Shown: in pieces, positions 1 through 42,024 of the stretch
Layout of the letters: each line of letters opens with the position of its first letter
Numbering within the stretch: position 1 is the stretch's first letter
From: a virus
Strand: one strand, 5' to 3'
IMG/VR virus record: IMGVR_UViG_3300028920_000137
Span: 1 to 42,024 of that record
Length of the DNA: 42,024 bases
Position numbers and translations under genes: made by a program
Notes under the pieces: generated by a model
The model's input: only the letters and a program-made list of their open reading frames with translations
The model's database searches: none
What the model was told of the DNA's origin: nothing

Positions 1-406
1 CGTCCTCGTCATTGATTGTGGCCTTCATCGCGGTCGCGAAGTGCTTCTGAAGATCGACGTGCATAGAGTCTGCGTCATCGTCGGGCGGGGCGTAGTAGCG
101 TGCGTGCATCTCGAGCGCGTTCGCGGGTACGCCGCCCTTCCTCGCGACGGTCAGGACCAACGTCGCGTCATCTTCCTCGAACGGCACGCCGCTGTCCTTG
201 TCGCACGCGAGGTAGACGGTGTCGGCTGTCAGCGTGTAGACGTCGTTCTCTTCGTCGTAGTTCGGTGCGCCCGGTGACCACTTGGGGCCCGACAGTAGTT
301 CGGCGGGTGACGTGACAGTCATCCCGCCATCGGAGAACTCGGCATCTCCGCTGGTGTCCCAGTGGTCGCCACTCAGCGTGAACATCTTGCATCGCCATAC
401 CGACAT
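1..406 (-). CDS. Tail-terminator-position protein, N-terminal part (gene continues at 42024)
   Basis: This is the first 135 codons of a gene that runs off the left edge. The ATG at 406 has AGAGGG about 8 bases upstream. The reading frame leaves position 1 with one base of a codon, and the two bases at 42024-42023 complete it as GGG (Gly). The frame then stays open to 40997, giving 477 residues. This part is acidic and rich in beta-prone segments, with no signal peptide. Together with the first ~80 residues after the junction it looks like a concanavalin/laminin-G-type beta-sandwich (alternating hydrophobic strands, a DTWYTVTI stretch). That fold call is inference. The gene lies directly after the gpG-like gene, where tail terminators usually sit. 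Confidence 0.75.
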   Translation of the reverse strand, partial: MSVWRCKMFTLSGDHWDTSGDAEFSDGGMTVTSPAELLSGPKWSPGAPNYDEENDVYTLTADTVYLACDKDSGVPFEEDDATLVLTVARKGGVPANALEMHARYYAPPDDDADSMHVDLQKHFATAMKATINDED

Positions 407-418
407 CGCGACCCTCTT

Positions 419-1054
419 TCAGTCCATGTTTTCTAGCTGCTTGTTCCATCGTACATACTGCACATACCGTGCTACAGGGCCCCGCCTCATATCTGCAACG
501 AGAGCGCGGATCACGGCCTTCTCAAGTCGGCCGGTCCAACCCCTAGGCAAGAAGGGCCGCGCTTCGATCTTCGTCCTGTGATGCCGTCCTGCCTTGCCTC
601 CAAACTGATGGATCCGGGCGTACTTGATGTTCGTTCCAACCTCGACAGAGTACCGCGACAGCTTCATCACAATGCTGCGTTTCAGGGTGCCCTTGTCTTG
701 AAGTATCTTCACACCGCGAAACTTCTGCTGACCCTTGTGCTTGCCGCTCTTGTACTGCCCCTTCGACTCTGTGTAGCGGATACGCGAAGCCCTGTCCGCT
801 GTCATGCCTTTCTTGTATCCGCTGCGGCCCGCCTTCGTTGACTGCGCGAGGTCCTGCCACGGCGCACTGGTCGTCGGGTCTGCCTCTTCACGGAACGCGC
901 GCTGGACTTCATTCATCAGCGCCGTACCCGCTGCGGGCAGGAATAGCATGGGCGCCCTCATGTTCGCGCCGAGACTCCGCATGATCCCCTGCACACGCGC
1001 AAGGTCTCGCTCGTTCACCGACACCTTGACGCCGATAGGCCCTTCGACTGCCAT
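419..1054 (-). CDS. Phage virion morphogenesis protein, Mu gpG / P2 gpS-like
   Basis: This 211-residue protein carries the hallmark C-terminal pattern of the phage virion morphogenesis family (Mu gpG, P2 gpS tail completion). A stretch reading YARIHQFGGKAGR is followed by ARPFLPRGW. Proteins of this family act at the head-tail joint or in tail completion. The middle is very basic (many Lys, Arg and Gly, about residues 70-130). GTG-ATG occurs at the start; the ATG at 1054 is taken. It lies between two exported proteins (upstream) and the tail-terminator-position gene (downstream), the expected place in a Mu-type head-tail module. Confidence 0.85.
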   Translation of the reverse strand: MAVEGPIGVKVSVNERDLARVQGIMRSLGANMRAPMLFLPAAGTALMNEVQRAFREEADPTTSAPWQDLAQSTKAGRSGYKKGMTADRASRIRYTESKGQYKSGKHKGQQKFRGVKILQDKGTLKRSIVMKLSRYSVEVGTNIKYARIHQFGGKAGRHHRTKIEARPFLPRGWTGRLEKAVIRALVADMRRGPVARYVQYVRWNKQLENMD

Positions 1055-1063
1055 CACGCCCGC

Positions 1064-1585
1064 CTATGGGTTCAAGTCCGTCGCTTCAATCCATGCGGAC
1101 TTGTCGTGATTCAACACATAGCGCGACGAGTCCACGAGAACTTCCGTGAATGGGTCAACCGTACTGGTGTCGGGTAACGAAGCCAGCTGCTTCCACCGTA
1201 CCTGTTCCACCTGAAAGATGATTGGCACAGAGATACGCGCTGCAACCACGCCACCCGTGATACTCACGCTGTCTTCGCACGCAACACGCGATCCGAAGTA
1301 GGCGTTGCTGTCTATCCGCACCTCAACGAAGTATGTGGAGTCCTCATGTACCGCCACGCAGTTGAATGTCACGTCATCGCTGGCGTCGTTACCGAACTGC
1401 GTATCGCCGTAGAAGTTTGAGGCGCCATCGAAACGGTTACTCGTTCCCTTCGTCCGAAACGTACCTTCAACCGTGACGTCTTGGAGGGTCAGCGCCTCAG
1501 TGAGATTGCCTGCCGTGACACCGGCAGCGATGATCGCAAGCAAGCAGAGCAGCAGTACCTTCTCACGTCCCGTCCAACCGTTCAT
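1064..1585 (-). CDS. Hypothetical membrane-anchored or secreted protein
   Basis: I do not recognise a family for this 173-residue protein. Residues ~9-26 (VLLLCLLAIIAAGVTAG) form a hydrophobic segment after a short charged N-terminus, so it is either a signal peptide or an N-terminal anchor. The rest is Asp/Ser/Thr/Val-rich and beta-like, with at least two cysteines. The ATG at 1585 follows a long GGAGGGGGGG run. It sits with another exported protein (1600-2103) inside the head-tail operon, where no exported protein is needed for virion assembly. It may therefore be a cargo gene expressed late, for example one acting on the host surface, but no function can be assigned. Confidence 0.7.
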   Translation of the reverse strand: MNGWTGREKVLLLCLLAIIAAGVTAGNLTEALTLQDVTVEGTFRTKGTSNRFDGASNFYGDTQFGNDASDDVTFNCVAVHEDSTYFVEVRIDSNAYFGSRVACEDSVSITGGVVAARISVPIIFQVEQVRWKQLASLPDTSTVDPFTEVLVDSSRYVLNHDKSAWIEATDLNP

Positions 1586-1599
1586 GCCCGCCCCCCCTC

Positions 1600-2103
1600 C
1601 TATTCCGTGGTCTGCTCGGCCAAGAATGTGAAGTAGATGTGTGTCGTATCCGCTGCCGCGTATCCCCGGATGTACAGGGTGTCAATCGGTACGCGACTGT
1701 TGAGTGGGAGATCGAAGTAGGAGAACGTCTTGCTCAAGTTCATGTATGACAGCCGGACGAAGAACCACGGCGTGTTCGCGAGGTCGGTATCGGCGGGGGA
1801 TACCTTGACCCACATTCCATATGACGTGACGGTGCCCCTGCTGTGAGCGTACAATCGCCACTGATGAACATATGTCCCGTCCGGCACGATAGCCGTTGCG
1901 GTTGTATCGGGCCACACCTCTGCTCCCGTTGTGTCGAAAGGTGCCGAGGTCAGACACGTTACGGTGTCGCTCAGGGCGTACAGGTCGTTTGGCGGGAAGT
2001 TGTCATTGATCCCGTGCGGTGGATACACCGTGCGAGCATGAGCGAGAATCGAAAAGCTCAACAGGAACCCGGCGATGACCGCGAATACCAGAAGCCGTCT
2101 CAT
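1600..2103 (-). CDS. Hypothetical secreted protein, paralogue of the product of 17186-17599
   Basis: This 167-residue protein has a typical signal peptide: MRR, a hydrophobic core (LLVFAVIAGFLLSFSIL) and an AHA-like cleavage site near residue 22. After cleavage comes a Thr/Asp/Tyr-rich beta-type domain. The mature part has DTVTC near its N-terminus and PIDTLYIRGYAAADTTHIYF near its C-terminus. The secreted protein at 17186-17599 has DTVTC and QIDSVKVTGVGLADS at matching places, so the two look like paralogues. An in-frame TTG lies 21 bases upstream, but the ATG at 2103 with AAGGGG 9 bases away is preferred. The role is unknown. Confidence 0.75.
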   Translation of the reverse strand: MRRLLVFAVIAGFLLSFSILAHARTVYPPHGINDNFPPNDLYALSDTVTCLTSAPFDTTGAEVWPDTTATAIVPDGTYVHQWRLYAHSRGTVTSYGMWVKVSPADTDLANTPWFFVRLSYMNLSKTFSYFDLPLNSRVPIDTLYIRGYAAADTTHIYFTFLAEQTTE

Positions 2104-2120
2104 CTCTTGATCCCCTTTCG

Positions 2121-2822
2121 TCAATCTCGGTCGTCCTCTATCTCGTCAATGCGGTCGGGGTCCGGCTCAATGTTCCACGGCTCGTCCACGGCGTCCACTC
2201 CAAAGGCGGGTGCATAGTCTTCATGGCTGAGACCGCCGACGGTATATCGCTCGGCTCCCGCGATGTGAGCGAGCCCCCGCCTGGCATTTCCGAGGAATGC
2301 AAGGGCTCGCTCGTACACCGCGACGATACCCGGCGGCGGCTCGTTCAGGTCCGTCACGCGGGTATTCGCCAGATGAAGCGCCAGCCCGATTGCTGCCTGC
2401 TCCACCTCTCGAGGGGGACCGGCCTTCCGTACCGTCCGGCCCCTGATGTCCGTTTCCGTAACCACGCCTATCTCGTCATTCGTCGCGATCCCGGTCGCAT
2501 CATCGAGAACCACGCTGGTTCCAGAGACAGACACAACCGTTGCCGAAACGCTAGACATCGCCTGTTCACTGGTGTCGTAGGAACCGACGACGTCGCCGGC
2601 AACGATCATCGCTGCGTCCTCAAGTGAAAGCGTGAGCGTATTGCTATCGACGGAGACGACGTGAAGCCACGGGTTGAATGGCACGCTGAAAACATTGCCG
2701 ATAGTCGCGTCAATCTCGCCCATGACCTCTTCCCGAAGTGATTGAAGCTGCGGGAACCCGATCCCCGCGTCGAGGTTGATCCATGCACGCCTCACCTGTC
2801 CGTCTGTGCAATACGCGGGCAA
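2121..2822 (-). CDS. Head completion / head-tail adaptor, DUF1320 (Mu gp36)-like
   Basis: This 233-residue protein starts at a TTG with a full AAGGAGG seven bases upstream. The N-terminus (PAYCTDGQVRRAWI) and the helical C-terminal half (EVEQAAIGLALHLANTRV, then a short helical region) fit Mu gp36/DUF1320 head-tail adaptors. Those are usually about 140 residues. The extra length is a Val/Ser/Thr-rich beta insertion at about residues 50-130. The acidic tail (DPDRIDEIEDDRD) is unusual. Its position two genes after the capsid supports a head-completion role. The family call is from pattern and position and is moderately secure. Confidence 0.6.
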   Translation of the reverse strand: MPAYCTDGQVRRAWINLDAGIGFPQLQSLREEVMGEIDATIGNVFSVPFNPWLHVVSVDSNTLTLSLEDAAMIVAGDVVGSYDTSEQAMSSVSATVVSVSGTSVVLDDATGIATNDEIGVVTETDIRGRTVRKAGPPREVEQAAIGLALHLANTRVTDLNEPPPGIVAVYERALAFLGNARRGLAHIAGAERYTVGGLSHEDYAPAFGVDAVDEPWNIEPDPDRIDEIEDDRD

Positions 2823-2824
2823 GG

Positions 2825-3184
2825 TCAGTCCTCCTTGTAGATGTTCACTTCGGGTGCGTCGCCACCCACAGGTACCGTGTCCACCATGCCCGTCGCGGAC
2901 AGGCGCATCGCCTTCGCTTCGGGGGACATGGTTTCACTCACCTTCTCGCCCTCGCCTGCGTGTAGCTGGTTCCACTCCGCAGGGAAGTATGTCTTGAAGT
3001 GCTCCTCTTGAAGCAGGAGGCCGCACCGCATCCACTTCTCTACCACTTCACCGTACCCTTCGCGCCGTAGCCGCTGCACAGGAACCTCATGCCCCGGCGC
3101 GAACGTTCCAAGCGGACTGATGAGGACGCAACGGTTCGGCATCACGTACCACCGTTGCATCGCGCTTTTCGCGTGCTGTGTCAT
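2825..3184 (-). CDS. Hypothetical protein between capsid and head-completion genes
   Basis: This protein of about 119 residues has no family I recognise. It contains a short N-terminal beta-like region (CVLISPLGTFAPGHEVPV), a basic/helical part (VQRLRREGYGEVVEKWMRCGLL) and an acidic C-terminus. The ATG at 3184 is chosen with AAGGG 10-15 bases upstream. The frame is also open back to a TTG overlapping the capsid stop (3319), but that extension is Arg/Trp/Gly-rich with an implausible composition. Small proteins at this place are often head-tail or capsid accessory proteins. Confidence 0.55.
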   Translation of the reverse strand: MTQHAKSAMQRWYVMPNRCVLISPLGTFAPGHEVPVQRLRREGYGEVVEKWMRCGLLLQEEHFKTYFPAEWNQLHAGEGEKVSETMSPEAKAMRLSATGMVDTVPVGGDAPEVNIYKED

Positions 3185-3311
3185 CGTCGCTATCACCCTT
3201 GCTGGCGGCCAGACCGGGAGGCGCCATCGGACACCATACAGCCCATGCCGCCCCCGGCCCAGCCAGTTGGCCCGCCGTGCTGAAAGTCGGACGTTTGATG
3301 GCCGCTCGACT

Positions 3312-4250
3312 CTAGGCAACGTAGGCGTTCGTTCCTTCGTAAACGTAGTACTGGTTGACGACCGTCTCGGCCGAGATGTACTCGACCTGAATCATCGTCC
3401 CGCCGTTGACGCCGCGCTCCGGGACGTTCCAGCGCCTCACCCTCTTGGGCGAGAGCGTCAGGTCGTAGCCCCAGCTCGCATCCTCAAGAGCCGGACGCGG
3501 GTTGACGCGGATCAGGTAGATGTTGTTCCCCCAGACGTAATCCAGCGATTCCGTCGCTCCCTCGTCTGCGGCATTCTTCACCTGCCCCGCAACCAGCGGA
3601 ACCATGCCCGCGACCTTCGGCGGCAGCGCCCCGAAGTTCTCCAGGCGGTCAGCGTGCGTGTACTTCACCTGCTCTTTCCAGCTCGCGCACTTGACCATGT
3701 AGCTCTTGATGTGGCGCGGGATGATGACGTGCGTGGGTGGCGCACCGGTCGCCTTCTCGAATAGCTCGGCCATGGTCTCGAGGTCCGCGAGGGGGTCGGC
3801 CGTGGCGACGGTGTTCCACTTCGTACTGGAGCTGCTGATGTCGTACTCCTGCCCCGTCGTGTCCGTCGTGGCCGCAAGAAGGGCCGCGACTCGGATCTCG
3901 CGGTTCAGGTCCAGATTCCGCGACAACTTCTCGGTCGTCGTGATCAGCGGCTTGATCGGCGCGTCCGCGTTCTTGATAACGCGGCTCGGGACGAACGACT
4001 TGAGCGCATGGCCGACGCAGATGTACGTTCCCGTCGTGGTGTACCAGCGCAGCTCGCCCGCCTCTTCGTGGTCGCCAATCACGTCTTCCGTCGGTAGCAG
4101 CTCTTCCTTGTAGAACCGATAGAAGATGTCGCTTTCCTTCGTCACCGGGACCGGCGGCAGAATCGTGTCAGCGATGAAGCCCCTGTATGAGTACGCCTCC
4201 GCGATCTTGGTGAGCGCCGTATCCTGATGCACTTCGCGCCTTGTGGGCAT
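3312..4250 (-). CDS. Major capsid protein
   Basis: This 312-residue protein sits directly after the protease/scaffold and decoration genes, the canonical place of the major head protein. Its composition and layout fit an HK97-fold capsid protein of the kind with little or no N-terminal delta domain: N-terminal TALTKIAEAYSYRGFIADTI, a central DLNREIRVAALLAAT helix, THVIIPRHIKSYM, and the C-terminal strand VNGGTMIQVEYISAETVV. The ATG at 4250 has AAGGGGGAATCC upstream. The frame is open 12 codons further but without a good start. A 115-base gap separates it from the decoration gene and shows only weak inverted repeats. Confidence 0.8.
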   Translation of the reverse strand: MPTRREVHQDTALTKIAEAYSYRGFIADTILPPVPVTKESDIFYRFYKEELLPTEDVIGDHEEAGELRWYTTTGTYICVGHALKSFVPSRVIKNADAPIKPLITTTEKLSRNLDLNREIRVAALLAATTDTTGQEYDISSSSTKWNTVATADPLADLETMAELFEKATGAPPTHVIIPRHIKSYMVKCASWKEQVKYTHADRLENFGALPPKVAGMVPLVAGQVKNAADEGATESLDYVWGNNIYLIRVNPRPALEDASWGYDLTLSPKRVRRWNVPERGVNGGTMIQVEYISAETVVNQYYVYEGTNAYVA

Positions 4251-4365
4251 TCGGATTCCCCTTCCACCCTCTACTCCACCCGGCACCGCAACGCGGGTTG
4301 CCTATCCCAACGGGAACGACTCGGGTGGGAGGGGCTATGTGAAATGCTAGCCTCGCAGAACGAAA

Positions 4366-4827
4366 CTAGCCTGCCGGTTCCATTGTGTCCGGCACGTTGA
4401 GGTTCAGCATGACAGAGCATGCGTCTCCTGCCGTGTCGGGCAAGCCAAGGCAGCGCCCATGCGTCATGTACCGCGTGTCAGCGGTGTTACCGCACGTCTT
4501 GAACCGCCCCGCCGTGTCTCCAAAGGAGATGAGGGCGCCGAGCGTGCTGATCGCAGCCTGACAGATGAACTTGGCCACGCCGGAAACCTGTAGCGACGTG
4601 CGAGTGCCGCCAGACAGTGCGGACTCAACAGCCGTCACGGGCTCCACGACGATTCCCGCGCACATTCCGGTATCGGCGGTCGTGTCTGCTGTGACCTCGA
4701 CCCGATCATCGGTCGTGTTGTCGTACAGCTCCATGCCACGGCCCTCGACGGCCGCATCACCGGACTTCACGCGATAGCCGATGTACTTCCCGTTCTTGCT
4801 TCTTGGGATACCTGAGTAGGTCGCCAT
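4366..4827 (-). CDS. Capsid decoration-type protein, DUF2190-like
   Basis: This 153-residue Gly/Thr/Ala-rich, cysteine-containing beta protein lies between the protease/scaffold and the capsid gene, the usual place of DUF2190 or gpD-like decoration proteins. The ATG at 4827 has GGAGG nine bases upstream. A GTG three codons earlier overlaps that ribosome binding site and is rejected. Phrases such as DTGMCAGIVVEPVTAV and SGVAKFICQAAIS resemble the regular beta pattern of the family. If correct, trimers would bind the outside of the expanded head. The family call rests on pattern and context. Confidence 0.6.
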   Translation of the reverse strand: MATYSGIPRSKNGKYIGYRVKSGDAAVEGRGMELYDNTTDDRVEVTADTTADTGMCAGIVVEPVTAVESALSGGTRTSLQVSGVAKFICQAAISTLGALISFGDTAGRFKTCGNTADTRYMTHGRCLGLPDTAGDACSVMLNLNVPDTMEPAG

Positions 4828-4884
4828 GTACTCCACCTCCCTTCATCGTGGGATTGTACGTCCCGTACTGCCGGGACTCAGGCA

Positions 4885-6192
4885 CTACCTGACGAGGCCT
4901 CGTTCCTCTCTCGCGAGCTGGACCGTCGCATCGGCCAAAGCGTCCGCGCGACTGAGAGAGCGCCCCTCATCTCGCGCCTGCTTGATGAGCTCTCGCGCCC
5001 GCTCCTCGATCTTGTCTGCCGCGTCGTCGTTCATGGTCGGCATCGTGAAGTCGTCTTCGGACCCGCTGCCCTCGTTGTCGTCCTCGGCCTCCTTCTCCTT
5101 CTTCTTGCGCGCCCCTTCCTCCTTCTTCATCTCTTCCCGCGTCTCATCGGCGCTGGCGCCGCCGTCATCCTCACCATGCTCTGAGAAGTCGGCGGCGTCG
5201 GGAAGCTGAGAGACGAACTCTGAGAGGACATCCACAGCATCCATCTCAACCTTCTTCCCTTCGCCGCGTGCGAACGTATAGGCCGTTTCGTCGGCGGCGA
5301 GCTTGGCGACCACGAGGCTGATACCCTCGTCGAACTTCGGCTTGATCTTCTTTCGGTGTGCACCGATGAACGCCTTGGCCCGCTCTTCAAACATACGCTT
5401 GTCACGCGCTGCGAGGCTCGAGGTCAGGGCCTCATTCCGCTCCTTCAGCTGCGCGTTCTCGTCGAGCGCGACCTCCAGTTCCGTGACTGACGTCAGCCCA
5501 CGCTTCGCAAGCAGAGCCTTCAGGTCATCCACTTTCGATCCCCCTTCCTCTGCAACCGCCTCCCCGGCGTCGCAGAACAGGTACGACATCCTGCCGACAG
5601 GCACCTCGCCGAAGTCGGCCGTCATCGCTTCGCGCACTATCGCGAACGCCGCCTCCCCACCGCTCATGCCGTACAGCCGCGGAAGGTCTGTGACGTGTTG
5701 TAGCGCTGCGATGGCGGGATGTTCCGCACCGAGCAGCGCCATGTGGTGTAGCGCGAGGTCTGCCGTGTAGTCGCCGACAGTGAGGTCGCCGGCGAGCCCC
5801 GCGCTGAAGCTGTCATATCCACCGACCTTCATCACGTCCGCTATGATCTTCGGTACGCGCATGAGGTCCCCCCAGAGGGAGAGACCTTTCCCGTCGCTGG
5901 CGGGAGCCACACGCAGATTGAACGGCGTCCCGAGACCGGGAAGACCGCCAAGCAACGCATGTTTCGCATTGTGCGTCAGGCGCAGCATGGGCCGAAACCC
6001 GCGCTTGAGCAGCTCAGCGAAGTGCAGCGGAATCCGCCGAAGTTGCTCAGCGGTCACGTTCGCAATCCGGCCTTCACTGTCTGTGTGTCGCCCTTCCTTG
6101 AACATCTCCACATTGCGAACCGTATAGGTCTGCAGGTCGGTGTTCTCGGTGTCCTCTTTGACGAACTGAACGAACTCAGATAAGAAGCGCAT
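4885..6192 (-). CDS. Head maturation protease with C-terminal scaffold (Mu gpI-like)
   Basis: This 435-residue protein has two parts. Residues 1-~215 resemble the Mu I protein prohead protease: TYTVRNVEMFKEGRH, NAKHALLGGLPGLGTPFNLRV, then a DLALHHMALLGAEHPAI block that probably holds the catalytic His. Residues ~225-435 are highly charged, coiled-coil-like and Lys/Glu/Asp-rich, as expected for an internal scaffold. In Mu the scaffold (gpZ) is made from the same reading frame by an internal start. Met residues within the scaffold part could serve here too. The gene directly precedes the decoration and capsid genes. A long acidic run near residues 340-390 is notable. Confidence 0.8.
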   Translation of the reverse strand: MRFLSEFVQFVKEDTENTDLQTYTVRNVEMFKEGRHTDSEGRIANVTAEQLRRIPLHFAELLKRGFRPMLRLTHNAKHALLGGLPGLGTPFNLRVAPASDGKGLSLWGDLMRVPKIIADVMKVGGYDSFSAGLAGDLTVGDYTADLALHHMALLGAEHPAIAALQHVTDLPRLYGMSGGEAAFAIVREAMTADFGEVPVGRMSYLFCDAGEAVAEEGGSKVDDLKALLAKRGLTSVTELEVALDENAQLKERNEALTSSLAARDKRMFEERAKAFIGAHRKKIKPKFDEGISLVVAKLAADETAYTFARGEGKKVEMDAVDVLSEFVSQLPDAADFSEHGEDDGGASADETREEMKKEEGARKKKEKEAEDDNEGSGSEDDFTMPTMNDDAADKIEERARELIKQARDEGRSLSRADALADATVQLAREERGLVR

Positions 6193-6196
6193 CTCA

Positions 6197-6673
6197 CTAC
6201 TCCCGCTCAGGGCCTTTCTCTGGAACGCCAGCGCCCGCCCGTGCCTCCATCCGCTTCACAATCGCCTCGTCGTGTGCTACTAGTCGGATCCTGTCTCCGT
6301 ATGCCCGATGAATGATGGAAGCAGGGACCTTGCCCTTCCTGAAGCCGGGGAGTTCAGCTTCGCGTTGCACGTCCTTTGCGAGCCGTTCTTCTTCTGCCCG
6401 AATCTCGCCCCCGGGCACTCTCGGTTCACCCTCTATGTGGTCAAGGTCCGTGCGGCAGTTCGGGCACAGGCACAGGCTGGGCATGACGACGATCCCCCCT
6501 TGTACCAACGGCGTCGTGCGTACCGTGTCTGTCTGCCACGAATCGCATCGGTCACACCACCGAACTGAACCCGCGCGATTCGCAGGTGGTGGAGGCGCAT
6601 GGAGTATGAGATACACGCCTCGGTCGAACCATGTTCTCGTGTCCCTGTCCCTATTCCCCGACCCTTTTGTCAA
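6197..6673 (-). CDS. Zinc-ribbon protein with trigger-factor ribosome-docking signature
   Basis: This is a small protein between the portal-MuF and protease genes. Counting from the farthest possible TTG at 6697, it has two CxxC knuckles (C48/C51 and C78/C81), consistent with a zinc ribbon. After these comes a helix-loop-helix with GFRKGKVP at residues 118-125, flanked by EERLAKDVQREAELP before and ASIIHRAYGDRIR after. The GFRxGxxP motif and its flanks are the signature of the trigger-factor N-terminal domain, the loop that docks on ribosomal protein uL23 at the tunnel exit. The TF substrate-binding and PPIase domains are absent. The start is uncertain: the TTG at 6673 with AGGGGGA upstream is used. 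The function is unknown; a link to the ribosome or to nascent capsid proteins is inference. Confidence 0.65.
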   Translation of the reverse strand: MTKGSGNRDRDTRTWFDRGVYLILHAPPPPANRAGSVRWCDRCDSWQTDTVRTTPLVQGGIVVMPSLCLCPNCRTDLDHIEGEPRVPGGEIRAEEERLAKDVQREAELPGFRKGKVPASIIHRAYGDRIRLVAHDEAIVKRMEARAGAGVPEKGPERE

Positions 6674-6689
6674 GACTTTTCTTCCCCCT

Positions 6690-9209
6690 CTACACAATGG
6701 CTAGCAGGCCGGACTCGCTCATCGCCTTGAATGCGGGCGACCGCTGGATGGCGATCCGGGCAAGCCTGTCGTCATCCACGGGCTCATGTGCCATGCCACG
6801 CAGTAGGGCAAAGAAGGTTGAGCGGCAGTCGTAGTGCGCTGGAGGCGCCTCTACCTGCCCCAGCCGGAAGGGCTGTCCGTCCATGAGGTCGCAGAAGTCG
6901 GTTGTCACTGCGTCAATGATGCTGGACCACTGGAACACTTCCCACGAGTCCCGTACGCCCATATACATCATCATGCGCCCGGCGTTGTACGCCCTCGCGT
7001 TGTTCGTTCGCACGATGGTCTCGGTATGATACGGCGAGTACAACCGATAGCCGCCCACGGTCTCTGTCTGGATTGTACCCGAGCCAATCCATTCATCGAA
7101 CATCCCGTCAATGCGACCCTCGACGCTCGACCAGTCTCCCGACCAGAAGCCGGCCTGAATCGCGCTTTTGATCTTGTTCAGGAGCATCCCGTTGTCGTTC
7201 AGGTACTGTCCTGTGACCCAAAAGGCGCGTTGCTTGATTGCTTCTGCTGCTGCCGGGTTCATGGGGATGAGCCCCTTGAAGTACTCGGCGGCCTCTTTCG
7301 GAAACAGGAAGTCACCCTCAACGGACATATAGTCCATTGTGAAGGCGGGTGCTGACTGCGCCATGTCGAGCTTCTTCCCAAGCCCGCGTTCCAGCCCCTC
7401 TTTTGCGTCCACGGCGCCGGTCAGGTGGCCCGTGAGCATCAGGCCGTGAAGCGCGTCACGGAACTGCCGCTTCCCGGCCGCATCGAGCCCGCCGAACACG
7501 TAGAGGTCAGCCTCGTTCGCTGTGCCGTCGAGAAGGCCGCTGCGATCCAGCTTCGGGATGAGCTTCTCTCGGATGCGGCCCATGGCCTGCACCATCTGTC
7601 GTTGGGCGCCCGCCTCGATCTTGTCGAGCTTCTTCCGAATCTGGTCGGGCTTGAACCCTACCGCCCGCTCCTGCGCGTTCAGCTCCCGTAGGTACTTAGC
7701 GTTCGTGTGAACACCCACGGCGACCTGCGCTTCGCTGATTGGCGGGAACTCGCGCCGCGCCGTCTGTACCGCCGGGACACGATCAACCTTCTGAGGGATG
7801 CCGCGCTTGCCGTCGTTCGACACGTCGGGATTGTCGCCCGAGTCAACATCGTCACCGTCGTCGAGGGCGTCTGCTGGCGTCGGCTTCTCGATCTCCTTGT
7901 CGAGGGAGGGTGGCCCGTCTTGCTGCCGCTCTTCCCACTCCTTCTCTGACAGCTCGGGATAGCCAAGCATCTGCCGGGTCAGATTCACGTCTGCCAGCGT
8001 CAGTGGCCCGACCGCGCCCGTAGCTGACGCCTCCGTGAACGTGGTTACCGTCTCGACGACCTCTTCCCAGCTTCGATCCTCATACTTGAAAGACGGGTAT
8101 TCATCCACGTCCCAGTTCATGTCCACGAGCCGATAGATGAGCTGTTCTGTCAGGCACGAACGTGCCAGATCAGTTGATAGGTCGCCCTTTATCCACTCGA
8201 AGATGTTTTGATGAACCTTCGATTCGGCATGGCTCCCCGTTGACGATTTGGGACCAAATCCAAGGTGTGAGGGTACGAGCAATCCATCAAGGATCGCGCG
8301 CGCGCAGGCGTCATCAAACCGCTGGAACTCCTGCCAGCTTGCGGTTTTCAGGCCAACGAACTCAAGAATCACATCGTCCGGCGATGAGAATGAGGCCGCC
8401 GTTTGGAGCTTCTTGCCCGCATTGACATACTTCGCCCGTTCTTGTGGCGAGATTCCTCGCGGGTACTTCACGTGCGGAACTCCCGATGCCGTCTTTTCCA
8501 CGAAGACGCCACGGAGCGGAAGCAGTAGCTGGCGTGCCTTGTACCAACGATATGCTACCCTTAGTACCGACTGCCCGTGAGGATCGCCGAACACGGAACC
8601 GGAATCGTGGCTGTAGATGATCCACTTCTGGGGATCGAGGTCTTTATGCTCCCCGTACTTGCTTTCCATCACCAGTGCTTCGAGGTTCCCGAAGTCGTCC
8701 CGCCGGAACCCGTACAGGAACGGCGGCTTGGTTTTTAGCGAGCACAGCCCAAACTTCCCCTTCCACGGTCCCCGCTCGATCACCCCCCAGTTGATCTCAG
8801 TGGGCGAGTAGCCGTACGCGCGGCCCGACAGGATCCCAAGCTGTGTGTCCTTGAACGTGCCCGGTAGCCCGCGCAGATTCCACTCGACGAATGCGGCTAT
8901 CTCGTCGTGCAGCGGGTCGCCTGCTTGTGCCGACTCCACACGCCATTCCGGAGCCACAACGGCCAGTGCAACCAAGCGCGTCCCGAGCTTTACCATCTCG
9001 TCTCGCCGCATCATCTCGCGATAGACAGTCAGCTTCTTCTTCTGAACCAGATCGTCGGGATTCTCGTCGCGCTCCCATTCCTTCCAGAACGAAAGCCGGG
9101 TCAGGCCTACCTCTTCCAGTAGCTTCTGCGTGGATACCCGCTCGCGTGCCATGTAGAGCACGCCGTCCTCAATGCCGAATTCACGGCCTGCGATTCGTAT
9201 GGCCGGCAA
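6690..9209 (-). CDS. Portal-MuF fusion: Mu gp29-like portal plus Mu F-like minor head protein
   Basis: This protein of about 839 residues has two domains that are separate genes in Mu. Residues ~1-460 match DUF935 (Mu gp29) portals: RLSFWKEWERDENP, an RAYGYSPTEINWGVI block and the pore-type helices. A Pro/Asp-rich linker (about 460-520) follows. The C-terminal ~300 residues carry the Mu F / SPP1 gp7 signature: IVRTNNARAYNAGRMM, FQWSSIIDAVTTDFCDLMDGQPF and PPAHYDCRSTF. The portal forms the dodecameric DNA channel, and MuF proteins act in head assembly and DNA ejection. The TTG at 9209 has AAGGAGG eight bases upstream, better placed than the GTG at 9233. It follows TerL directly. Confidence 0.88.
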   Translation of the reverse strand: MPAIRIAGREFGIEDGVLYMARERVSTQKLLEEVGLTRLSFWKEWERDENPDDLVQKKKLTVYREMMRRDEMVKLGTRLVALAVVAPEWRVESAQAGDPLHDEIAAFVEWNLRGLPGTFKDTQLGILSGRAYGYSPTEINWGVIERGPWKGKFGLCSLKTKPPFLYGFRRDDFGNLEALVMESKYGEHKDLDPQKWIIYSHDSGSVFGDPHGQSVLRVAYRWYKARQLLLPLRGVFVEKTASGVPHVKYPRGISPQERAKYVNAGKKLQTAASFSSPDDVILEFVGLKTASWQEFQRFDDACARAILDGLLVPSHLGFGPKSSTGSHAESKVHQNIFEWIKGDLSTDLARSCLTEQLIYRLVDMNWDVDEYPSFKYEDRSWEEVVETVTTFTEASATGAVGPLTLADVNLTRQMLGYPELSEKEWEERQQDGPPSLDKEIEKPTPADALDDGDDVDSGDNPDVSNDGKRGIPQKVDRVPAVQTARREFPPISEAQVAVGVHTNAKYLRELNAQERAVGFKPDQIRKKLDKIEAGAQRQMVQAMGRIREKLIPKLDRSGLLDGTANEADLYVFGGLDAAGKRQFRDALHGLMLTGHLTGAVDAKEGLERGLGKKLDMAQSAPAFTMDYMSVEGDFLFPKEAAEYFKGLIPMNPAAAEAIKQRAFWVTGQYLNDNGMLLNKIKSAIQAGFWSGDWSSVEGRIDGMFDEWIGSGTIQTETVGGYRLYSPYHTETIVRTNNARAYNAGRMMMYMGVRDSWEVFQWSSIIDAVTTDFCDLMDGQPFRLGQVEAPPAHYDCRSTFFALLRGMAHEPVDDDRLARIAIQRSPAFKAMSESGLLAIV

Positions 9210-9250
9210 AACCGGTACCTCCTTTCCCGCCACGGTAACACCGCGAGCGG

Positions 9251-10843
9251 CTAGAACTCCCCAAGCACATCTGCGATGTCGTTGCCGTCCTCGTGCTCAA
9301 ACGGGTCCGGCTCATCCTCGACGATTGACGCCATGGACGCGGACTCAATGTGAATGTCCCCCGCGCCCGCCGTGAGCAGGCGTAGGCGAGAGAACGCAAA
9401 CCACGACGCCATGAGCAGGTCGCTACTCGCGCCGGGGAAGTACCTCATCTCTTTCAACCAGACACACTCGGGGCACTCACACACGGCGTTCCCGTCGTGC
9501 CCGCCGGCGGTCGGGATGATCCATTGTCCTGCTTCGAAGGCCGGGGCGAGAGACGGTAGCCCGATCTCTGGATCAAACTTCTGCTTCCCCGTGGTGAAAG
9601 CCTGCACGGCGAGATAGGCGTCCTCCGTAACGAGCTGATCTATGAACGCCTGCTGGAAGGCATTGTTCTCAACGACGTGGACTGTAGGGCGCCACTTCGC
9701 CTCGAGCCGTAGTGCTGTTTCGATCTGCTGCCTGAACGGAAGGCGCTTGCGTACGAACTCTAGTGGGATGACCCGCCCTCCACCAATGAGCCCCAGCACG
9801 ACCGCCGCGAAGTATGCTGCGTCGTCCCGCATACTGATCGCCAGATCGTATCCAACAGCGACGGATACTAGGTGTTCGCCGTCGGGAATGTCGCCTAGAG
9901 CGAGATCGGGCCTCATGCACCGCTCGACGCTCTTCCAGTCCACGAGGGCCTCTTCCTCACCCCACGGGCGGTTGTTGAACATTCGCTCGAACTCACGATG
10001 TCCAATCTCGTTCCGGCGGGCCTCAAGTTGGGGCACGTCCCACTTCGGAGTCCAGAGCGGGACCATCGGCCCCCCGGGCTCCGGCTGGATGCGGTACACC
10101 TTCCAGTCCCAGCCTTCGCGCCGCTGAAGCTCTGAGTTCAGGTCTTGTTCGTGCCACGCTGTAGCGATTGCGACGGTGGGCGACCCCGGCTCCTTCAGGT
10201 TTGCGATCACAGAGTCATGGGCCGTGATGATTCTCGCCCTCGAGGACGGCTCCGCTATCGCGTTCTTGAAGTCGCATACGTCGTCAAGAATGATCAGGTC
10301 GGCGCGGCCTGACGTCGCAGACGACCCGATGCCCATGCCCTCGAAGGACGCATCGCGCAGGTTCTCAGTGCGGGTGATGAACATCTGGTGCTTATTCCAC
10401 TCACCCTCCCTGTCCGGCGCGAGCCGAGGAAATACCTCCCGAATGCGCGGGTTCATCTGCACGTCGCGCTCGATCTGCTGAACTGTCTCTGAGGCTTTCT
10501 GGTCGGTGTTCTGAAAGAGCTTGATGCGGATATTGGGCTTCCATGCAAGGCGGGGCTCAGTAGATCGTCCCAGCTCCCAGAGGACACGGGCTCGGGCTAT
10601 CTGCTGAGTCTTGCCGTGGTCGCGTGGTGCCATCAGCCCCGCGTTCTTCCCCCGCCGGATGCAAGATTCAATATGCTGGTGCCATTCATTGTGAAGCGGG
10701 ACGGCGTGACGGGGCCAGCCGAAGCAGTATTCATTGAACGCGCCGATGTCGCGGCGAGCCATCTCGCGCATAGCCTGAGCGTAGTTCGCCGAGAGGAAAT
10801 CGGCCTCTAGCCGTGACGCCTCGGAGACAACGTCCTGCTGCAT
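9251..10843 (-). CDS. terL: Terminase large subunit, Mu gp28-like
   Basis: This 530-residue protein is the packaging motor. It has a Walker-A-like APRDHGKT (residues 72-79) and Walker B LIILDD (183-188), as in Mu gp28-type large terminases. The C-terminal RNase-H-like nuclease begins around VAVGYDLAI (about residue 330) with the expected Asp. The C-terminal tail is very acidic (DEPDPFEHEDGNDIAD). The ATG at 10843 follows AAGGGGCGACC. It is preceded by the small terminase gene and followed by portal-MuF, the normal order. Confidence 0.9.
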   Translation of the reverse strand: MQQDVVSEASRLEADFLSANYAQAMREMARRDIGAFNEYCFGWPRHAVPLHNEWHQHIESCIRRGKNAGLMAPRDHGKTQQIARARVLWELGRSTEPRLAWKPNIRIKLFQNTDQKASETVQQIERDVQMNPRIREVFPRLAPDREGEWNKHQMFITRTENLRDASFEGMGIGSSATSGRADLIILDDVCDFKNAIAEPSSRARIITAHDSVIANLKEPGSPTVAIATAWHEQDLNSELQRREGWDWKVYRIQPEPGGPMVPLWTPKWDVPQLEARRNEIGHREFERMFNNRPWGEEEALVDWKSVERCMRPDLALGDIPDGEHLVSVAVGYDLAISMRDDAAYFAAVVLGLIGGGRVIPLEFVRKRLPFRQQIETALRLEAKWRPTVHVVENNAFQQAFIDQLVTEDAYLAVQAFTTGKQKFDPEIGLPSLAPAFEAGQWIIPTAGGHDGNAVCECPECVWLKEMRYFPGASSDLLMASWFAFSRLRLLTAGAGDIHIESASMASIVEDEPDPFEHEDGNDIADVLGEF

Positions 10844-10907
10844 CGGTCGCCCCTTCGCCTGCTGCCACGCGCGACCGATAGCCCGCTCCCCATACCCATA
10901 CTCTCTC

Positions 10908-11378
10908 CTACTGCTCTGTCAGTGGTCCTACAATGCCAGCCAAGCCCTTCTCAAGCAACGTCGCTTCCAGTCGCTTGATGTGTGCGTCGAGCTCTTCGTC
11001 TCCCATGTCCGCATACGGCGCGAACTCTGACGGCTGTGCCCTGATCTCGTGCAACGTCGGTGCGTACAGCCCGCATAGCTTGTTCGTCTCCCGCCTCACC
11101 GCCAACGCGAGCCCTAGCTTCTCAAGCCGGACCGCCTCACGCCAGAGCCATGCCTGCTGCTCCAGTGCCTTCCCAAACTCTACATCGTGGTGTGTTGCCG
11201 CCCGCTCAGCCACGCGCTGTGTCGCCTCTGCCACATAGCGAGCGGCCTGACGCCGGCTGACACCCCACTCCCGTGCCGCATACTGCCGTATCTGCGCCGT
11301 CGTGAACCCGCCCACGATCAGCTCAAAGACCTTGCTGACTCGGCGTTCCTTCTCTGCCTTTGTGATGCGCCCGGCCAT
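10908..11378 (-). CDS. terS: Putative terminase small subunit
   Basis: This 156-residue helical protein has an N-terminal helix-turn-helix (FTTAQIRQYAAREWGVSRRQAARYV, about residues 25-50) and a long helical middle, as small terminases have. The C-terminus (DEELDAHIKRLEATLLEKG) probably helps oligomerisation. The ATG at 11378 has AGAGGA upstream and overlaps the end of the ParB-fold gene. The frame is open further upstream, but that part lies inside the neighbouring gene. The call rests on the HTH and on its place before terL. Confidence 0.7.
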   Translation of the reverse strand: MAGRITKAEKERRVSKVFELIVGGFTTAQIRQYAAREWGVSRRQAARYVAEATQRVAERAATHHDVEFGKALEQQAWLWREAVRLEKLGLALAVRRETNKLCGLYAPTLHEIRAQPSEFAPYADMGDEELDAHIKRLEATLLEKGLAGIVGPLTEQ

Positions 11379-11379
11379 C

Positions 11380-12036
11380 CTATTCCTCTCGGTGCTCCCG
11401 CCAGAACAGGCACAATCCGACGACGATGGTGCCGTGCGCATCACCCGTTCCGGTACCCGTCTTGTTCCATTCTTCCCGTACGGCCAAATAGATCTCGGTT
11501 TCATCGGGATCAAGGGATATTGTCAGCCCCATGACGCGTGTGCGTTCGGGCATTCCTTCTGCCATCTTGTCGAAGTCAAAGTCGGTGAGCCGTGCATAGG
11601 CGTCTATTTTCTCCCTGCCAAATGGGAGAGTTTCCGTTAGCTCGTCGAGGCCAAATCGCGCCACGATGTCCTTCATCACGGCCGCAAGTCGCAGCTCTTC
11701 CGTTGGGAACCGCGTTTCGTTCAGCTCTACAGCAACCCGCTCGGCTTCTTGCTTGGAAATGCGGCCGAGGTTGACAACCATGACCGTTTCGTAGCCTAGC
11801 TCACGCACGACTTCGAGCCGGTGATTGCCATCGACCACCTCCAGCGCATCTGTCTTACCGATCTCGCGAACGATCAGGTTGACGATGAGGCCGTTGCGCT
11901 CAATGTTCGCCTTCAGCGCTGTTGCGCGCTCGGCATCGTCTTCCTTGTAGTTCCAAGGAGCCCGCCGCAGACGACTGACGGCCACCTCCTGCCACGCGCT
12001 GCTCAATCTTCCCACACCACGCCCCTCTCGGCCCAC
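11380..12036 (-). CDS. ParB/sulfiredoxin-fold protein, possible DpdB-like partner of DpdA
   Basis: This 218-residue protein has a ParB-N/Srx-type domain: EVAVSRLRRAPWNYKEDD, GLIVNLIVREIG, then the nucleotide-site motif DGNHRLEVVRELG and a helical segment. The C-terminal ~60 residues end in a short hydrophobic patch (TIVVGLCLFW). Such domains hydrolyse nucleotides or act as DNA-binding nuclease-like modules. Two readings are open. ParB-fold proteins are common beside phage terminases. Bacterial dpd DNA-modification clusters, however, need DpdB, a ParB/DndB-like protein, together with DpdA, and this gene overlaps dpdA by 34 bases. The start is uncertain: the GTG at 12036 is used. Confidence 0.7.
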   Translation of the reverse strand: MGREGRGVGRLSSAWQEVAVSRLRRAPWNYKEDDAERATALKANIERNGLIVNLIVREIGKTDALEVVDGNHRLEVVRELGYETVMVVNLGRISKQEAERVAVELNETRFPTEELRLAAVMKDIVARFGLDELTETLPFGREKIDAYARLTDFDFDKMAEGMPERTRVMGLTISLDPDETEIYLAVREEWNKTGTGTGDAHGTIVVGLCLFWREHREE

Positions 12037-12839
12037 AGGCTTGTCAGAAACCTCTCATACCTCACGGATTGGCAGACCCCCTCTCGCACTCTCCAATCAG
12101 TGCTATATAGCACTTCGTGGCGTCGGGCTCGCATCAGCCTTTGCTTACTTGTGAATGTCGGGGCCCTGCCGTTGCTCGTCTTGAATGCCCCACCGTACAT
12201 GGCGGGAGCGAGAACGCTGGAGCTATCTGCGGAGTAGAACGGGAATCGCTCGAGGTACTTCGCCCTGATCATGGCGAAGCCGTGTATCCGCACCGTGTCA
12301 CGGGTCAGGTCAAAGATCCGGTTCAATATCGGAATGGAGTCCCTTCCGACGCCGACGTACGTGTGCCCCTCATCAATCCAGCGTCGGAGCGTGGACAGGT
12401 TGCCGTCATCCAGTCGTGGATGATAGACTCGTATGTATCTCAAGGCCCCGCCACCCGCCGAGACCGCCTCGCGGACACGTTCATGGGCTCGCGCGAGCAC
12501 CTTCTCGGTAAGCAGCGCATACACATCAAACTCGACGACCGTGATCGCCTGATCTCCGCGCTGCTCGATCCAGCTAAGGTATTCCTCGTGGTACATCTCC
12601 GCGTCTGGTAGGCGTTTCATGCCAACCCCGCCCGCTGCCGCCCGCGTCTCGAAGAGCTTGTTCCATGAGTGCGCGCCCGAGTCTACCATCAGGCGGTAAC
12701 CCTGCTTGGTTCTGGCGTCTGCCATTATGCTCTCGGCTTCGCGTCTTTCTAACCGATAGGAATAGAGCTTGTTCCCGCCTAGCTCCAGCACGGCCTCACG
12801 AAACGAACGCCTGTGTCCCCCGGCCAGATATAGTTTCAT
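12003..12839 (-). CDS. dpdA: DpdA-type tRNA-guanine-transglycosylase homologue acting on DNA
   Basis: This 278-residue TIM-barrel-type protein matches DpdA, the TGT paralogue that swaps guanine in DNA for a 7-deazaguanine base. It shows VDSGAHSW (residues 52-59; Asp53 equals the TGT base-recognition Asp), EFDVYAL (103-109), a YVGVG loop (161-165; TGT base-binding Gly loop), HGFAM (186-190) and SADSSSVL (203-210). The last holds Asp205, the likely nucleophile, in the DSSS context typical of DpdA. It lacks the TGT zinc site, as DpdA proteins often do. The ATG overlaps the glycosyltransferase stop as ATGA. The adjacent FolE/QueD/QueE genes supply the base, which strongly supports the call. Confidence 0.88.
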   Translation of the reverse strand: MKLYLAGGHRRSFREAVLELGGNKLYSYRLERREAESIMADARTKQGYRLMVDSGAHSWNKLFETRAAAGGVGMKRLPDAEMYHEEYLSWIEQRGDQAITVVEFDVYALLTEKVLARAHERVREAVSAGGGALRYIRVYHPRLDDGNLSTLRRWIDEGHTYVGVGRDSIPILNRIFDLTRDTVRIHGFAMIRAKYLERFPFYSADSSSVLAPAMYGGAFKTSNGRAPTFTSKQRLMRARRHEVLYSTDWRVREGVCQSVRYERFLTSLWAERGVVWED

Positions 12840-13825
12840 ATCATGGCCTCAACGATGTGTCTCACGTCCGAACCTGTCTCTGGAGCCATGGGTGGAAGCG
12901 TACCCTCGAGGGCCTTCTGCACAAGCTCCGCTCCCTCAGCAAGATCATCGTACCGATACCGGTCCGAGAATAGCTCTTGGTATGACAGCCGATCTGGCAC
13001 AACGGGAACCGCGCCGCAGTTCACCGCCTCCTGCATGGCTATGCCAAACGTCTCCTGCTTCGCCGTCGAGACTGCAACGGTAGCGCGGGAGAGAAGGGCA
13101 TAGTAGGCAGCCTTGTCCCCACATACCCGCTTGGTCAGCAACCACTCGACAGCATCATGCTCGCGCCCGTACCGTGTCTGCCACAAGTCCCGCATCCGAT
13201 AGAATGCGCCGACATCCTTTTCGGGCGCCAGTCTGTGAGGGAACACGACAAGGGCTTCCCGTTCTGTATTCCGGCCACACCGGGGGCAATCTCTCGCATC
13301 TATGACGGGGAAGCGTGCGACCTCAATGCGTACAGGCGCGACGCCTCGCGCGCCGAGCACCAGTTGCCGATGGTACTCCGTTGCCACAAAGACTTGATCT
13401 ACCATTGTCAGCCAGCCGCGTTCAGAGTACTGCGCCCACGGAGTCAATCCGTTCTGACTGAGATAGTCCCACTTGTCCCACGTTCCCGCGTGCAACATTC
13501 CCGACAGCTTGATGCGCCGTCTGGCGTTGTCGCGGAGATACCCCAAGTGGCAGAGCCCGGGGAACCAAAGGTCCATGAAGAAGATCGTACCCTCAAACCC
13601 GTCCCGAATCAGGCGAATCATATCTACCATCTGCCTCGCCTTGTACTCAGACGTGCCGTACACGTCAAGGAACTGACCCACAGAGATTGTCGCGGGCCTC
13701 CTGTCCCCGACTGTTAGCACCTCGCAGCCACAGCGCTCAAAGTCCCTCATGAACCAAGAATACCACTGCGCGGAGTAGCGTTCTTCCAGCGGTTCGATAG
13801 GAACAAAGAGCACGCGCTTCCCCAT
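12836..13825 (-). CDS. QTMAN-like family 4 glycosyltransferase, predicted to act on the deazaguanine
   Basis: This 329-residue GT-B enzyme has a C-terminal half that reads like tRNA-queuosine mannosyltransferase (QTMAN, formerly GTDC1/DUF3524). FPHRLAPEKD (195-204) matches the WPHRWEHDKD block. STAKQETFGIAMQEA (253-267) with GAVPVVPDRLSYQELF matches STAKHEFFGVAMLEA with its CGCYPLCPKDLVYPEIF. The N-terminal half is less alike and holds a CPRCGRN zinc-type knuckle near 180. QTMAN adds mannose to queuosine, a 7-deazaguanine. Here the gene lies inside a deazaguanine DNA-modification operon and overlaps dpdA, so glycosylation of the inserted base is the natural inference. The sugar donor and acceptor are unknown. 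Confidence 0.8.
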   Translation of the reverse strand: MGKRVLFVPIEPLEERYSAQWYSWFMRDFERCGCEVLTVGDRRPATISVGQFLDVYGTSEYKARQMVDMIRLIRDGFEGTIFFMDLWFPGLCHLGYLRDNARRRIKLSGMLHAGTWDKWDYLSQNGLTPWAQYSERGWLTMVDQVFVATEYHRQLVLGARGVAPVRIEVARFPVIDARDCPRCGRNTEREALVVFPHRLAPEKDVGAFYRMRDLWQTRYGREHDAVEWLLTKRVCGDKAAYYALLSRATVAVSTAKQETFGIAMQEAVNCGAVPVVPDRLSYQELFSDRYRYDDLAEGAELVQKALEGTLPPMAPETGSDVRHIVEAMI

Positions 13826-13827
13826 GG

Positions 13828-15210
13828 CTATTCTCCCAAGACGCCATTTCGCGCAAGCAGCCCGTACGCCAGCGCGTCTGTGCGGGTGTGGATCAAATCG
13901 CGGAAGGTACTGCCGCGTTCAGCCCGCCTGACATACGCCGTCACATGCAGCAAGTCGCGAGCCCATGTTTCGCGGTACCATTGCCACATGGCGCGACATT
14001 CTTGCGAGACGCTGGCCCCCGTTTTCCGCCGCGCACCCCCTCTTGGCGTTGCCGCAGTGTCAAGAAAGGAGGCCGGTATCACATTGGGGAGCAGCCGGTG
14101 GTACTGCCCCTCACACCAAAGCGCCCCCTCGTCGTATCCGCCCAACACGAAAGCCGCAAGATCGAAGTATGGGACGGCGCACTGCCCCAACCCGCTGGCT
14201 GTGAAGTTGTGCCGCATAGCCGGCGTGATCGCGCTTGGATCAGCGCCGTATGCCCTCAAGAAACGCGCCGTTTCTCTCATGTGCCACGGAGTCTCTCCAG
14301 GAAGAAAACTCACGTTGAGGAAGATAACTGCCGGACGGCCCAGCTCACGCGCGGCGGCCACTGAAAGCTCCCCAAGCCGTTTGATGTCCGCGTTCTTTCC
14401 GGATAGCCGCCGCTCTGTGAGGCCGACGCCCTCAAGGCCGGTGTGTATATGAGTCATGCCATACCTGCGCACCAGCTGTGTCAGCGCAATCCCCGTTTCT
14501 TCCAGAAAAGACAACACGCTGGCCGACGTCCCCATGCAGTACCATGGCAGGCCGACGTCTCGCAACACCCCTGCAACGGCAAGTGCGCGACCGGCGTCGT
14601 CAAAGAAGTCGTTGTCGAGAACGACAAAGCCTGTAGCACCCCACCGTTCTCGCATACCGGTTGCAACAGACCTGACCTCTTCGGGCGTTAGTCTCTGCTC
14701 GCGCCACCCGCGGACCTTTCCCGAGATCGTATTCAAGCAGAACGCGCAGGCGTTTGGACAGCCACGCGTCGTGAAGAGCGGTACCGCACGGCCCTCATGC
14801 TTCCGGTCGGCAGTCAGGACCATCGATCTGTCATATCGCGCGTAGCGGCGCGCCTCGTCGTCTGTCAAACACGACGGCAACGCGATCATGGCGTCCCGGT
14901 ACGCACTCTGTGCGACGGCCGGTGCCACCGAGCCCATGCCGCAAAACCCAAGGGGCGCAGGCAAGACCGATGCCCGCCCGCCCGCTAACCGCAGAATCTT
15001 TGATGCCAGCGGCATTTGAGACTCGGCCCAGAGCGCGAGCACAAGCGGGTCGCCGCTTGAAAGGTGCACATGAGCATCTCCCATTCCCCGCACGAAATGA
15101 TGTTCTACTTCCACGCCCGCTTGCCGCTGCGCAGCGAACCAGAACCACGGATCATATGACTCTGGAGGACGCACGACCTCTTCACTGTCAATGTCTAGCA
15201 ACCGGATCAC
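13828..15210 (-). CDS. Radical SAM enzyme, probably B12-dependent, in the deazaguanine cluster
   Basis: This 460-residue protein has an N-terminal ~120-residue Rossmann-like part and a radical SAM core with C-x3-C-x2-C (RGCPNACAFC; Cys151, 155 and 158). That is the layout of cobalamin-binding radical SAM enzymes, although the usual B12-binding histidine motif is not obvious. The core continues with GFVVLDNDFF and THIHTGLEGVGLTERRLSGKN. A helical, Cys-containing C-terminal region follows. GTG at 15210 overlaps the previous stop (GTGA) and has GGAG eight bases upstream. Enzymes of this class methylate or rearrange unactivated carbons. Here it may build or alter the side chain of the 7-deazaguanine. 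The substrate is unknown. Confidence 0.78.
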   Translation of the reverse strand: MIRLLDIDSEEVVRPPESYDPWFWFAAQRQAGVEVEHHFVRGMGDAHVHLSSGDPLVLALWAESQMPLASKILRLAGGRASVLPAPLGFCGMGSVAPAVAQSAYRDAMIALPSCLTDDEARRYARYDRSMVLTADRKHEGRAVPLFTTRGCPNACAFCLNTISGKVRGWREQRLTPEEVRSVATGMRERWGATGFVVLDNDFFDDAGRALAVAGVLRDVGLPWYCMGTSASVLSFLEETGIALTQLVRRYGMTHIHTGLEGVGLTERRLSGKNADIKRLGELSVAAARELGRPAVIFLNVSFLPGETPWHMRETARFLRAYGADPSAITPAMRHNFTASGLGQCAVPYFDLAAFVLGGYDEGALWCEGQYHRLLPNVIPASFLDTAATPRGGARRKTGASVSQECRAMWQWYRETWARDLLHVTAYVRRAERGSTFRDLIHTRTDALAYGLLARNGVLGE

Positions 15211-15569
15211 AGGCCACACTCCACGGCTCCCCCCTGCCTCCCGTCTTCGGTGACCTCGACTCGGCAGGCACGCCGCCCCCCCCCGACAGCTGGCATCTCG
15301 ACCCGCAGATGTTCCGCCAGCTCTGCTGCGACCGCTTCACACGAAAACGTGCCCTTCATTCCGGGCAGCTCCCTTTCTGTCCATTCGCGAATCGCTTCGG
15401 TCACATCTTCACACGCCAGCTCTCTGTCCTTGCCAGTAACCTCCACCCACGCCCGCACCTGAAACTCGTGCTCGTGCACGTGTCGCAGATGACCGAGGTG
15501 TGTCGGAGCGTCCGGCCAACAGTGACGCGCCACGAAAGAGAAGGTTGTCACCACCCACACTCTATTCAT
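15207..15569 (-). CDS. Second QueD/PTPS-fold protein without catalytic Cys (possible DpdL-like decarboxylase)
   Basis: This 120-residue protein has the 6-pyruvoyl-tetrahydropterin synthase pattern: TTFSFVARH (His16) and HEHEFQVRA (His32, His34), the zinc triad, plus FSCEAVAAELAEHL matching TCEAIADYLW of the canonical QueD nearby. The catalytic Cys that lies four residues before the HxH in QueD is Leu28 here, so it should not make CPH4. A QueD paralogue beside full FolE-QueD-QueE suggests a later step. Phages with 2'-deoxy-7-deazaguanine have a predicted CDG decarboxylase, DpdL, and I recall but cannot confirm that it is QueD-related. The start overlaps folE (ATGAATAG). Confidence 0.75.
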   Translation of the reverse strand: MNRVWVVTTFSFVARHCWPDAPTHLGHLRHVHEHEFQVRAWVEVTGKDRELACEDVTEAIREWTERELPGMKGTFSCEAVAAELAEHLRVEMPAVGGGRRACRVEVTEDGRQGGAVECGL

Positions 15570-16167
15570 GTCCACCACCCTGAATTGCCCGCATGAACTC
15601 CGCTCGGGTCCGCGCATCTTGTCGAAACGATCCAAGCAGGACGGTCGTTTCCATGTGCGCATCTTGCTGCTTCACCCCGCGGGCGACCATGCACAGATGC
15701 CGTGCCCGAACATGGACACCGACACCCGCTGGTGACAGGCCCGTATTGATCGCGTCGGCGATCTGCTGCGTCATGCGTTCTTGGATCTGTAGCCGCCGCG
15801 CAAACGCCTCGACCACGCGCGCCAGCTTGGACACGCCCACAACCCGGCCGTCCTCTCCGGGAAGATACGCAACGGACGCCTCGCCGATGAACGGCATCAG
15901 GTGGTGTTCGCACATTGAGACGAAGCCGATGTGTCGTAGCACGATCATCTGGTCATAGTCGGGGCAACTGAAGCCGCAATCGCCGGTCACAGAGGACATC
16001 AGAAGGGCGTCAATGTCGGCGTCATATCCGGCTGTCAGCTCATCCCACATTCTGGCGACCCGTGCTGGCGTTCCGCGCAGGCCCTCCCTGTCGGGCTGCT
16101 CGCCAATGCTTGCAAGCAGCCGTACGGTTGCGGCCTCCCGTTCCTGTCTTGCGGTGTCGTGGTTCAT
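15562..16167 (-). CDS. folE: GTP cyclohydrolase I
   Basis: This 201-residue enzyme converts GTP to 7,8-dihydroneopterin triphosphate, the first step to 7-deazaguanines. The zinc ligands are visible in CEHHLMPF (Cys86, His89) and HLCMVARG (Cys159), with the catalytic HH pair. The family signature GVSKLARVVEAFARRLQIQERMTQQIADAI spans residues 111-140. The N-terminal helices (DREGLRGTPARVARMW) are complete, so this is a full type I FolE. The ATG at 16167 overlaps the queE stop (ATGA) with AGGA upstream. Its place between queE and the QueD paralogue shows the pathway is carried as one unit and feeds dpdA. Confidence 0.95.
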   Translation of the reverse strand: MNHDTARQEREAATVRLLASIGEQPDREGLRGTPARVARMWDELTAGYDADIDALLMSSVTGDCGFSCPDYDQMIVLRHIGFVSMCEHHLMPFIGEASVAYLPGEDGRVVGVSKLARVVEAFARRLQIQERMTQQIADAINTGLSPAGVGVHVRARHLCMVARGVKQQDAHMETTVLLGSFRQDARTRAEFMRAIQGGGHE

Positions 16168-16796
16168 CGGAGTCCTATGAGTTTGTGAGCCTGAATGCTC
16201 ATCTTCCATGAAGGCGATGCGCCCGCGTGTTCGATCACCTTTCTTGCCAATCGCACAGCCGCCTCATTCCCGCCGCTCCACTCGGGCTGCACGAAGTAGT
16301 CTCGAGCCTGAGGCCATGACGGGTCGAGGTCGGGTAGGGGCTCGTCGTCCAAGACGACGACCTTGATTTCGTCTGCGCGTTCGATGCGAACAGGCTGCCC
16401 CGCCTTGGGCGAAACCGTCAGCCACGGCCATTCCCACACCGCGGGCCATGACGGGGACGCTCCTGAGCAGAGTGAGTACGTCCCGTTCGTCTCCACGTGT
16501 ACCTGAATACGTCTCCGCGCCAGCTCACGAACGAGCTTCGTTAGACCCTCGCGTTGCACGAAGGGCTCGCCCCCAGTGATACAGACGTGCGGGGCGCTCA
16601 TTGTGATCACCCGCGTTATCAGCTCTCCCACGCTGACCCGCTCAGTCGCGCGATAGTCAGTGTCACACCACGGGCAGTTCAGGTTACAGTGAGCGAACCT
16701 GATGAAGAACATTGGCGTCCCGACCCACAACCCTTCCCCTTGGATCGAGCCGAACGTCTCGGCGATATCAATCAGGCCGTCAGTTGAACGCCGCAC
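16164..16796 (-). CDS. queE: 7-carboxy-7-deazaguanine synthase (radical SAM)
   Basis: This protein of about 210 residues converts 6-carboxytetrahydropterin to CDG, using SAM and a 4Fe-4S cluster. The N-terminus has ETFGSIQGEGLWVGTPMFFIRF, diagnostic of QueE, then C-x3-C-x2-C (Cys37, 41 and 44; CNLNCPWC). TGGEP is at residues 74-78, followed by ETNGT and SPKAG. GTG at 16796 is chosen because GGGAGAG lies six bases upstream. A TTG at 16811 is possible. It overlaps queD by 25 bases and folE by 4, which indicates translational coupling. Confidence 0.95.
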   Translation of the reverse strand: MRRSTDGLIDIAETFGSIQGEGLWVGTPMFFIRFAHCNLNCPWCDTDYRATERVSVGELITRVITMSAPHVCITGGEPFVQREGLTKLVRELARRRIQVHVETNGTYSLCSGASPSWPAVWEWPWLTVSPKAGQPVRIERADEIKVVVLDDEPLPDLDPSWPQARDYFVQPEWSGGNEAAVRLARKVIEHAGASPSWKMSIQAHKLIGLR

Positions 16797-17119
16797 CTGT
16801 CGCTCTCCCAAAGCTCCAGCTCAACCACTTCCACGCCCGGCGGCATCGCACACGACAACGACTTCCACAGGTAGTCAGCTATGGCCTCACACGTGGGCGA
16901 CGCCTCTAGGTTCAGGTCGTTCAGGTAGGAGTGGTCTGGTAGTATCGTGTCGATGATCTTCTTCAGCGTCAGGAAGTCCGTAGCCATGCTTGTCACTTCG
17001 CTGACCGGCGCCGATACTGTGACTGTCCCGCGCCACGTGTGCCCGTGCAGCTCCGCACACGCACCCGGATGACCGGGCAAGCGGTGAGCCGCGCAGAACT
17101 TGAATCGCACCCGCTGCAT
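16772..17119 (-). CDS. queD: 6-carboxytetrahydropterin synthase
   Basis: This 115-residue QueD makes 6-carboxy-5,6,7,8-tetrahydropterin from dihydroneopterin triphosphate. The zinc ligands are His12 (CAAHRL) and His25/His27 (LHGHTW). The catalytic Cys21 (GACAELHGH) is in place, as are His63 of PDHSYL and Glu105 of LWES. The length is normal. The first possible ATG (17152) falls on the edge of a terminator hairpin, so the ATG at 17119 is used, although no clear Shine-Dalgarno is visible. It is the first gene of the modification cluster. Confidence 0.93.
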   Translation of the reverse strand: MQRVRFKFCAAHRLPGHPGACAELHGHTWRGTVTVSAPVSEVTSMATDFLTLKKIIDTILPDHSYLNDLNLEASPTCEAIADYLWKSLSCAMPPGVEVVELELWESDRCGVQLTA

Positions 17120-17152
17120 TATGTTGGTCCGCACACATGCCCCCATGTTCAA

Positions 17153-17174
17153 GGCGGGGGCCGAAGCCCCCGCC
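17153..17174 (-). terminator. Hairpin with UUCG loop after the secreted-protein gene
   Basis: On the minus strand this is a perfect 9-bp stem (GGCGGGGGC / GCCCCCGCC) closed by the extra-stable TTCG tetraloop. It lies 12 bases after the stop of the secreted protein (17186) and just before queD. The following sequence TTGAACATG has no good T-run, so it may be only a partial terminator that sets expression of the modification cluster. Confidence 0.65.
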
Positions 17175-17185
17175 TGTCATTCTTG

Positions 17186-17599
17186 CTAGTCTAACCCGTA
17201 GAAGATGATGTCGTACCACGCGTTGCAGGAATCGGCAAGGCCGACACCCGTCACCTTCACGCTGTCGATCTGACCCGGGAAGTGATACGGAGTGCCGGTC
17301 CCGATAGTGAGTGTTTTGAACCCTCCCTGTCCGGGCGCTGAGATGTTCACTTCGAGGCCGTAGATGTTCGTGTTCTGCGAGGCTGTCCAGACGTACATAC
17401 CAAACACACTGCTGAGATCGGGCACAACCACGTCCTCGTGTTCGGCCTTGCACGTCACTGTGTCCTGTGCCGCATACCAGTCGTTGCCGTGACTTGTTGA
17501 CGACGACACGAACAGACCGGGCGCGGCCGTCGCGGTCGCGGGCCCGACGAGCAACACGGCGGCAATCACGAGCGCCGCCAACCACTTGCACCACACCAT
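17186..17599 (-). CDS. Hypothetical secreted protein, paralogue of the product of 1600-2103
   Basis: This 137-residue protein has a clear signal peptide: MVWCKW, then LAALVIAAVLLVGPATATAA with cleavage near ATA-AP. The mature part is a ~110-residue Val/Thr/Gly-rich beta domain with DTVTC early and QIDSVKVTGVGLADS late. The same two landmarks occur in the secreted protein at 1600-2103, which suggests paralogy. It is followed by the UUCG hairpin. It sits directly before the DNA modification genes but need not work with them. The function is unknown; an extracytoplasmic role in the infected cell is inferred from the signal peptide only. Confidence 0.75.
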   Translation of the reverse strand: MVWCKWLAALVIAAVLLVGPATATAAPGLFVSSSTSHGNDWYAAQDTVTCKAEHEDVVVPDLSSVFGMYVWTASQNTNIYGLEVNISAPGQGGFKTLTIGTGTPYHFPGQIDSVKVTGVGLADSCNAWYDIIFYGLD

Positions 17600-17627
17600 C
17601 ACTTCGCCCCCTTCCGTGCGCCCTTCT

Positions 17628-17972
17628 CTAGGCGTGTGCGCGCACTACCATGTAGGTACCGGGAGTCACACGGACTGCCCCCCGCCCTACGAACACTTCC
17701 GTATCCTCTGGATATCGCCTCAGTTCTTTCTGGTCCGTCTCTGTCGGCTCTCGAGAATCCCCGTATCTGACAAGCAGGCCGTCTGGAGACACACATATGA
17801 TCTTCACTTCGCCCTCTTGAACGATGATCACATCGCCCAACAGGGCCGCGACTACCACATTCTCAGTGAATGGGTGGTCGGTTCCCCCGCGCGGTCGGTA
17901 CAGCCCGGCTCGCTTCGGGGTCGGCTTCGCCGGAGTGGCCGGACGTTCCGGTCTGTTTGCCTTCCTTGGCAT
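17628..17972 (-). CDS. Hypothetical basic protein with Pro/Lys-rich N-terminus
   Basis: This 114-residue protein is not recognised. The N-terminal ~35 residues are Lys/Pro/Arg-rich (PATPAKPTPKRAG) and look disordered. The remainder is a beta-rich domain with GDVIIVQEGEVKIICVSPDGLLVRYG, a pattern like small barrel domains. The ATG at 17972 has AAGGGGGG close upstream. It is the first gene after the 18.05-kb promoter candidate and precedes the secreted protein. The C-terminal TYMVVRAHA is complete. Confidence 0.65.
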   Translation of the reverse strand: MPRKANRPERPATPAKPTPKRAGLYRPRGGTDHPFTENVVVAALLGDVIIVQEGEVKIICVSPDGLLVRYGDSREPTETDQKELRRYPEDTEVFVGRGAVRVTPGTYMVVRAHA

Positions 17973-18022
17973 CTCGCCCCCCTTCCCCGCTACTCCTGTC
18001 ACTGGTCAGCCCTGTCGTGATT

Positions 18023-18052
18023 GCCATACATCACTCCCGGCCTTCCTGTCAA
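18023..18052 (-). promoter_or_regulatory. Candidate promoter directing the modification and head genes
   Basis: On the minus strand TTGACA (18052-18047) is followed after 18 bases by TATGGC (18028-18023). The -35 is perfect and the -10 weak. It sits just after the strong terminator at 18075-18104 and before the first gene of the next block (start 17972), which supports a role as a second-phase promoter. Confidence 0.45.
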
Positions 18053-18074
18053 GACGAATCCGGGCAAACGAAAG

Positions 18075-18104
18075 AGCGGGCGGGGGGCTTTGGCCCCCCG
18101 CCCG
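18075..18104 (-). terminator. Strong intrinsic terminator
   Basis: This is a 13-bp perfect GC stem with a 4-base loop. On the minus strand it is followed by TCTTTCGTTTG. It lies about 40 bases after the stop of the gene at 18143-18703. The T-rich tail is only on the minus side, so it ends leftward transcription of the early block. Confidence 0.85.
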
Positions 18105-18142
18105 CGAGCACTCCACGTCAGCCGCGCTTGTGTTCCCTTTCG

Positions 18143-18703
18143 TCAGTATGCGTACACGGCAACGATGATCTGTGTCGGGATGAATGCTTTGGCGATACCG
18201 ACCTCCTTGAGATAGAGGTAGTACGCCATGAGCTTCGCGTCTATCTCGCTCGCCGCCGGGATCGCCCTTGTGCTCTCCCAAATCACATCCTCTGCCGCTC
18301 CATCTTTCGGGCGTGTCCAGATGACTGCTTGGTACGCCGCGTTCTTCATCGTCGTCTCCTTGTCTCGCTCCGTCGGGATCTGGTACAGCTCCTTGAACCA
18401 GTACCCGGTGGTGGATGTTCCCCATTGTGGCCCCAGCGAAGGCGGTGTCTCAACCAACCATTCGCCGGAGCCCGTTACCATCCCCTTGAACGCTGCAGTC
18501 TGCGCCCCTACATAGGCGTGACTCAGCACACTCGCGGAGGTCCGAGCTGTCTTCACGTCTGTGTTCACATCAACACCTGAAAGCGCGACGGGAAGCGACA
18601 AGCATCGCCCGTCGCGCGTGGGCCCGACAACCAAGCGGGTTATCTCATCACCCCTTAGGCCGGCGCCCAACCGTTCGAGTGTAACGCCCCAGTCTACAGC
18701 CAT
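18143..18703 (-). CDS. Hypothetical protein, last gene of the early block
   Basis: This 186-residue protein has no family I can name. It has an N-terminal VDWGVTLERLGAGLRG segment, a region rich in Ser/Thr (VKTARTSASVLSHAYVGAQ), a short PTERDKETTMKNAAYQAVIWTR stretch and a hydrophobic C-terminus (AFIPTQIIVAVYAY). The ATG at 18703 overlaps the end of the upstream gene by 10 bases. A strong terminator follows. The mixed alpha/beta composition looks like a folded soluble protein. Confidence 0.65.
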   Translation of the reverse strand: MAVDWGVTLERLGAGLRGDEITRLVVGPTRDGRCLSLPVALSGVDVNTDVKTARTSASVLSHAYVGAQTAAFKGMVTGSGEWLVETPPSLGPQWGTSTTGYWFKELYQIPTERDKETTMKNAAYQAVIWTRPKDGAAEDVIWESTRAIPAASEIDAKLMAYYLYLKEVGIAKAFIPTQIIVAVYAY

Positions 18704-19164
18704 AGTGTCGTTCCTTCGCCTGTGTCAGATCGTAGAGGTCGGACACGCCGCCCCTCTTGCGCGACCAGATCGCGAACCCACGTCACCCACTCGGCCCACG
18801 CCTGTGCGCGGTCCATCCTGTATTCGGCTACCCCATGCCCCTCCTTTGTGCGTTCCTCGATAACGAACCCCATCTTCCGCAGGTCGTACACGTTCTTGAC
18901 GATGCTGTATCGGTCACCGACACGCACACGGTCAATGAACTCAGGCAAGTCGCCCAGCCATACCCAGCCGCCCTCCCGCGTGGACAGCTCACCACGCATC
19001 GCCGCGACCCGAACCCACACCAGCACCAGATACAGCCGCCCTAGCTGTGTCTTGTCCGTTCGGATCACGCGCGTTTTCACGCGAGCAGGCATCCGGTCTC
19101 TCCGGTTCTCATGGGTCCGAAGAGGCAGATTCAGCTTCGCCGTTATCTCCGTCTTCTCGCTCAC
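18694..19164 (-). CDS. Putative winged-helix DNA-binding protein
   Basis: This 156-residue basic protein starts at GTG 19164 with GGAGG six bases upstream. Residues ~30-110 resemble a winged helix: LGRLYLVLVWVRVAAMRGELS, then WLGDLPEFIDRVRVGDRYSIVKNVYDLRKMGFVIEERTKEGHGVAEYRM. The latter is a typical recognition helix plus wing. It could be a replication initiator-type or regulatory protein. No catalytic motif is seen. It overlaps both neighbours slightly. Confidence 0.6.
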   Translation of the reverse strand: MSEKTEITAKLNLPLRTHENRRDRMPARVKTRVIRTDKTQLGRLYLVLVWVRVAAMRGELSTREGGWVWLGDLPEFIDRVRVGDRYSIVKNVYDLRKMGFVIEERTKEGHGVAEYRMDRAQAWAEWVTWVRDLVAQEGRRVRPLRSDTGEGTTLWL

Positions 19165-19495
19165 CGTTGTCCTCCTGTGGCCGGACCGTACAGTATTTGA
19201 TGTTGAATAACATCTCAAACGGGACCCGTTCTGCAACCAAGGTCTCTGTCTGTGGGTCCCACTCGATATCTTCAAACGTCAGAATCGCGAAACCCGGCGG
19301 GCCACACGCCCGCTCTTCATTCGACCATCCCCACCATGGCCCATCGGGCACGTTGCCGCACTCAGCTCTCGGGGCACCGGCCAGTCCCGCGAAACGGACC
19401 CCTCCGCAGTCACCGATCCACAGTCCCGGCCGCACCCCGACCACCACAAACGACGTGACAATGAGCCACGCAGCACACGTCGCCCGCTCGAGCAT
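19109..19495 (-). CDS. Hypothetical single-pass membrane protein
   Basis: This 128-residue protein begins MLERATCAAWLIVTSFVVVGV, a hydrophobic N-terminal segment that could be an anchor or signal peptide. It is followed by a Gly/Trp/Cys-rich region (DGPWWGWSNEERACGPPG) and an acidic C-terminus (EDNGEREDGDNGEAES). The ATG overlaps the upstream lipoprotein stop (TGATG). It overlaps the next gene by 56 bases. Gly-Trp-Cys patches suggest an extracytoplasmic domain. The function is unknown. Confidence 0.6.
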   Translation of the reverse strand: MLERATCAAWLIVTSFVVVGVRPGLWIGDCGGVRFAGLAGAPRAECGNVPDGPWWGWSNEERACGPPGFAILTFEDIEWDPQTETLVAERVPFEMLFNIKYCTVRPQEDNGEREDGDNGEAESASSDP

Positions 19496-19902
19496 CACAG
19501 CCGCTTCACCCCGCAGCTCCCGGAATACAGGCCGATCCAGCGGAACTCGTCCGTCACACAACGATCTGCCTCGGGTTGTACCGCGACCTCACCATCTACT
19601 AACAACGTGACCTTCACCCTGTAGCGTACGGCCTCATGATTCTCGGCTGTCAAGGTCACTGAGTGCTGTACGTTCGCGCCTAGATGAGCGAGGTTATCGA
19701 GCACCGTTTCATACGGCGCGCCGCCCACCGACCGTTCAATCGCATACTGGACGATGACGCCCGGGGGATACTCTGTCCCCGCCGAGTCCACCGCCGCCCC
19801 GTACCATTCAACCACGTGGTCGGCATTGGTGCTGATGACGGCGGCGCAGCCCCCGGTTGCCAACGTCACTAGGATTCCTAGAACTATGACGATGCGCAAC
19901 AT
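19495..19902 (-). CDS. Putative lipoprotein
   Basis: This 135-residue protein starts MLRIVIVLGILVTLATGGCAA, a signal peptide ending in a lipobox-like TGGC at residues 16-19, so it should be lipidated and membrane anchored. The remainder is a beta-rich domain (VKVTLLVDGEVAVQ) with a second pair of cysteines near the C-terminus. Phage lipoproteins of this size often work in superinfection exclusion, or as spanin outer subunits. Here the lysis genes are far away, so exclusion is the more likely guess. Confidence 0.65.
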   Translation of the reverse strand: MLRIVIVLGILVTLATGGCAAVISTNADHVVEWYGAAVDSAGTEYPPGVIVQYAIERSVGGAPYETVLDNLAHLGANVQHSVTLTAENHEAVRYRVKVTLLVDGEVAVQPEADRCVTDEFRWIGLYSGSCGVKRL

Positions 19903-19914
19903 CGCTTCCTCCCG

Positions 19915-20103
19915 TCAGTTTCTGCCCCGTCCCCGGTCTCCGTGCTTCAAGTAGTACCCTAGACGGTCGCGCTTGATCCATCGCTCAGGCAAGTTCTTGT
20001 GTTTGCAATACTGTCGTAGCTCCCGCCTCGTGCCCCGCACGATCCCCCCGCGCGGCACGAGCGACTGCCCGTTTCGTTGCCCGCGCTTGGGATGCCTTGT
20101 CAT
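19915..20103 (-). CDS. Small very basic protein
   Basis: This 62-residue protein is rich in Arg/Lys/Gly (RHPKRGQRNGQ, GTRRELRQYCKHKNLPERWIKRDRLGYYLKHGDRGRGRN). The central part resembles a short helical nucleic-acid-binding motif. Its ATG overlaps the upstream stop (ATGA). No family is recognised. Confidence 0.6.
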   Translation of the reverse strand: MTRHPKRGQRNGQSLVPRGGIVRGTRRELRQYCKHKNLPERWIKRDRLGYYLKHGDRGRGRN

Positions 20104-20294
20104 TCCGTTCTCCCTTCTTCCTCCTCTGGAATCACTATGTCCAACGCTCCAAGTGCTTCCAGTCGCATTTCGAGCCGTTTGATCACCGAATACGGCGACC
20201 GCTTCACGGTCGTTTTGATACCAAGTTGCCGCTCGTCTTCTCTGTACTCATCTTGGATCTTCACAAGCACGTCTCGTACCGTCATTTCAGCCAC
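20100..20294 (-). CDS. Small helical protein
   Basis: This 64-residue protein (VRDVLVKIQDEYREDERQLG, SVIKRLEMRLEALGALDIVIP, acidic end EEEEGRTE) is predicted to be mostly helical. It is unrecognised. It overlaps the neighbours at both ends, which suggests translational coupling with the basic 62-residue protein downstream; the opposite charges could reflect pairing. Confidence 0.6.
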   Translation of the reverse strand: MAEMTVRDVLVKIQDEYREDERQLGIKTTVKRSPYSVIKRLEMRLEALGALDIVIPEEEEGRTE

Positions 20295-20764
20295 CTTCCA
20301 AACACACTATGGAAGCCGCGCAAGACATCAAGCACAGCACCCGATACCCGTACTTCGTAGCCGCTCGGATACGCACGAACCGGTAGCTCGAACGGGTCTG
20401 GTAGCCCGATAACCCGCTCGTCGCAGATCGTGTACGCGCCGTCCTCGTCTTTTGTCAGCGCTGGTGTCACTTGCGGCATGGGAGCATCGACATCGATTAC
20501 CGGGAGCGCCTCACCCTTCGTGACCTTCAACACATCGCCATTCTCGGGCAGCTCGGCCTCCGGCTCAACATTGACGGCACGGATAACCCGCTCGTCGCAG
20601 ATCGTGTACGCGCCGTCCTCGTCTTTTGTCAGCGCCGGATTGCGTGCGCCGCACCGCGTACACGTCGGCAGGACCAGCACACCTAGCGGCGTCTTCATGC
20701 AGAACTGATGTCGCATCACTCGCCCGCCTCCTTCAGCCCGTATTCCACGTCGCAGCTTGCTCAT
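20282..20764 (-). CDS. Hypothetical zinc-knuckle protein with an internal 18-residue duplication
   Basis: This 160-residue protein starts at ATG 20764 (overlapping the upstream stop, AAGGAG seven bases away). It has a CTRCG zinc-type knuckle, followed by two identical copies of ALTKDEDGAYTICDERVI separated by 40 residues. The C-terminus is unrelated (GFHSVFGRWLK). The repeat is perfect at the DNA level, so it is a recent in-frame duplication. The repeated unit may be a small ligand- or partner-binding strand-turn-strand. The function is unknown. Confidence 0.65.
   Translation of the reverse strand: MSKLRRGIRAEGGGRVMRHQFCMKTPLGVLVLPTCTRCGARNPALTKDEDGAYTICDERVIRAVNVEPEAELPENGDVLKVTKGEALPVIDVDAPMPQVTPALTKDEDGAYTICDERVIGLPDPFELPVRAYPSGYEVRVSGAVLDVLRGFHSVFGRWLK
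20408..20461. repeat. 54-bp perfect direct repeat, copy 1
   Basis: Identical to 20582-20635 over 54 bases. The offset is 174 bases, a multiple of three, so the reading frame of the host gene is kept. Confidence 0.95.
20582..20635. repeat. 54-bp perfect direct repeat, copy 2
   Basis: Second copy of the in-frame repeat. Flanking bases on both sides differ from copy 1. Confidence 0.95.
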
Positions 20765-21183
20765 CGGCCCACTCCTTTCGGTTGGCAGTACACCTCGAAG
20801 CTCGACAGGGATGGTCCGCACTTGATCGGGCCGTTACAAAAGATTCGCAGGAGGCGGCTCTTCCTCAGGCAGTCGATTGACCAGCCGTGCGGCGGGACCG
20901 CATCAGGCAAACCCCCACTCGCGTTCCACTCCCCATACCCCCCGATGCCGTCGATCTGAACGACGTCACTGCAACCCGACATCCGGCAGATAGGTTGAAG
21001 GTCTGCGTCGAGCGCAACGAACTCCATAGCACCGAACCCGCTGTCGTGCGTCCTCCCGGTAGGCACTAGAACAAGAGACCGGCAAACGACCTCCTCATTC
21101 CAGTTCTGTCGGGGCGTTGCCGCAAGCAGCTCTGCGCGACTCATCTCGTTCGCGCTCTTCGTTTGGTCAGTTGTCCCCTTCAT
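20761..21183 (-). CDS. Hypothetical protein
   Basis: This 140-residue protein is not recognised. It has a helical N-terminus (SRAELLAATPRQNW), a beta-rich centre (EFVALDADLQPICRMSGC) and several cysteines (CRMSGC, CNGPIKCG, YCQPKG), which may bind metal. The ATG at 21183 overlaps the next upstream gene (ATGA), and its own stop overlaps the downstream start. It is part of a run of small coupled early genes. Confidence 0.6.
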   Translation of the reverse strand: MKGTTDQTKSANEMSRAELLAATPRQNWNEEVVCRSLVLVPTGRTHDSGFGAMEFVALDADLQPICRMSGCSDVVQIDGIGGYGEWNASGGLPDAVPPHGWSIDCLRKSRLLRIFCNGPIKCGPSLSSFEVYCQPKGVGR

Positions 21184-21449
21184 CATTCAGCCCACACCTC
21201 CGCATCGTCCTCATGGTCGGGCTCAATCCTGACCTCCCAATACCACTCGCCGTTGTTGGCCGATTCCAGAACGTGCCCGCTCTGCGGCAGGAAGTCCATG
21301 AGGGCCATCCACGCCAACTCACGCATCCGACCCTCCACGTTGCCCTCTCCATCATCGAACACGATGTCTTTCAACTCCGCTTCCGTGCCGTGCGGAGTCA
21401 GCCGGGCCGTGATCTTCGTCTCGATGTAGATGTCAGGGATTCCGCTCAC
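21183..21449 (-). CDS. Small acidic protein
   Basis: This 88-residue protein starts at GTG 21449 with AAGGAGG six bases upstream. It has an N-terminal DIYIETKITARLTPHG strand pair, an acidic turn (DDGEGNVEGRM), a helix (ELAWMALMDFLP) and an acidic end (EPDHEDDAEVWAE). A single compact alpha/beta domain is likely. No family is recognised. Confidence 0.65.
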   Translation of the reverse strand: MSGIPDIYIETKITARLTPHGTEAELKDIVFDDGEGNVEGRMRELAWMALMDFLPQSGHVLESANNGEWYWEVRIEPDHEDDAEVWAE

Positions 21450-21552
21450 TGTATGCCTCCTTGAGTTGCTTTTCGAGCCGCTCCACGCATCCTATCTGTC
21501 GGAGAATCGCAACACATACGCAGAAGGGGTCGCGTCCTGTCCCGCCCTGCAT
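21433..21552 (-). CDS. Very small protein (39 residues)
   Basis: A 39-codon frame starts at ATG 21552, three bases after the stop of the previous gene. It fills the gap exactly and overlaps the next start. It is predicted as MQGGTGRDPFCVCVAIL, then a helical RQIGCVERLEKQLKEAY. There is no strong ribosome binding site, so translation would depend on coupling. Fit and helical pattern favour a real gene, but this is not certain. Confidence 0.45.
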   Translation of the reverse strand: MQGGTGRDPFCVCVAILRQIGCVERLEKQLKEAYSERNP

Positions 21553-21557
21553 ACCCG

Positions 21558-21782
21558 CTACCGTCGCTCGACTAGGAGCCCCGCCGCCCGGAGCACCTCA
21601 ATCGCAGCCTCGCAGTAGAGGTCGCTGTGCCGCCGGTAGAGCAACCGCAAGCTCTTGTGGTCCTCTTTCGGGCTCGTCCCTGTCGGCGGGTTCAGCGCAG
21701 CACAAGCCGCCCGGCCAAGCTCGTGCAGGTCGATCTCGCGCCACCCCTCGCATGGCCCCACGGCGATCCACTCAGTCGCCAT
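21558..21782 (-). CDS. Small helical protein
   Basis: This 74-residue protein (ATEWIAVGPCEGWREIDLHE, GRAACAALNPP, then YCEAAIEVLRAAGLLVERR) is unrecognised. The ATG at 21782 overlaps the end of the 23-residue gene upstream. The helical C-terminus is typical of small early phage regulators, but no motif is diagnostic. Confidence 0.55.
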   Translation of the reverse strand: MATEWIAVGPCEGWREIDLHELGRAACAALNPPTGTSPKEDHKSLRLLYRRHSDLYCEAAIEVLRAAGLLVERR

Positions 21783-21843
21783 CGCTGGTGCCTCCCATCG
21801 CCTCGTTTCCGTGGAACTCGACACGAAACATGAATGTAGGCAT
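21772..21843 (-). CDS. Mini-protein (23 residues)
   Basis: A 23-codon frame (PTFMFRVEFHGNEAMGG) has GGAGG seven bases before its ATG at 21843. The start abuts the stop of the upstream gene and the end overlaps the next start. The ribosome binding site and tight spacing favour real translation, at least as a coupling peptide. Confidence 0.45.
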   Translation of the reverse strand: MPTFMFRVEFHGNEAMGGTSDGD

Positions 21844-22343
21844 CACTCCCCCTCCTTCGGCCTGAGCACGGCGATGCGGACACGCTGGCCGTCCTGATAT
21901 TCTTCGGGATCGAGCGGCGCGGTCAGTTCGGCCTCCGTTTCGTTGTCGCCGTATGTGTGGGAGCACACCCATCCATCTACAACCCCCTCAGCCACCTCGA
22001 TGTTCAGGCCGCAGAGGACGGCGCGGGCGTCATCCTCTGACACCTTCTGTTTCGAGGCGTTCGTGATGTCAGACGCGCCCCATGTGCCTCCGGGCCACCG
22101 ACGCGAGAAGAGTACCCGCGCCAGCTTCTCCACCGCCTCCTTCGTCACCACGAGCGTAGGGCCGTCCTCGCGTTCGATCACAGGACTATCGAACCGGATC
22201 AGCTTCACAAGCTCGTTCTCGAACTCGTTGATGCCGTCAAGGACCGCCGCGCACAGTTCGTCATCAACCTCCGGGTATCGCGCTTCCATTTCCATCCTTG
22301 CTCGTGCGATGTATGCCCCGAGCGTTTTCGGTTGATCTTTCAT
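21843..22343 (-). CDS. Hypothetical protein
   Basis: This 166-residue acidic protein starts at ATG 22343 with GGAGG seven bases upstream; two earlier in-frame ATGs lack one. It has an N-terminal helical region (LGAYIARARMEMEARYPEVDDELCAAVLDGINEFENELVKLI), a middle with DNA-protein-like WGASDITNASKQKVSEDDARAVLCGLNIEVAEGVV and an acidic end. It is not recognised. Confidence 0.6.
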   Translation of the reverse strand: MKDQPKTLGAYIARARMEMEARYPEVDDELCAAVLDGINEFENELVKLIRFDSPVIEREDGPTLVVTKEAVEKLARVLFSRRWPGGTWGASDITNASKQKVSEDDARAVLCGLNIEVAEGVVDGWVCSHTYGDNETEAELTAPLDPEEYQDGQRVRIAVLRPKEGE

Positions 22344-22381
22344 CGTCAGTCCTCCCATGATTCGTTTCATGTCCGCTCCTA

Positions 22382-22576
22382 CTAGTCACCATACAGTATC
22401 TTCCTTACAGTATCTTCCCAGTCCACGAACCACGCGCCGATCACGAGCAGGACGCCCAGCACGCCGAACGCACATGCGGCCGCACGGCCGGCGGGGCTCC
22501 ACAGGCAGTACGTCGCGAAGAAGCAGAGCGCCGCGAAGCTCGTCACGACCAGTCGGGCAAACATCGTCGGGTGCAT
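22382..22576 (-). CDS. Small membrane protein with two membrane segments
   Basis: This 64-residue protein has two hydrophobic segments, about residues 6-26 (FARLVVTSFAALCFFATYCLW) and 32-50 (AACAFGVLGVLLVIGAWFV), joined by a short basic loop. A charged tail (DWEDTVRKILYGD) follows. The start has GGAGG upstream. It could be an early membrane protein such as an exclusion factor. A tandem TTACAGTATCTTCC-like duplication covers its last codons. Confidence 0.65.
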   Translation of the reverse strand: MHPTMFARLVVTSFAALCFFATYCLWSPAGRAAACAFGVLGVLLVIGAWFVDWEDTVRKILYGD

Positions 22577-22577
22577 G

Positions 22578-22877
22578 TCACTCCTCCTCCAGTCTGTCGG
22601 CCAGCTTCCAGATCACGTCCTTGACCTCCAGCGCGCACTTCCGAACCTCCGTCCCCACGTCCACCTCCGGCTTCGCGGGCTTGTCGTAGAGCGGGAGGCC
22701 GAGGCGGGCCTTCAGGTTTTGGGGTGACACATACACACCCCCCCACCACTTGTCGATCTCCCCCGCCAGCCACTCGGCGAGGGCGGGAGTCACGGCGGCC
22801 AAGAAGTGTGGCCTTGTCCACGTCACAATGCCGGACGGCCCGAACGTCTCGTGCGTCACTCTCTCCTCGAACGTCAT
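22578..22877 (-). CDS. Hypothetical protein
   Basis: This 99-residue protein has TFGPSGIVTWTRPHFLAAVTPALAEWLAGEIDKWWGGVYV, then VDVGTEVRKCALEVKDVIWKLADRLEEE. Mostly helical, acidic C-terminus. It overlaps the RusA-like gene by four bases (ATGA). No family is recognised. Confidence 0.6.
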   Translation of the reverse strand: MTFEERVTHETFGPSGIVTWTRPHFLAAVTPALAEWLAGEIDKWWGGVYVSPQNLKARLGLPLYDKPAKPEVDVGTEVRKCALEVKDVIWKLADRLEEE

Positions 22878-23440
22878 GTCACTCCTCCTCCAGACTTGAC
22901 TCTCGGTCCGATGACGAATCCCGCTGGTGGTACCTCACCCTTTCTGTACGGCCCGTGCAAGAAGAACTCAATCCACCCGCCGCCCTGATCCCACTTCACG
23001 TACTCCAGCCGTGTGTGGAGCCACTTGTCGCCACCGCGCTTTCCCGGAAACAGAATATCCTCAATCGCTTTGCACACATTTCCCGAGTCTCCGAACCGGC
23101 GCCCTTTGAAGCCGATCCGAACGTCGAGATAGTATGCCTGCCCGTCCCCCTTTGACGCCTTCGCCATCGTCTCTTGTGCTTTCGCGACTTGCTGACGAAC
23201 CTCTGTTGACAGTCCGGCGCGAAACCAGTTCGCGAACGCCACGTACCGTCCCCACGCCGTCAGCCGCTTCTCTGCCTTCCCCGTTCTTGTGCTGACCACG
23301 GTCTTGTGTGTGCGCCACTTCTGACCGCGCGTCGTCCGAACCTTGGGCACAGGATTCCCCTGCGGGTCCCATGGGGTGCCGGCAACAATCGTGCCACCTA
23401 TAGGCCGCGCCTTGGCCCTGCGCCACCTCTGTGCCTCCAC
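22874..23440 (-). CDS. RusA-like Holliday junction resolvase
   Basis: This protein of about 188 residues starts at GTG 23440 with GGAGG eight bases upstream. It has the RusA pattern near the C-terminal half: YYLDVRIGFKGRRFGDSGNVCKAIEDILFP, with an Asp, the Asn of the DNxxK-like motif, the Lys and a further Asp, then GDKWLHTRLEYVKW. The N-terminal part is basic. RusA resolves branched DNA, needed for concatemer processing. The gene directly follows the DnaA-box cluster, which fits a replication/recombination role. The spacing of the acidic residues differs from Escherichia RusA, so confidence is moderate. Confidence 0.6.
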   Translation of the reverse strand: MEAQRWRRAKARPIGGTIVAGTPWDPQGNPVPKVRTTRGQKWRTHKTVVSTRTGKAEKRLTAWGRYVAFANWFRAGLSTEVRQQVAKAQETMAKASKGDGQAYYLDVRIGFKGRRFGDSGNVCKAIEDILFPGKRGGDKWLHTRLEYVKWDQGGGWIEFFLHGPYRKGEVPPAGFVIGPRVKSGGGVT

Positions 23441-23660
23441 GTGGATAACCTCCTGTGTAGTCTGTGGACAAGCAGTGGATAACAGTTGATAAGTTCGCCC
23501 AACGCGCCCGGCGTCCACATTCGTCCACGACTATCAACTGAGTTACCAACACCACCCGTCACCGCCTAACCGTCCTCGCACCAATGAGTTTCGCGCCCTT
23601 ATCCACTAATCCACTGCCACTACTACTACTACTAGTTTTCTATCTCTTAGTAGAACTAGT
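23440..23660. other. DnaA-box cluster with AT-rich hairpin: candidate replication origin
   Basis: This is one of the two longest noncoding stretches (23441-23777). TTATCCACA-like boxes occur at 23440-23448 (minus, TTATCCACG), 23463-23471 (minus, TTGTCCACA), 23474-23482 (minus, TTATCCACT), 23484-23492 (minus, TTATCAACT), 23531-23539 (plus, CTATCAACT) and 23599-23607 (plus, TTATCCACT). The three central boxes are 10-11 bases apart. From 23621 follow TAC repeats and an AT-rich inverted repeat (ACTAGTT...AACTAGT), unlike the surrounding GC-rich DNA. It lies between the RusA-like gene and a putative recombination gene. The rest (23661-23777) shows nothing definite. Confidence 0.6.
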
Positions 23661-23777
23661 ACTCTTGGCGGGGAGGAAAGGAGGAAGCGGAGTGCATCCG
23701 AACCCCTCAGAACAACACACCTCCCGCTCCCTCCCGAGATGGGCCCCATCCATCTCGCCCCCCCATATCCTCAAGAC

Positions 23778-25457
23778 CTAAAACGGAAGGTCGTCTCTCA
23801 CCGTTCCTCGGGCCTTCATGAATGCCGTGGCTCCCGGCATCTTCTGTGCCCGGGAGGCAATGAGATAGTCACCCGCTTGCAGCCACTCCACGATTGCCTT
23901 GTCGTGCTCTGTTAGGACCGCAGCGAACCGCTTGAGGTCTGCCAAGGGCAGCTCGGAGAGAGCCTTGATCCGCATCGCGCCGAGGATCCCTTCGCGCATT
24001 CCTTTTCTGACGAGCTCTGCTTTGGCCCCCGTTGCGTCCCCGTCGGGGATTGTCAACCGTACGGCAAGTACAATCGCGTCCAGCAACGACAGGCACGTCT
24101 GTAGCATATCAATGCGTTCTTGGAGCGGCTCGGCCCCGGCGCCTTGTCCTTCTGTCGGCGTCTCGCTTTCCGCTTCTGGCGGGTTCGCTCCCGCTGTGTC
24201 ATCCCCGACCTCCCTAGGGCCCGGGACCGCGCGCGACTGCGCTCTTTCTTCGTGGGGCGCGGCAGGTCCACTCTCCGCATCCGCAACCTCCTTCATCGGC
24301 ATATCAGCCAGTACGTCCTCATAGCCCTTGTTGGCCATCCAAAGCACGAAACTCTCTATCTTCCGATCCAAGACCGTCCGCACGAACTCAATCATGTTCG
24401 CGCTCATCCCGTCAAAACTGTCACACGACCCACGACCGGCGCCGCCGTCTCCGGCGAACATATCACGCCACGCCTGACTTGAGGTCACTGTCCAGATGAG
24501 AGCGCGTCGGCCCTGTCGTTCTACCTCGTCGCGGGTCGTTTCCGTCGGGTCCCAACGAACGTGTGTCATCACCTGATCCCACGCGACGAAGAACCGTTTG
24601 AGTGCCCGCTCCCGCGCCTCCTTAGGATCCAGCTTCCGCTCAATCTGGCGAGGCTCGTCCCGCACAGCCTCCGTGCGTCCCTTGGACGGCGGCGGGATTG
24701 ATACAACCCGCCCCCCTTCGATTGCGGTTCTGATGAACAGTTCCACCTTCGCTATCGGCAGGCAGGCCGCTAGCGCGTTTCGCTGTGCTAGGCTCGCCGC
24801 AGTTCGGCGAGCAAACCGGTCCCATTCGCCGTAACGATTCAGTGCCGCACGGCTACCGGAACCATATCGCTTCATCCCGTCCGCGTCGGTTGCCCAGCAG
24901 TCAGCGTTGTACACCTGAACGACCGTCCCATCCTTTTGCGTGACCTCCTCGACAAAGACCTCGCATCGGTCAATGGTGATCCCCTGCCCGTGCTCTTGGT
25001 AGGTTCGAGCCAGCTCCTTCACGCCGTTGTAGTTCAGCTGGTAGTGGTCCTGTCCTTTCTCGTCCTGCCAGTGGACAACCAGCTCGCGGAGCAGGGCCTC
25101 GCCGGATAGCTCCCTCTGGATGAGGGCGATGTCGAGCGTCTCCATCTGCTCGAACACGTCCTTGCCGTTGACCGGGATCACAGGAGCGGCAACCACCTCT
25201 TTGCCTGTGGCCTCGTTGGTAACGATCCGACCTTCCCCAACAGCACCCTCTTCCGGCTTCTCGTCCGGCACGCCGATATGAAACACCTTGCCCGAAGCTG
25301 AGCGTACCAGCTGCCACGTTGCAGCGTCGGGTTGCGTACGGGTTGCGGCCTGTCGGCACTTGGCGCACACTTCCGTGTCCGGCGGGCGTGCCTTATCTGT
25401 GAACTCGAAGTCACGCCATCGCTCGTCCATTGCTCTCCCGCAGTACGTTTTGTTCAT
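23778..25457 (-). CDS. Large putative recombination or replication protein
   Basis: This 559-residue protein starts at ATG 25457 with GGGGGA upstream. It begins with a zinc-type knuckle (TYCGRAM...CAKCRQ). The centre has WQDEKGQDHYQLNYNGVKELARTYQE and DCWATDADGMKRYGSGSRAALNRYGEWDRFARRTAASLAQRNAL. That is the basic, Ala-rich helical pattern typical of phage single-strand annealing and related proteins. A long Pro/Ala/Glu linker follows (~400-460), then a helical C-terminal part. It sits by the origin candidate, the Gp157-like gene and the RusA-like gene, as recombinases do. The family is not established. Confidence 0.55.
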   Translation of the reverse strand: MNKTYCGRAMDERWRDFEFTDKARPPDTEVCAKCRQAATRTQPDAATWQLVRSASGKVFHIGVPDEKPEEGAVGEGRIVTNEATGKEVVAAPVIPVNGKDVFEQMETLDIALIQRELSGEALLRELVVHWQDEKGQDHYQLNYNGVKELARTYQEHGQGITIDRCEVFVEEVTQKDGTVVQVYNADCWATDADGMKRYGSGSRAALNRYGEWDRFARRTAASLAQRNALAACLPIAKVELFIRTAIEGGRVVSIPPPSKGRTEAVRDEPRQIERKLDPKEARERALKRFFVAWDQVMTHVRWDPTETTRDEVERQGRRALIWTVTSSQAWRDMFAGDGGAGRGSCDSFDGMSANMIEFVRTVLDRKIESFVLWMANKGYEDVLADMPMKEVADAESGPAAPHEERAQSRAVPGPREVGDDTAGANPPEAESETPTEGQGAGAEPLQERIDMLQTCLSLLDAIVLAVRLTIPDGDATGAKAELVRKGMREGILGAMRIKALSELPLADLKRFAAVLTEHDKAIVEWLQAGDYLIASRAQKMPGATAFMKARGTVRDDLPF

Positions 25458-25482
25458 CGCTTCCCCCTTGCTCGTTCTCCGA

Positions 25483-26052
25483 TCACGACTTCGGCGATGT
25501 GATCCGCAGCGATTCCGGCGTCCGATCCCACGCAAAACCGGGCGGCAGCTCTCCGGTCTGCTTCATGTGTGTCAACGCCTTCCTCGTGTCGCCGCTCTTC
25601 GTGTATCGCGCAAACTCCTCGGGTACTGCCTCAATGTCTGTGACAATGAGTTTGTCCCTGCCCTCGAGCCGCGATACCGTGAACCCCGCCTTCGTCTTGA
25701 CGCTCTTGTGGTTGTCTTCTTCGAGAAGAACCCGCATCACTTCTCGGCATACCACGCCCCATCTTTCAGCCGTCGTTCGCTCCAAGGACACTCGCTGAAC
25801 TTCGCGCTTTGCTGCGGCAGCCACTGCCCCATAGGCGTCAGCTACCAGCACAAGAATGTCGAGAGCATCCGGCATGGTCGGGGCAAGAGCACGCGCCGCC
25901 TCGACTACAGCCGCAAGCCCGCCTTCCGGCTCGTCATCGTTGATGAAGTCAGTGAGGGTGTCGTGAAAGGCAGGTGCAAGTGTGGATCGAAGCACGCGCG
26001 TGAGTGGTGTGAGTTCGTTGTGCAGCTGTCGCTCGTCTTCTTTGTGTGTCAT
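25483..26052 (-). CDS. Gp157-like siphovirus protein
   Basis: This 189-residue protein matches the C-terminal pattern of the siphovirus Gp157 family: a helical N-terminal half with AAKREVQRVSLERTTAERWGVV, KAGFTVSRLEGRDKLIVTDIEAVPEEFARY, then MKQTGELPPGFAWDRTPESLRI. Gp157 proteins usually sit beside recombination genes and, in Streptococcus, were linked to phage resistance. The ATG at 26052 has GGAGGGG upstream. The downstream neighbour is the putative recombination protein, which fits the usual context. Confidence 0.7.
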   Translation of the reverse strand: MTHKEDERQLHNELTPLTRVLRSTLAPAFHDTLTDFINDDEPEGGLAAVVEAARALAPTMPDALDILVLVADAYGAVAAAAKREVQRVSLERTTAERWGVVCREVMRVLLEEDNHKSVKTKAGFTVSRLEGRDKLIVTDIEAVPEEFARYTKSGDTRKALTHMKQTGELPPGFAWDRTPESLRITSPKS

Positions 26053-26088
26053 ATTCGGCTCCCCTCCGGTTGTGGCCGGGTACCAAAA

Positions 26089-26133
26089 CAAGGATGCCCA
26101 AGGCACGGTCGTGGTGACACTTGGGCATCCTTG
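26089..26133 (-). terminator. Perfect 14-bp inverted repeat upstream of the Gp157-like gene
   Basis: CAAGGATGCCCAAG (26089-26102) and CTTGGGCATCCTTG (26120-26133) are exact inverted copies with a 17-base loop. Read on the minus strand the stem is followed by TTTT (TTGTTTTGG). It lies between the 144-residue gene (stop 26215) and the Gp157-like start (26052). It may end transcription, attenuate it, or act as an operator. Confidence 0.6.
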
Positions 26134-26214
26134 GGGAAGCGGCGGGGCGTGCGGGTCGCCCCACCACTTGCCATCCTAGCTCTGTCAGCCGCGCACAGTC
26201 AACGGGATTCAACA

Positions 26215-26649
26215 TCAGCGTTTCCTCTTGCTTCGCTGCGCCTCCCACCATTCAGCGAAATCTGCAATCTTCAGATAGTCCTCGCGGGGGATCGCAAGCG
26301 GCCCACGCGGCCCCCATATTGCATCAAGCCATTCCTCGATCTTTCGACGCGTCCACCCGAACCCGATCAGGTGTTGCATCATCACTTCAGGGTCGGCGAG
26401 AGCCAGCTCCACCTCAACATCCTTCGTTAGCACGAGGAACCGAACCAGCTGATGTCGCTTCGACCAGTTCGCCTCCACTCCGTACTTCGGATGGTGTAGG
26501 AGCCAGCCACGCAACACAGGGAAGATGACTCTAACGCAACCGGCCTTTTCGTTCGCAACGACCCTCGTCTTTGTATCTACCAGCCACGCCCGGAAATGCC
26601 TCCACCCCGGCCGCTGCCGCCATCCCCGTCTGTGGCTTGACTTCTTCAT
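26215..26649 (-). CDS. Hypothetical basic protein
   Basis: This 144-residue protein is basic and Trp-rich: KKSSHRRGWRQRPGWRHFRAW, WLLHHPKYGVEANWSKRHQLVRFLVLTKDVEVE, then DPEVMMQHLIGFGWTRRKIEEWLDAIW and a basic tail RSKRKR. The last part looks like a helix-turn-helix-like helical domain. It directly follows the possible regulator at 26650, sharing the TAGATG junction. No family is recognised. Confidence 0.6.
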   Translation of the reverse strand: MKKSSHRRGWRQRPGWRHFRAWLVDTKTRVVANEKAGCVRVIFPVLRGWLLHHPKYGVEANWSKRHQLVRFLVLTKDVEVELALADPEVMMQHLIGFGWTRRKIEEWLDAIWGPRGPLAIPREDYLKIADFAEWWEAQRSKRKR

Positions 26650-26865
26650 CTACGCTTTGCCGTCACGTTGCGATTCGGCCTCTTCCTGCGCTAGCCGTTC
26701 GAGCATGAGCGAGATACCTTCTCGCGCAATGCTTGCCATCGTCACGTTCTGATGAGTCCGGCGGGTTGCTATGTTCGCAGCCCGCTTCAGCGCGGCCTTC
26801 TGCCGCGAGTCCATGATGATTCTCAGCTCCGTGTCGAGCCGAGCTGGCTTCAGCCGTCTAGCCAT
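26650..26865 (-). CDS. Small ribbon-helix-helix-like protein
   Basis: This 71-residue protein has a short beta-like start (KPARLDTELRIIMDSRQKAALKRAAN) followed by two helices (TRRTHQNVTMASIAREGISLMLERLAQEE). That is the size and order of an RHH/CopG/Arc-type DNA-binding dimer. A strong promoter lies directly upstream, so it may control itself and neighbouring genes. The RHH call is by pattern only. Confidence 0.6.
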   Translation of the reverse strand: MARRLKPARLDTELRIIMDSRQKAALKRAANIATRRTHQNVTMASIAREGISLMLERLAQEEAESQRDGKA

Positions 26866-26888
26866 CGCACCCCCCTTTCATGTGGTCG

Positions 26889-26917
26889 ATATTATAACGA
26901 CCCCGCCGATCTGTCAA
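26889..26917 (-). promoter_or_regulatory. Strong sigma70-type promoter for the RHH-like gene
   Basis: On the minus strand TTGACA (26917-26912) is followed by TATAAT (26896-26891, 15-base spacer) or TAATAT (26894-26889, 17-base spacer). Both elements are near-consensus in an otherwise GC-rich context. The -35 overlaps the last codons of the upstream gene. Confidence 0.75.
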
Positions 26918-27291
26918 GTAGTTTGATACTCGTCGTCGTCGCCCCACAAAGAATCTTCCTCGGCCTCGGGGACGCGGTCTTCCTCCTTCTGCGATGCTCC
27001 GCGTTCCACGAACTGCAAGTCCTGATTCATGGGCTCGCCCGCGTTCTCAAAGCTGTCAAGCCAACGAAAAGCCGCGCGAAGGTCCGTCGCGTCGTAGCGC
27101 CAGCTGCCACGATACACCAGCCGCACCACAACACCATGCCGACTTGCGGGCACGAACCAGACGTAGAAGCCTAGCGGTGTTGCGTTCTTTGCAATCGCGC
27201 TGGCCTCGTCCCACGTCAGCCCTGACGACTCTGGTATTGGGGGCATCGCTCGCAGTTGCTTGAGTTGCTTGTCTGTCACTCGGATTCTCAT
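26914..27291 (-). CDS. Hypothetical protein with acidic tail
   Basis: This 125-residue protein has a helical N-terminus (TDKQLKQLRAMPPIP), a beta centre with GFYVWFVPASRHGVVVRLVYRG, a DLRAAFRWLDSFENAG helix, and a very acidic C-terminus (KEEDRVPEAEEDSLWGDDDEYQ). It is unrecognised. The start overlaps the upstream gene by four bases (ATGA). Confidence 0.6.
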   Translation of the reverse strand: MRIRVTDKQLKQLRAMPPIPESSGLTWDEASAIAKNATPLGFYVWFVPASRHGVVVRLVYRGSWRYDATDLRAAFRWLDSFENAGEPMNQDLQFVERGASQKEEDRVPEAEEDSLWGDDDEYQTT

Positions 27292-27608
27292 GCCACGTTG
27301 CCTTCATCTTCGCCGGGAATCACGTTGGCGATCGCGTCGTAGTTGCGGGCCATGAACCGCGCGGCTGCGAAGCCAGCGAGCCAGTCGATCACACCCCTCG
27401 CCCTTAGCTCGCCGGCCAGCAGTACGTCGTGGTCGGGCGGCCGATGCTGGCGGTCGGCGTAGACGGTGTAGAGCCGGGGTGAGCGGCCTACCTTTGGACC
27501 GCGCACGACTTCGAGCCGCCACGGCGGTCGGAGGCATGCGGTGCTCACGAACGCCGCGTTGTTCTGTATGTATTCCCACGTGATTCGCTTCTGCGGTACC
27601 GGAGCCAT
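27288..27608 (-). CDS. Hypothetical protein
   Basis: This 106-residue protein starts at ATG 27608. It shows TWEYIQNNAAFVSTACLRPPWRLEVVRGPKVGRSPRLYTVYADRQHRP, a compact beta-rich part, followed by GELRARGVIDWLAGFAAARFMARN, a helix. No diagnostic motif is seen. It overlaps the next gene by four bases, so it is part of a coupled run. Confidence 0.55.
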   Translation of the reverse strand: MAPVPQKRITWEYIQNNAAFVSTACLRPPWRLEVVRGPKVGRSPRLYTVYADRQHRPPDHDVLLAGELRARGVIDWLAGFAAARFMARNYDAIANVIPGEDEGNVA

Positions 27609-27666
27609 CAGTCCCTCCCGGTGTGTAGGCAGGGCGCAACACGTCAACGCCCCGCCTGTCCTTGAA

Positions 27667-27882
27667 TCATCTACCCATCACCCGCGCCGCACGGACGCGC
27701 GTGAACTGTGAATACCCCTCTTCGGCTGCGCACTCTTGGTCAATGCGGTCCATGTGTACGATGCACACATAGCACGTCACTCGACGCGGGTCGTTCGTTT
27801 CGCTTCGAGCGTCCTTGCAGTACGGACACAGGCCTCGACTGACTACGGGCCGGAAGTGTACTAGCGGCTCTCGACTTGCCAT
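27667..27882 (-). CDS. Small zinc-finger protein
   Basis: This 71-residue protein has two CxxC knuckles: GLCPYCKD (around residue 20) and CYVCIVH (around 38). They are separated by about 16 residues, as in a zinc ribbon. The C-terminus is basic. One of several small CxxC proteins in this early block; they may bind nucleic acid or host proteins. Confidence 0.65.
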   Translation of the reverse strand: MASREPLVHFRPVVSRGLCPYCKDARSETNDPRRVTCYVCIVHMDRIDQECAAEEGYSQFTRVRAARVMGR

Positions 27883-27924
27883 CTGTGACCTCCTTTAGTC
27901 GCTACTCCTTGAACGATCTGAGCA

Positions 27925-28815
27925 TCACCGCACCATGTCGGTGATCTTCAGCCTGTGCGGCTCGCCGCGTGCCTCGTCGATCACCGCCGACACGGCATCT
28001 GCGATTGTGACTGCGGCCTTGAGGATGCGGGCGCCTTCAGCCTTGATGTAGTCCACGTCTGCGTGCCACGACCCGAGGTACTCACCGCCGCCCTCAACGG
28101 TCATGCCGAGCATACGGCAGGCGACCATCGCCGTCGCCTCTGCCTCGGTCTCGCGCTGACCCCGTGTCGTGGTCTCGCGCCGGTTGCTGTGGTCGAGTAC
28201 GTTGTGAGCGCACTCGTGGACCAGCGCGTGAATCGCCACCGGTCGGTCCTGCGCGTTATAGACCTTGCCGTTCTTGCCGTTCGTGTGGCCGCCTATCGTG
28301 TTCACGCGGTCGTCGGTGACGATGTCGTGGACCTCGGCGGCGTACTGCTCAGTCGCGGCCCACAGCACGTCCATGTCGGCGGCGTACGCCCGGAGCGGTA
28401 TGTCCAGTTTGAAGTCCGCGCCCTCCGTCTGGCTCACGTCGAAGGTCTTGCCCGTTGTGAACCCGCGTAGCCACTCGACCACCTTGTCCTCGCCGTCGTC
28501 TTCAACGACGCGCCGTCCCTTGATCGGCACGAACACCATCAACCCATGCTCGCCCTCCTTGACGTGTCGCCCGAGCGCCTTCCACGCCTTGTAGCTCGCG
28601 CAGAGCGTAGCGTCCGGGCGCTGTGCGAGGATCAAGAGGGTGTTGCACAGCGAGTAGTTATGGAATCCGCTCTGCCACCGCACCGCCCATTCGGTGAGGC
28701 GGTCAGGGTCCGTGACGATCTCGCCGGCGACGTCTTCGAGGTATCGCGCCGCACGTTCTCGCCACGCCTTGCGCTCTTCGGGGGTGTACTTGTCTGCATA
28801 CGTCTTCCGTGACAT
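27925..28815 (-). CDS. ArdC-like antirestriction protein: ssDNA-binding domain plus metallopeptidase
   Basis: This 296-residue protein starts at ATG 28815 with GGAGG six bases upstream. Residues ~1-120 match the ArdC N-terminal domain (DUF1738): helical start, WQSGFHNYSLCNTLLILAQRPDATLCASYKAWKALGRHVKEGEHGLMVFVP. The C-terminal half is an IrrE/ImmA-like zinc peptidase with HECAH (residues 200-204), followed by a helix with the third ligand region (ETEAEATAMVACRMLGM). ArdC proteins protect incoming DNA from restriction. A phage that also modifies its DNA would thus have two separate anti-restriction layers. Confidence 0.85.
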   Translation of the reverse strand: MSRKTYADKYTPEERKAWRERAARYLEDVAGEIVTDPDRLTEWAVRWQSGFHNYSLCNTLLILAQRPDATLCASYKAWKALGRHVKEGEHGLMVFVPIKGRRVVEDDGEDKVVEWLRGFTTGKTFDVSQTEGADFKLDIPLRAYAADMDVLWAATEQYAAEVHDIVTDDRVNTIGGHTNGKNGKVYNAQDRPVAIHALVHECAHNVLDHSNRRETTTRGQRETEAEATAMVACRMLGMTVEGGGEYLGSWHADVDYIKAEGARILKAAVTIADAVSAVIDEARGEPHRLKITDMVR

Positions 28816-28834
28816 CGGGCCTCCTTCGGTAGTG

Positions 28835-29068
28835 CTACACTCCGCGCTCCATGTTGACATCGGCGGTCGCGTTCTCCCAACACCGCTGACATAGGACAAC
28901 CGCACCGGACGGACTGCCCGGAACGCCGACCACGTAGAACCGCTCTCCGGCGACGAACTCAGCGCCGCAGTCGTCGCATGAGACATCATCGTCAGGGTGG
29001 TACCGTACGACCCGCACCGTGGAGCGCGGATCGTTCTCTTGGTCTAGTGCAACCTCGTAGCAGGACAT
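28835..29068 (-). CDS. Small CxxC zinc-ribbon protein, paralogue of the product of 29089-29313
   Basis: This 77-residue protein starts MSCYEVALDQENDP, with CDDCGAEF (~31-38) and LCQRCWENA (~60-67) as the zinc knuckles. The neighbouring protein at 29089-29313 has MSCYDHAHAEETDP, CDGCGRVF and LCQSCMQLW at the same places. The two genes are tandem copies that have diverged strongly. The fold is a small zinc ribbon. Function unknown. Confidence 0.7.
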   Translation of the reverse strand: MSCYEVALDQENDPRSTVRVVRYHPDDDVSCDDCGAEFVAGERFYVVGVPGSPSGAVVLCQRCWENATADVNMERGV

Positions 29069-29088
29069 CGTATCCTCCTTGCTTCGGC

Positions 29089-29313
29089 CTACTCGTCGTC
29101 AGCAGCCCATAGCTGCATACACGACTGACAGAGCAGCACGTGTCCGCTCGGCGTACCCGATGCATCCAGCACCCACATCGTATCGCCGATGCGGAACACG
29201 CGCCCGCAGCCGTCACAGTCCAGCACTTCGTCTCCGCGATAGGTCACGCGGTGCGCTCCGGTCATCATGATCGGGTCAGTCTCTTCCGCGTGTGCGTGGT
29301 CGTAGCACGACAT
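29089..29313 (-). CDS. Small CxxC zinc-ribbon protein, paralogue of the product of 28835-29068
   Basis: This 74-residue protein is the other member of the tandem pair, with CDGCGRVF and LCQSCMQLW as zinc knuckles. Between the two pairs is a short beta segment (GDTMWVLDASGTPSGHVLL). Its start overlaps the stop of the gene upstream. The two paralogues are separated by only 20 bases. Confidence 0.7.
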   Translation of the reverse strand: MSCYDHAHAEETDPIMMTGAHRVTYRGDEVLDCDGCGRVFRIGDTMWVLDASGTPSGHVLLCQSCMQLWAADDE

Positions 29314-29609
29314 CAGATCCTCCCTTGTGCAATAGCGAGCGTTGCAAGGAATGTGTCCTGCCAGCAGCCGGACCCGTCGTCCTTGATGTCCTGCGGCATG
29401 AGCCTCTCCCCATAGACGAGATAGTACCGTGACCCGCTCCCCGTGTAGTACCGCTCCAAGACGGCCCCGTTGAGCAGCCGTACGCGAATCATTGTTCCCG
29501 GCCTGAAGCGAGGCTCATCAGTGATGTTCGTGTCGTCTGTTGCGCCAATCCGGCATTGCGCTCGACGCGCCTCTTCGCGTGTCAGTCTGTGTCTGGCCCC
29601 GTTCGTCAT
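29313..29609 (-). CDS. Hypothetical protein
   Basis: This 98-residue protein has RLTREEARRAQCRIGATDD, then RFRPGTMIRVRLLNGAVLERYYTGSGSRYYLVYGERLM, a beta-barrel-like pattern, and a short helical end. It starts directly after the upstream stop (TGAATG). Unrecognised. Confidence 0.6.
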   Translation of the reverse strand: MTNGARHRLTREEARRAQCRIGATDDTNITDEPRFRPGTMIRVRLLNGAVLERYYTGSGSRYYLVYGERLMPQDIKDDGSGCWQDTFLATLAIAQGRI

Positions 29610-30125
29610 TCACGCACCCCCTTCTGCTGTCGCCTTGATCGCACCACGGAGCAGGTCCCGTGTGATCTCAAGCGTATTCGCGAGACCGCAGAAGTGCCGC
29701 CACACCTGCTCAGGTTCCGGTTCGGGATCGTCTATGTCAACCTTGACAGCGCCGACGTTGGCGATCGCTCTCCATTCGCGGTCGCTCATAATCTCCTTGC
29801 CGGACATCTGGTGCTCGATGAACTCATCCAGTCGCTCCCCTCGCCGGAGCGCACGTTCGACCGCCATCAGCGCCTCGCACACCTGCGTGTAGACGTCCTC
29901 GTACCAGTACTGCCGGACCTCGGGCCTGTCGTATGCGATCAGGTCACCGCACCGCTCGCAGGCGTCCGTACTTGACGGCTCGATCTCGTACCAGCCGGGC
30001 GACGGATCCGGGTCGCGCCCGTCCGACTGTCCCATCCGGTCGCGCTCGTCCAAGCAGTCTTGACAGATCGTGATGTCCCGGTGTCGCTCCGGCCCGTCGT
30101 AGATGTAGCCCACTCGCTTCCTCAT
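29610..30125 (-). CDS. Hypothetical zinc-knuckle protein
   Basis: This 171-residue protein has two CxxC pairs: CQDCLDE near residue 22 and CERCGDLI near 57. A helical middle (YTQVCEALMAVERALRRGERLDEFIEHQ) follows, with an acidic region (VDIDDPEPEPEQ) and a helical C-terminus. It fits the pattern of the small zinc proteins here but is larger. Start ATG 30125, AGGGGG upstream. No known family. Confidence 0.6.
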   Translation of the reverse strand: MRKRVGYIYDGPERHRDITICQDCLDERDRMGQSDGRDPDPSPGWYEIEPSSTDACERCGDLIAYDRPEVRQYWYEDVYTQVCEALMAVERALRRGERLDEFIEHQMSGKEIMSDREWRAIANVGAVKVDIDDPEPEPEQVWRHFCGLANTLEITRDLLRGAIKATAEGGA

Positions 30126-30134
30126 GTCGTCCCC

Positions 30135-30410
30135 CTAGAGCGTAACGTCCCTGTGCCTGCCAGCGTTCGCATGATTGAACATGAGGCCGATGTAGATACC
30201 GTTGAGCATCGTCCGGGTCTCGCGGGCGCTGAGATTAGTCCCCAGCACGTCCTCGGCGCGGCCGGGCTCACTGAATGCCGCCGTCACCTGATAGCGGCCG
30301 CCCGCCAGCGCGGTCACGATGACCCGGTACATACGCCTGTCGCACAGGTCCATGTTCAGCCCGTTCACCATCGCGAGCAGCGTCTTATACGTCGTGCGTC
30401 CTAGCATCAT
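30135..30410 (-). CDS. Hypothetical protein
   Basis: This protein of about 91 residues starts at the ATG-ATG pair at 30410 with GGAGGG upstream. It is MLGRTTYKTLLAMVNGLNMDLCD, then MYRVIVTALAGGRYQVTAAFSEPG, then SARETRTMLNGIYIGLMFNHA. Alternating helix and strands; not recognised. Confidence 0.6.
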   Translation of the reverse strand: MMLGRTTYKTLLAMVNGLNMDLCDRRMYRVIVTALAGGRYQVTAAFSEPGRAEDVLGTNLSARETRTMLNGIYIGLMFNHANAGRHRDVTL

Positions 30411-30427
30411 GCCCTCCCGTCTTGAGA

Positions 30428-30757
30428 TCACCACTCGATGCTCTGCGAACTGAGATCGCAGGTACATTCGGCGTGAACGAAGTCAACGTCATCCCCGTAT
30501 GCGAGTGAGGCTATTCGCTCGCCCTGCTGGAAGGGCTTGCCACATACCGCACAGACGTCACCTGTCTTTGTGGTCCACGCGCCGGGTAGCACCGACGCAT
30601 TCCCACGGTCGACCGTCCACTTCGAGCCGTCTCGGTGCGTCCATGTCTCGCCAATGATCTCGCCGTCCCTGTCGAACTCAAGCGTGATCGCCGCAATCTC
30701 GTCCGTGTGCAGCGAGAAACGCACATCCGTTTTCCGCTCTGTCTGTCCGCTTGTCAT
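30428..30757 (-). CDS. Hypothetical protein with C-terminal zinc knuckle
   Basis: This 109-residue protein starts at ATG 30757 with GGAGG five bases upstream. It has a beta-rich N-terminal half (RFSLHTDEIAAITLEFDRDGEIIGETWTHRDGSKW), then CAVCGKPF and HAECTC near the C-terminus, a likely zinc site. It is preceded by one copy of the 32-bp hairpin repeat. Function unknown. Confidence 0.65.
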   Translation of the reverse strand: MTSGQTERKTDVRFSLHTDEIAAITLEFDRDGEIIGETWTHRDGSKWTVDRGNASVLPGAWTTKTGDVCAVCGKPFQQGERIASLAYGDDVDFVHAECTCDLSSQSIEW

Positions 30758-30768
30758 CGTTACCTCCA

Positions 30769-30800
30769 TGTCAGGCGGGCGGTGTCACTCACGCCCGCCG
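30769..30800. repeat. 32-bp hairpin repeat, copy 1
   Basis: Identical to 31118-31149. On the minus strand it forms a ~10-bp GC stem (GGCGGGCG-TG with one bulge) with a five-base loop, and ends five bases before the GGAGG of the gene at 30757. Confidence 0.85.
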
Positions 30801-30812
30801 TCGCACGTTCAA

Positions 30813-31109
30813 TCAACTCTTGTTCTGCACCCTGCTGATCGCCTCGGCCGCCGAGAGACCCTCACGCGTCAAACCGACCATATCGAGCTTACCCACACCC
30901 GGCCCGCCGTCCTCGTCCGGTTCCGAGTATGCGAGGCCCTTCTTGATCAACGAGGCGATGACGCCGCCGATGCTGGCGGGCTTCACTACCTCACACTGTT
31001 CCGTCACCGAGAACGAATACACCGGGCTGGTCGGCCACTCGCTGCAGAAGAAGTTGGAGCGCGTGACAGCAAGCAGCACGTCTCGCTCTTTCGGGGTCAG
31101 CTTCATCAT
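30813..31109 (-). CDS. Small winged-helix-like protein, first gene of the early block
   Basis: This 98-residue protein reads MKLTPKERDVLLAVTRSNFF, then PASIGGVIASLIKKGLAYSEPDEDGG and KLDMVGLTREGLSAAEAI. That is a compact winged-helix-like layout with a helix-turn-helix and a wing. It may be an early regulator. Its ATG-ATG start is preceded by GGAGG and by copy 2 of the 32-bp hairpin repeat. The -10 element of the early promoter lies about 360 bases upstream. Confidence 0.6.
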   Translation of the reverse strand: MMKLTPKERDVLLAVTRSNFFCSEWPTSPVYSFSVTEQCEVVKPASIGGVIASLIKKGLAYSEPDEDGGPGVGKLDMVGLTREGLSAAEAISRVQNKS

Positions 31110-31117
31110 GCCCTCCG

Positions 31118-31149
31118 TGTCAGGCGGGCGGTGTCACTCACGCCCGCCG
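31118..31149. repeat. 32-bp hairpin repeat, copy 2
   Basis: Perfect copy of 30769-30800, again just before the ribosome binding site of the next gene (start 31109). Both copies have the CCTCC (GGAGG) next to them. Confidence 0.85.
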
Positions 31150-31466
31150 CCTGTGCCGTCTCTACCGCAGGTCGAACTCGATCTTGCTCGCTCATCGTTC
31201 GTTTCAGTGGTGGGTCAGGTTGTTCGTCGCGGAGCGGACGCCTCAGCGGGTTGACCCTCAGGCTGCCCCTCGCCGACCGGGCTGGGAACCTCCCTTTCGG
31301 GCACCGCCGCTCGACTTCGCCTCGCTCCTGCTATTCCGGCCGTCCTCTGTTGGCCACCGCCGCCCGCGTCGCACTGGGTCGGGGTCGCGTCCCGTCGAGC
31401 CTTTGCTGTCAATGCATCTAGCGGCGCAATCCCGTCGTCCCCGCCCTACCTCCAACTCTCAGTTAT
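31150..31466. other. Leader region without a supported gene
   Basis: Between the promoter (31467-31495) and the first early gene. On the minus strand two short frames occur, a TTG-started 65-codon one from 31412 and an ATG-started 29-codon one near 31195, both without a convincing ribosome binding site and with poor composition. The plus-strand frame there is Arg/Pro-rich. I see no clear gene. It is probably an untranslated or regulatory leader. Confidence 0.5.
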
Positions 31467-31495
31467 ATACTAACGGATTCGCCGAGATATGTCAA
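31467..31495 (-). promoter_or_regulatory. Early promoter, leftward
   Basis: On the minus strand TTGACA (31495-31490) with a 17-base spacer and TAGTAT (31472-31467). It lies in one of the few AT-rich spots of the window, between the terminator at 31577-31603 and the early genes. It is the most likely start of the whole transcription programme. Confidence 0.75.
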
Positions 31496-31576
31496 GCCCT
31501 TATTTCGCCCCCAAAGCCGCCTAGAAGTTACCCTGTCTAGCGTGGGTGCGTGGCCGCGTGCGGGCTACATAGAGAA

Positions 31577-31603
31577 AGGCCCCGCCAATCGTGGGCGGGG
31601 CCT
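31577..31603 (-). terminator. Intrinsic terminator at the end of the lysis genes
   Basis: A perfect 10-bp stem AGGCCCCGCC / GGCGGGGCCT with a 7-base loop. On the minus strand it is followed by TTCTCTATG. It lies about 30 bases after the stop at 31632 and about 80 bases before the early promoter. Confidence 0.8.
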
Positions 31604-31631
31604 GTGACATCGGCGGGAGTCGCCGGGGTCG

Positions 31632-32342
31632 CTAGCGGGAAAGGTCGGTCTCGATCTTGTGGCGATAGGATGCGGGAAGGCCGCGCGGCCGGCGGCCGCA
31701 TTCGTCTGTGATACGGTAGGCATACGGGCGTTCCAAGAACACGTCGCGCTCGATGTCGTTGGGTGTGACGCGGGAACACGGTAACGGCTCGAATCGAATC
31801 ACGCGCGTGAGCCGCAGTCGAGTGCCGCGTTGTTTCTTCTCGGTATGTGTGACGTGCCCCCACACTCGCCAGCCGCCGTGTTCGTGGGTCCAACAGAACA
31901 ACCACGAACAGATGTTCCATCGCTCCTGTCGTTTCCAGAACACGACTCGCAGCCGTCGAAACAGAAACACGTCACGCCCAACGACCTTCGACGCGAGACC
32001 GTCGAGCGCGGCCTTTGCGATGCACCAGAAGTCGTATTCGCGCCCAACGTAGGCCTTCAGCTTCGCGTCGATTGCTGCGCGATTGAACGTGCCCGGCCGC
32101 GTAGCATATGTGGGTACACACTCGAACGTGACGCACCACGACTTTTGATTGTCGTACCGGTCTCGATAGTCACTGAACTCAGTGACCCCCTTGAACAAAG
32201 ATTCGGCTCCAGACCGGCCGCCCGACAACAGGACGAACGCATGGTTTGTGAATACGGGCGCCTCACCACGGAACCGGGTCAGCCAGCGAATGGCGCCGCT
32301 CACGAAGTTACCGTGTCCACAGGTCAACCCGCCGCTTGTCAT
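31632..32342 (-). CDS. Permuted-papain-like (NlpC/YiiX-type) protein
   Basis: This 236-residue protein fits the permuted papain-like (YiiX/NlpC-type) layout: N-terminal GNFVSGAIRWLTRF, then TNHAFVLLSG with His34, a long middle, and NICSWLFCW with Cys145 as likely nucleophile. Such phage proteins are predicted hydrolases of amide bonds, acting on the cell wall or on lipids. The C-terminal third is Arg-rich. The ATG at 32342 is preceded by GGAGG. Last gene of the lysis block; a terminator follows. The catalytic role is inferred, not proven. Confidence 0.65.
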   Translation of the reverse strand: MTSGGLTCGHGNFVSGAIRWLTRFRGEAPVFTNHAFVLLSGGRSGAESLFKGVTEFSDYRDRYDNQKSWCVTFECVPTYATRPGTFNRAAIDAKLKAYVGREYDFWCIAKAALDGLASKVVGRDVFLFRRLRVVFWKRQERWNICSWLFCWTHEHGGWRVWGHVTHTEKKQRGTRLRLTRVIRFEPLPCSRVTPNDIERDVFLERPYAYRITDECGRRPRGLPASYRHKIETDLSR

Positions 32343-32348
32343 AGTGCC

Positions 32349-32567
32349 CTACCTCCCCGCCGCCTTGCTCATGAAGTAGGAGTTCGCGATACCGTTGAAG
32401 GCGCCATACACGATTGCAAGCACAGCCAGTATCTGTTCCGGGGTCTGCATCCGCTTGACGGCAACCCACGCTATCAGGCTTGCAGTCAGGGCGGCAATGA
32501 TCGCGAGGCACCGTCGGGTGATCTGATACCGCCGAACACCATTGACCGGCTCATGTGCTCCCTGCAT
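32349..32567 (-). CDS. Small membrane protein, possible holin
   Basis: This 72-residue protein starts at ATG 32567 (GGAGGG upstream). It has two hydrophobic segments: CLAIIAALTASLIAWVAV (~22-39) and ILAVLAIVYGAFNGIAN (~46-62), with a basic N-terminal part and a short charged end. It overlaps the endolysin gene and lies next to it, so it may be a holin or pinholin. Confidence 0.65.
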   Translation of the reverse strand: MQGAHEPVNGVRRYQITRRCLAIIAALTASLIAWVAVKRMQTPEQILAVLAIVYGAFNGIANSYFMSKAAGR

Positions 32568-33303
32568 CTGCCTGCCCTCCGGCACAGTGGGTCATGTACC
32601 ATTCTTCACACGCGCTGCCAACGCCAAACGCAACCTGTACGGCAGCTCTAGGTTGGTCACGCAAAACAGCCCGGTCCTGAGGGGACGTGACGGCGCCACA
32701 CTCGAGCAACACACAGGGGCAACCGTGCCAGCGACGACTGCGCTTGTCGTGTTGTGACCGCCGATACGAAGGGTCACAGGCAAGCGGCAGATAGACACGT
32801 TTACGGTGCTTCGTGCTGACAAGGGGGCGAGGATCGAGGCCGTCATCGTTCGCTCGGGAGAATCGGCTATGCTCCGTCGTCCAGTGGACGAGCTTGAGCG
32901 CGAGCGACCGTGCCTGTTGGTTCGCCTCGTAGTACACGACATTGATCCCTGCCGCGAAGTCGCTCTCATCTGGTATCTTCCCCTCGTCGAAAACGGCTCC
33001 AAAGCAGCCACGCCAACGAGTACCGCGCGTTCCGTCCTTGCATCGGCTGTCCGCGTGGAACTCGATCACAAGCGTGGGTTGTATCTTCTCCACGAGCTGT
33101 GCTTTCTCATACAGGTAGTTGGGGTATTTGTACGTCCCTGTGATTGGATAGACTTCCCATCCAAGCTCTAGAAGCCGCCCCATAGCAGCAACGGCAAAGC
33201 GGGCGGCGATGGCGTACTCATCAAGACTTCCTTCTGGATCCTGCCACCACGTTCCTGTCCGAGGGCCATGGTGGCCAACAGCTACCGCAATCCGTTTGGT
33301 CAT
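32551..33303 (-). CDS. N-acetylmuramoyl-L-alanine amidase (endolysin)
   Basis: This 250-residue protein has the zinc amidase (Amidase_3) layout: IAVAVGHHGPR (His11/12), an acidic residue in LDEYAIAARF, VIEFHADS with His83, and LLECGAVTSPQD with the catalytic Glu near 206. It would cleave the amide bond between muramic acid and L-Ala at the end of infection. No signal peptide; a holin should release it. The C-terminal extension is Arg/Cys-rich. Its neighbours are two small membrane proteins, which makes a compact lysis cassette. Confidence 0.85.
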   Translation of the reverse strand: MTKRIAVAVGHHGPRTGTWWQDPEGSLDEYAIAARFAVAAMGRLLELGWEVYPITGTYKYPNYLYEKAQLVEKIQPTLVIEFHADSRCKDGTRGTRWRGCFGAVFDEGKIPDESDFAAGINVVYYEANQQARSLALKLVHWTTEHSRFSRANDDGLDPRPLVSTKHRKRVYLPLACDPSYRRSQHDKRSRRWHGCPCVLLECGAVTSPQDRAVLRDQPRAAVQVAFGVGSACEEWYMTHCAGGQADAGST

Positions 33304-33587
33304 CAGCCTTTTCCCCTAAGGAGGAATCCGACGACAACTGCTAACGCGGGGCCTACCAGTGCCACCCAATGCGCAACAGTCATACCGCGTAGGGCTTGGC
33401 AATCCTCCTTTGTCATGATCGTGCGGCCCTTCTGTGGCATTCGGGCTTCCACAGAAGCGATACCCGTTTCCGCCTTGCCCACACGCCCGTTCAGTAGCTC
33501 TAGGTGGCGCTCGACGCGCCCAATGCCCGTTTTCAACATCTGGTGTTCGGCGTTGATCGCCTCTTCGAGGGATTCAAGTGTTGCCAT
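33303..33587 (-). CDS. XhlA-like holin/haemolysin-type protein
   Basis: This 94-residue protein has a heptad-type helix (LESLEEAINAEHQMLKTGIGRVERHLELLNGRV, ~3-35) and a C-terminal membrane segment (AHWVALVGPALAVVVGFLLR, ~72-91). That is the layout of the XhlA family, which helps membrane lysis together with a holin and amidase. The ATG at 33587 lies within the end of the tail gene. It directly precedes the endolysin. Confidence 0.75.
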   Translation of the reverse strand: MATLESLEEAINAEHQMLKTGIGRVERHLELLNGRVGKAETGIASVEARMPQKGRTIMTKEDCQALRGMTVAHWVALVGPALAVVVGFLLRGKG

Positions 33588-33588
33588 G

Positions 33589-35994
33589 TCACACCTCGTC
33601 AACGGTTAGGAAGCCTATTCCCCATGCTGCGACGGCGTCCCGGGGTCCCATCGACACGGCAAAGCGCACCCCAACCTCGTCACCGCTCCACGCCGTACCC
33701 CCTGTGAGACTGAGAAGGGAGTTGCACGTCCCGGTCTTCCACGTCGTACCATCACGCGTGACCGCGCAGGGGATGTCGTCTGGCCCCGCAACAGACAGCG
33801 AGCGGATGCCTGAGCACTTGAAATAGGGGTGATAGTCAACCCAGCGCATCCCGGCGAGATAGCACTCGTCACCGAGGCTCGGGTTGTGCGCTTCACTGAC
33901 CCCGATGTCCACCTGCTCGTTGAAACTCCATAGTGCTGAGCCGCCGACCTCACCATCGTAGATCGCAACAGACCAGTAGTCGTTATCGTCAACAGGCATC
34001 GTGCAGACAATAGACATGAAATCACTACTGCCCTCCGTGAAGCTCCCGTATGGAGGCGACGCAGAAGTCCAATGCGTGTTGACGAATCCCGTCCCGCCCT
34101 CGTACCAGCCGGCGGCTGCATAGATCGTGCTGCTACCGGACGGCTGAAAGAGCCGAACGCCATAATACTTCGCCGCCCCCTGCGTCGTCCCCTCGAGAGC
34201 CCAAAACACGTCAATGTATGACGTGAGCGCGGCCATGTCTGCCCAAGACGTGGGCACCGTCGAGTCGGAACTGTCTGTGAACTGGTGCACACGCATCGTC
34301 AACGGTGACTCATCAAGCTCGTCTGAAAACAGGTAGTCGGTGTAGGCTATAGCATCGAAGGTTGGATCTGTGATGCCACTCGCCGACAGGCCGTGCGTGG
34401 CGTCATAGCCAATGAAGCACGCGGACTCCCACTCCTTCTTCTGCCAGTGATCGGACCTCCCGCGAACTGCAAACCCAACATTATCGACCAACACAATCGC
34501 CTTCGCTGCATAGCGACCCGTTGGGATGAAGATCGACTCGGCCGCGCCGTTGCCACTCCCGGCGGGCTCGATCTTCTGGTCCTCGGTATTGTGCTGCCAG
34601 TCCCAGCTAGGCCACCCTGAGGGCTCGGTTTCCAGCACGTCGTCAACAGGCACGACCGATTCCATGTCATGAAGGGCGGCGGCCCAGAAGTTGCCGATTC
34701 CGTGGTCGCGTGCAACACCTCGTCTCCAGTCGCGCAGCACATCGGAATCTCGTGCCGCCAGCTCTGCAGAACTCCAGAAGTTTCCGATGTTTGCGACTAC
34801 GACGTTCCGCATCATGTCGCCATACACAGACATCAGGGACACCTCTGGCGCGGGTCCGACCTTCAGGGTCGTCTCACAGGAACCGTCGGAATCAAGTTTC
34901 AACGTGTAGCTGTCCACGTGAAGCGTGGTTGCGCTCGCCCCCTTCCGCAGCTTCACTGAGATCGGCGCGTTGATGATGTCGTTCGCCCATAGTTGATCGC
35001 AGAACCCCGGCACACGGATTGACACCTTGCGTTGCGGGTCGTCCAGCGTGTCGAGGATGTTCGTTGCGTACTCGTACGCAAGCGCCGGGTCGAACACCTC
35101 TGGAACCTGAATGTGAGTGTAGAGCCAAGGCGTCCCCGTTGGCGTCGAGTCTGGTTCAAGCCGAAGCGTGAGATCGCCTCCGGCGAGCTGCTTCTGACAC
35201 GTGATGATCGCGCAGTTGATCATGTTGGTGACATCAATGACGTGCCCTGTCACTTCGCAATCGACGCCCTGTTCAAACGTCTGCTCAACCGGCGTCTCGG
35301 TCGTTTGCTTGAGATACGCCTGTCCGTGGTTCTGAGAGACATCTGCCGTCGCCGTTGTTGCTGTGACGCCATAGACGGCGTCGGCACCGGCAACGGTGGC
35401 CGCCAACTTGAGCCCCCTCGCGACGTTTGCGCCGGGATCAAGGAAGTCAACCTCGGGGATCGTGTATGACGGGTCATAGGTGATCAGATCATACCGCGTG
35501 TTGAGCCACGATTCCGCCCCGCCGGAGATAGACCGGCCCGCATAGACAATCGCCTTGAAAAGGTCGTTGGGCGTGACGTCATCAGCCGCATACAGGAGGT
35601 GGCGCTTCTGCAGGAAATCCATCACCCCGCGAACCTTGAAGGCGCGGCGCTTTGGGGTGCCACTCGGATATGCGTCCGCCTGAATGATCACGCCATGGAA
35701 ACGCTTGACGAGCGCAGAGTCGCCGCTACCCTGCACCCACAGGGTCACCGGAGTTGTGCCGGCGCTGACGTTCTGATAGGTTGTAGCGCCCCCCCCTTCC
35801 CCCCAAAGGTAGTCGTCCGACTCGGACAGCAACGCGAAGGAGGCGCTCTGGCAGCCGCCCATGGCGTTGACCGTGATTGAGAGCGAGTCGAGGTAGGCGT
35901 ACATATTCCACGACGCGTAGGACGAGGGTTCAACTTCGATATACGGCGTGAGGTTTGGAGGGTGCAGCCGCAACTCCCAATCAAGAAGTGCCAT
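33589..35994 (-). CDS. Tail-tip protein (hub/receptor-binding module)
   Basis: This large 801-residue protein follows the distal-tail-type gene. The N-terminal ~390 residues look like a baseplate-hub (gp27-type) domain pair: WELRLHPPNLTPYIEVEPSSY, VKRFHGVIIQADAYPSGTPKRRAFKVRGVMDFLQ, and DDPQRKVSIRVPGF...DIINAPISVKL. The C-terminal ~400 residues are Trp/Tyr/Ser-rich beta structure with strands typical of carbohydrate-binding tail modules. No enzyme motif is seen. Probably the hub plus the receptor-binding part of the tail tip. Start ATG 35994. Confidence 0.65.
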   Translation of the reverse strand: MALLDWELRLHPPNLTPYIEVEPSSYASWNMYAYLDSLSITVNAMGGCQSASFALLSESDDYLWGEGGGATTYQNVSAGTTPVTLWVQGSGDSALVKRFHGVIIQADAYPSGTPKRRAFKVRGVMDFLQKRHLLYAADDVTPNDLFKAIVYAGRSISGGAESWLNTRYDLITYDPSYTIPEVDFLDPGANVARGLKLAATVAGADAVYGVTATTATADVSQNHGQAYLKQTTETPVEQTFEQGVDCEVTGHVIDVTNMINCAIITCQKQLAGGDLTLRLEPDSTPTGTPWLYTHIQVPEVFDPALAYEYATNILDTLDDPQRKVSIRVPGFCDQLWANDIINAPISVKLRKGASATTLHVDSYTLKLDSDGSCETTLKVGPAPEVSLMSVYGDMMRNVVVANIGNFWSSAELAARDSDVLRDWRRGVARDHGIGNFWAAALHDMESVVPVDDVLETEPSGWPSWDWQHNTEDQKIEPAGSGNGAAESIFIPTGRYAAKAIVLVDNVGFAVRGRSDHWQKKEWESACFIGYDATHGLSASGITDPTFDAIAYTDYLFSDELDESPLTMRVHQFTDSSDSTVPTSWADMAALTSYIDVFWALEGTTQGAAKYYGVRLFQPSGSSTIYAAAGWYEGGTGFVNTHWTSASPPYGSFTEGSSDFMSIVCTMPVDDNDYWSVAIYDGEVGGSALWSFNEQVDIGVSEAHNPSLGDECYLAGMRWVDYHPYFKCSGIRSLSVAGPDDIPCAVTRDGTTWKTGTCNSLLSLTGGTAWSGDEVGVRFAVSMGPRDAVAAWGIGFLTVDEV

Positions 35995-36000
35995 AGCGAC

Positions 36001-36471
36001 CTATCCGTCTAGTTCAAGCGATGTGTCAAAGGGTGCTGAATCCAGTCCAAGTACCGCTGTACAGGTCACCACCTTCAAGCGAGAACGCGTCCTGAACGAA
36101 ACCCCGACCCGCCGCACGCTATCGTATGTGAAGATGGGCCACACTAGCTTCTGGCCATCCACCTCGTCTCGGATACCTATCTGGTCTCCGATGTGGTCGT
36201 GAAGCGTATCAAAGAACTCAACCACGCCCGTACGGATCTGAAGCAGTGTGGCGCCGCCCGTGCTCGACGTCCAGACTTCGCAGGTTACCGTCAACTCACC
36301 GGGAGCCCAGAGGCCGTCAGCGATGTCAAGCCCCCCGCGGCTGCCCGTGACTTGAACGACATTCGAGTTTCTTTCTTGCGTCCATCCGGAGATCGCAGTA
36401 CCAATCGGCAGCTCATCCCATGTGTCAGGGTTTCCTGTCCCGACGATCACGGTGAAAACGGGATGTCCCAT
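36001..36471 (-). CDS. Putative distal tail protein
   Basis: This 156-residue beta-rich protein lies right after the tape measure and before the large tail-tip protein, where distal-tail (Dit-like) proteins sit. It reads FTVIVGTGNPDTWDELPIGTAISGWTQERNSNVVQVTGSRGGLDI, then a helix with LQIRTGVVEFFDTLHDHIGDQIG. Function is by position and composition. The sequence itself shows no diagnostic motif. Confidence 0.6.
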   Translation of the reverse strand: MGHPVFTVIVGTGNPDTWDELPIGTAISGWTQERNSNVVQVTGSRGGLDIADGLWAPGELTVTCEVWTSSTGGATLLQIRTGVVEFFDTLHDHIGDQIGIRDEVDGQKLVWPIFTYDSVRRVGVSFRTRSRLKVVTCTAVLGLDSAPFDTSLELDG

Positions 36472-36473
36472 GG

Positions 36474-38897
36474 TTACACTCCGTGCGTTGCAAGGTGATC
36501 CAGAATGTGGCCGCCAAGTTGCTGCGCTATCCGGTCAATATCCGCATCTGTCCGCACGTGTACATCACCGGTTTGAATCGTCACAGAAACACCGGCGCCC
36601 GCAGCCGCTGGCAGATACGACGCTCCGAACCCTCCGCGCTGCGCCGACGGTAAGTCAATGACGGCCTCGCGGCGCGGGCGAACCTTGATGATCTCTTCGT
36701 AGGGGACGCCGCCAGAATGGAAGCTCTTGATCGACCCGAGTGCCGCGACGGCCGCGCCATACGCTGCCAGAATGCCGGGAATCGCCGCGAGCGCGGCCCA
36801 GTTCAGCGTGCCCTTCATCAACGCCTCGCCAACGGCGACAATCTTCGCTGCCAACAGCTCCTGCGCCTTCTGCCGCACGACCCCCATGAGCGTGTCTTTC
36901 AGAAACTGCGCAAACACCTTCTTCATCGCCTTGAAATACTTGCCCTCCGTGACAAGTAACCCCTGTGTCAACCGCTCTGTGGTAGCGAGGCCGGAAGCCG
37001 CCGTCTCGTTTGCGTACTCTCGCAGGCTTTCCATCCGGCTCTTCCATTCCTCCCATTCCTCGAGGGACGGGCCGAGCATCTGCCCCGGTTCCAATACCGC
37101 GTCGGGCGGTAGTGGCGGTCCCTGCCATTCTCCGAGCGCCGTTGTGGCTCCCTCGATGATGCCGCTGCCTATCTTCTCGCCAAGCCCAACTCCAAGCTCT
37201 TTCGCAACATCACTGCCTTCTGTGAGTGCATCTTGTATGTATTGCGCGACATTGCTGATTGTGCCCTCTCGGTCGAACGGCAGGTCGATCTTCCAGCGGG
37301 TAGCAAGCTCTGCGAGGTTCTCCTGCAGACCCTTCCCGAAGTCGGACGCGAGCCCGGACCAAAAGTCCTTCTTGAACCAGTTCTTCGGGTTGATAATGTC
37401 TTTGATCTTCCCGAACTGCTGCGCCGCCGTCGTCGCAAGGGCGACGAACGTTGCTCCCATCAGCTTCGCCCAGTTGACGATATCCTTCCCGAGGGCTTTC
37501 CAGAATCCGGCCGAGAATAGCGCCTTGATCGTGGCGGCGAATCGTGCCTTGCCCTCCATTGCTTTTGCTTCTTCAACGCGGCCCTCTCGTAGGTGCTCGT
37601 GGTACTCGTTGAGCGTGTTGCCCGCCCACTGGTACGCGGCAACCAAGCCTGTCAGCGCAAGGAGAATGAGGCCGATAGGTCCGGTGGCCGCACCGAGTAC
37701 TGCGCTCAGCTTCCCAATGACGCCGACCAGGATCAGGCCCACGGATGCCACCGCAGCGATCTTCGCGGCCATTTCGATTGTCTTTGGATTGAGGTTCGCA
37801 ATCCGGTCGGCCCACCGCTTGATGTGTTCAACGATCCTACGGATGAAAGGCATGAGCTTTTCGCCCACCTGAATCGCAACGGCCTGCAGGGTGTTCCAGA
37901 GAATCTTCAGCTGCGCGTTGAGCGTGTTTGTCTGTGTCGCGTACATGCGAGAGAGCGCCGTTGTGTCCTTGAAGTTCGCCTGCATCTTGTTCAGGCCCGC
38001 GCTCCCCTCTTGGATCATCGTGGTTGCAGCGACAGCCCCGCGCGCCCCGAAGTCTTGGAATACCTCTCCGAGGTCAATCCCGCTCGCCGCAACGGCGTCC
38101 ATGATCTCTCCGAGGCTCGCCATGCCCGGCGTCAACTGACCCTCCGCGACGCCAGCCTCTATCAGTCGGGCCCTCAGTTCATCCGTCGGGTCCACGATTG
38201 ACTGCAAGACCCGTCGCAACGCGGTCCCGGCCATTGAGCCCTGCATACCACGGTCGTATAGCATAGAGAGTGCCGCAACGGTTTCCTCAAAGGAGACGCC
38301 TGCCGCCTTTGCAATCGGGGCTACGTATGTCATGGACTGCGACAGTCGATCCATGTTGGCCATTGATGCGCCGATAGCGGCAGCGAACGTGTTGGTCACA
38401 CGTCCGGTCTCGGTGGCCTCCATGCCGTAGCCCTTGAGCGTTGCAACTACGGTTTCTGTTGTGCTGCCAAGTTCATGCGCCGTTGCGCTCGACAGCTTGA
38501 TAATGCCGGGGAGTGTGGACATGATCTCCCCGGCTTTCTGGCCGCTTGAGGCAAGCGAATACATCGCACTCGCCGCCGTCGTCGCGCTGGTAGTCGTGGT
38601 CTTGCCCATGTTCAGCGCAAGCGCCCGCATCTGCGCAAACTCGGCACCAGTTGCGTTCGCGACCGAGTTGGTGTTTGCCAGCGCCTGCTCGAAATCGCCC
38701 GCCGCCTTGACGGATAGAGCGAGCCCGCCAGCGATTGCGGCCCCGCCAGTGACGAACGTCGTGGACATCTTTCTCAAGACGTTCCCGAATCGTCCGACAC
38801 GCTTTTCCATCTGGCTGAGCTTGAGCATCGCGGCCTTGTTACTCAGCGCAACCATCACGCCGAGCCGCATGGTTCCCGCGCCCATCCCGCTGAACAT
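36474..38897 (-). CDS. Tail tape measure protein, TP901 type
   Basis: This 807-residue protein has the TP901 core-region pattern: GDFEQALANTNSVANATGAEF, MGKTTTTSATTAASAMYSLASSGQKAGEIMSTLPGIIKLSSAT, YGMEATETGRVTNTFAAAIG and GMQGSMAGTALRRVLQSIVDPTDEL. Around residues 390-440 a hydrophobic segment (SVGLILVGVIGKL, IGLILLALTGLVAAY) could form the membrane-inserting part. The C-terminal half is Trp/Lys-rich, with coiled-coil-like segments. It sets tail length and may guide DNA entry. Start ATG 38897 with GGGAGG nine bases upstream. Confidence 0.9.
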   Translation of the reverse strand: MFSGMGAGTMRLGVMVALSNKAAMLKLSQMEKRVGRFGNVLRKMSTTFVTGGAAIAGGLALSVKAAGDFEQALANTNSVANATGAEFAQMRALALNMGKTTTTSATTAASAMYSLASSGQKAGEIMSTLPGIIKLSSATAHELGSTTETVVATLKGYGMEATETGRVTNTFAAAIGASMANMDRLSQSMTYVAPIAKAAGVSFEETVAALSMLYDRGMQGSMAGTALRRVLQSIVDPTDELRARLIEAGVAEGQLTPGMASLGEIMDAVAASGIDLGEVFQDFGARGAVAATTMIQEGSAGLNKMQANFKDTTALSRMYATQTNTLNAQLKILWNTLQAVAIQVGEKLMPFIRRIVEHIKRWADRIANLNPKTIEMAAKIAAVASVGLILVGVIGKLSAVLGAATGPIGLILLALTGLVAAYQWAGNTLNEYHEHLREGRVEEAKAMEGKARFAATIKALFSAGFWKALGKDIVNWAKLMGATFVALATTAAQQFGKIKDIINPKNWFKKDFWSGLASDFGKGLQENLAELATRWKIDLPFDREGTISNVAQYIQDALTEGSDVAKELGVGLGEKIGSGIIEGATTALGEWQGPPLPPDAVLEPGQMLGPSLEEWEEWKSRMESLREYANETAASGLATTERLTQGLLVTEGKYFKAMKKVFAQFLKDTLMGVVRQKAQELLAAKIVAVGEALMKGTLNWAALAAIPGILAAYGAAVAALGSIKSFHSGGVPYEEIIKVRPRREAVIDLPSAQRGGFGASYLPAAAGAGVSVTIQTGDVHVRTDADIDRIAQQLGGHILDHLATHGV

Positions 38898-38949
38898 CGG
38901 CTTCGCCTCCCGTCACCCTCTAGGATGCCCGCCAGACCGCCATATTCGC

Positions 38950-38982
38950 CCGTAGCGCAACGTTCTCAGGCCCTTGCTACGG
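38950..38982 (-). other. Hairpin before the tape measure gene
   Basis: CCGTAGCGCAA and TTGCTACGG are inverted copies with one bulged base and a 13-base loop, in the 91-base gap between chaperone and tape measure genes. No T-run follows, so it may modulate rather than end transcription. Confidence 0.4.
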
Positions 38983-38988
38983 CGGGTA

Positions 38989-39324
38989 CTAGCCCAGCGC
39001 GGCTCTCAGCTTTGCGGCGATCCTCGGGTCGAGGCTTTCAAGTGCCTGCTCAAGGTCCTCTGTGGTCCCTGTTGAAGTCTCCTGCGGCGGGCCCTCGTCG
39101 CCTTCGCCTTCGTCCTCAATCCAATACACGTGCAACCCTTGATGTAGAATCCGGTCCAACAATGACATCTTGCCCATCGTGCCCGCCCATACCGCCAACG
39201 CCTCAAACCAGATTCGTCGAGCCTCCATGTGGACGCCGATCAAGTACGCCTCGGCTACCACGTCAAACGGGAGGTTGTCGCATTCTCGCGGCGTCAGTCG
39301 GAGGACTCGGGCTGCGTACCCTGA
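38989..39324 (-). CDS. Tail assembly chaperone, frameshift extension (GT-like)
   Basis: This frame, open from 39444, overlaps the end of the tail chaperone gene (stop 39294) and has no good start of its own. It reads GYAARVLRLTPRECDNLPFDVVAEAYLIGVHMEARR, a pattern seen in second tail-assembly chaperone domains, then an acidic tail. The frames are related by -1. A T-TTT run at 39327-39324 (GAT TTT CAG) lets tRNA-Phe re-pair after slipping one base, so a G-GT fusion is likely. The signal is not a classic X-XXY-YYZ heptamer. Coordinates assume the slip there. Confidence 0.55.
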   Translation of the reverse strand, partial: SGYAARVLRLTPRECDNLPFDVVAEAYLIGVHMEARRIWFEALAVWAGTMGKMSLLDRILHQGLHVYWIEDEGEGDEGPPQETSTGTTEDLEQALESLDPRIAAKLRAALG

Positions 39325-39875
39325 AAATCGGAAAGCACCTGCTTCAGCTCGTCGTCTGTCAGGTTCGCTGCCCCCGGCACGACCCGTGTCAGGAGCGAGG
39401 GCAAGTTTCCCAAGTAGCGGTCCACGCCGAACACCGGATCCCATGCACGCTCTACGATGTCAGCGGCCTCGCCGGGGGTCAGGTTGTCTTCAGCCCAAGC
39501 GAGGTCGTGACCAACAGCCGTGCCCGCCAGAAGATACATGGCGTTCATGTCAGCGGCTACGAACTGAACGGCTTTTGTCATAGCCTCGGACATCTTCTGC
39601 TCCCGGCGTTTCGGTATCTCTCTTGTCAACCGTTCCTCGTCCCACTCGGGGTGCGTCTTCTGCAGGTCTGCATAGAGCTCGTCGTCTGGTGTTGAGAGAG
39701 CGCACCCCATGACCGATGACATCATCCCGGCGAGAGCCCGACCGAACCGCCCTGTCGGTTTCACCACGACCGCCTCTCCGGTCAGTAGGCATAGCTCGTG
39801 CGTCTGCGGCGCTGTTGCGTCCGCTGTCAGTTCAGGCGCGGACGACTCGGGGGGCCCGGCGTGTGTCTGATTCAT
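39294..39875 (-). CDS. Tail assembly chaperone (G-like)
   Basis: This 193-residue acidic protein begins with a Pro/Thr-rich region (HAGPPESSAPELTADATAPQ), followed by a helical domain (DDELYADLQKTHPEWDEERLTREIP...SEAMTKAVQFVAADMNAMYLLAGTAV) and ends in DELKQVLSDFQGTQPESSD. It lies directly before the tape measure gene, where the tail chaperones G/GT of siphoviruses lie. The ATG at 39875 has GAAGG close upstream. It overlaps the previous gene by 44 bases. The second chaperone frame overlaps its end. Confidence 0.65.
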   Translation of the reverse strand: MNQTHAGPPESSAPELTADATAPQTHELCLLTGEAVVVKPTGRFGRALAGMMSSVMGCALSTPDDELYADLQKTHPEWDEERLTREIPKRREQKMSEAMTKAVQFVAADMNAMYLLAGTAVGHDLAWAEDNLTPGEAADIVERAWDPVFGVDRYLGNLPSLLTRVVPGAANLTDDELKQVLSDFQGTQPESSD

Positions 39876-40356
39876 CCTTCGCTCCTCCTGTGTCTTCGCA
39901 GTCCTCGAGAATGTATGACGCACCCTCGCGACGGGCTTGCATCTCGCGCCCTCGCTCTTCCTTCGCTCGCGCGAGCTGCGCCCTCACTTCCTCTAGCAAC
40001 CTTCTGTGCGTCCCCGCATAGTGGCGTGTGTCAGCGTACAACCCGCCACGATGCCACAGCTGAAACTTGTACTGGTGAAGGCCGAAGCCGCCCCGAAACG
40101 GCTTGAGGGCGAACATGACGACAGGGACGAGTTCGCCCTCTTCCGCTTCTATCGAATGGACCATGCCCGGCACCGTACTGTGGGGGCGTTTCTTGCGGGG
40201 CGGCACCCACTTGACATAGCTGTATGCCAGCTCAATAGGCTGTAGTGTGTGGTTTGGGTCAATGTCGCCCCCATGTATCACGTGATTCGGCGACATCAGG
40301 GCAGAGACGACATTGACGTCTGAGTGGCACCAATATCCGTTGGTAATCTCTCTCAT
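39832..40356 (-). CDS. Hypothetical tail-region protein
   Basis: This 174-residue protein has a beta-rich N-terminal half (VVSALMSPNHVIHGGDIDPNHTLQPIELAYSYVKWVPP), a middle with KFQLWHRGG, and a helical Arg/Glu-rich C-terminal third (RLLEEVRAQLARAKEERGREMQARREG). Lies between the tube and chaperone genes. No family recognised. Confidence 0.6.
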   Translation of the reverse strand: MREITNGYWCHSDVNVVSALMSPNHVIHGGDIDPNHTLQPIELAYSYVKWVPPRKKRPHSTVPGMVHSIEAEEGELVPVVMFALKPFRGGFGLHQYKFQLWHRGGLYADTRHYAGTHRRLLEEVRAQLARAKEERGREMQARREGASYILEDCEDTGGAKDESDTRRAPRVVRA

Positions 40357-40368
40357 TCGCCCGCCCCA

Positions 40369-40851
40369 CTATTCGGTGGCGTCGGTTATCGTGCCGAACT
40401 GCATGGTGCTTTCGTCAGCCAACGCCAGTGCCTTGCAAGGAAGGTTGTGCACGTCTTCCTTGCCCATTGTGATCTCTCCCGGCTCGATGAACACGGCCGC
40501 GGGCCAGTTGATTGTTCGCGCGAAGCCCGCCGGATTCGTTCCATACACGTCGATCTCAATCTCGGCGGGCGTGTCGTCACCGCCGATGGTCAGCGCGCCA
40601 GAGGTGTAGTCGCTCTCGCCGAGGAACCCCATCTGGATGTTCGCCAGCGTGAGCTCAAGCATCGTGAAGCTGATCGTGTAGCCCTCTGTCACCAGATGTA
40701 CCTTTGGGCATCCGGTGAACTGCTCGCACATCACGCGCAGATACTCTGCCTCGCGGGCCACCGTTACGGGCCCACGGGTCGCGCCGACATCCGTATCGTC
40801 AAGGCTGACCGTACACGCCCCGAGAAGGATGTTGGCAAGAGTGACAGACAT
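40369..40851 (-). CDS. Major tail (tube) protein
   Basis: This 160-residue beta-rich protein (TLANILLGACTVSLDDTDVGATRGPVTV, then YTISFTMLELTLANIQMGF and EIEIDVYGTNPAGFARTINWPAAVFI) has the layout of siphovirus tail tube proteins and sits between the tail terminator and the chaperones, exactly where tubes lie. The start has AAGGAGG seven bases upstream, one of the strongest in the window, which fits high expression. The family call is based on pattern and position. Confidence 0.7.
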   Translation of the reverse strand: MSVTLANILLGACTVSLDDTDVGATRGPVTVAREAEYLRVMCEQFTGCPKVHLVTEGYTISFTMLELTLANIQMGFLGESDYTSGALTIGGDDTPAEIEIDVYGTNPAGFARTINWPAAVFIEPGEITMGKEDVHNLPCKALALADESTMQFGTITDATE

Positions 40852-40977
40852 CTAGTCCTCCTTCCCCTGTGTGGACGATCCCGGCTTCGGCTCGCCCTTC
40901 TTAGCGGGCTTCGCGCGTGCGCGCTTCTCACTCGCCCAGCGCTTCAACATCTCCCGCCTCGCCGCACTCAAAGGCAT
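40852..40977 (-). CDS. Small basic protein
   Basis: This 41-residue protein (PLSAARREMLKRWASEKRARAKPAKKGEPKPG) starts at ATG 40977 with GAGAGGGGG upstream. Very basic, Lys/Arg/Ala-rich, likely helical. It sits between the tail terminator and tube genes and directly precedes the tube's ribosome binding site. A small DNA-binding or assembly peptide is possible. Confidence 0.55.
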   Translation of the reverse strand: MPLSAARREMLKRWASEKRARAKPAKKGEPKPGSSTQGKED

Positions 40978-40996
40978 CTCGTGCCCCCTCTCTCGT

Positions 40997-42024
40997 TCAT
41001 CGTAGTACTGGACCGATGACGACCGACAACAGAAGTGTTGACCGCTTCTCGTATGGATTCCCCTCCCGCCTGCCCGTCTGCGTGTCGTACTGCACCGCTT
41101 CAAGATCAATCCAGCGCACCATGCCATCAAGATTGTTCTTTGACAAGAGTGCTGTGATCTTGCTTGTGAGCCACAGTAGCCCTGCGCTACTGGCGACGAG
41201 GGCTTCCGGTGAGCTGGTTGCCTTCATCATGCAGGGGTGGACGCTTACAAGCAGAGTATCAACGGCGGGTTGCTCGACATGGAAGTCTGCCGTGTCCGTC
41301 CACACACCCGCCATGTTACCGGGGCGGTTGACGGGGCAGACGTAAACGCCCACGGACCCCTGAAGCGGGATCTGGTCAATGGCCGACTCAAAGCACTGCA
41401 CCGTTCCCGCCCATCCCGTAAGAGCTGAAAGCTCCTCGTCTTCCTCGATCTCGTCGGCTATGGCCTGTACGATCTCCACGTCGGTCGGAGACGACACAGT
41501 ACCCGCCGTTGACAGGTATGTGATCCCTACGGCGCTGATTGTCGGCTGCTTCGTATGGTCCGCGCTGTTTGTGAGCGTCACGCGGAGTTGCATCTCATCC
41601 CAATCCGCACCGACGCCGCTGAGGTTGCCGTCCACGGGAACCGCTGTCCAATCGCCCCAGCTACCGCTGGACTGTAGCCTGTATTCCCACAGCGCCTGCC
41701 CCGCCACTTCAGCGTCTTCATCCTCCGATTCGTTGAAGTGGTGAATCAGCTGACGAACCTCGCCAAGAGACGACGGGCGCTGCCACGATGTGGTCATCGT
41801 GAAAACCCCGTCGCGCTGACGATATAACGTAGGGAGCGCATGGCCGCTTTCGCCGCCCGCGCCGATCCACCAGTCCGATTCGTCGCCCGTATTCTGGAGC
41901 GCGAACGTACCCGTGTGGCTCCGTGCCATGTAGTCGCACGCGATCCGCTTACGCCCGTCTTGGTCGTAGCTCAACGTCGTCCCGGCCGCCCGAATGGTGA
42001 CCGTGTACCACGTATCCAGCACCC
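40997..42024 (-). CDS. Tail-terminator-position protein, C-terminal part (starts at 406)
   Basis: These 342 codons continue the gene from 406. The junction reads ...NDED-G-VLDTWYTVTIR in one frame. The first ~80 residues here finish a beta-sandwich (DTWYTVTIRAAGTTLSYDQDG, TGTFALQNTGDESDWWIG). A Ser/Gly-rich beta region follows. The last ~150 residues (VQAIADEIEEDEELSALTGWAGTVQCFES, VDTLLVSVHPCMMKA, LDGMVRWIDLEAVQYDTQTGRREGNPYEKRSTLLLSVVIGPV) have the alternating layout of a tail-terminator domain. Together it is a 477-residue fusion, far longer than typical terminators (~130-150). Both fold calls are inference. Confidence 0.7.
   Translation of the reverse strand, partial: VLDTWYTVTIRAAGTTLSYDQDGRKRIACDYMARSHTGTFALQNTGDESDWWIGAGGESGHALPTLYRQRDGVFTMTTSWQRPSSLGEVRQLIHHFNESEDEDAEVAGQALWEYRLQSSGSWGDWTAVPVDGNLSGVGADWDEMQLRVTLTNSADHTKQPTISAVGITYLSTAGTVSSPTDVEIVQAIADEIEEDEELSALTGWAGTVQCFESAIDQIPLQGSVGVYVCPVNRPGNMAGVWTDTADFHVEQPAVDTLLVSVHPCMMKATSSPEALVASSAGLLWLTSKITALLSKNNLDGMVRWIDLEAVQYDTQTGRREGNPYEKRSTLLLSVVIGPVLR

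What the first reader, a model, noticed from the sequence alone, without database searches (positions are those of the whole stretch)
6197..6673. Phage protein with the trigger-factor ribosome-binding signature and a zinc ribbon
GFRKGKVP with a leading amphipathic helix and a following IIHRAYGDRIR reproduces the TF helix-loop-helix that docks on uL23. Nothing else of TF is present; instead there is a C-x2-C/C-x2-C zinc part. It sits in the head operon, next to the portal, protease and capsid. It could place a factor at the ribosome exit to handle nascent head proteins, or block host TF. I know of no described phage protein of this design.
Basis: partly seen in the sequence, partly recalled or inferred. 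Interest (0 to 1): 0.85.

Follow-up and report, generated by a model that had tools for sequence, protein, structure and literature searches.

The report
Phage protein with chaperone's ribosome-docking hairpin
A small phage protein encoded among the capsid genes carries a genuine copy of the helical hairpin that the bacterial chaperone trigger factor uses to sit on the ribosome, attached to a probable zinc-binding module instead of the rest of the chaperone; this suggests that a phage borrowed the docking part to act where new proteins leave the ribosome, but it is a single example and nobody has tested it.

Summary
The 158-aa ORF (minus strand, TTG 6673 to stop 6197) matches Pfam Trigger_N over the ribosome-docking hairpin only (E 1.6e-10, 41.9 bits, cut-off 22.2). 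GFRKGKVP is complete. On a TF-only profile it scores 47.8 bits; 2,000 shuffles reach at most 4.5. In 297 Acidobacteriota genomes it rings trigger factor genes almost exclusively. With trigger factor rows in the alignment, AlphaFold2 gives a confident helix-loop-helix that overlays ribosome-bound E. coli TF at 1.5 A over 59 residues. The TF beta-sheet, PPIase and chaperone domains are absent; a Cys4 motif precedes the hairpin. The gene lies in a tight operon between portal/MuF and protease. No second copy of this architecture was found in any collection reached, so conservation could not be tested. Best reading: a trigger-factor docking hairpin captured by a phage and mounted on a zinc-ribbon-like module, probably to place it at the ribosomal tunnel exit in late infection. 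Homology is shown; ribosome binding and purpose are inferred. Closest precedent: plant Tig2, a trigger factor reduced to its ribosome-binding domain. New variant of a known kind.

The parts
6197..6673 (-). the gene: 158-aa protein, TTG start, stop TAG 6197-6199
   Evidence: GGGGGAAG Shine-Dalgarno at 6681-6688
6443..6565 (-). zinc-ribbon-like part, residues 37-77: C40-x2-C43, C68, C70-x2-C73
   Evidence: beta hairpins predicted at about pLDDT 50-70; no Pfam family at E<=1
6248..6421 (-). stretch homologous to trigger factor N-terminal domain (residues 85-142), profile positions 18-75 of 144
   Evidence: Pfam Trigger_N E 1.6e-10, six-frame E 4e-12
6359..6412 (-). first helix of the hairpin (residues 88-105)
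   Evidence: AlphaFold2 with TF alignment; also seen, at low confidence, without alignment
6323..6346 (-). docking loop GFRKGKVP (residues 110-117)
   Evidence: identical to several TFs; G, F, R, G, K and P invariant across 26 aligned rows
6233..6322 (-). second, long helix (residues 118-147)
   Evidence: AlphaFold2
6690..9233 (-). upstream neighbour: Mu-type portal fused to MuF-like head morphogenesis domain
   Evidence: Pfam PF06074 E 2e-39, PF04233 3.5e-6 just below cut-off; phrog_113 and phrog_241
4885..6192 (-). downstream neighbour: head maturation protease; its ATG lies 4 nt after the stop of this gene
   Evidence: phrog_3894 E 1e-14; sequence
3312..4286 (-). major head protein
   Evidence: phrog_1005 E 8.5e-37

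Best explanation
The phage gene contains the ribosome-docking helix-loop-helix of trigger factor, captured from a cellular or viral TF gene and mounted on a small zinc-ribbon-like module in place of TF's beta-sheet, PPIase and chaperone domains. It is made with the head proteins. The intact FRK loop docks it next to uL23 at the tunnel exit, where it competes with host TF for the site and presents the zinc module to nascent chains or to a partner. Shown: sequence homology, intact docking loop, missing TF body, place in the operon; predicted: hairpin fold. Inferred: zinc binding, ribosome binding, competition with TF, role in late infection.
For: Trigger_N E 1.6e-10 and tig E 1.3e-10 over N-terminal positions only; 47.8 bits against 4.5 for the best shuffle, as high as the 47.1 bits of one full-length TF in the set. 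TF genes are found almost exclusively when the single protein is run against 297 Acidobacteriota genomes (143 ring at E<=1e-3, matches nearly all within query 83-142). HLH predicted at pLDDT about 95, rmsd 1.5 A over 59 residues to the TF segment resolved on the E. coli ribosome (8zfi_V, Z 7.0), with TF leading the Foldseek list; similar helices appear without an alignment. The loop is 7 or 8 of 8 identical to three close TFs while flanks are only 22-28% identical. Replacing FRK with AAA lowers TF's ribosome-bound occupancy in living E. coli to 20%, against 85% for wild type (PMC11725819). Tight operon with strong Shine-Dalgarno.
Against: A single sequence: no relative with this architecture in any collection reached, so neither the loop nor the cysteines can be shown to be conserved in it. 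TF's docking hairpin normally sits on a beta-sheet, absent here. The confident model used TF rows, so it is biased to the TF shape; without them mean pLDDT is 37.5. The flanks' divergence may simply reflect an unsampled host TF, so loop retention is not proof of selection. GC3 (0.65) is below that of the neighbours (0.75-0.85), so it may be a recent arrival.
Confidence: 0.5

Rival explanations
1. Translation regulator of the Com kind: the zinc ribbon binds a phage mRNA and the TF hairpin keeps it on ribosomes, tuning synthesis of a head or DNA-modification gene.
For: In L011 and L012, the two best portal hits, the same slot directly after the portal-MuF gene holds a 58-aa zinc ribbon resembling Mu Com (phrog_6417 'translational regulator' E 5.6e-4; Zn_ribbon_Com E 0.002, below cut-off). 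This phage also carries what look like 7-deazaguanine genes.
Against: The window's zinc part matches no Com family and has a longer spacing between Cys pairs. Position alone links them.
Confidence: 0.15
2. Chance capture: a fragment of a host trigger factor gene fell into a phage ORF, folds as a hairpin and has no ribosomal role.
For: Singleton, lower GC3, no relatives. A comparable capture may exist: phage contig L079 has a 75-aa TF start just after a tRNA-Gly and no Trigger_C.
Against: Open frame with strong Shine-Dalgarno and 4-nt spacing to the protease; the loop is fully intact while the flanks are diverged.
Confidence: 0.2
3. Head protein or assembly factor: the hairpin is used for protein contacts in the procapsid, not on the ribosome.
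For: The gene lies between portal and protease and probably shares its transcript with head genes.
Against: No head family matches it, and most relatives' head operons lack such a gene; keeping the exact docking loop would be unexplained.
Confidence: 0.15

Closest known systems
Bacterial trigger factor, N-terminal ribosome-binding domain (Pfam PF05697 Trigger_N)
   Same: Docking helix-loop-helix with GFRKGKVP, nearly ungapped homology over about 57 residues, predicted shape
   Different: No beta-sheet platform, no PPIase and no C-terminal chaperone domain; 158 aa with a Cys4 part placed before the hairpin; phage gene
Plant Tig2, truncated trigger factor with only the ribosome-binding domain (PMC11731035)
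   Same: The TF docking element used without the chaperone body, for a task other than folding
   Different: Tig2 keeps the whole ribosome-binding domain with its four beta-strands, acts in chloroplast ribosome biogenesis, and has no zinc part described
Full-length trigger-factor-like proteins on viral contigs (PHROG 26774; L059, L070)
   Same: TF docking hairpin encoded on viral contigs
   Different: About 415-420 aa with Trigger_C
Phage-encoded ribosomal proteins such as bS21 and bL12 (PMC6375957, PMC7162821)
   Same: A phage supplies a part that sits on host ribosomes
   Different: Different site and fold; neither paper's text mentions trigger factor
Mu Com-like zinc ribbon
   Same: Small zinc-ribbon gene in a Mu-like phage; a Com-like ribbon occupies the same slot in L011
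   Different: No Com match for the window protein; the Com-like protein of L011 has no TF hairpin

Membership tests
Trigger factor (full protein) | N-terminal docking hairpin with GFRKGKVP-type loop | tested here: met
   Trigger_N E 1.6e-10 above curated cut-off; G, F, R, G, K, P of the loop invariant across 26 aligned rows
Trigger factor (full protein) | Complete ribosome-binding domain, including beta-strands on both sides of the hairpin | tested here: not met
   Only profile positions 18-75 of 144 match; no strands after the second helix in the model
Trigger factor (full protein) | C-terminal chaperone domain (Trigger_C) | tested here: not met
   Absent from the window
Trigger factor (full protein) | Equivalog score of TIGR00115 | tested here: not met
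   40.7 bits against a cut-off of 180.2
Trigger factor (full protein) | FRK-dependent ribosome binding at uL23 | not testable with these tools
   FRK is present; binding needs the bench
Tig2-like RBD-only trigger factor | Whole N-terminal domain on its own | tested here: not met
   Hairpin only, joined to a Cys4 part
Mu Com zinc ribbon (PF10122) | Match to the Com profile | tested here: not met
   No match for the whole protein at E<=10 or the zinc part alone at E<=1
Zinc ribbon (general) | Two Cys pairs in a beta-hairpin fold that binds zinc | tested here: inconclusive
   Cys4 pattern present; strands predicted at about pLDDT 50-70; metal binding not testable

The most novel reading that the evidence does not exclude
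A phage has built an adaptor for the ribosomal tunnel exit from the bare trigger-factor docking hairpin and a zinc module, so as to displace host TF or to act on nascent phage proteins during head assembly.
Probability: 0.4. Interest if true: 0.8.

Novelty: new variant of a known kind. Interest (0 to 1): 0.6.

Why it matters
Phages are known to supply ribosomal proteins and other parts that act on host ribosomes, but the searches of the open paper library made here turned up none built on trigger factor's docking element. If it binds, it would show that the hairpin works as a portable ribosome-docking module without its beta-sheet, and that a phage intervenes at the tunnel exit during late gene expression. 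It is directly testable with one purified protein and one three-residue mutant.

Tried and rejected
L002, a first hit in IMG/VR, does not lie in a matching ORF and looks like chance. Phage-collection hits H1, H2, H18 and H20 are complete bacterial TFs on unverified fecal contigs, and H8 is an annotated tig gene. L004: a lone GFRKGKIP in an unrelated 155-aa ORF, 16 bits. Terminase as bait found no relative in IMG/VR; portal as bait found 30, and no Trigger_N match turned up anywhere in the 28 of those contigs that were searched whole plus 3 named phages. Short ORFs among the TF matches are genes cut by contig ends, one broken gene in a draft genome (L091), or L079. Extra matches in G118 and G169 carry no docking motif. 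Single-sequence AlphaFold2 (pLDDT 37.5) is too poor for a fold search. The zinc part could not be modelled on its own (prediction cap reached). No solved zinc fold was matched in the fold comparison, but that comparison barely tested this part. Host identity was not established.

Full report
What is there. The ORF on the minus strand from TTG 6673 to TAG 6197 encodes 158 aa. A Shine-Dalgarno GGGGGAAG (6681-6688) precedes the TTG, just past the stop of the portal gene, and the ATG of the head maturation protease follows 4 nt after its stop. The gene is therefore part of a closely packed operon: terminase (9251-10843), Mu-type portal fused to a MuF-like domain (6690-9233), this gene, protease (4885-6192), a small protein (4366-4836) and the major head protein (3312-4286).

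Is it more than chance. Pfam Trigger_N matches residues 85-142 at E 1.6e-10, 41.9 bits against a curated cut-off of 22.2. NCBIfam tig matches its N-terminal positions 8-64 of 410 at E 1.3e-10, far below the cut-off for the full protein. Solved structures matched by sequence are headed by trigger factors. A profile made only from trigger factors of other contigs gives this ORF 47.8 bits; 2,000 shuffles of the protein and every other ORF of the window reach at most 4.5. One complete trigger factor in the same set scores no more than that. When the single protein is run against 297 Acidobacteriota genomes, 143 ring, almost always in one open frame of trigger-factor length, and over query residues 83-142. 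The homology is real.

What is missing. Only profile positions 18-75 of 144 are matched: the end of the second strand, first helix, docking loop and second helix (the assignment of TF elements rests on general knowledge of the TF structure). The rest of the domain is not recognised, Trigger_C is absent, and Trigger_N occurs once in the window. In front of the hairpin stands C40-x2-C43 ... C70-x2-C73 with an extra C68. This part resembles a zinc ribbon by pattern only: it has no Pfam match of its own, and its predicted strands have pLDDT of about 50-70.

Structure. Without an alignment, AlphaFold2 is poor (pLDDT 37.5), yet it places helices at 88-106, 118-128 and 136-146. With 25 trigger-factor rows covering only the hairpin, residues 90-140 reach about 95, with a helix 88-105, the loop and a long helix 118-147. 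That model's best Foldseek matches are trigger factors, with E-values of 0.01 and above but probability 1.00 for most, and it overlays the E. coli TF segment seen on a ribosome (8zfi_V) at 1.5 A over 59 residues, Z 7.0. Z values in that range can be reached by common helical arrangements, and the alignment biases the model, so this supports the sequence result without being independent of it.

Relatives. Two scans of IMG/VR for the docking motif, confirmed by tblastn, returned 36 and 34 loci, largely the same contigs. Apart from genes cut by contig ends and one 75-aa truncated start (L079), they encode trigger factors of full length. A genome scan found one locus, a trigger factor of an Acidobacteriota MAG. 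Phage and plasmid records gave only trigger factors or weak matches. Thirty portal relatives were fetched. None of the 28 of their contigs searched whole, nor three named phages, has a Trigger_N match. Most of those inspected have no gene between portal and protease, but L011 and L012, the two best portal hits, have a 58-aa zinc ribbon there that resembles the Mu translational regulator Com. The metagenome collection could not be searched.

How it most likely works. In trigger factor the FRK element makes the ribosome contact: the FRK-to-AAA mutant spends 20% of its time in the slow, ribosome-bound state in living E. coli against 85% for wild type (PMC11725819). Here the eight-residue loop is fully kept, while the 50 residues around it are only 22-28% identical to close trigger factors. 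The simplest reading is a docking module that still docks. It would bring a zinc-ribbon-like part to the tunnel exit and, by occupying the site, compete with host TF. The purpose, whether to spare nascent head proteins, to hinder the host, or to regulate a phage message in the manner of Com, is open. Against this stand the missing beta-sheet and the fact that this is a single sequence.

Novelty. A trigger-factor ribosome-binding domain used alone is known from plants (Tig2, PMC11731035), and phages that supply ribosomal proteins are known (PMC6375957, PMC7162821). A phage protein made of the bare docking hairpin on a zinc-ribbon-like part is, as far as the searches here reach, not described. 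It is rated a new variant of a known kind.

Noticed in passing
window 12003-16811 (-): Probable 7-deazaguanine set: TGT-like protein (phrog_887, E 5e-15), radical SAM protein, PTPS/QueD-like protein just under its cut-off, GTP cyclohydrolase I and QueE-like protein, next to a ParB-like gene at 11380-12036. Possibly DNA modification.
   Followed up: partly
L079:3726-4174: Viral contig with a tRNA-Gly followed by a 75-aa truncated trigger factor start with a strong Shine-Dalgarno, ending in a hydrophobic tail; the contig has no Trigger_C and the junction occurs in no other IMG/VR contig.
   Followed up: partly
L059, L064, L070: Trigger-factor-like proteins of roughly 415-514 aa on viral contigs up to 266 kb; L059 and L070 match PHROG 26774, annotated as unknown function, which therefore looks like a viral trigger factor family.
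   Followed up: partly
L011:3040-3216: Com-like zinc ribbon in the slot between portal-MuF and protease in one of the two best portal hits.
   Followed up: partly
window 27925-28989 (-): ArdC-type anti-restriction protein (ArdcN E 1.1e-9).
   Followed up: no
window 25483-26106 (-): Mu Gam-like end-protection protein (phrog_253, E 9e-6).
   Followed up: no

Follow-up and report, generated by a model that had tools for sequence, protein, structure and literature searches.

A probable host-DnaA-dependent replication origin of bacterial oriC type in an uncultured phage genome

A non-coding stretch in the genome of an uncultured phage is built like a bacterial chromosomal origin. We analyzed IMG/VR virus record IMGVR_UViG_3300028920_000137 over its whole length of 42,024 bases (here, the window), and we consider it very likely (probability about 0.85) that positions 23440-23661 are a phage replication origin that resembles bacterial oriC in its construction and depends on host DnaA. 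The assignment is drawn from sequence, without experiment. What can be read directly is how the elements are ordered, spaced, and oriented, that relatives conserve them, and which genes are present. The site and its neighborhood contain the following features.

22874-23440, minus strand: RusA-like resolvase gene (phrog_6537, E 6e-6)
23440-23448, minus strand: DnaA box TTATCCACG, 1 mismatch to TTATCCACA
23440-23492, minus strand: inverted DnaA-box array, with starts at 23463, 23474, and 23484 phased by 10-11 bp
23463-23471, minus strand: DnaA box TTGTCCACA, 1 mismatch to TTATCCACA
23474-23482, minus strand: DnaA box TTATCCACT, 1 mismatch to TTATCCACA
23484-23492, minus strand: DnaA box TTATCAACT, 2 mismatches to TTATCCACA
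23543-23551, plus strand: weak DnaA box TTACCAACA, 2 mismatches to TTATCCACA
23599-23607, plus strand: DnaA box A of the unwinding module, TTATCCACT, 1 mismatch, aligning with boxes in four relatives
23607-23615, plus strand: DnaA box B of the unwinding module, TAATCCACT, 2 mismatches, tandem to box A with an 8-nt step and overlapping it
23616-23619, plus strand: GC-rich spacer GCCA ahead of the trios (read from sequence)
23620-23634, plus strand: five DnaA-trios (CTA x5), invariant in the alignment of five phages
23635-23661, no strand assigned: A+T-rich stretch past the trios, the presumed opening region, containing a 7-bp inverted repeat
23778-25457, minus strand: 559-aa gene, probable Rad52-type single-strand annealing protein (low-confidence model; ERF protein in relative G022)
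25483-26106, minus strand: Mu Gam-like end-protection protein (phrog_253, E 9e-6)

The non-coding stretch between the RusA-like gene and the 559-aa gene, both on the minus strand, is the densest DnaA-box cluster of the window. Seven DnaA-like 9-mers with at most two mismatches to TTATCCACA lie inside 200 bp, four of them with one mismatch and three with two (23440-23615). A sequence-only reading of the same DNA had reported six DnaA-like 9-mers in 170 bases, three of them spaced 10-11 bases, and had proposed a host-DnaA-dependent start; the cluster and the spacing (23463, 23474, and 23484) both held. When the entire window was dinucleotide-shuffled 60 times, no 176-bp stretch contained more than two boxes at one mismatch or less (observed, four) or more than four at two mismatches or less (observed, seven). 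The best five-slot score of the phased inverted array exceeded 200/200 shuffles in each of five phages, the window and its four relatives. Counting against the DnaA-origin reading, the boxes of the window depart from the consensus at the ninth base (CACT, CACG). A GC-skew plot, suggested earlier as a check, gave no signal and no turning point and is evidence neither way: the cumulative skew declines almost monotonically over the whole window without marking the site, as is expected because nearly all genes lie on one strand.

Downstream of the inverted array, the plus-strand order over 23599-23634 is TTATCCACT, the overlapping TAATCCACT, GCCA, and CTA x5, the same arrangement as in the basal unwinding system (BUS) of bacterial chromosomes. 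According to the published BUS search rules, a box with at most two mismatches is accompanied by a partner with at most four, a spacer of at most 16 nt with a peak at 10-13 nt, and at least three trios (PMC8287927); the upstream box is usually closer to the consensus, and 3'-GAT-5' is the commonest trio (PMC8287927). The window meets every one of these sequence rules. The main box (23599-23607) has one mismatch to TTATCCACA and its tandem partner (23607-23615) has two, the first trio begins 12 nt after box A, within the permitted 0-16 nt and in the peak range, and five perfect trios follow. That DnaA separates the strands here is inferred. The trios read 3'-GAT-5' on the minus strand, which is the strand that DnaA would be predicted to engage, in the absence of binding data. 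From 23620 to 23661 the G+C content is about 31% (hand count), against 59-62% in 1-kb windows of the region. The sequence-only reading had noted TAC repeats, which are present (23619-23635), and had missed their identity as five DnaA-trios; with the trios, the site is a complete chromosomal-type unwinding module and more than a box cluster.

A chance cluster of DnaA-like words next to a triplet repeat has in its favor only that CTA repeats are simple sequence. The combination of a box with at most two mismatches and, no more than 16 nt after it, three or more CTA trios was found once in the window and in 0/400 window shuffles, and the arrangement is conserved in four relatives, so that this explanation is all but excluded.

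The same earlier reading gave weight to a hairpin with ACTAGTT/AACTAGT arms. The arms are real (23631-23637 and 23654-23660), but the weight placed on them is not supported. Folded as single-stranded DNA, the hairpin has a z score of -1.65, with 13/200 shuffles folding equally well, and it is absent or different in relatives. Being neither significant in the window nor conserved, it was rejected as part of the mechanism, and the 7-bp inverted repeat is probably incidental. Among 12 sequences folded, a single strong structure was seen, in another phage contig (L009, 7876-7931), whose BUS trios lie inside a strong inverted repeat (z = -4.79).

Close relatives were not found with single proteins: neither the RusA-like nor the 559-aa protein had any in IMG/VR or in 50,697 phage records, and TerL alone had none in IMG/VR. 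Against the 50,697 phage records, TerL matched 64, all below 60% identity and at least 20 of them at 21-27%. One relative, G013 (IMGVR_UViG_3300011118_000010; 45,624 bp), was found through the motif alone, as one of the 21 matches of a motif scan described below, and is syntenic with the window; identities are 55% for TerL, 40% for portal, 47% for tape measure, 32% for the RusA-like protein, and 33% for the 559-aa protein. An alignment of the TerL sequences of the window and G013 then retrieved G022 (42,109 bp), G023 (52,313 bp), and G025 (43,239 bp), together with four fragments or distant records. TerL of the four large relatives is 49-55% identical to that of the window. When the same alignment was searched against bacterial genomes, none of 157 pattern-matching stretches was confirmed, and therefore neither a prophage nor a host can be named.

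All four large relatives have a BUS just beyond the 3' end of the annealing-protein gene and before the RusA-like gene, with further genes separating the BUS from RusA in G013. The adjacent gene is a homolog of the 559-aa annealing protein in three of them and an ERF protein in G022. The strict pattern search located the BUS in only two of nine records (the window and G013); those of G022, G023, and G025 were pinpointed from their position and from the sequence itself, and subsequently by a broader pattern. The first BUS box is weaker in these three, and its weakness in G023 and G025 counts against the reading. No strict-pattern match was seen in fragments L047 and L049 or in the distant records L050/L051, although L047, L049, and L051 are short (12.3 kb at most) and may stop before the site. 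Over the ten pairs formed by the five phages, BUS columns are on average 83% identical and the trios 97%, compared with flanks of 45% (window 23495-23590) and 51% just past the BUS; 14 consecutive trio columns are invariant. Absence of the boxes in close relatives, which would have refuted the origin as first proposed, was not borne out, and the syntenic conservation expected of a DnaA-dependent phage origin is met in 4/4 large relatives.

Similar modules occur elsewhere in IMG/VR. A strict motif (TTATCCAC, a gap of 8-16 nt, and CTA x4) matched 21 stretches, whereas the same elements in reversed order matched three, two of which share one sequence. The gap was 13-14 nt, equal to a spacer of 12-13 nt after the 9-mer, in 16/21 matches. 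At least two further boxes (one mismatch or less) were present within 300 bp in 18/21 strict matches and in 0/3 controls. A broader tandem-box motif gave 20 stretches, nine of them common to the strict set, against 11 for a backward control, and two or more additional boxes within 300 bp accompanied 15/20 and 0/11, respectively. The weaker contrast of 20 to 11 is probably due to ATC repeats being commoner in other DNA, although this is conjecture. The two scans, from which the window's own record may have been excluded, yielded 32 contigs besides the window, including G013, G022, G023, and G025.

Judged by comparison of proteins at the loci and by identical context, without a phylogeny, about 20 lineages carry the motif. 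L016 was left out as a probable chance match, since its motif lies inside a 1,921-aa tail-fiber ORF with one other box; this contig encodes its own DnaB and polymerase A. In a protein check of 20 contig groups with two ORFs each, which did not cover L149, 15 reached E <= 1e-8 for a protein of the virion or of packaging (L027 barely, at 2e-9). The other five had GroEL and a methyltransferase, an unnamed phage family, RecT, a primase, and a sliding clamp with a methyltransferase. DnaA was found above the cutoff in none of 33 records (0/22 and 0/11), with one sub-threshold match in G015; DnaN was found in 5/33, DnaB in 2/33, and polymerase A in 1/33. Many of these contigs are fragments, so the absence of a gene there counts little. 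In a second family, L002/L145, five common proteins are 43-56% identical and the BUS is kept about 400-460 bp upstream of the same gene. A further group from one metagenome, L146 (477-2826) and the near-identical L143, L147, L150, and L151, has a BUS near a methyltransferase and a diverged DnaN-like clamp, a layout that recalls the chromosomal order oriC-dnaN.

In bacterial genomes, a pattern covering the BUS of the window and of G013 matched 69 stretches, whose sources range from Firmicutes, Thermus, and Meiothermus through to Poribacteria and Binatia. Of these bacterial stretches, 44/69 had a DnaA Walker-A signature in the examined DNA, mostly 8 kb, as against 0/58 phage loci, the latter being overlapping pieces of the IMG/VR BUS contigs. 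This class of motif thus marks chromosomal oriC, and at the level of sequence the phage module is indistinguishable from the chromosomal one.

Such a likeness raises the possibility that the site is a piece of host chromosome or that the contig is misassembled. For the window this is all but excluded, because the window is an entire phage genome, in which the site lies among the early genes and dnaA and dnaN are lacking, and because four relatives from other records have the site at the same place. For single contigs elsewhere in the collection, e.g., L146 and L149, it cannot be excluded. Completeness of the window is indicated by its end genes (419-1057 and 40997-42022), which adjoin in G013: they lie 466 nt apart there, measured between the matched stretches, and 420 nt apart in the window when its ends are joined, so that the window appears to be a near-complete, circularly permuted genome. 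The corresponding gap is about 2 kb in G023 and G025. For terminal redundancy of G023, 40-base probes taken at 1-kb steps from the first 14 kb did not recur in the last 18 kb.

Named phages were searched by BLAST with phage BUS regions against the 50,697 phage records, followed by a looser BUS test; this was not a systematic count. A BUS was recognized in 5/18 named-phage loci, all of them Microviridae. In KT264804 the first box is perfect and several boxes lie upstream; the BUSs of KT264798, phi-CA82, MG945484, and MG945694 are weaker. In these loci (KT264804.1 [L136] 3621-3745, and also L137, L139, L163, and L164), which belong to gokushoviruses and other Microviridae (single-stranded DNA phages), boxes and then trios lie near the VP4/Rep gene. 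It is possible that host DnaA takes part when the double-stranded form of these phages is made or copied. A BLAST match of Vibrio phage JA-1 inside rusA contained only a single box and was treated as chance. DnaA-box clusters without trios were seen in Berlinvirus, Tequintavirus, and Lactococcus, Klebsiella, and Vibrio phages; those at L166, L167, L168, L169, L171, L174, and L175, in T7-like, T5-like, and other phages, are mostly intergenic.

Trio-less clusters may be DnaA sponges or injection signals. The phages that carry them, T7-like, T5-like, and others, have replisomes of their own, and boxes alone are consequently no proof of an origin; our argument rests on boxes together with correctly placed trios. 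The corresponding alternative for the window is that its boxes starve the host origin of DnaA or control the RusA-like gene, with no replication starting at the site. Three observations speak for it. (i) The start of the RusA-like gene, as read from sequence, is probably the GTG at 23440-23438 with AGGAGG at 23454-23449, and the box at 23440-23448 fills the gap between this ribosome-binding site and the start. (ii) Several named phages have the trio-less clusters mentioned above. (iii) T5-like phages, which resemble the window in carrying DnaA boxes in phage DNA, have boxes that belong to an injection stop signal proposed to act in DNA injection (PMC13250531); they differ in having no trios by the BUS test in the one stretch examined (L174). 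However, neither a sponge nor an operator has any need of trios, of a constant 12-13 nt spacer, or of a set order, and exactly these features are conserved and are enriched over the order-reversed controls. We therefore regard this alternative as unlikely, and a DnaA-dependent origin remains the better explanation.

Replication genes were sought in the window by Pfam and PHROGs scans of ten main proteins and 57 ORFs (partly overlapping sets; the PHROGs results cover only the first 25 of 41 families) and by family searches. The scans matched a Gam-like protein, a RusA-like resolvase, an ArdC-like antirestriction protein, FolE, QueE, and a queuine-transferase-like protein, as well as radical SAM, glycosyltransferase, ParB-like, tape measure, and amidase proteins. 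They recognized no polymerase, helicase, primase, or initiator; a Pfam match to the connector region of RNA helicase HrpB (E 0.0096) was at noise level. Family searches of the window likewise found no DnaA, DnaN, DnaB, polymerase A, polymerase III alpha, or phage primase zinc ribbon. Thus, the earlier statement that no phage polymerase, helicase, or primase was recognizable held in both kinds of search, and the lack of recognized replication genes in an essentially complete genome supports a host-DnaA origin. One feature of chromosomal origins, proximity to dnaA, dnaN, or other genes typical of a chromosomal oriC, is missing, as the window has no DnaA or DnaN. Elsewhere in the window, a minus-strand gene set (12003-16811) for the queuine-transferase-like protein, radical SAM, QueE, FolE, and glycosyltransferase is likely a pathway of 7-deazaguanine DNA modification, and a ParB-N-domain protein (11383-12036, minus strand; phrog_723, E 2.5e-19) is encoded near the terminase genes.

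Many proteins of the window match no named family, so that a phage initiator of a new kind might be among them. The site might then be the origin of that initiator, with DnaA at most an accessory factor, as in iteron plasmids. For this alternative it can be said that the 559-aa neighbor, like many other gene products, lacks a named-family match, that phage origins often adjoin the gene of their initiator, and that some other BUS contigs encode DnaB, polymerase A, or a clamp. Against it, the module is DnaA's own, and the best structural match of the neighbor is RAD52. The 559-aa protein has no Pfam match; its structure model (mean pLDDT 50) retrieved RAD52 chains at the top, with E of about 1e-3, probability of 0.98 at most, and a TM score by target of about 0.3. 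An annealing role is supported by G022, where the gene at the equivalent place encodes an annealing protein of the ERF type (E 3e-14). The 559-aa protein is likely a Rad52-type single-strand annealing protein, although the model is of low confidence and the activity is inferred. Because the ERF protein of G022 is unrelated, no single neighbor is bound to the site. That the site is the origin of an unrecognized initiator thus appears very unlikely, and initiation by host DnaA is retained. The 559-aa protein (23778-23795, minus strand) and its G013 homolog (L026 10223-10240, minus strand) share a DDLPF C terminus that is not found in the G023 and G025 homologs. DDLPF resembles the tip of bacterial SSB, which recruits host repair proteins.

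Taken as the best explanation, with the trios and the conserved module in support and DnaA binding inferred, the host-DnaA-dependent start proposed earlier suggests the following course. Host DnaA-ATP would bind the upstream phased array together with the tandem pair at 23599-23615; a DnaA oligomer would grow along the lower strand across its 3'-GAT-5' trios and open the adjacent A+T-rich DNA. Filling of the boxes, extension over the trios, and opening follow the published BUS model (PMC6669920, PMC8287927). The helicase loader, helicase, primase, and polymerase III of the host may then copy the circularized genome in theta mode, and the phage Gam, Rad52-type annealing, and RusA proteins, encoded on both sides of the origin, would turn the copies into concatemers for packaging. 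This last step rests on what such recombination cassettes are generally known to do. Binding, opening, the theta mode, and the hand-over to recombination are all inferred.

The closest known counterpart is the BUS of Bacillus subtilis oriC, which shares the tandem boxes, GC-rich spacer, 3'-GAT-5' trios, upstream boxes, and A+T-rich DNA after the trios (PMC6669920, PMC8287927); the phage module differs in adjoining recombination genes rather than dnaA/dnaN and in the opposite orientation of the near upstream boxes. Plasmid pTE15 has DnaA boxes and two predicted DnaA-trios in a mobile replicon, but also Rep proteins and iterons (PMC9743546), whereas no Rep protein was seen in the window. For plasmids, published data do not indicate DnaA on single-stranded DNA (review, PMC10797057). 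Phage lambda likewise has a theta origin and uses host polymerase, but it employs its own O and P instead of DnaA (PMC5043065), neither of which is recognizable in the window. The plasmid origin of phage P1 has DnaA boxes and is a phage-borne replicon that needs host DnaA; unlike the window, P1 depends on phage RepA and iterons, and it is not known to have a BUS. The P1 origin and DnaA are named in PMC10797057. We found no BUS described in a phage in the open-access literature searched (titles and the starts of abstracts); prior reports may exist elsewhere.

Bacterial chromosomes are where the DnaA-trio system was defined; it has been proposed as the ancestral way to open an origin. If our reading is true, the BUS is a transferable unit that functions away from the chromosome, and dozens of short natural origins would be available for testing the minimal needs of oriC. 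It would explain how phages without visible replication genes are copied and why annealing and resolvase genes are kept around the site in the window's phage family. A further question is then how a lytic phage can evade DnaA's once-per-cycle control. A bolder reading, toward which we lean only slightly, is that about 20 lineages, single-stranded microviruses included, form a broad and unrecognized class of phages that carry a complete chromosomal-type DnaA unwinding module and replicate as miniature chromosomes under host DnaA, their own recombination genes replacing a phage replisome. In that case, their origins would be naturally occurring minimal oriCs, without the regulation to which chromosomal origins are subject.
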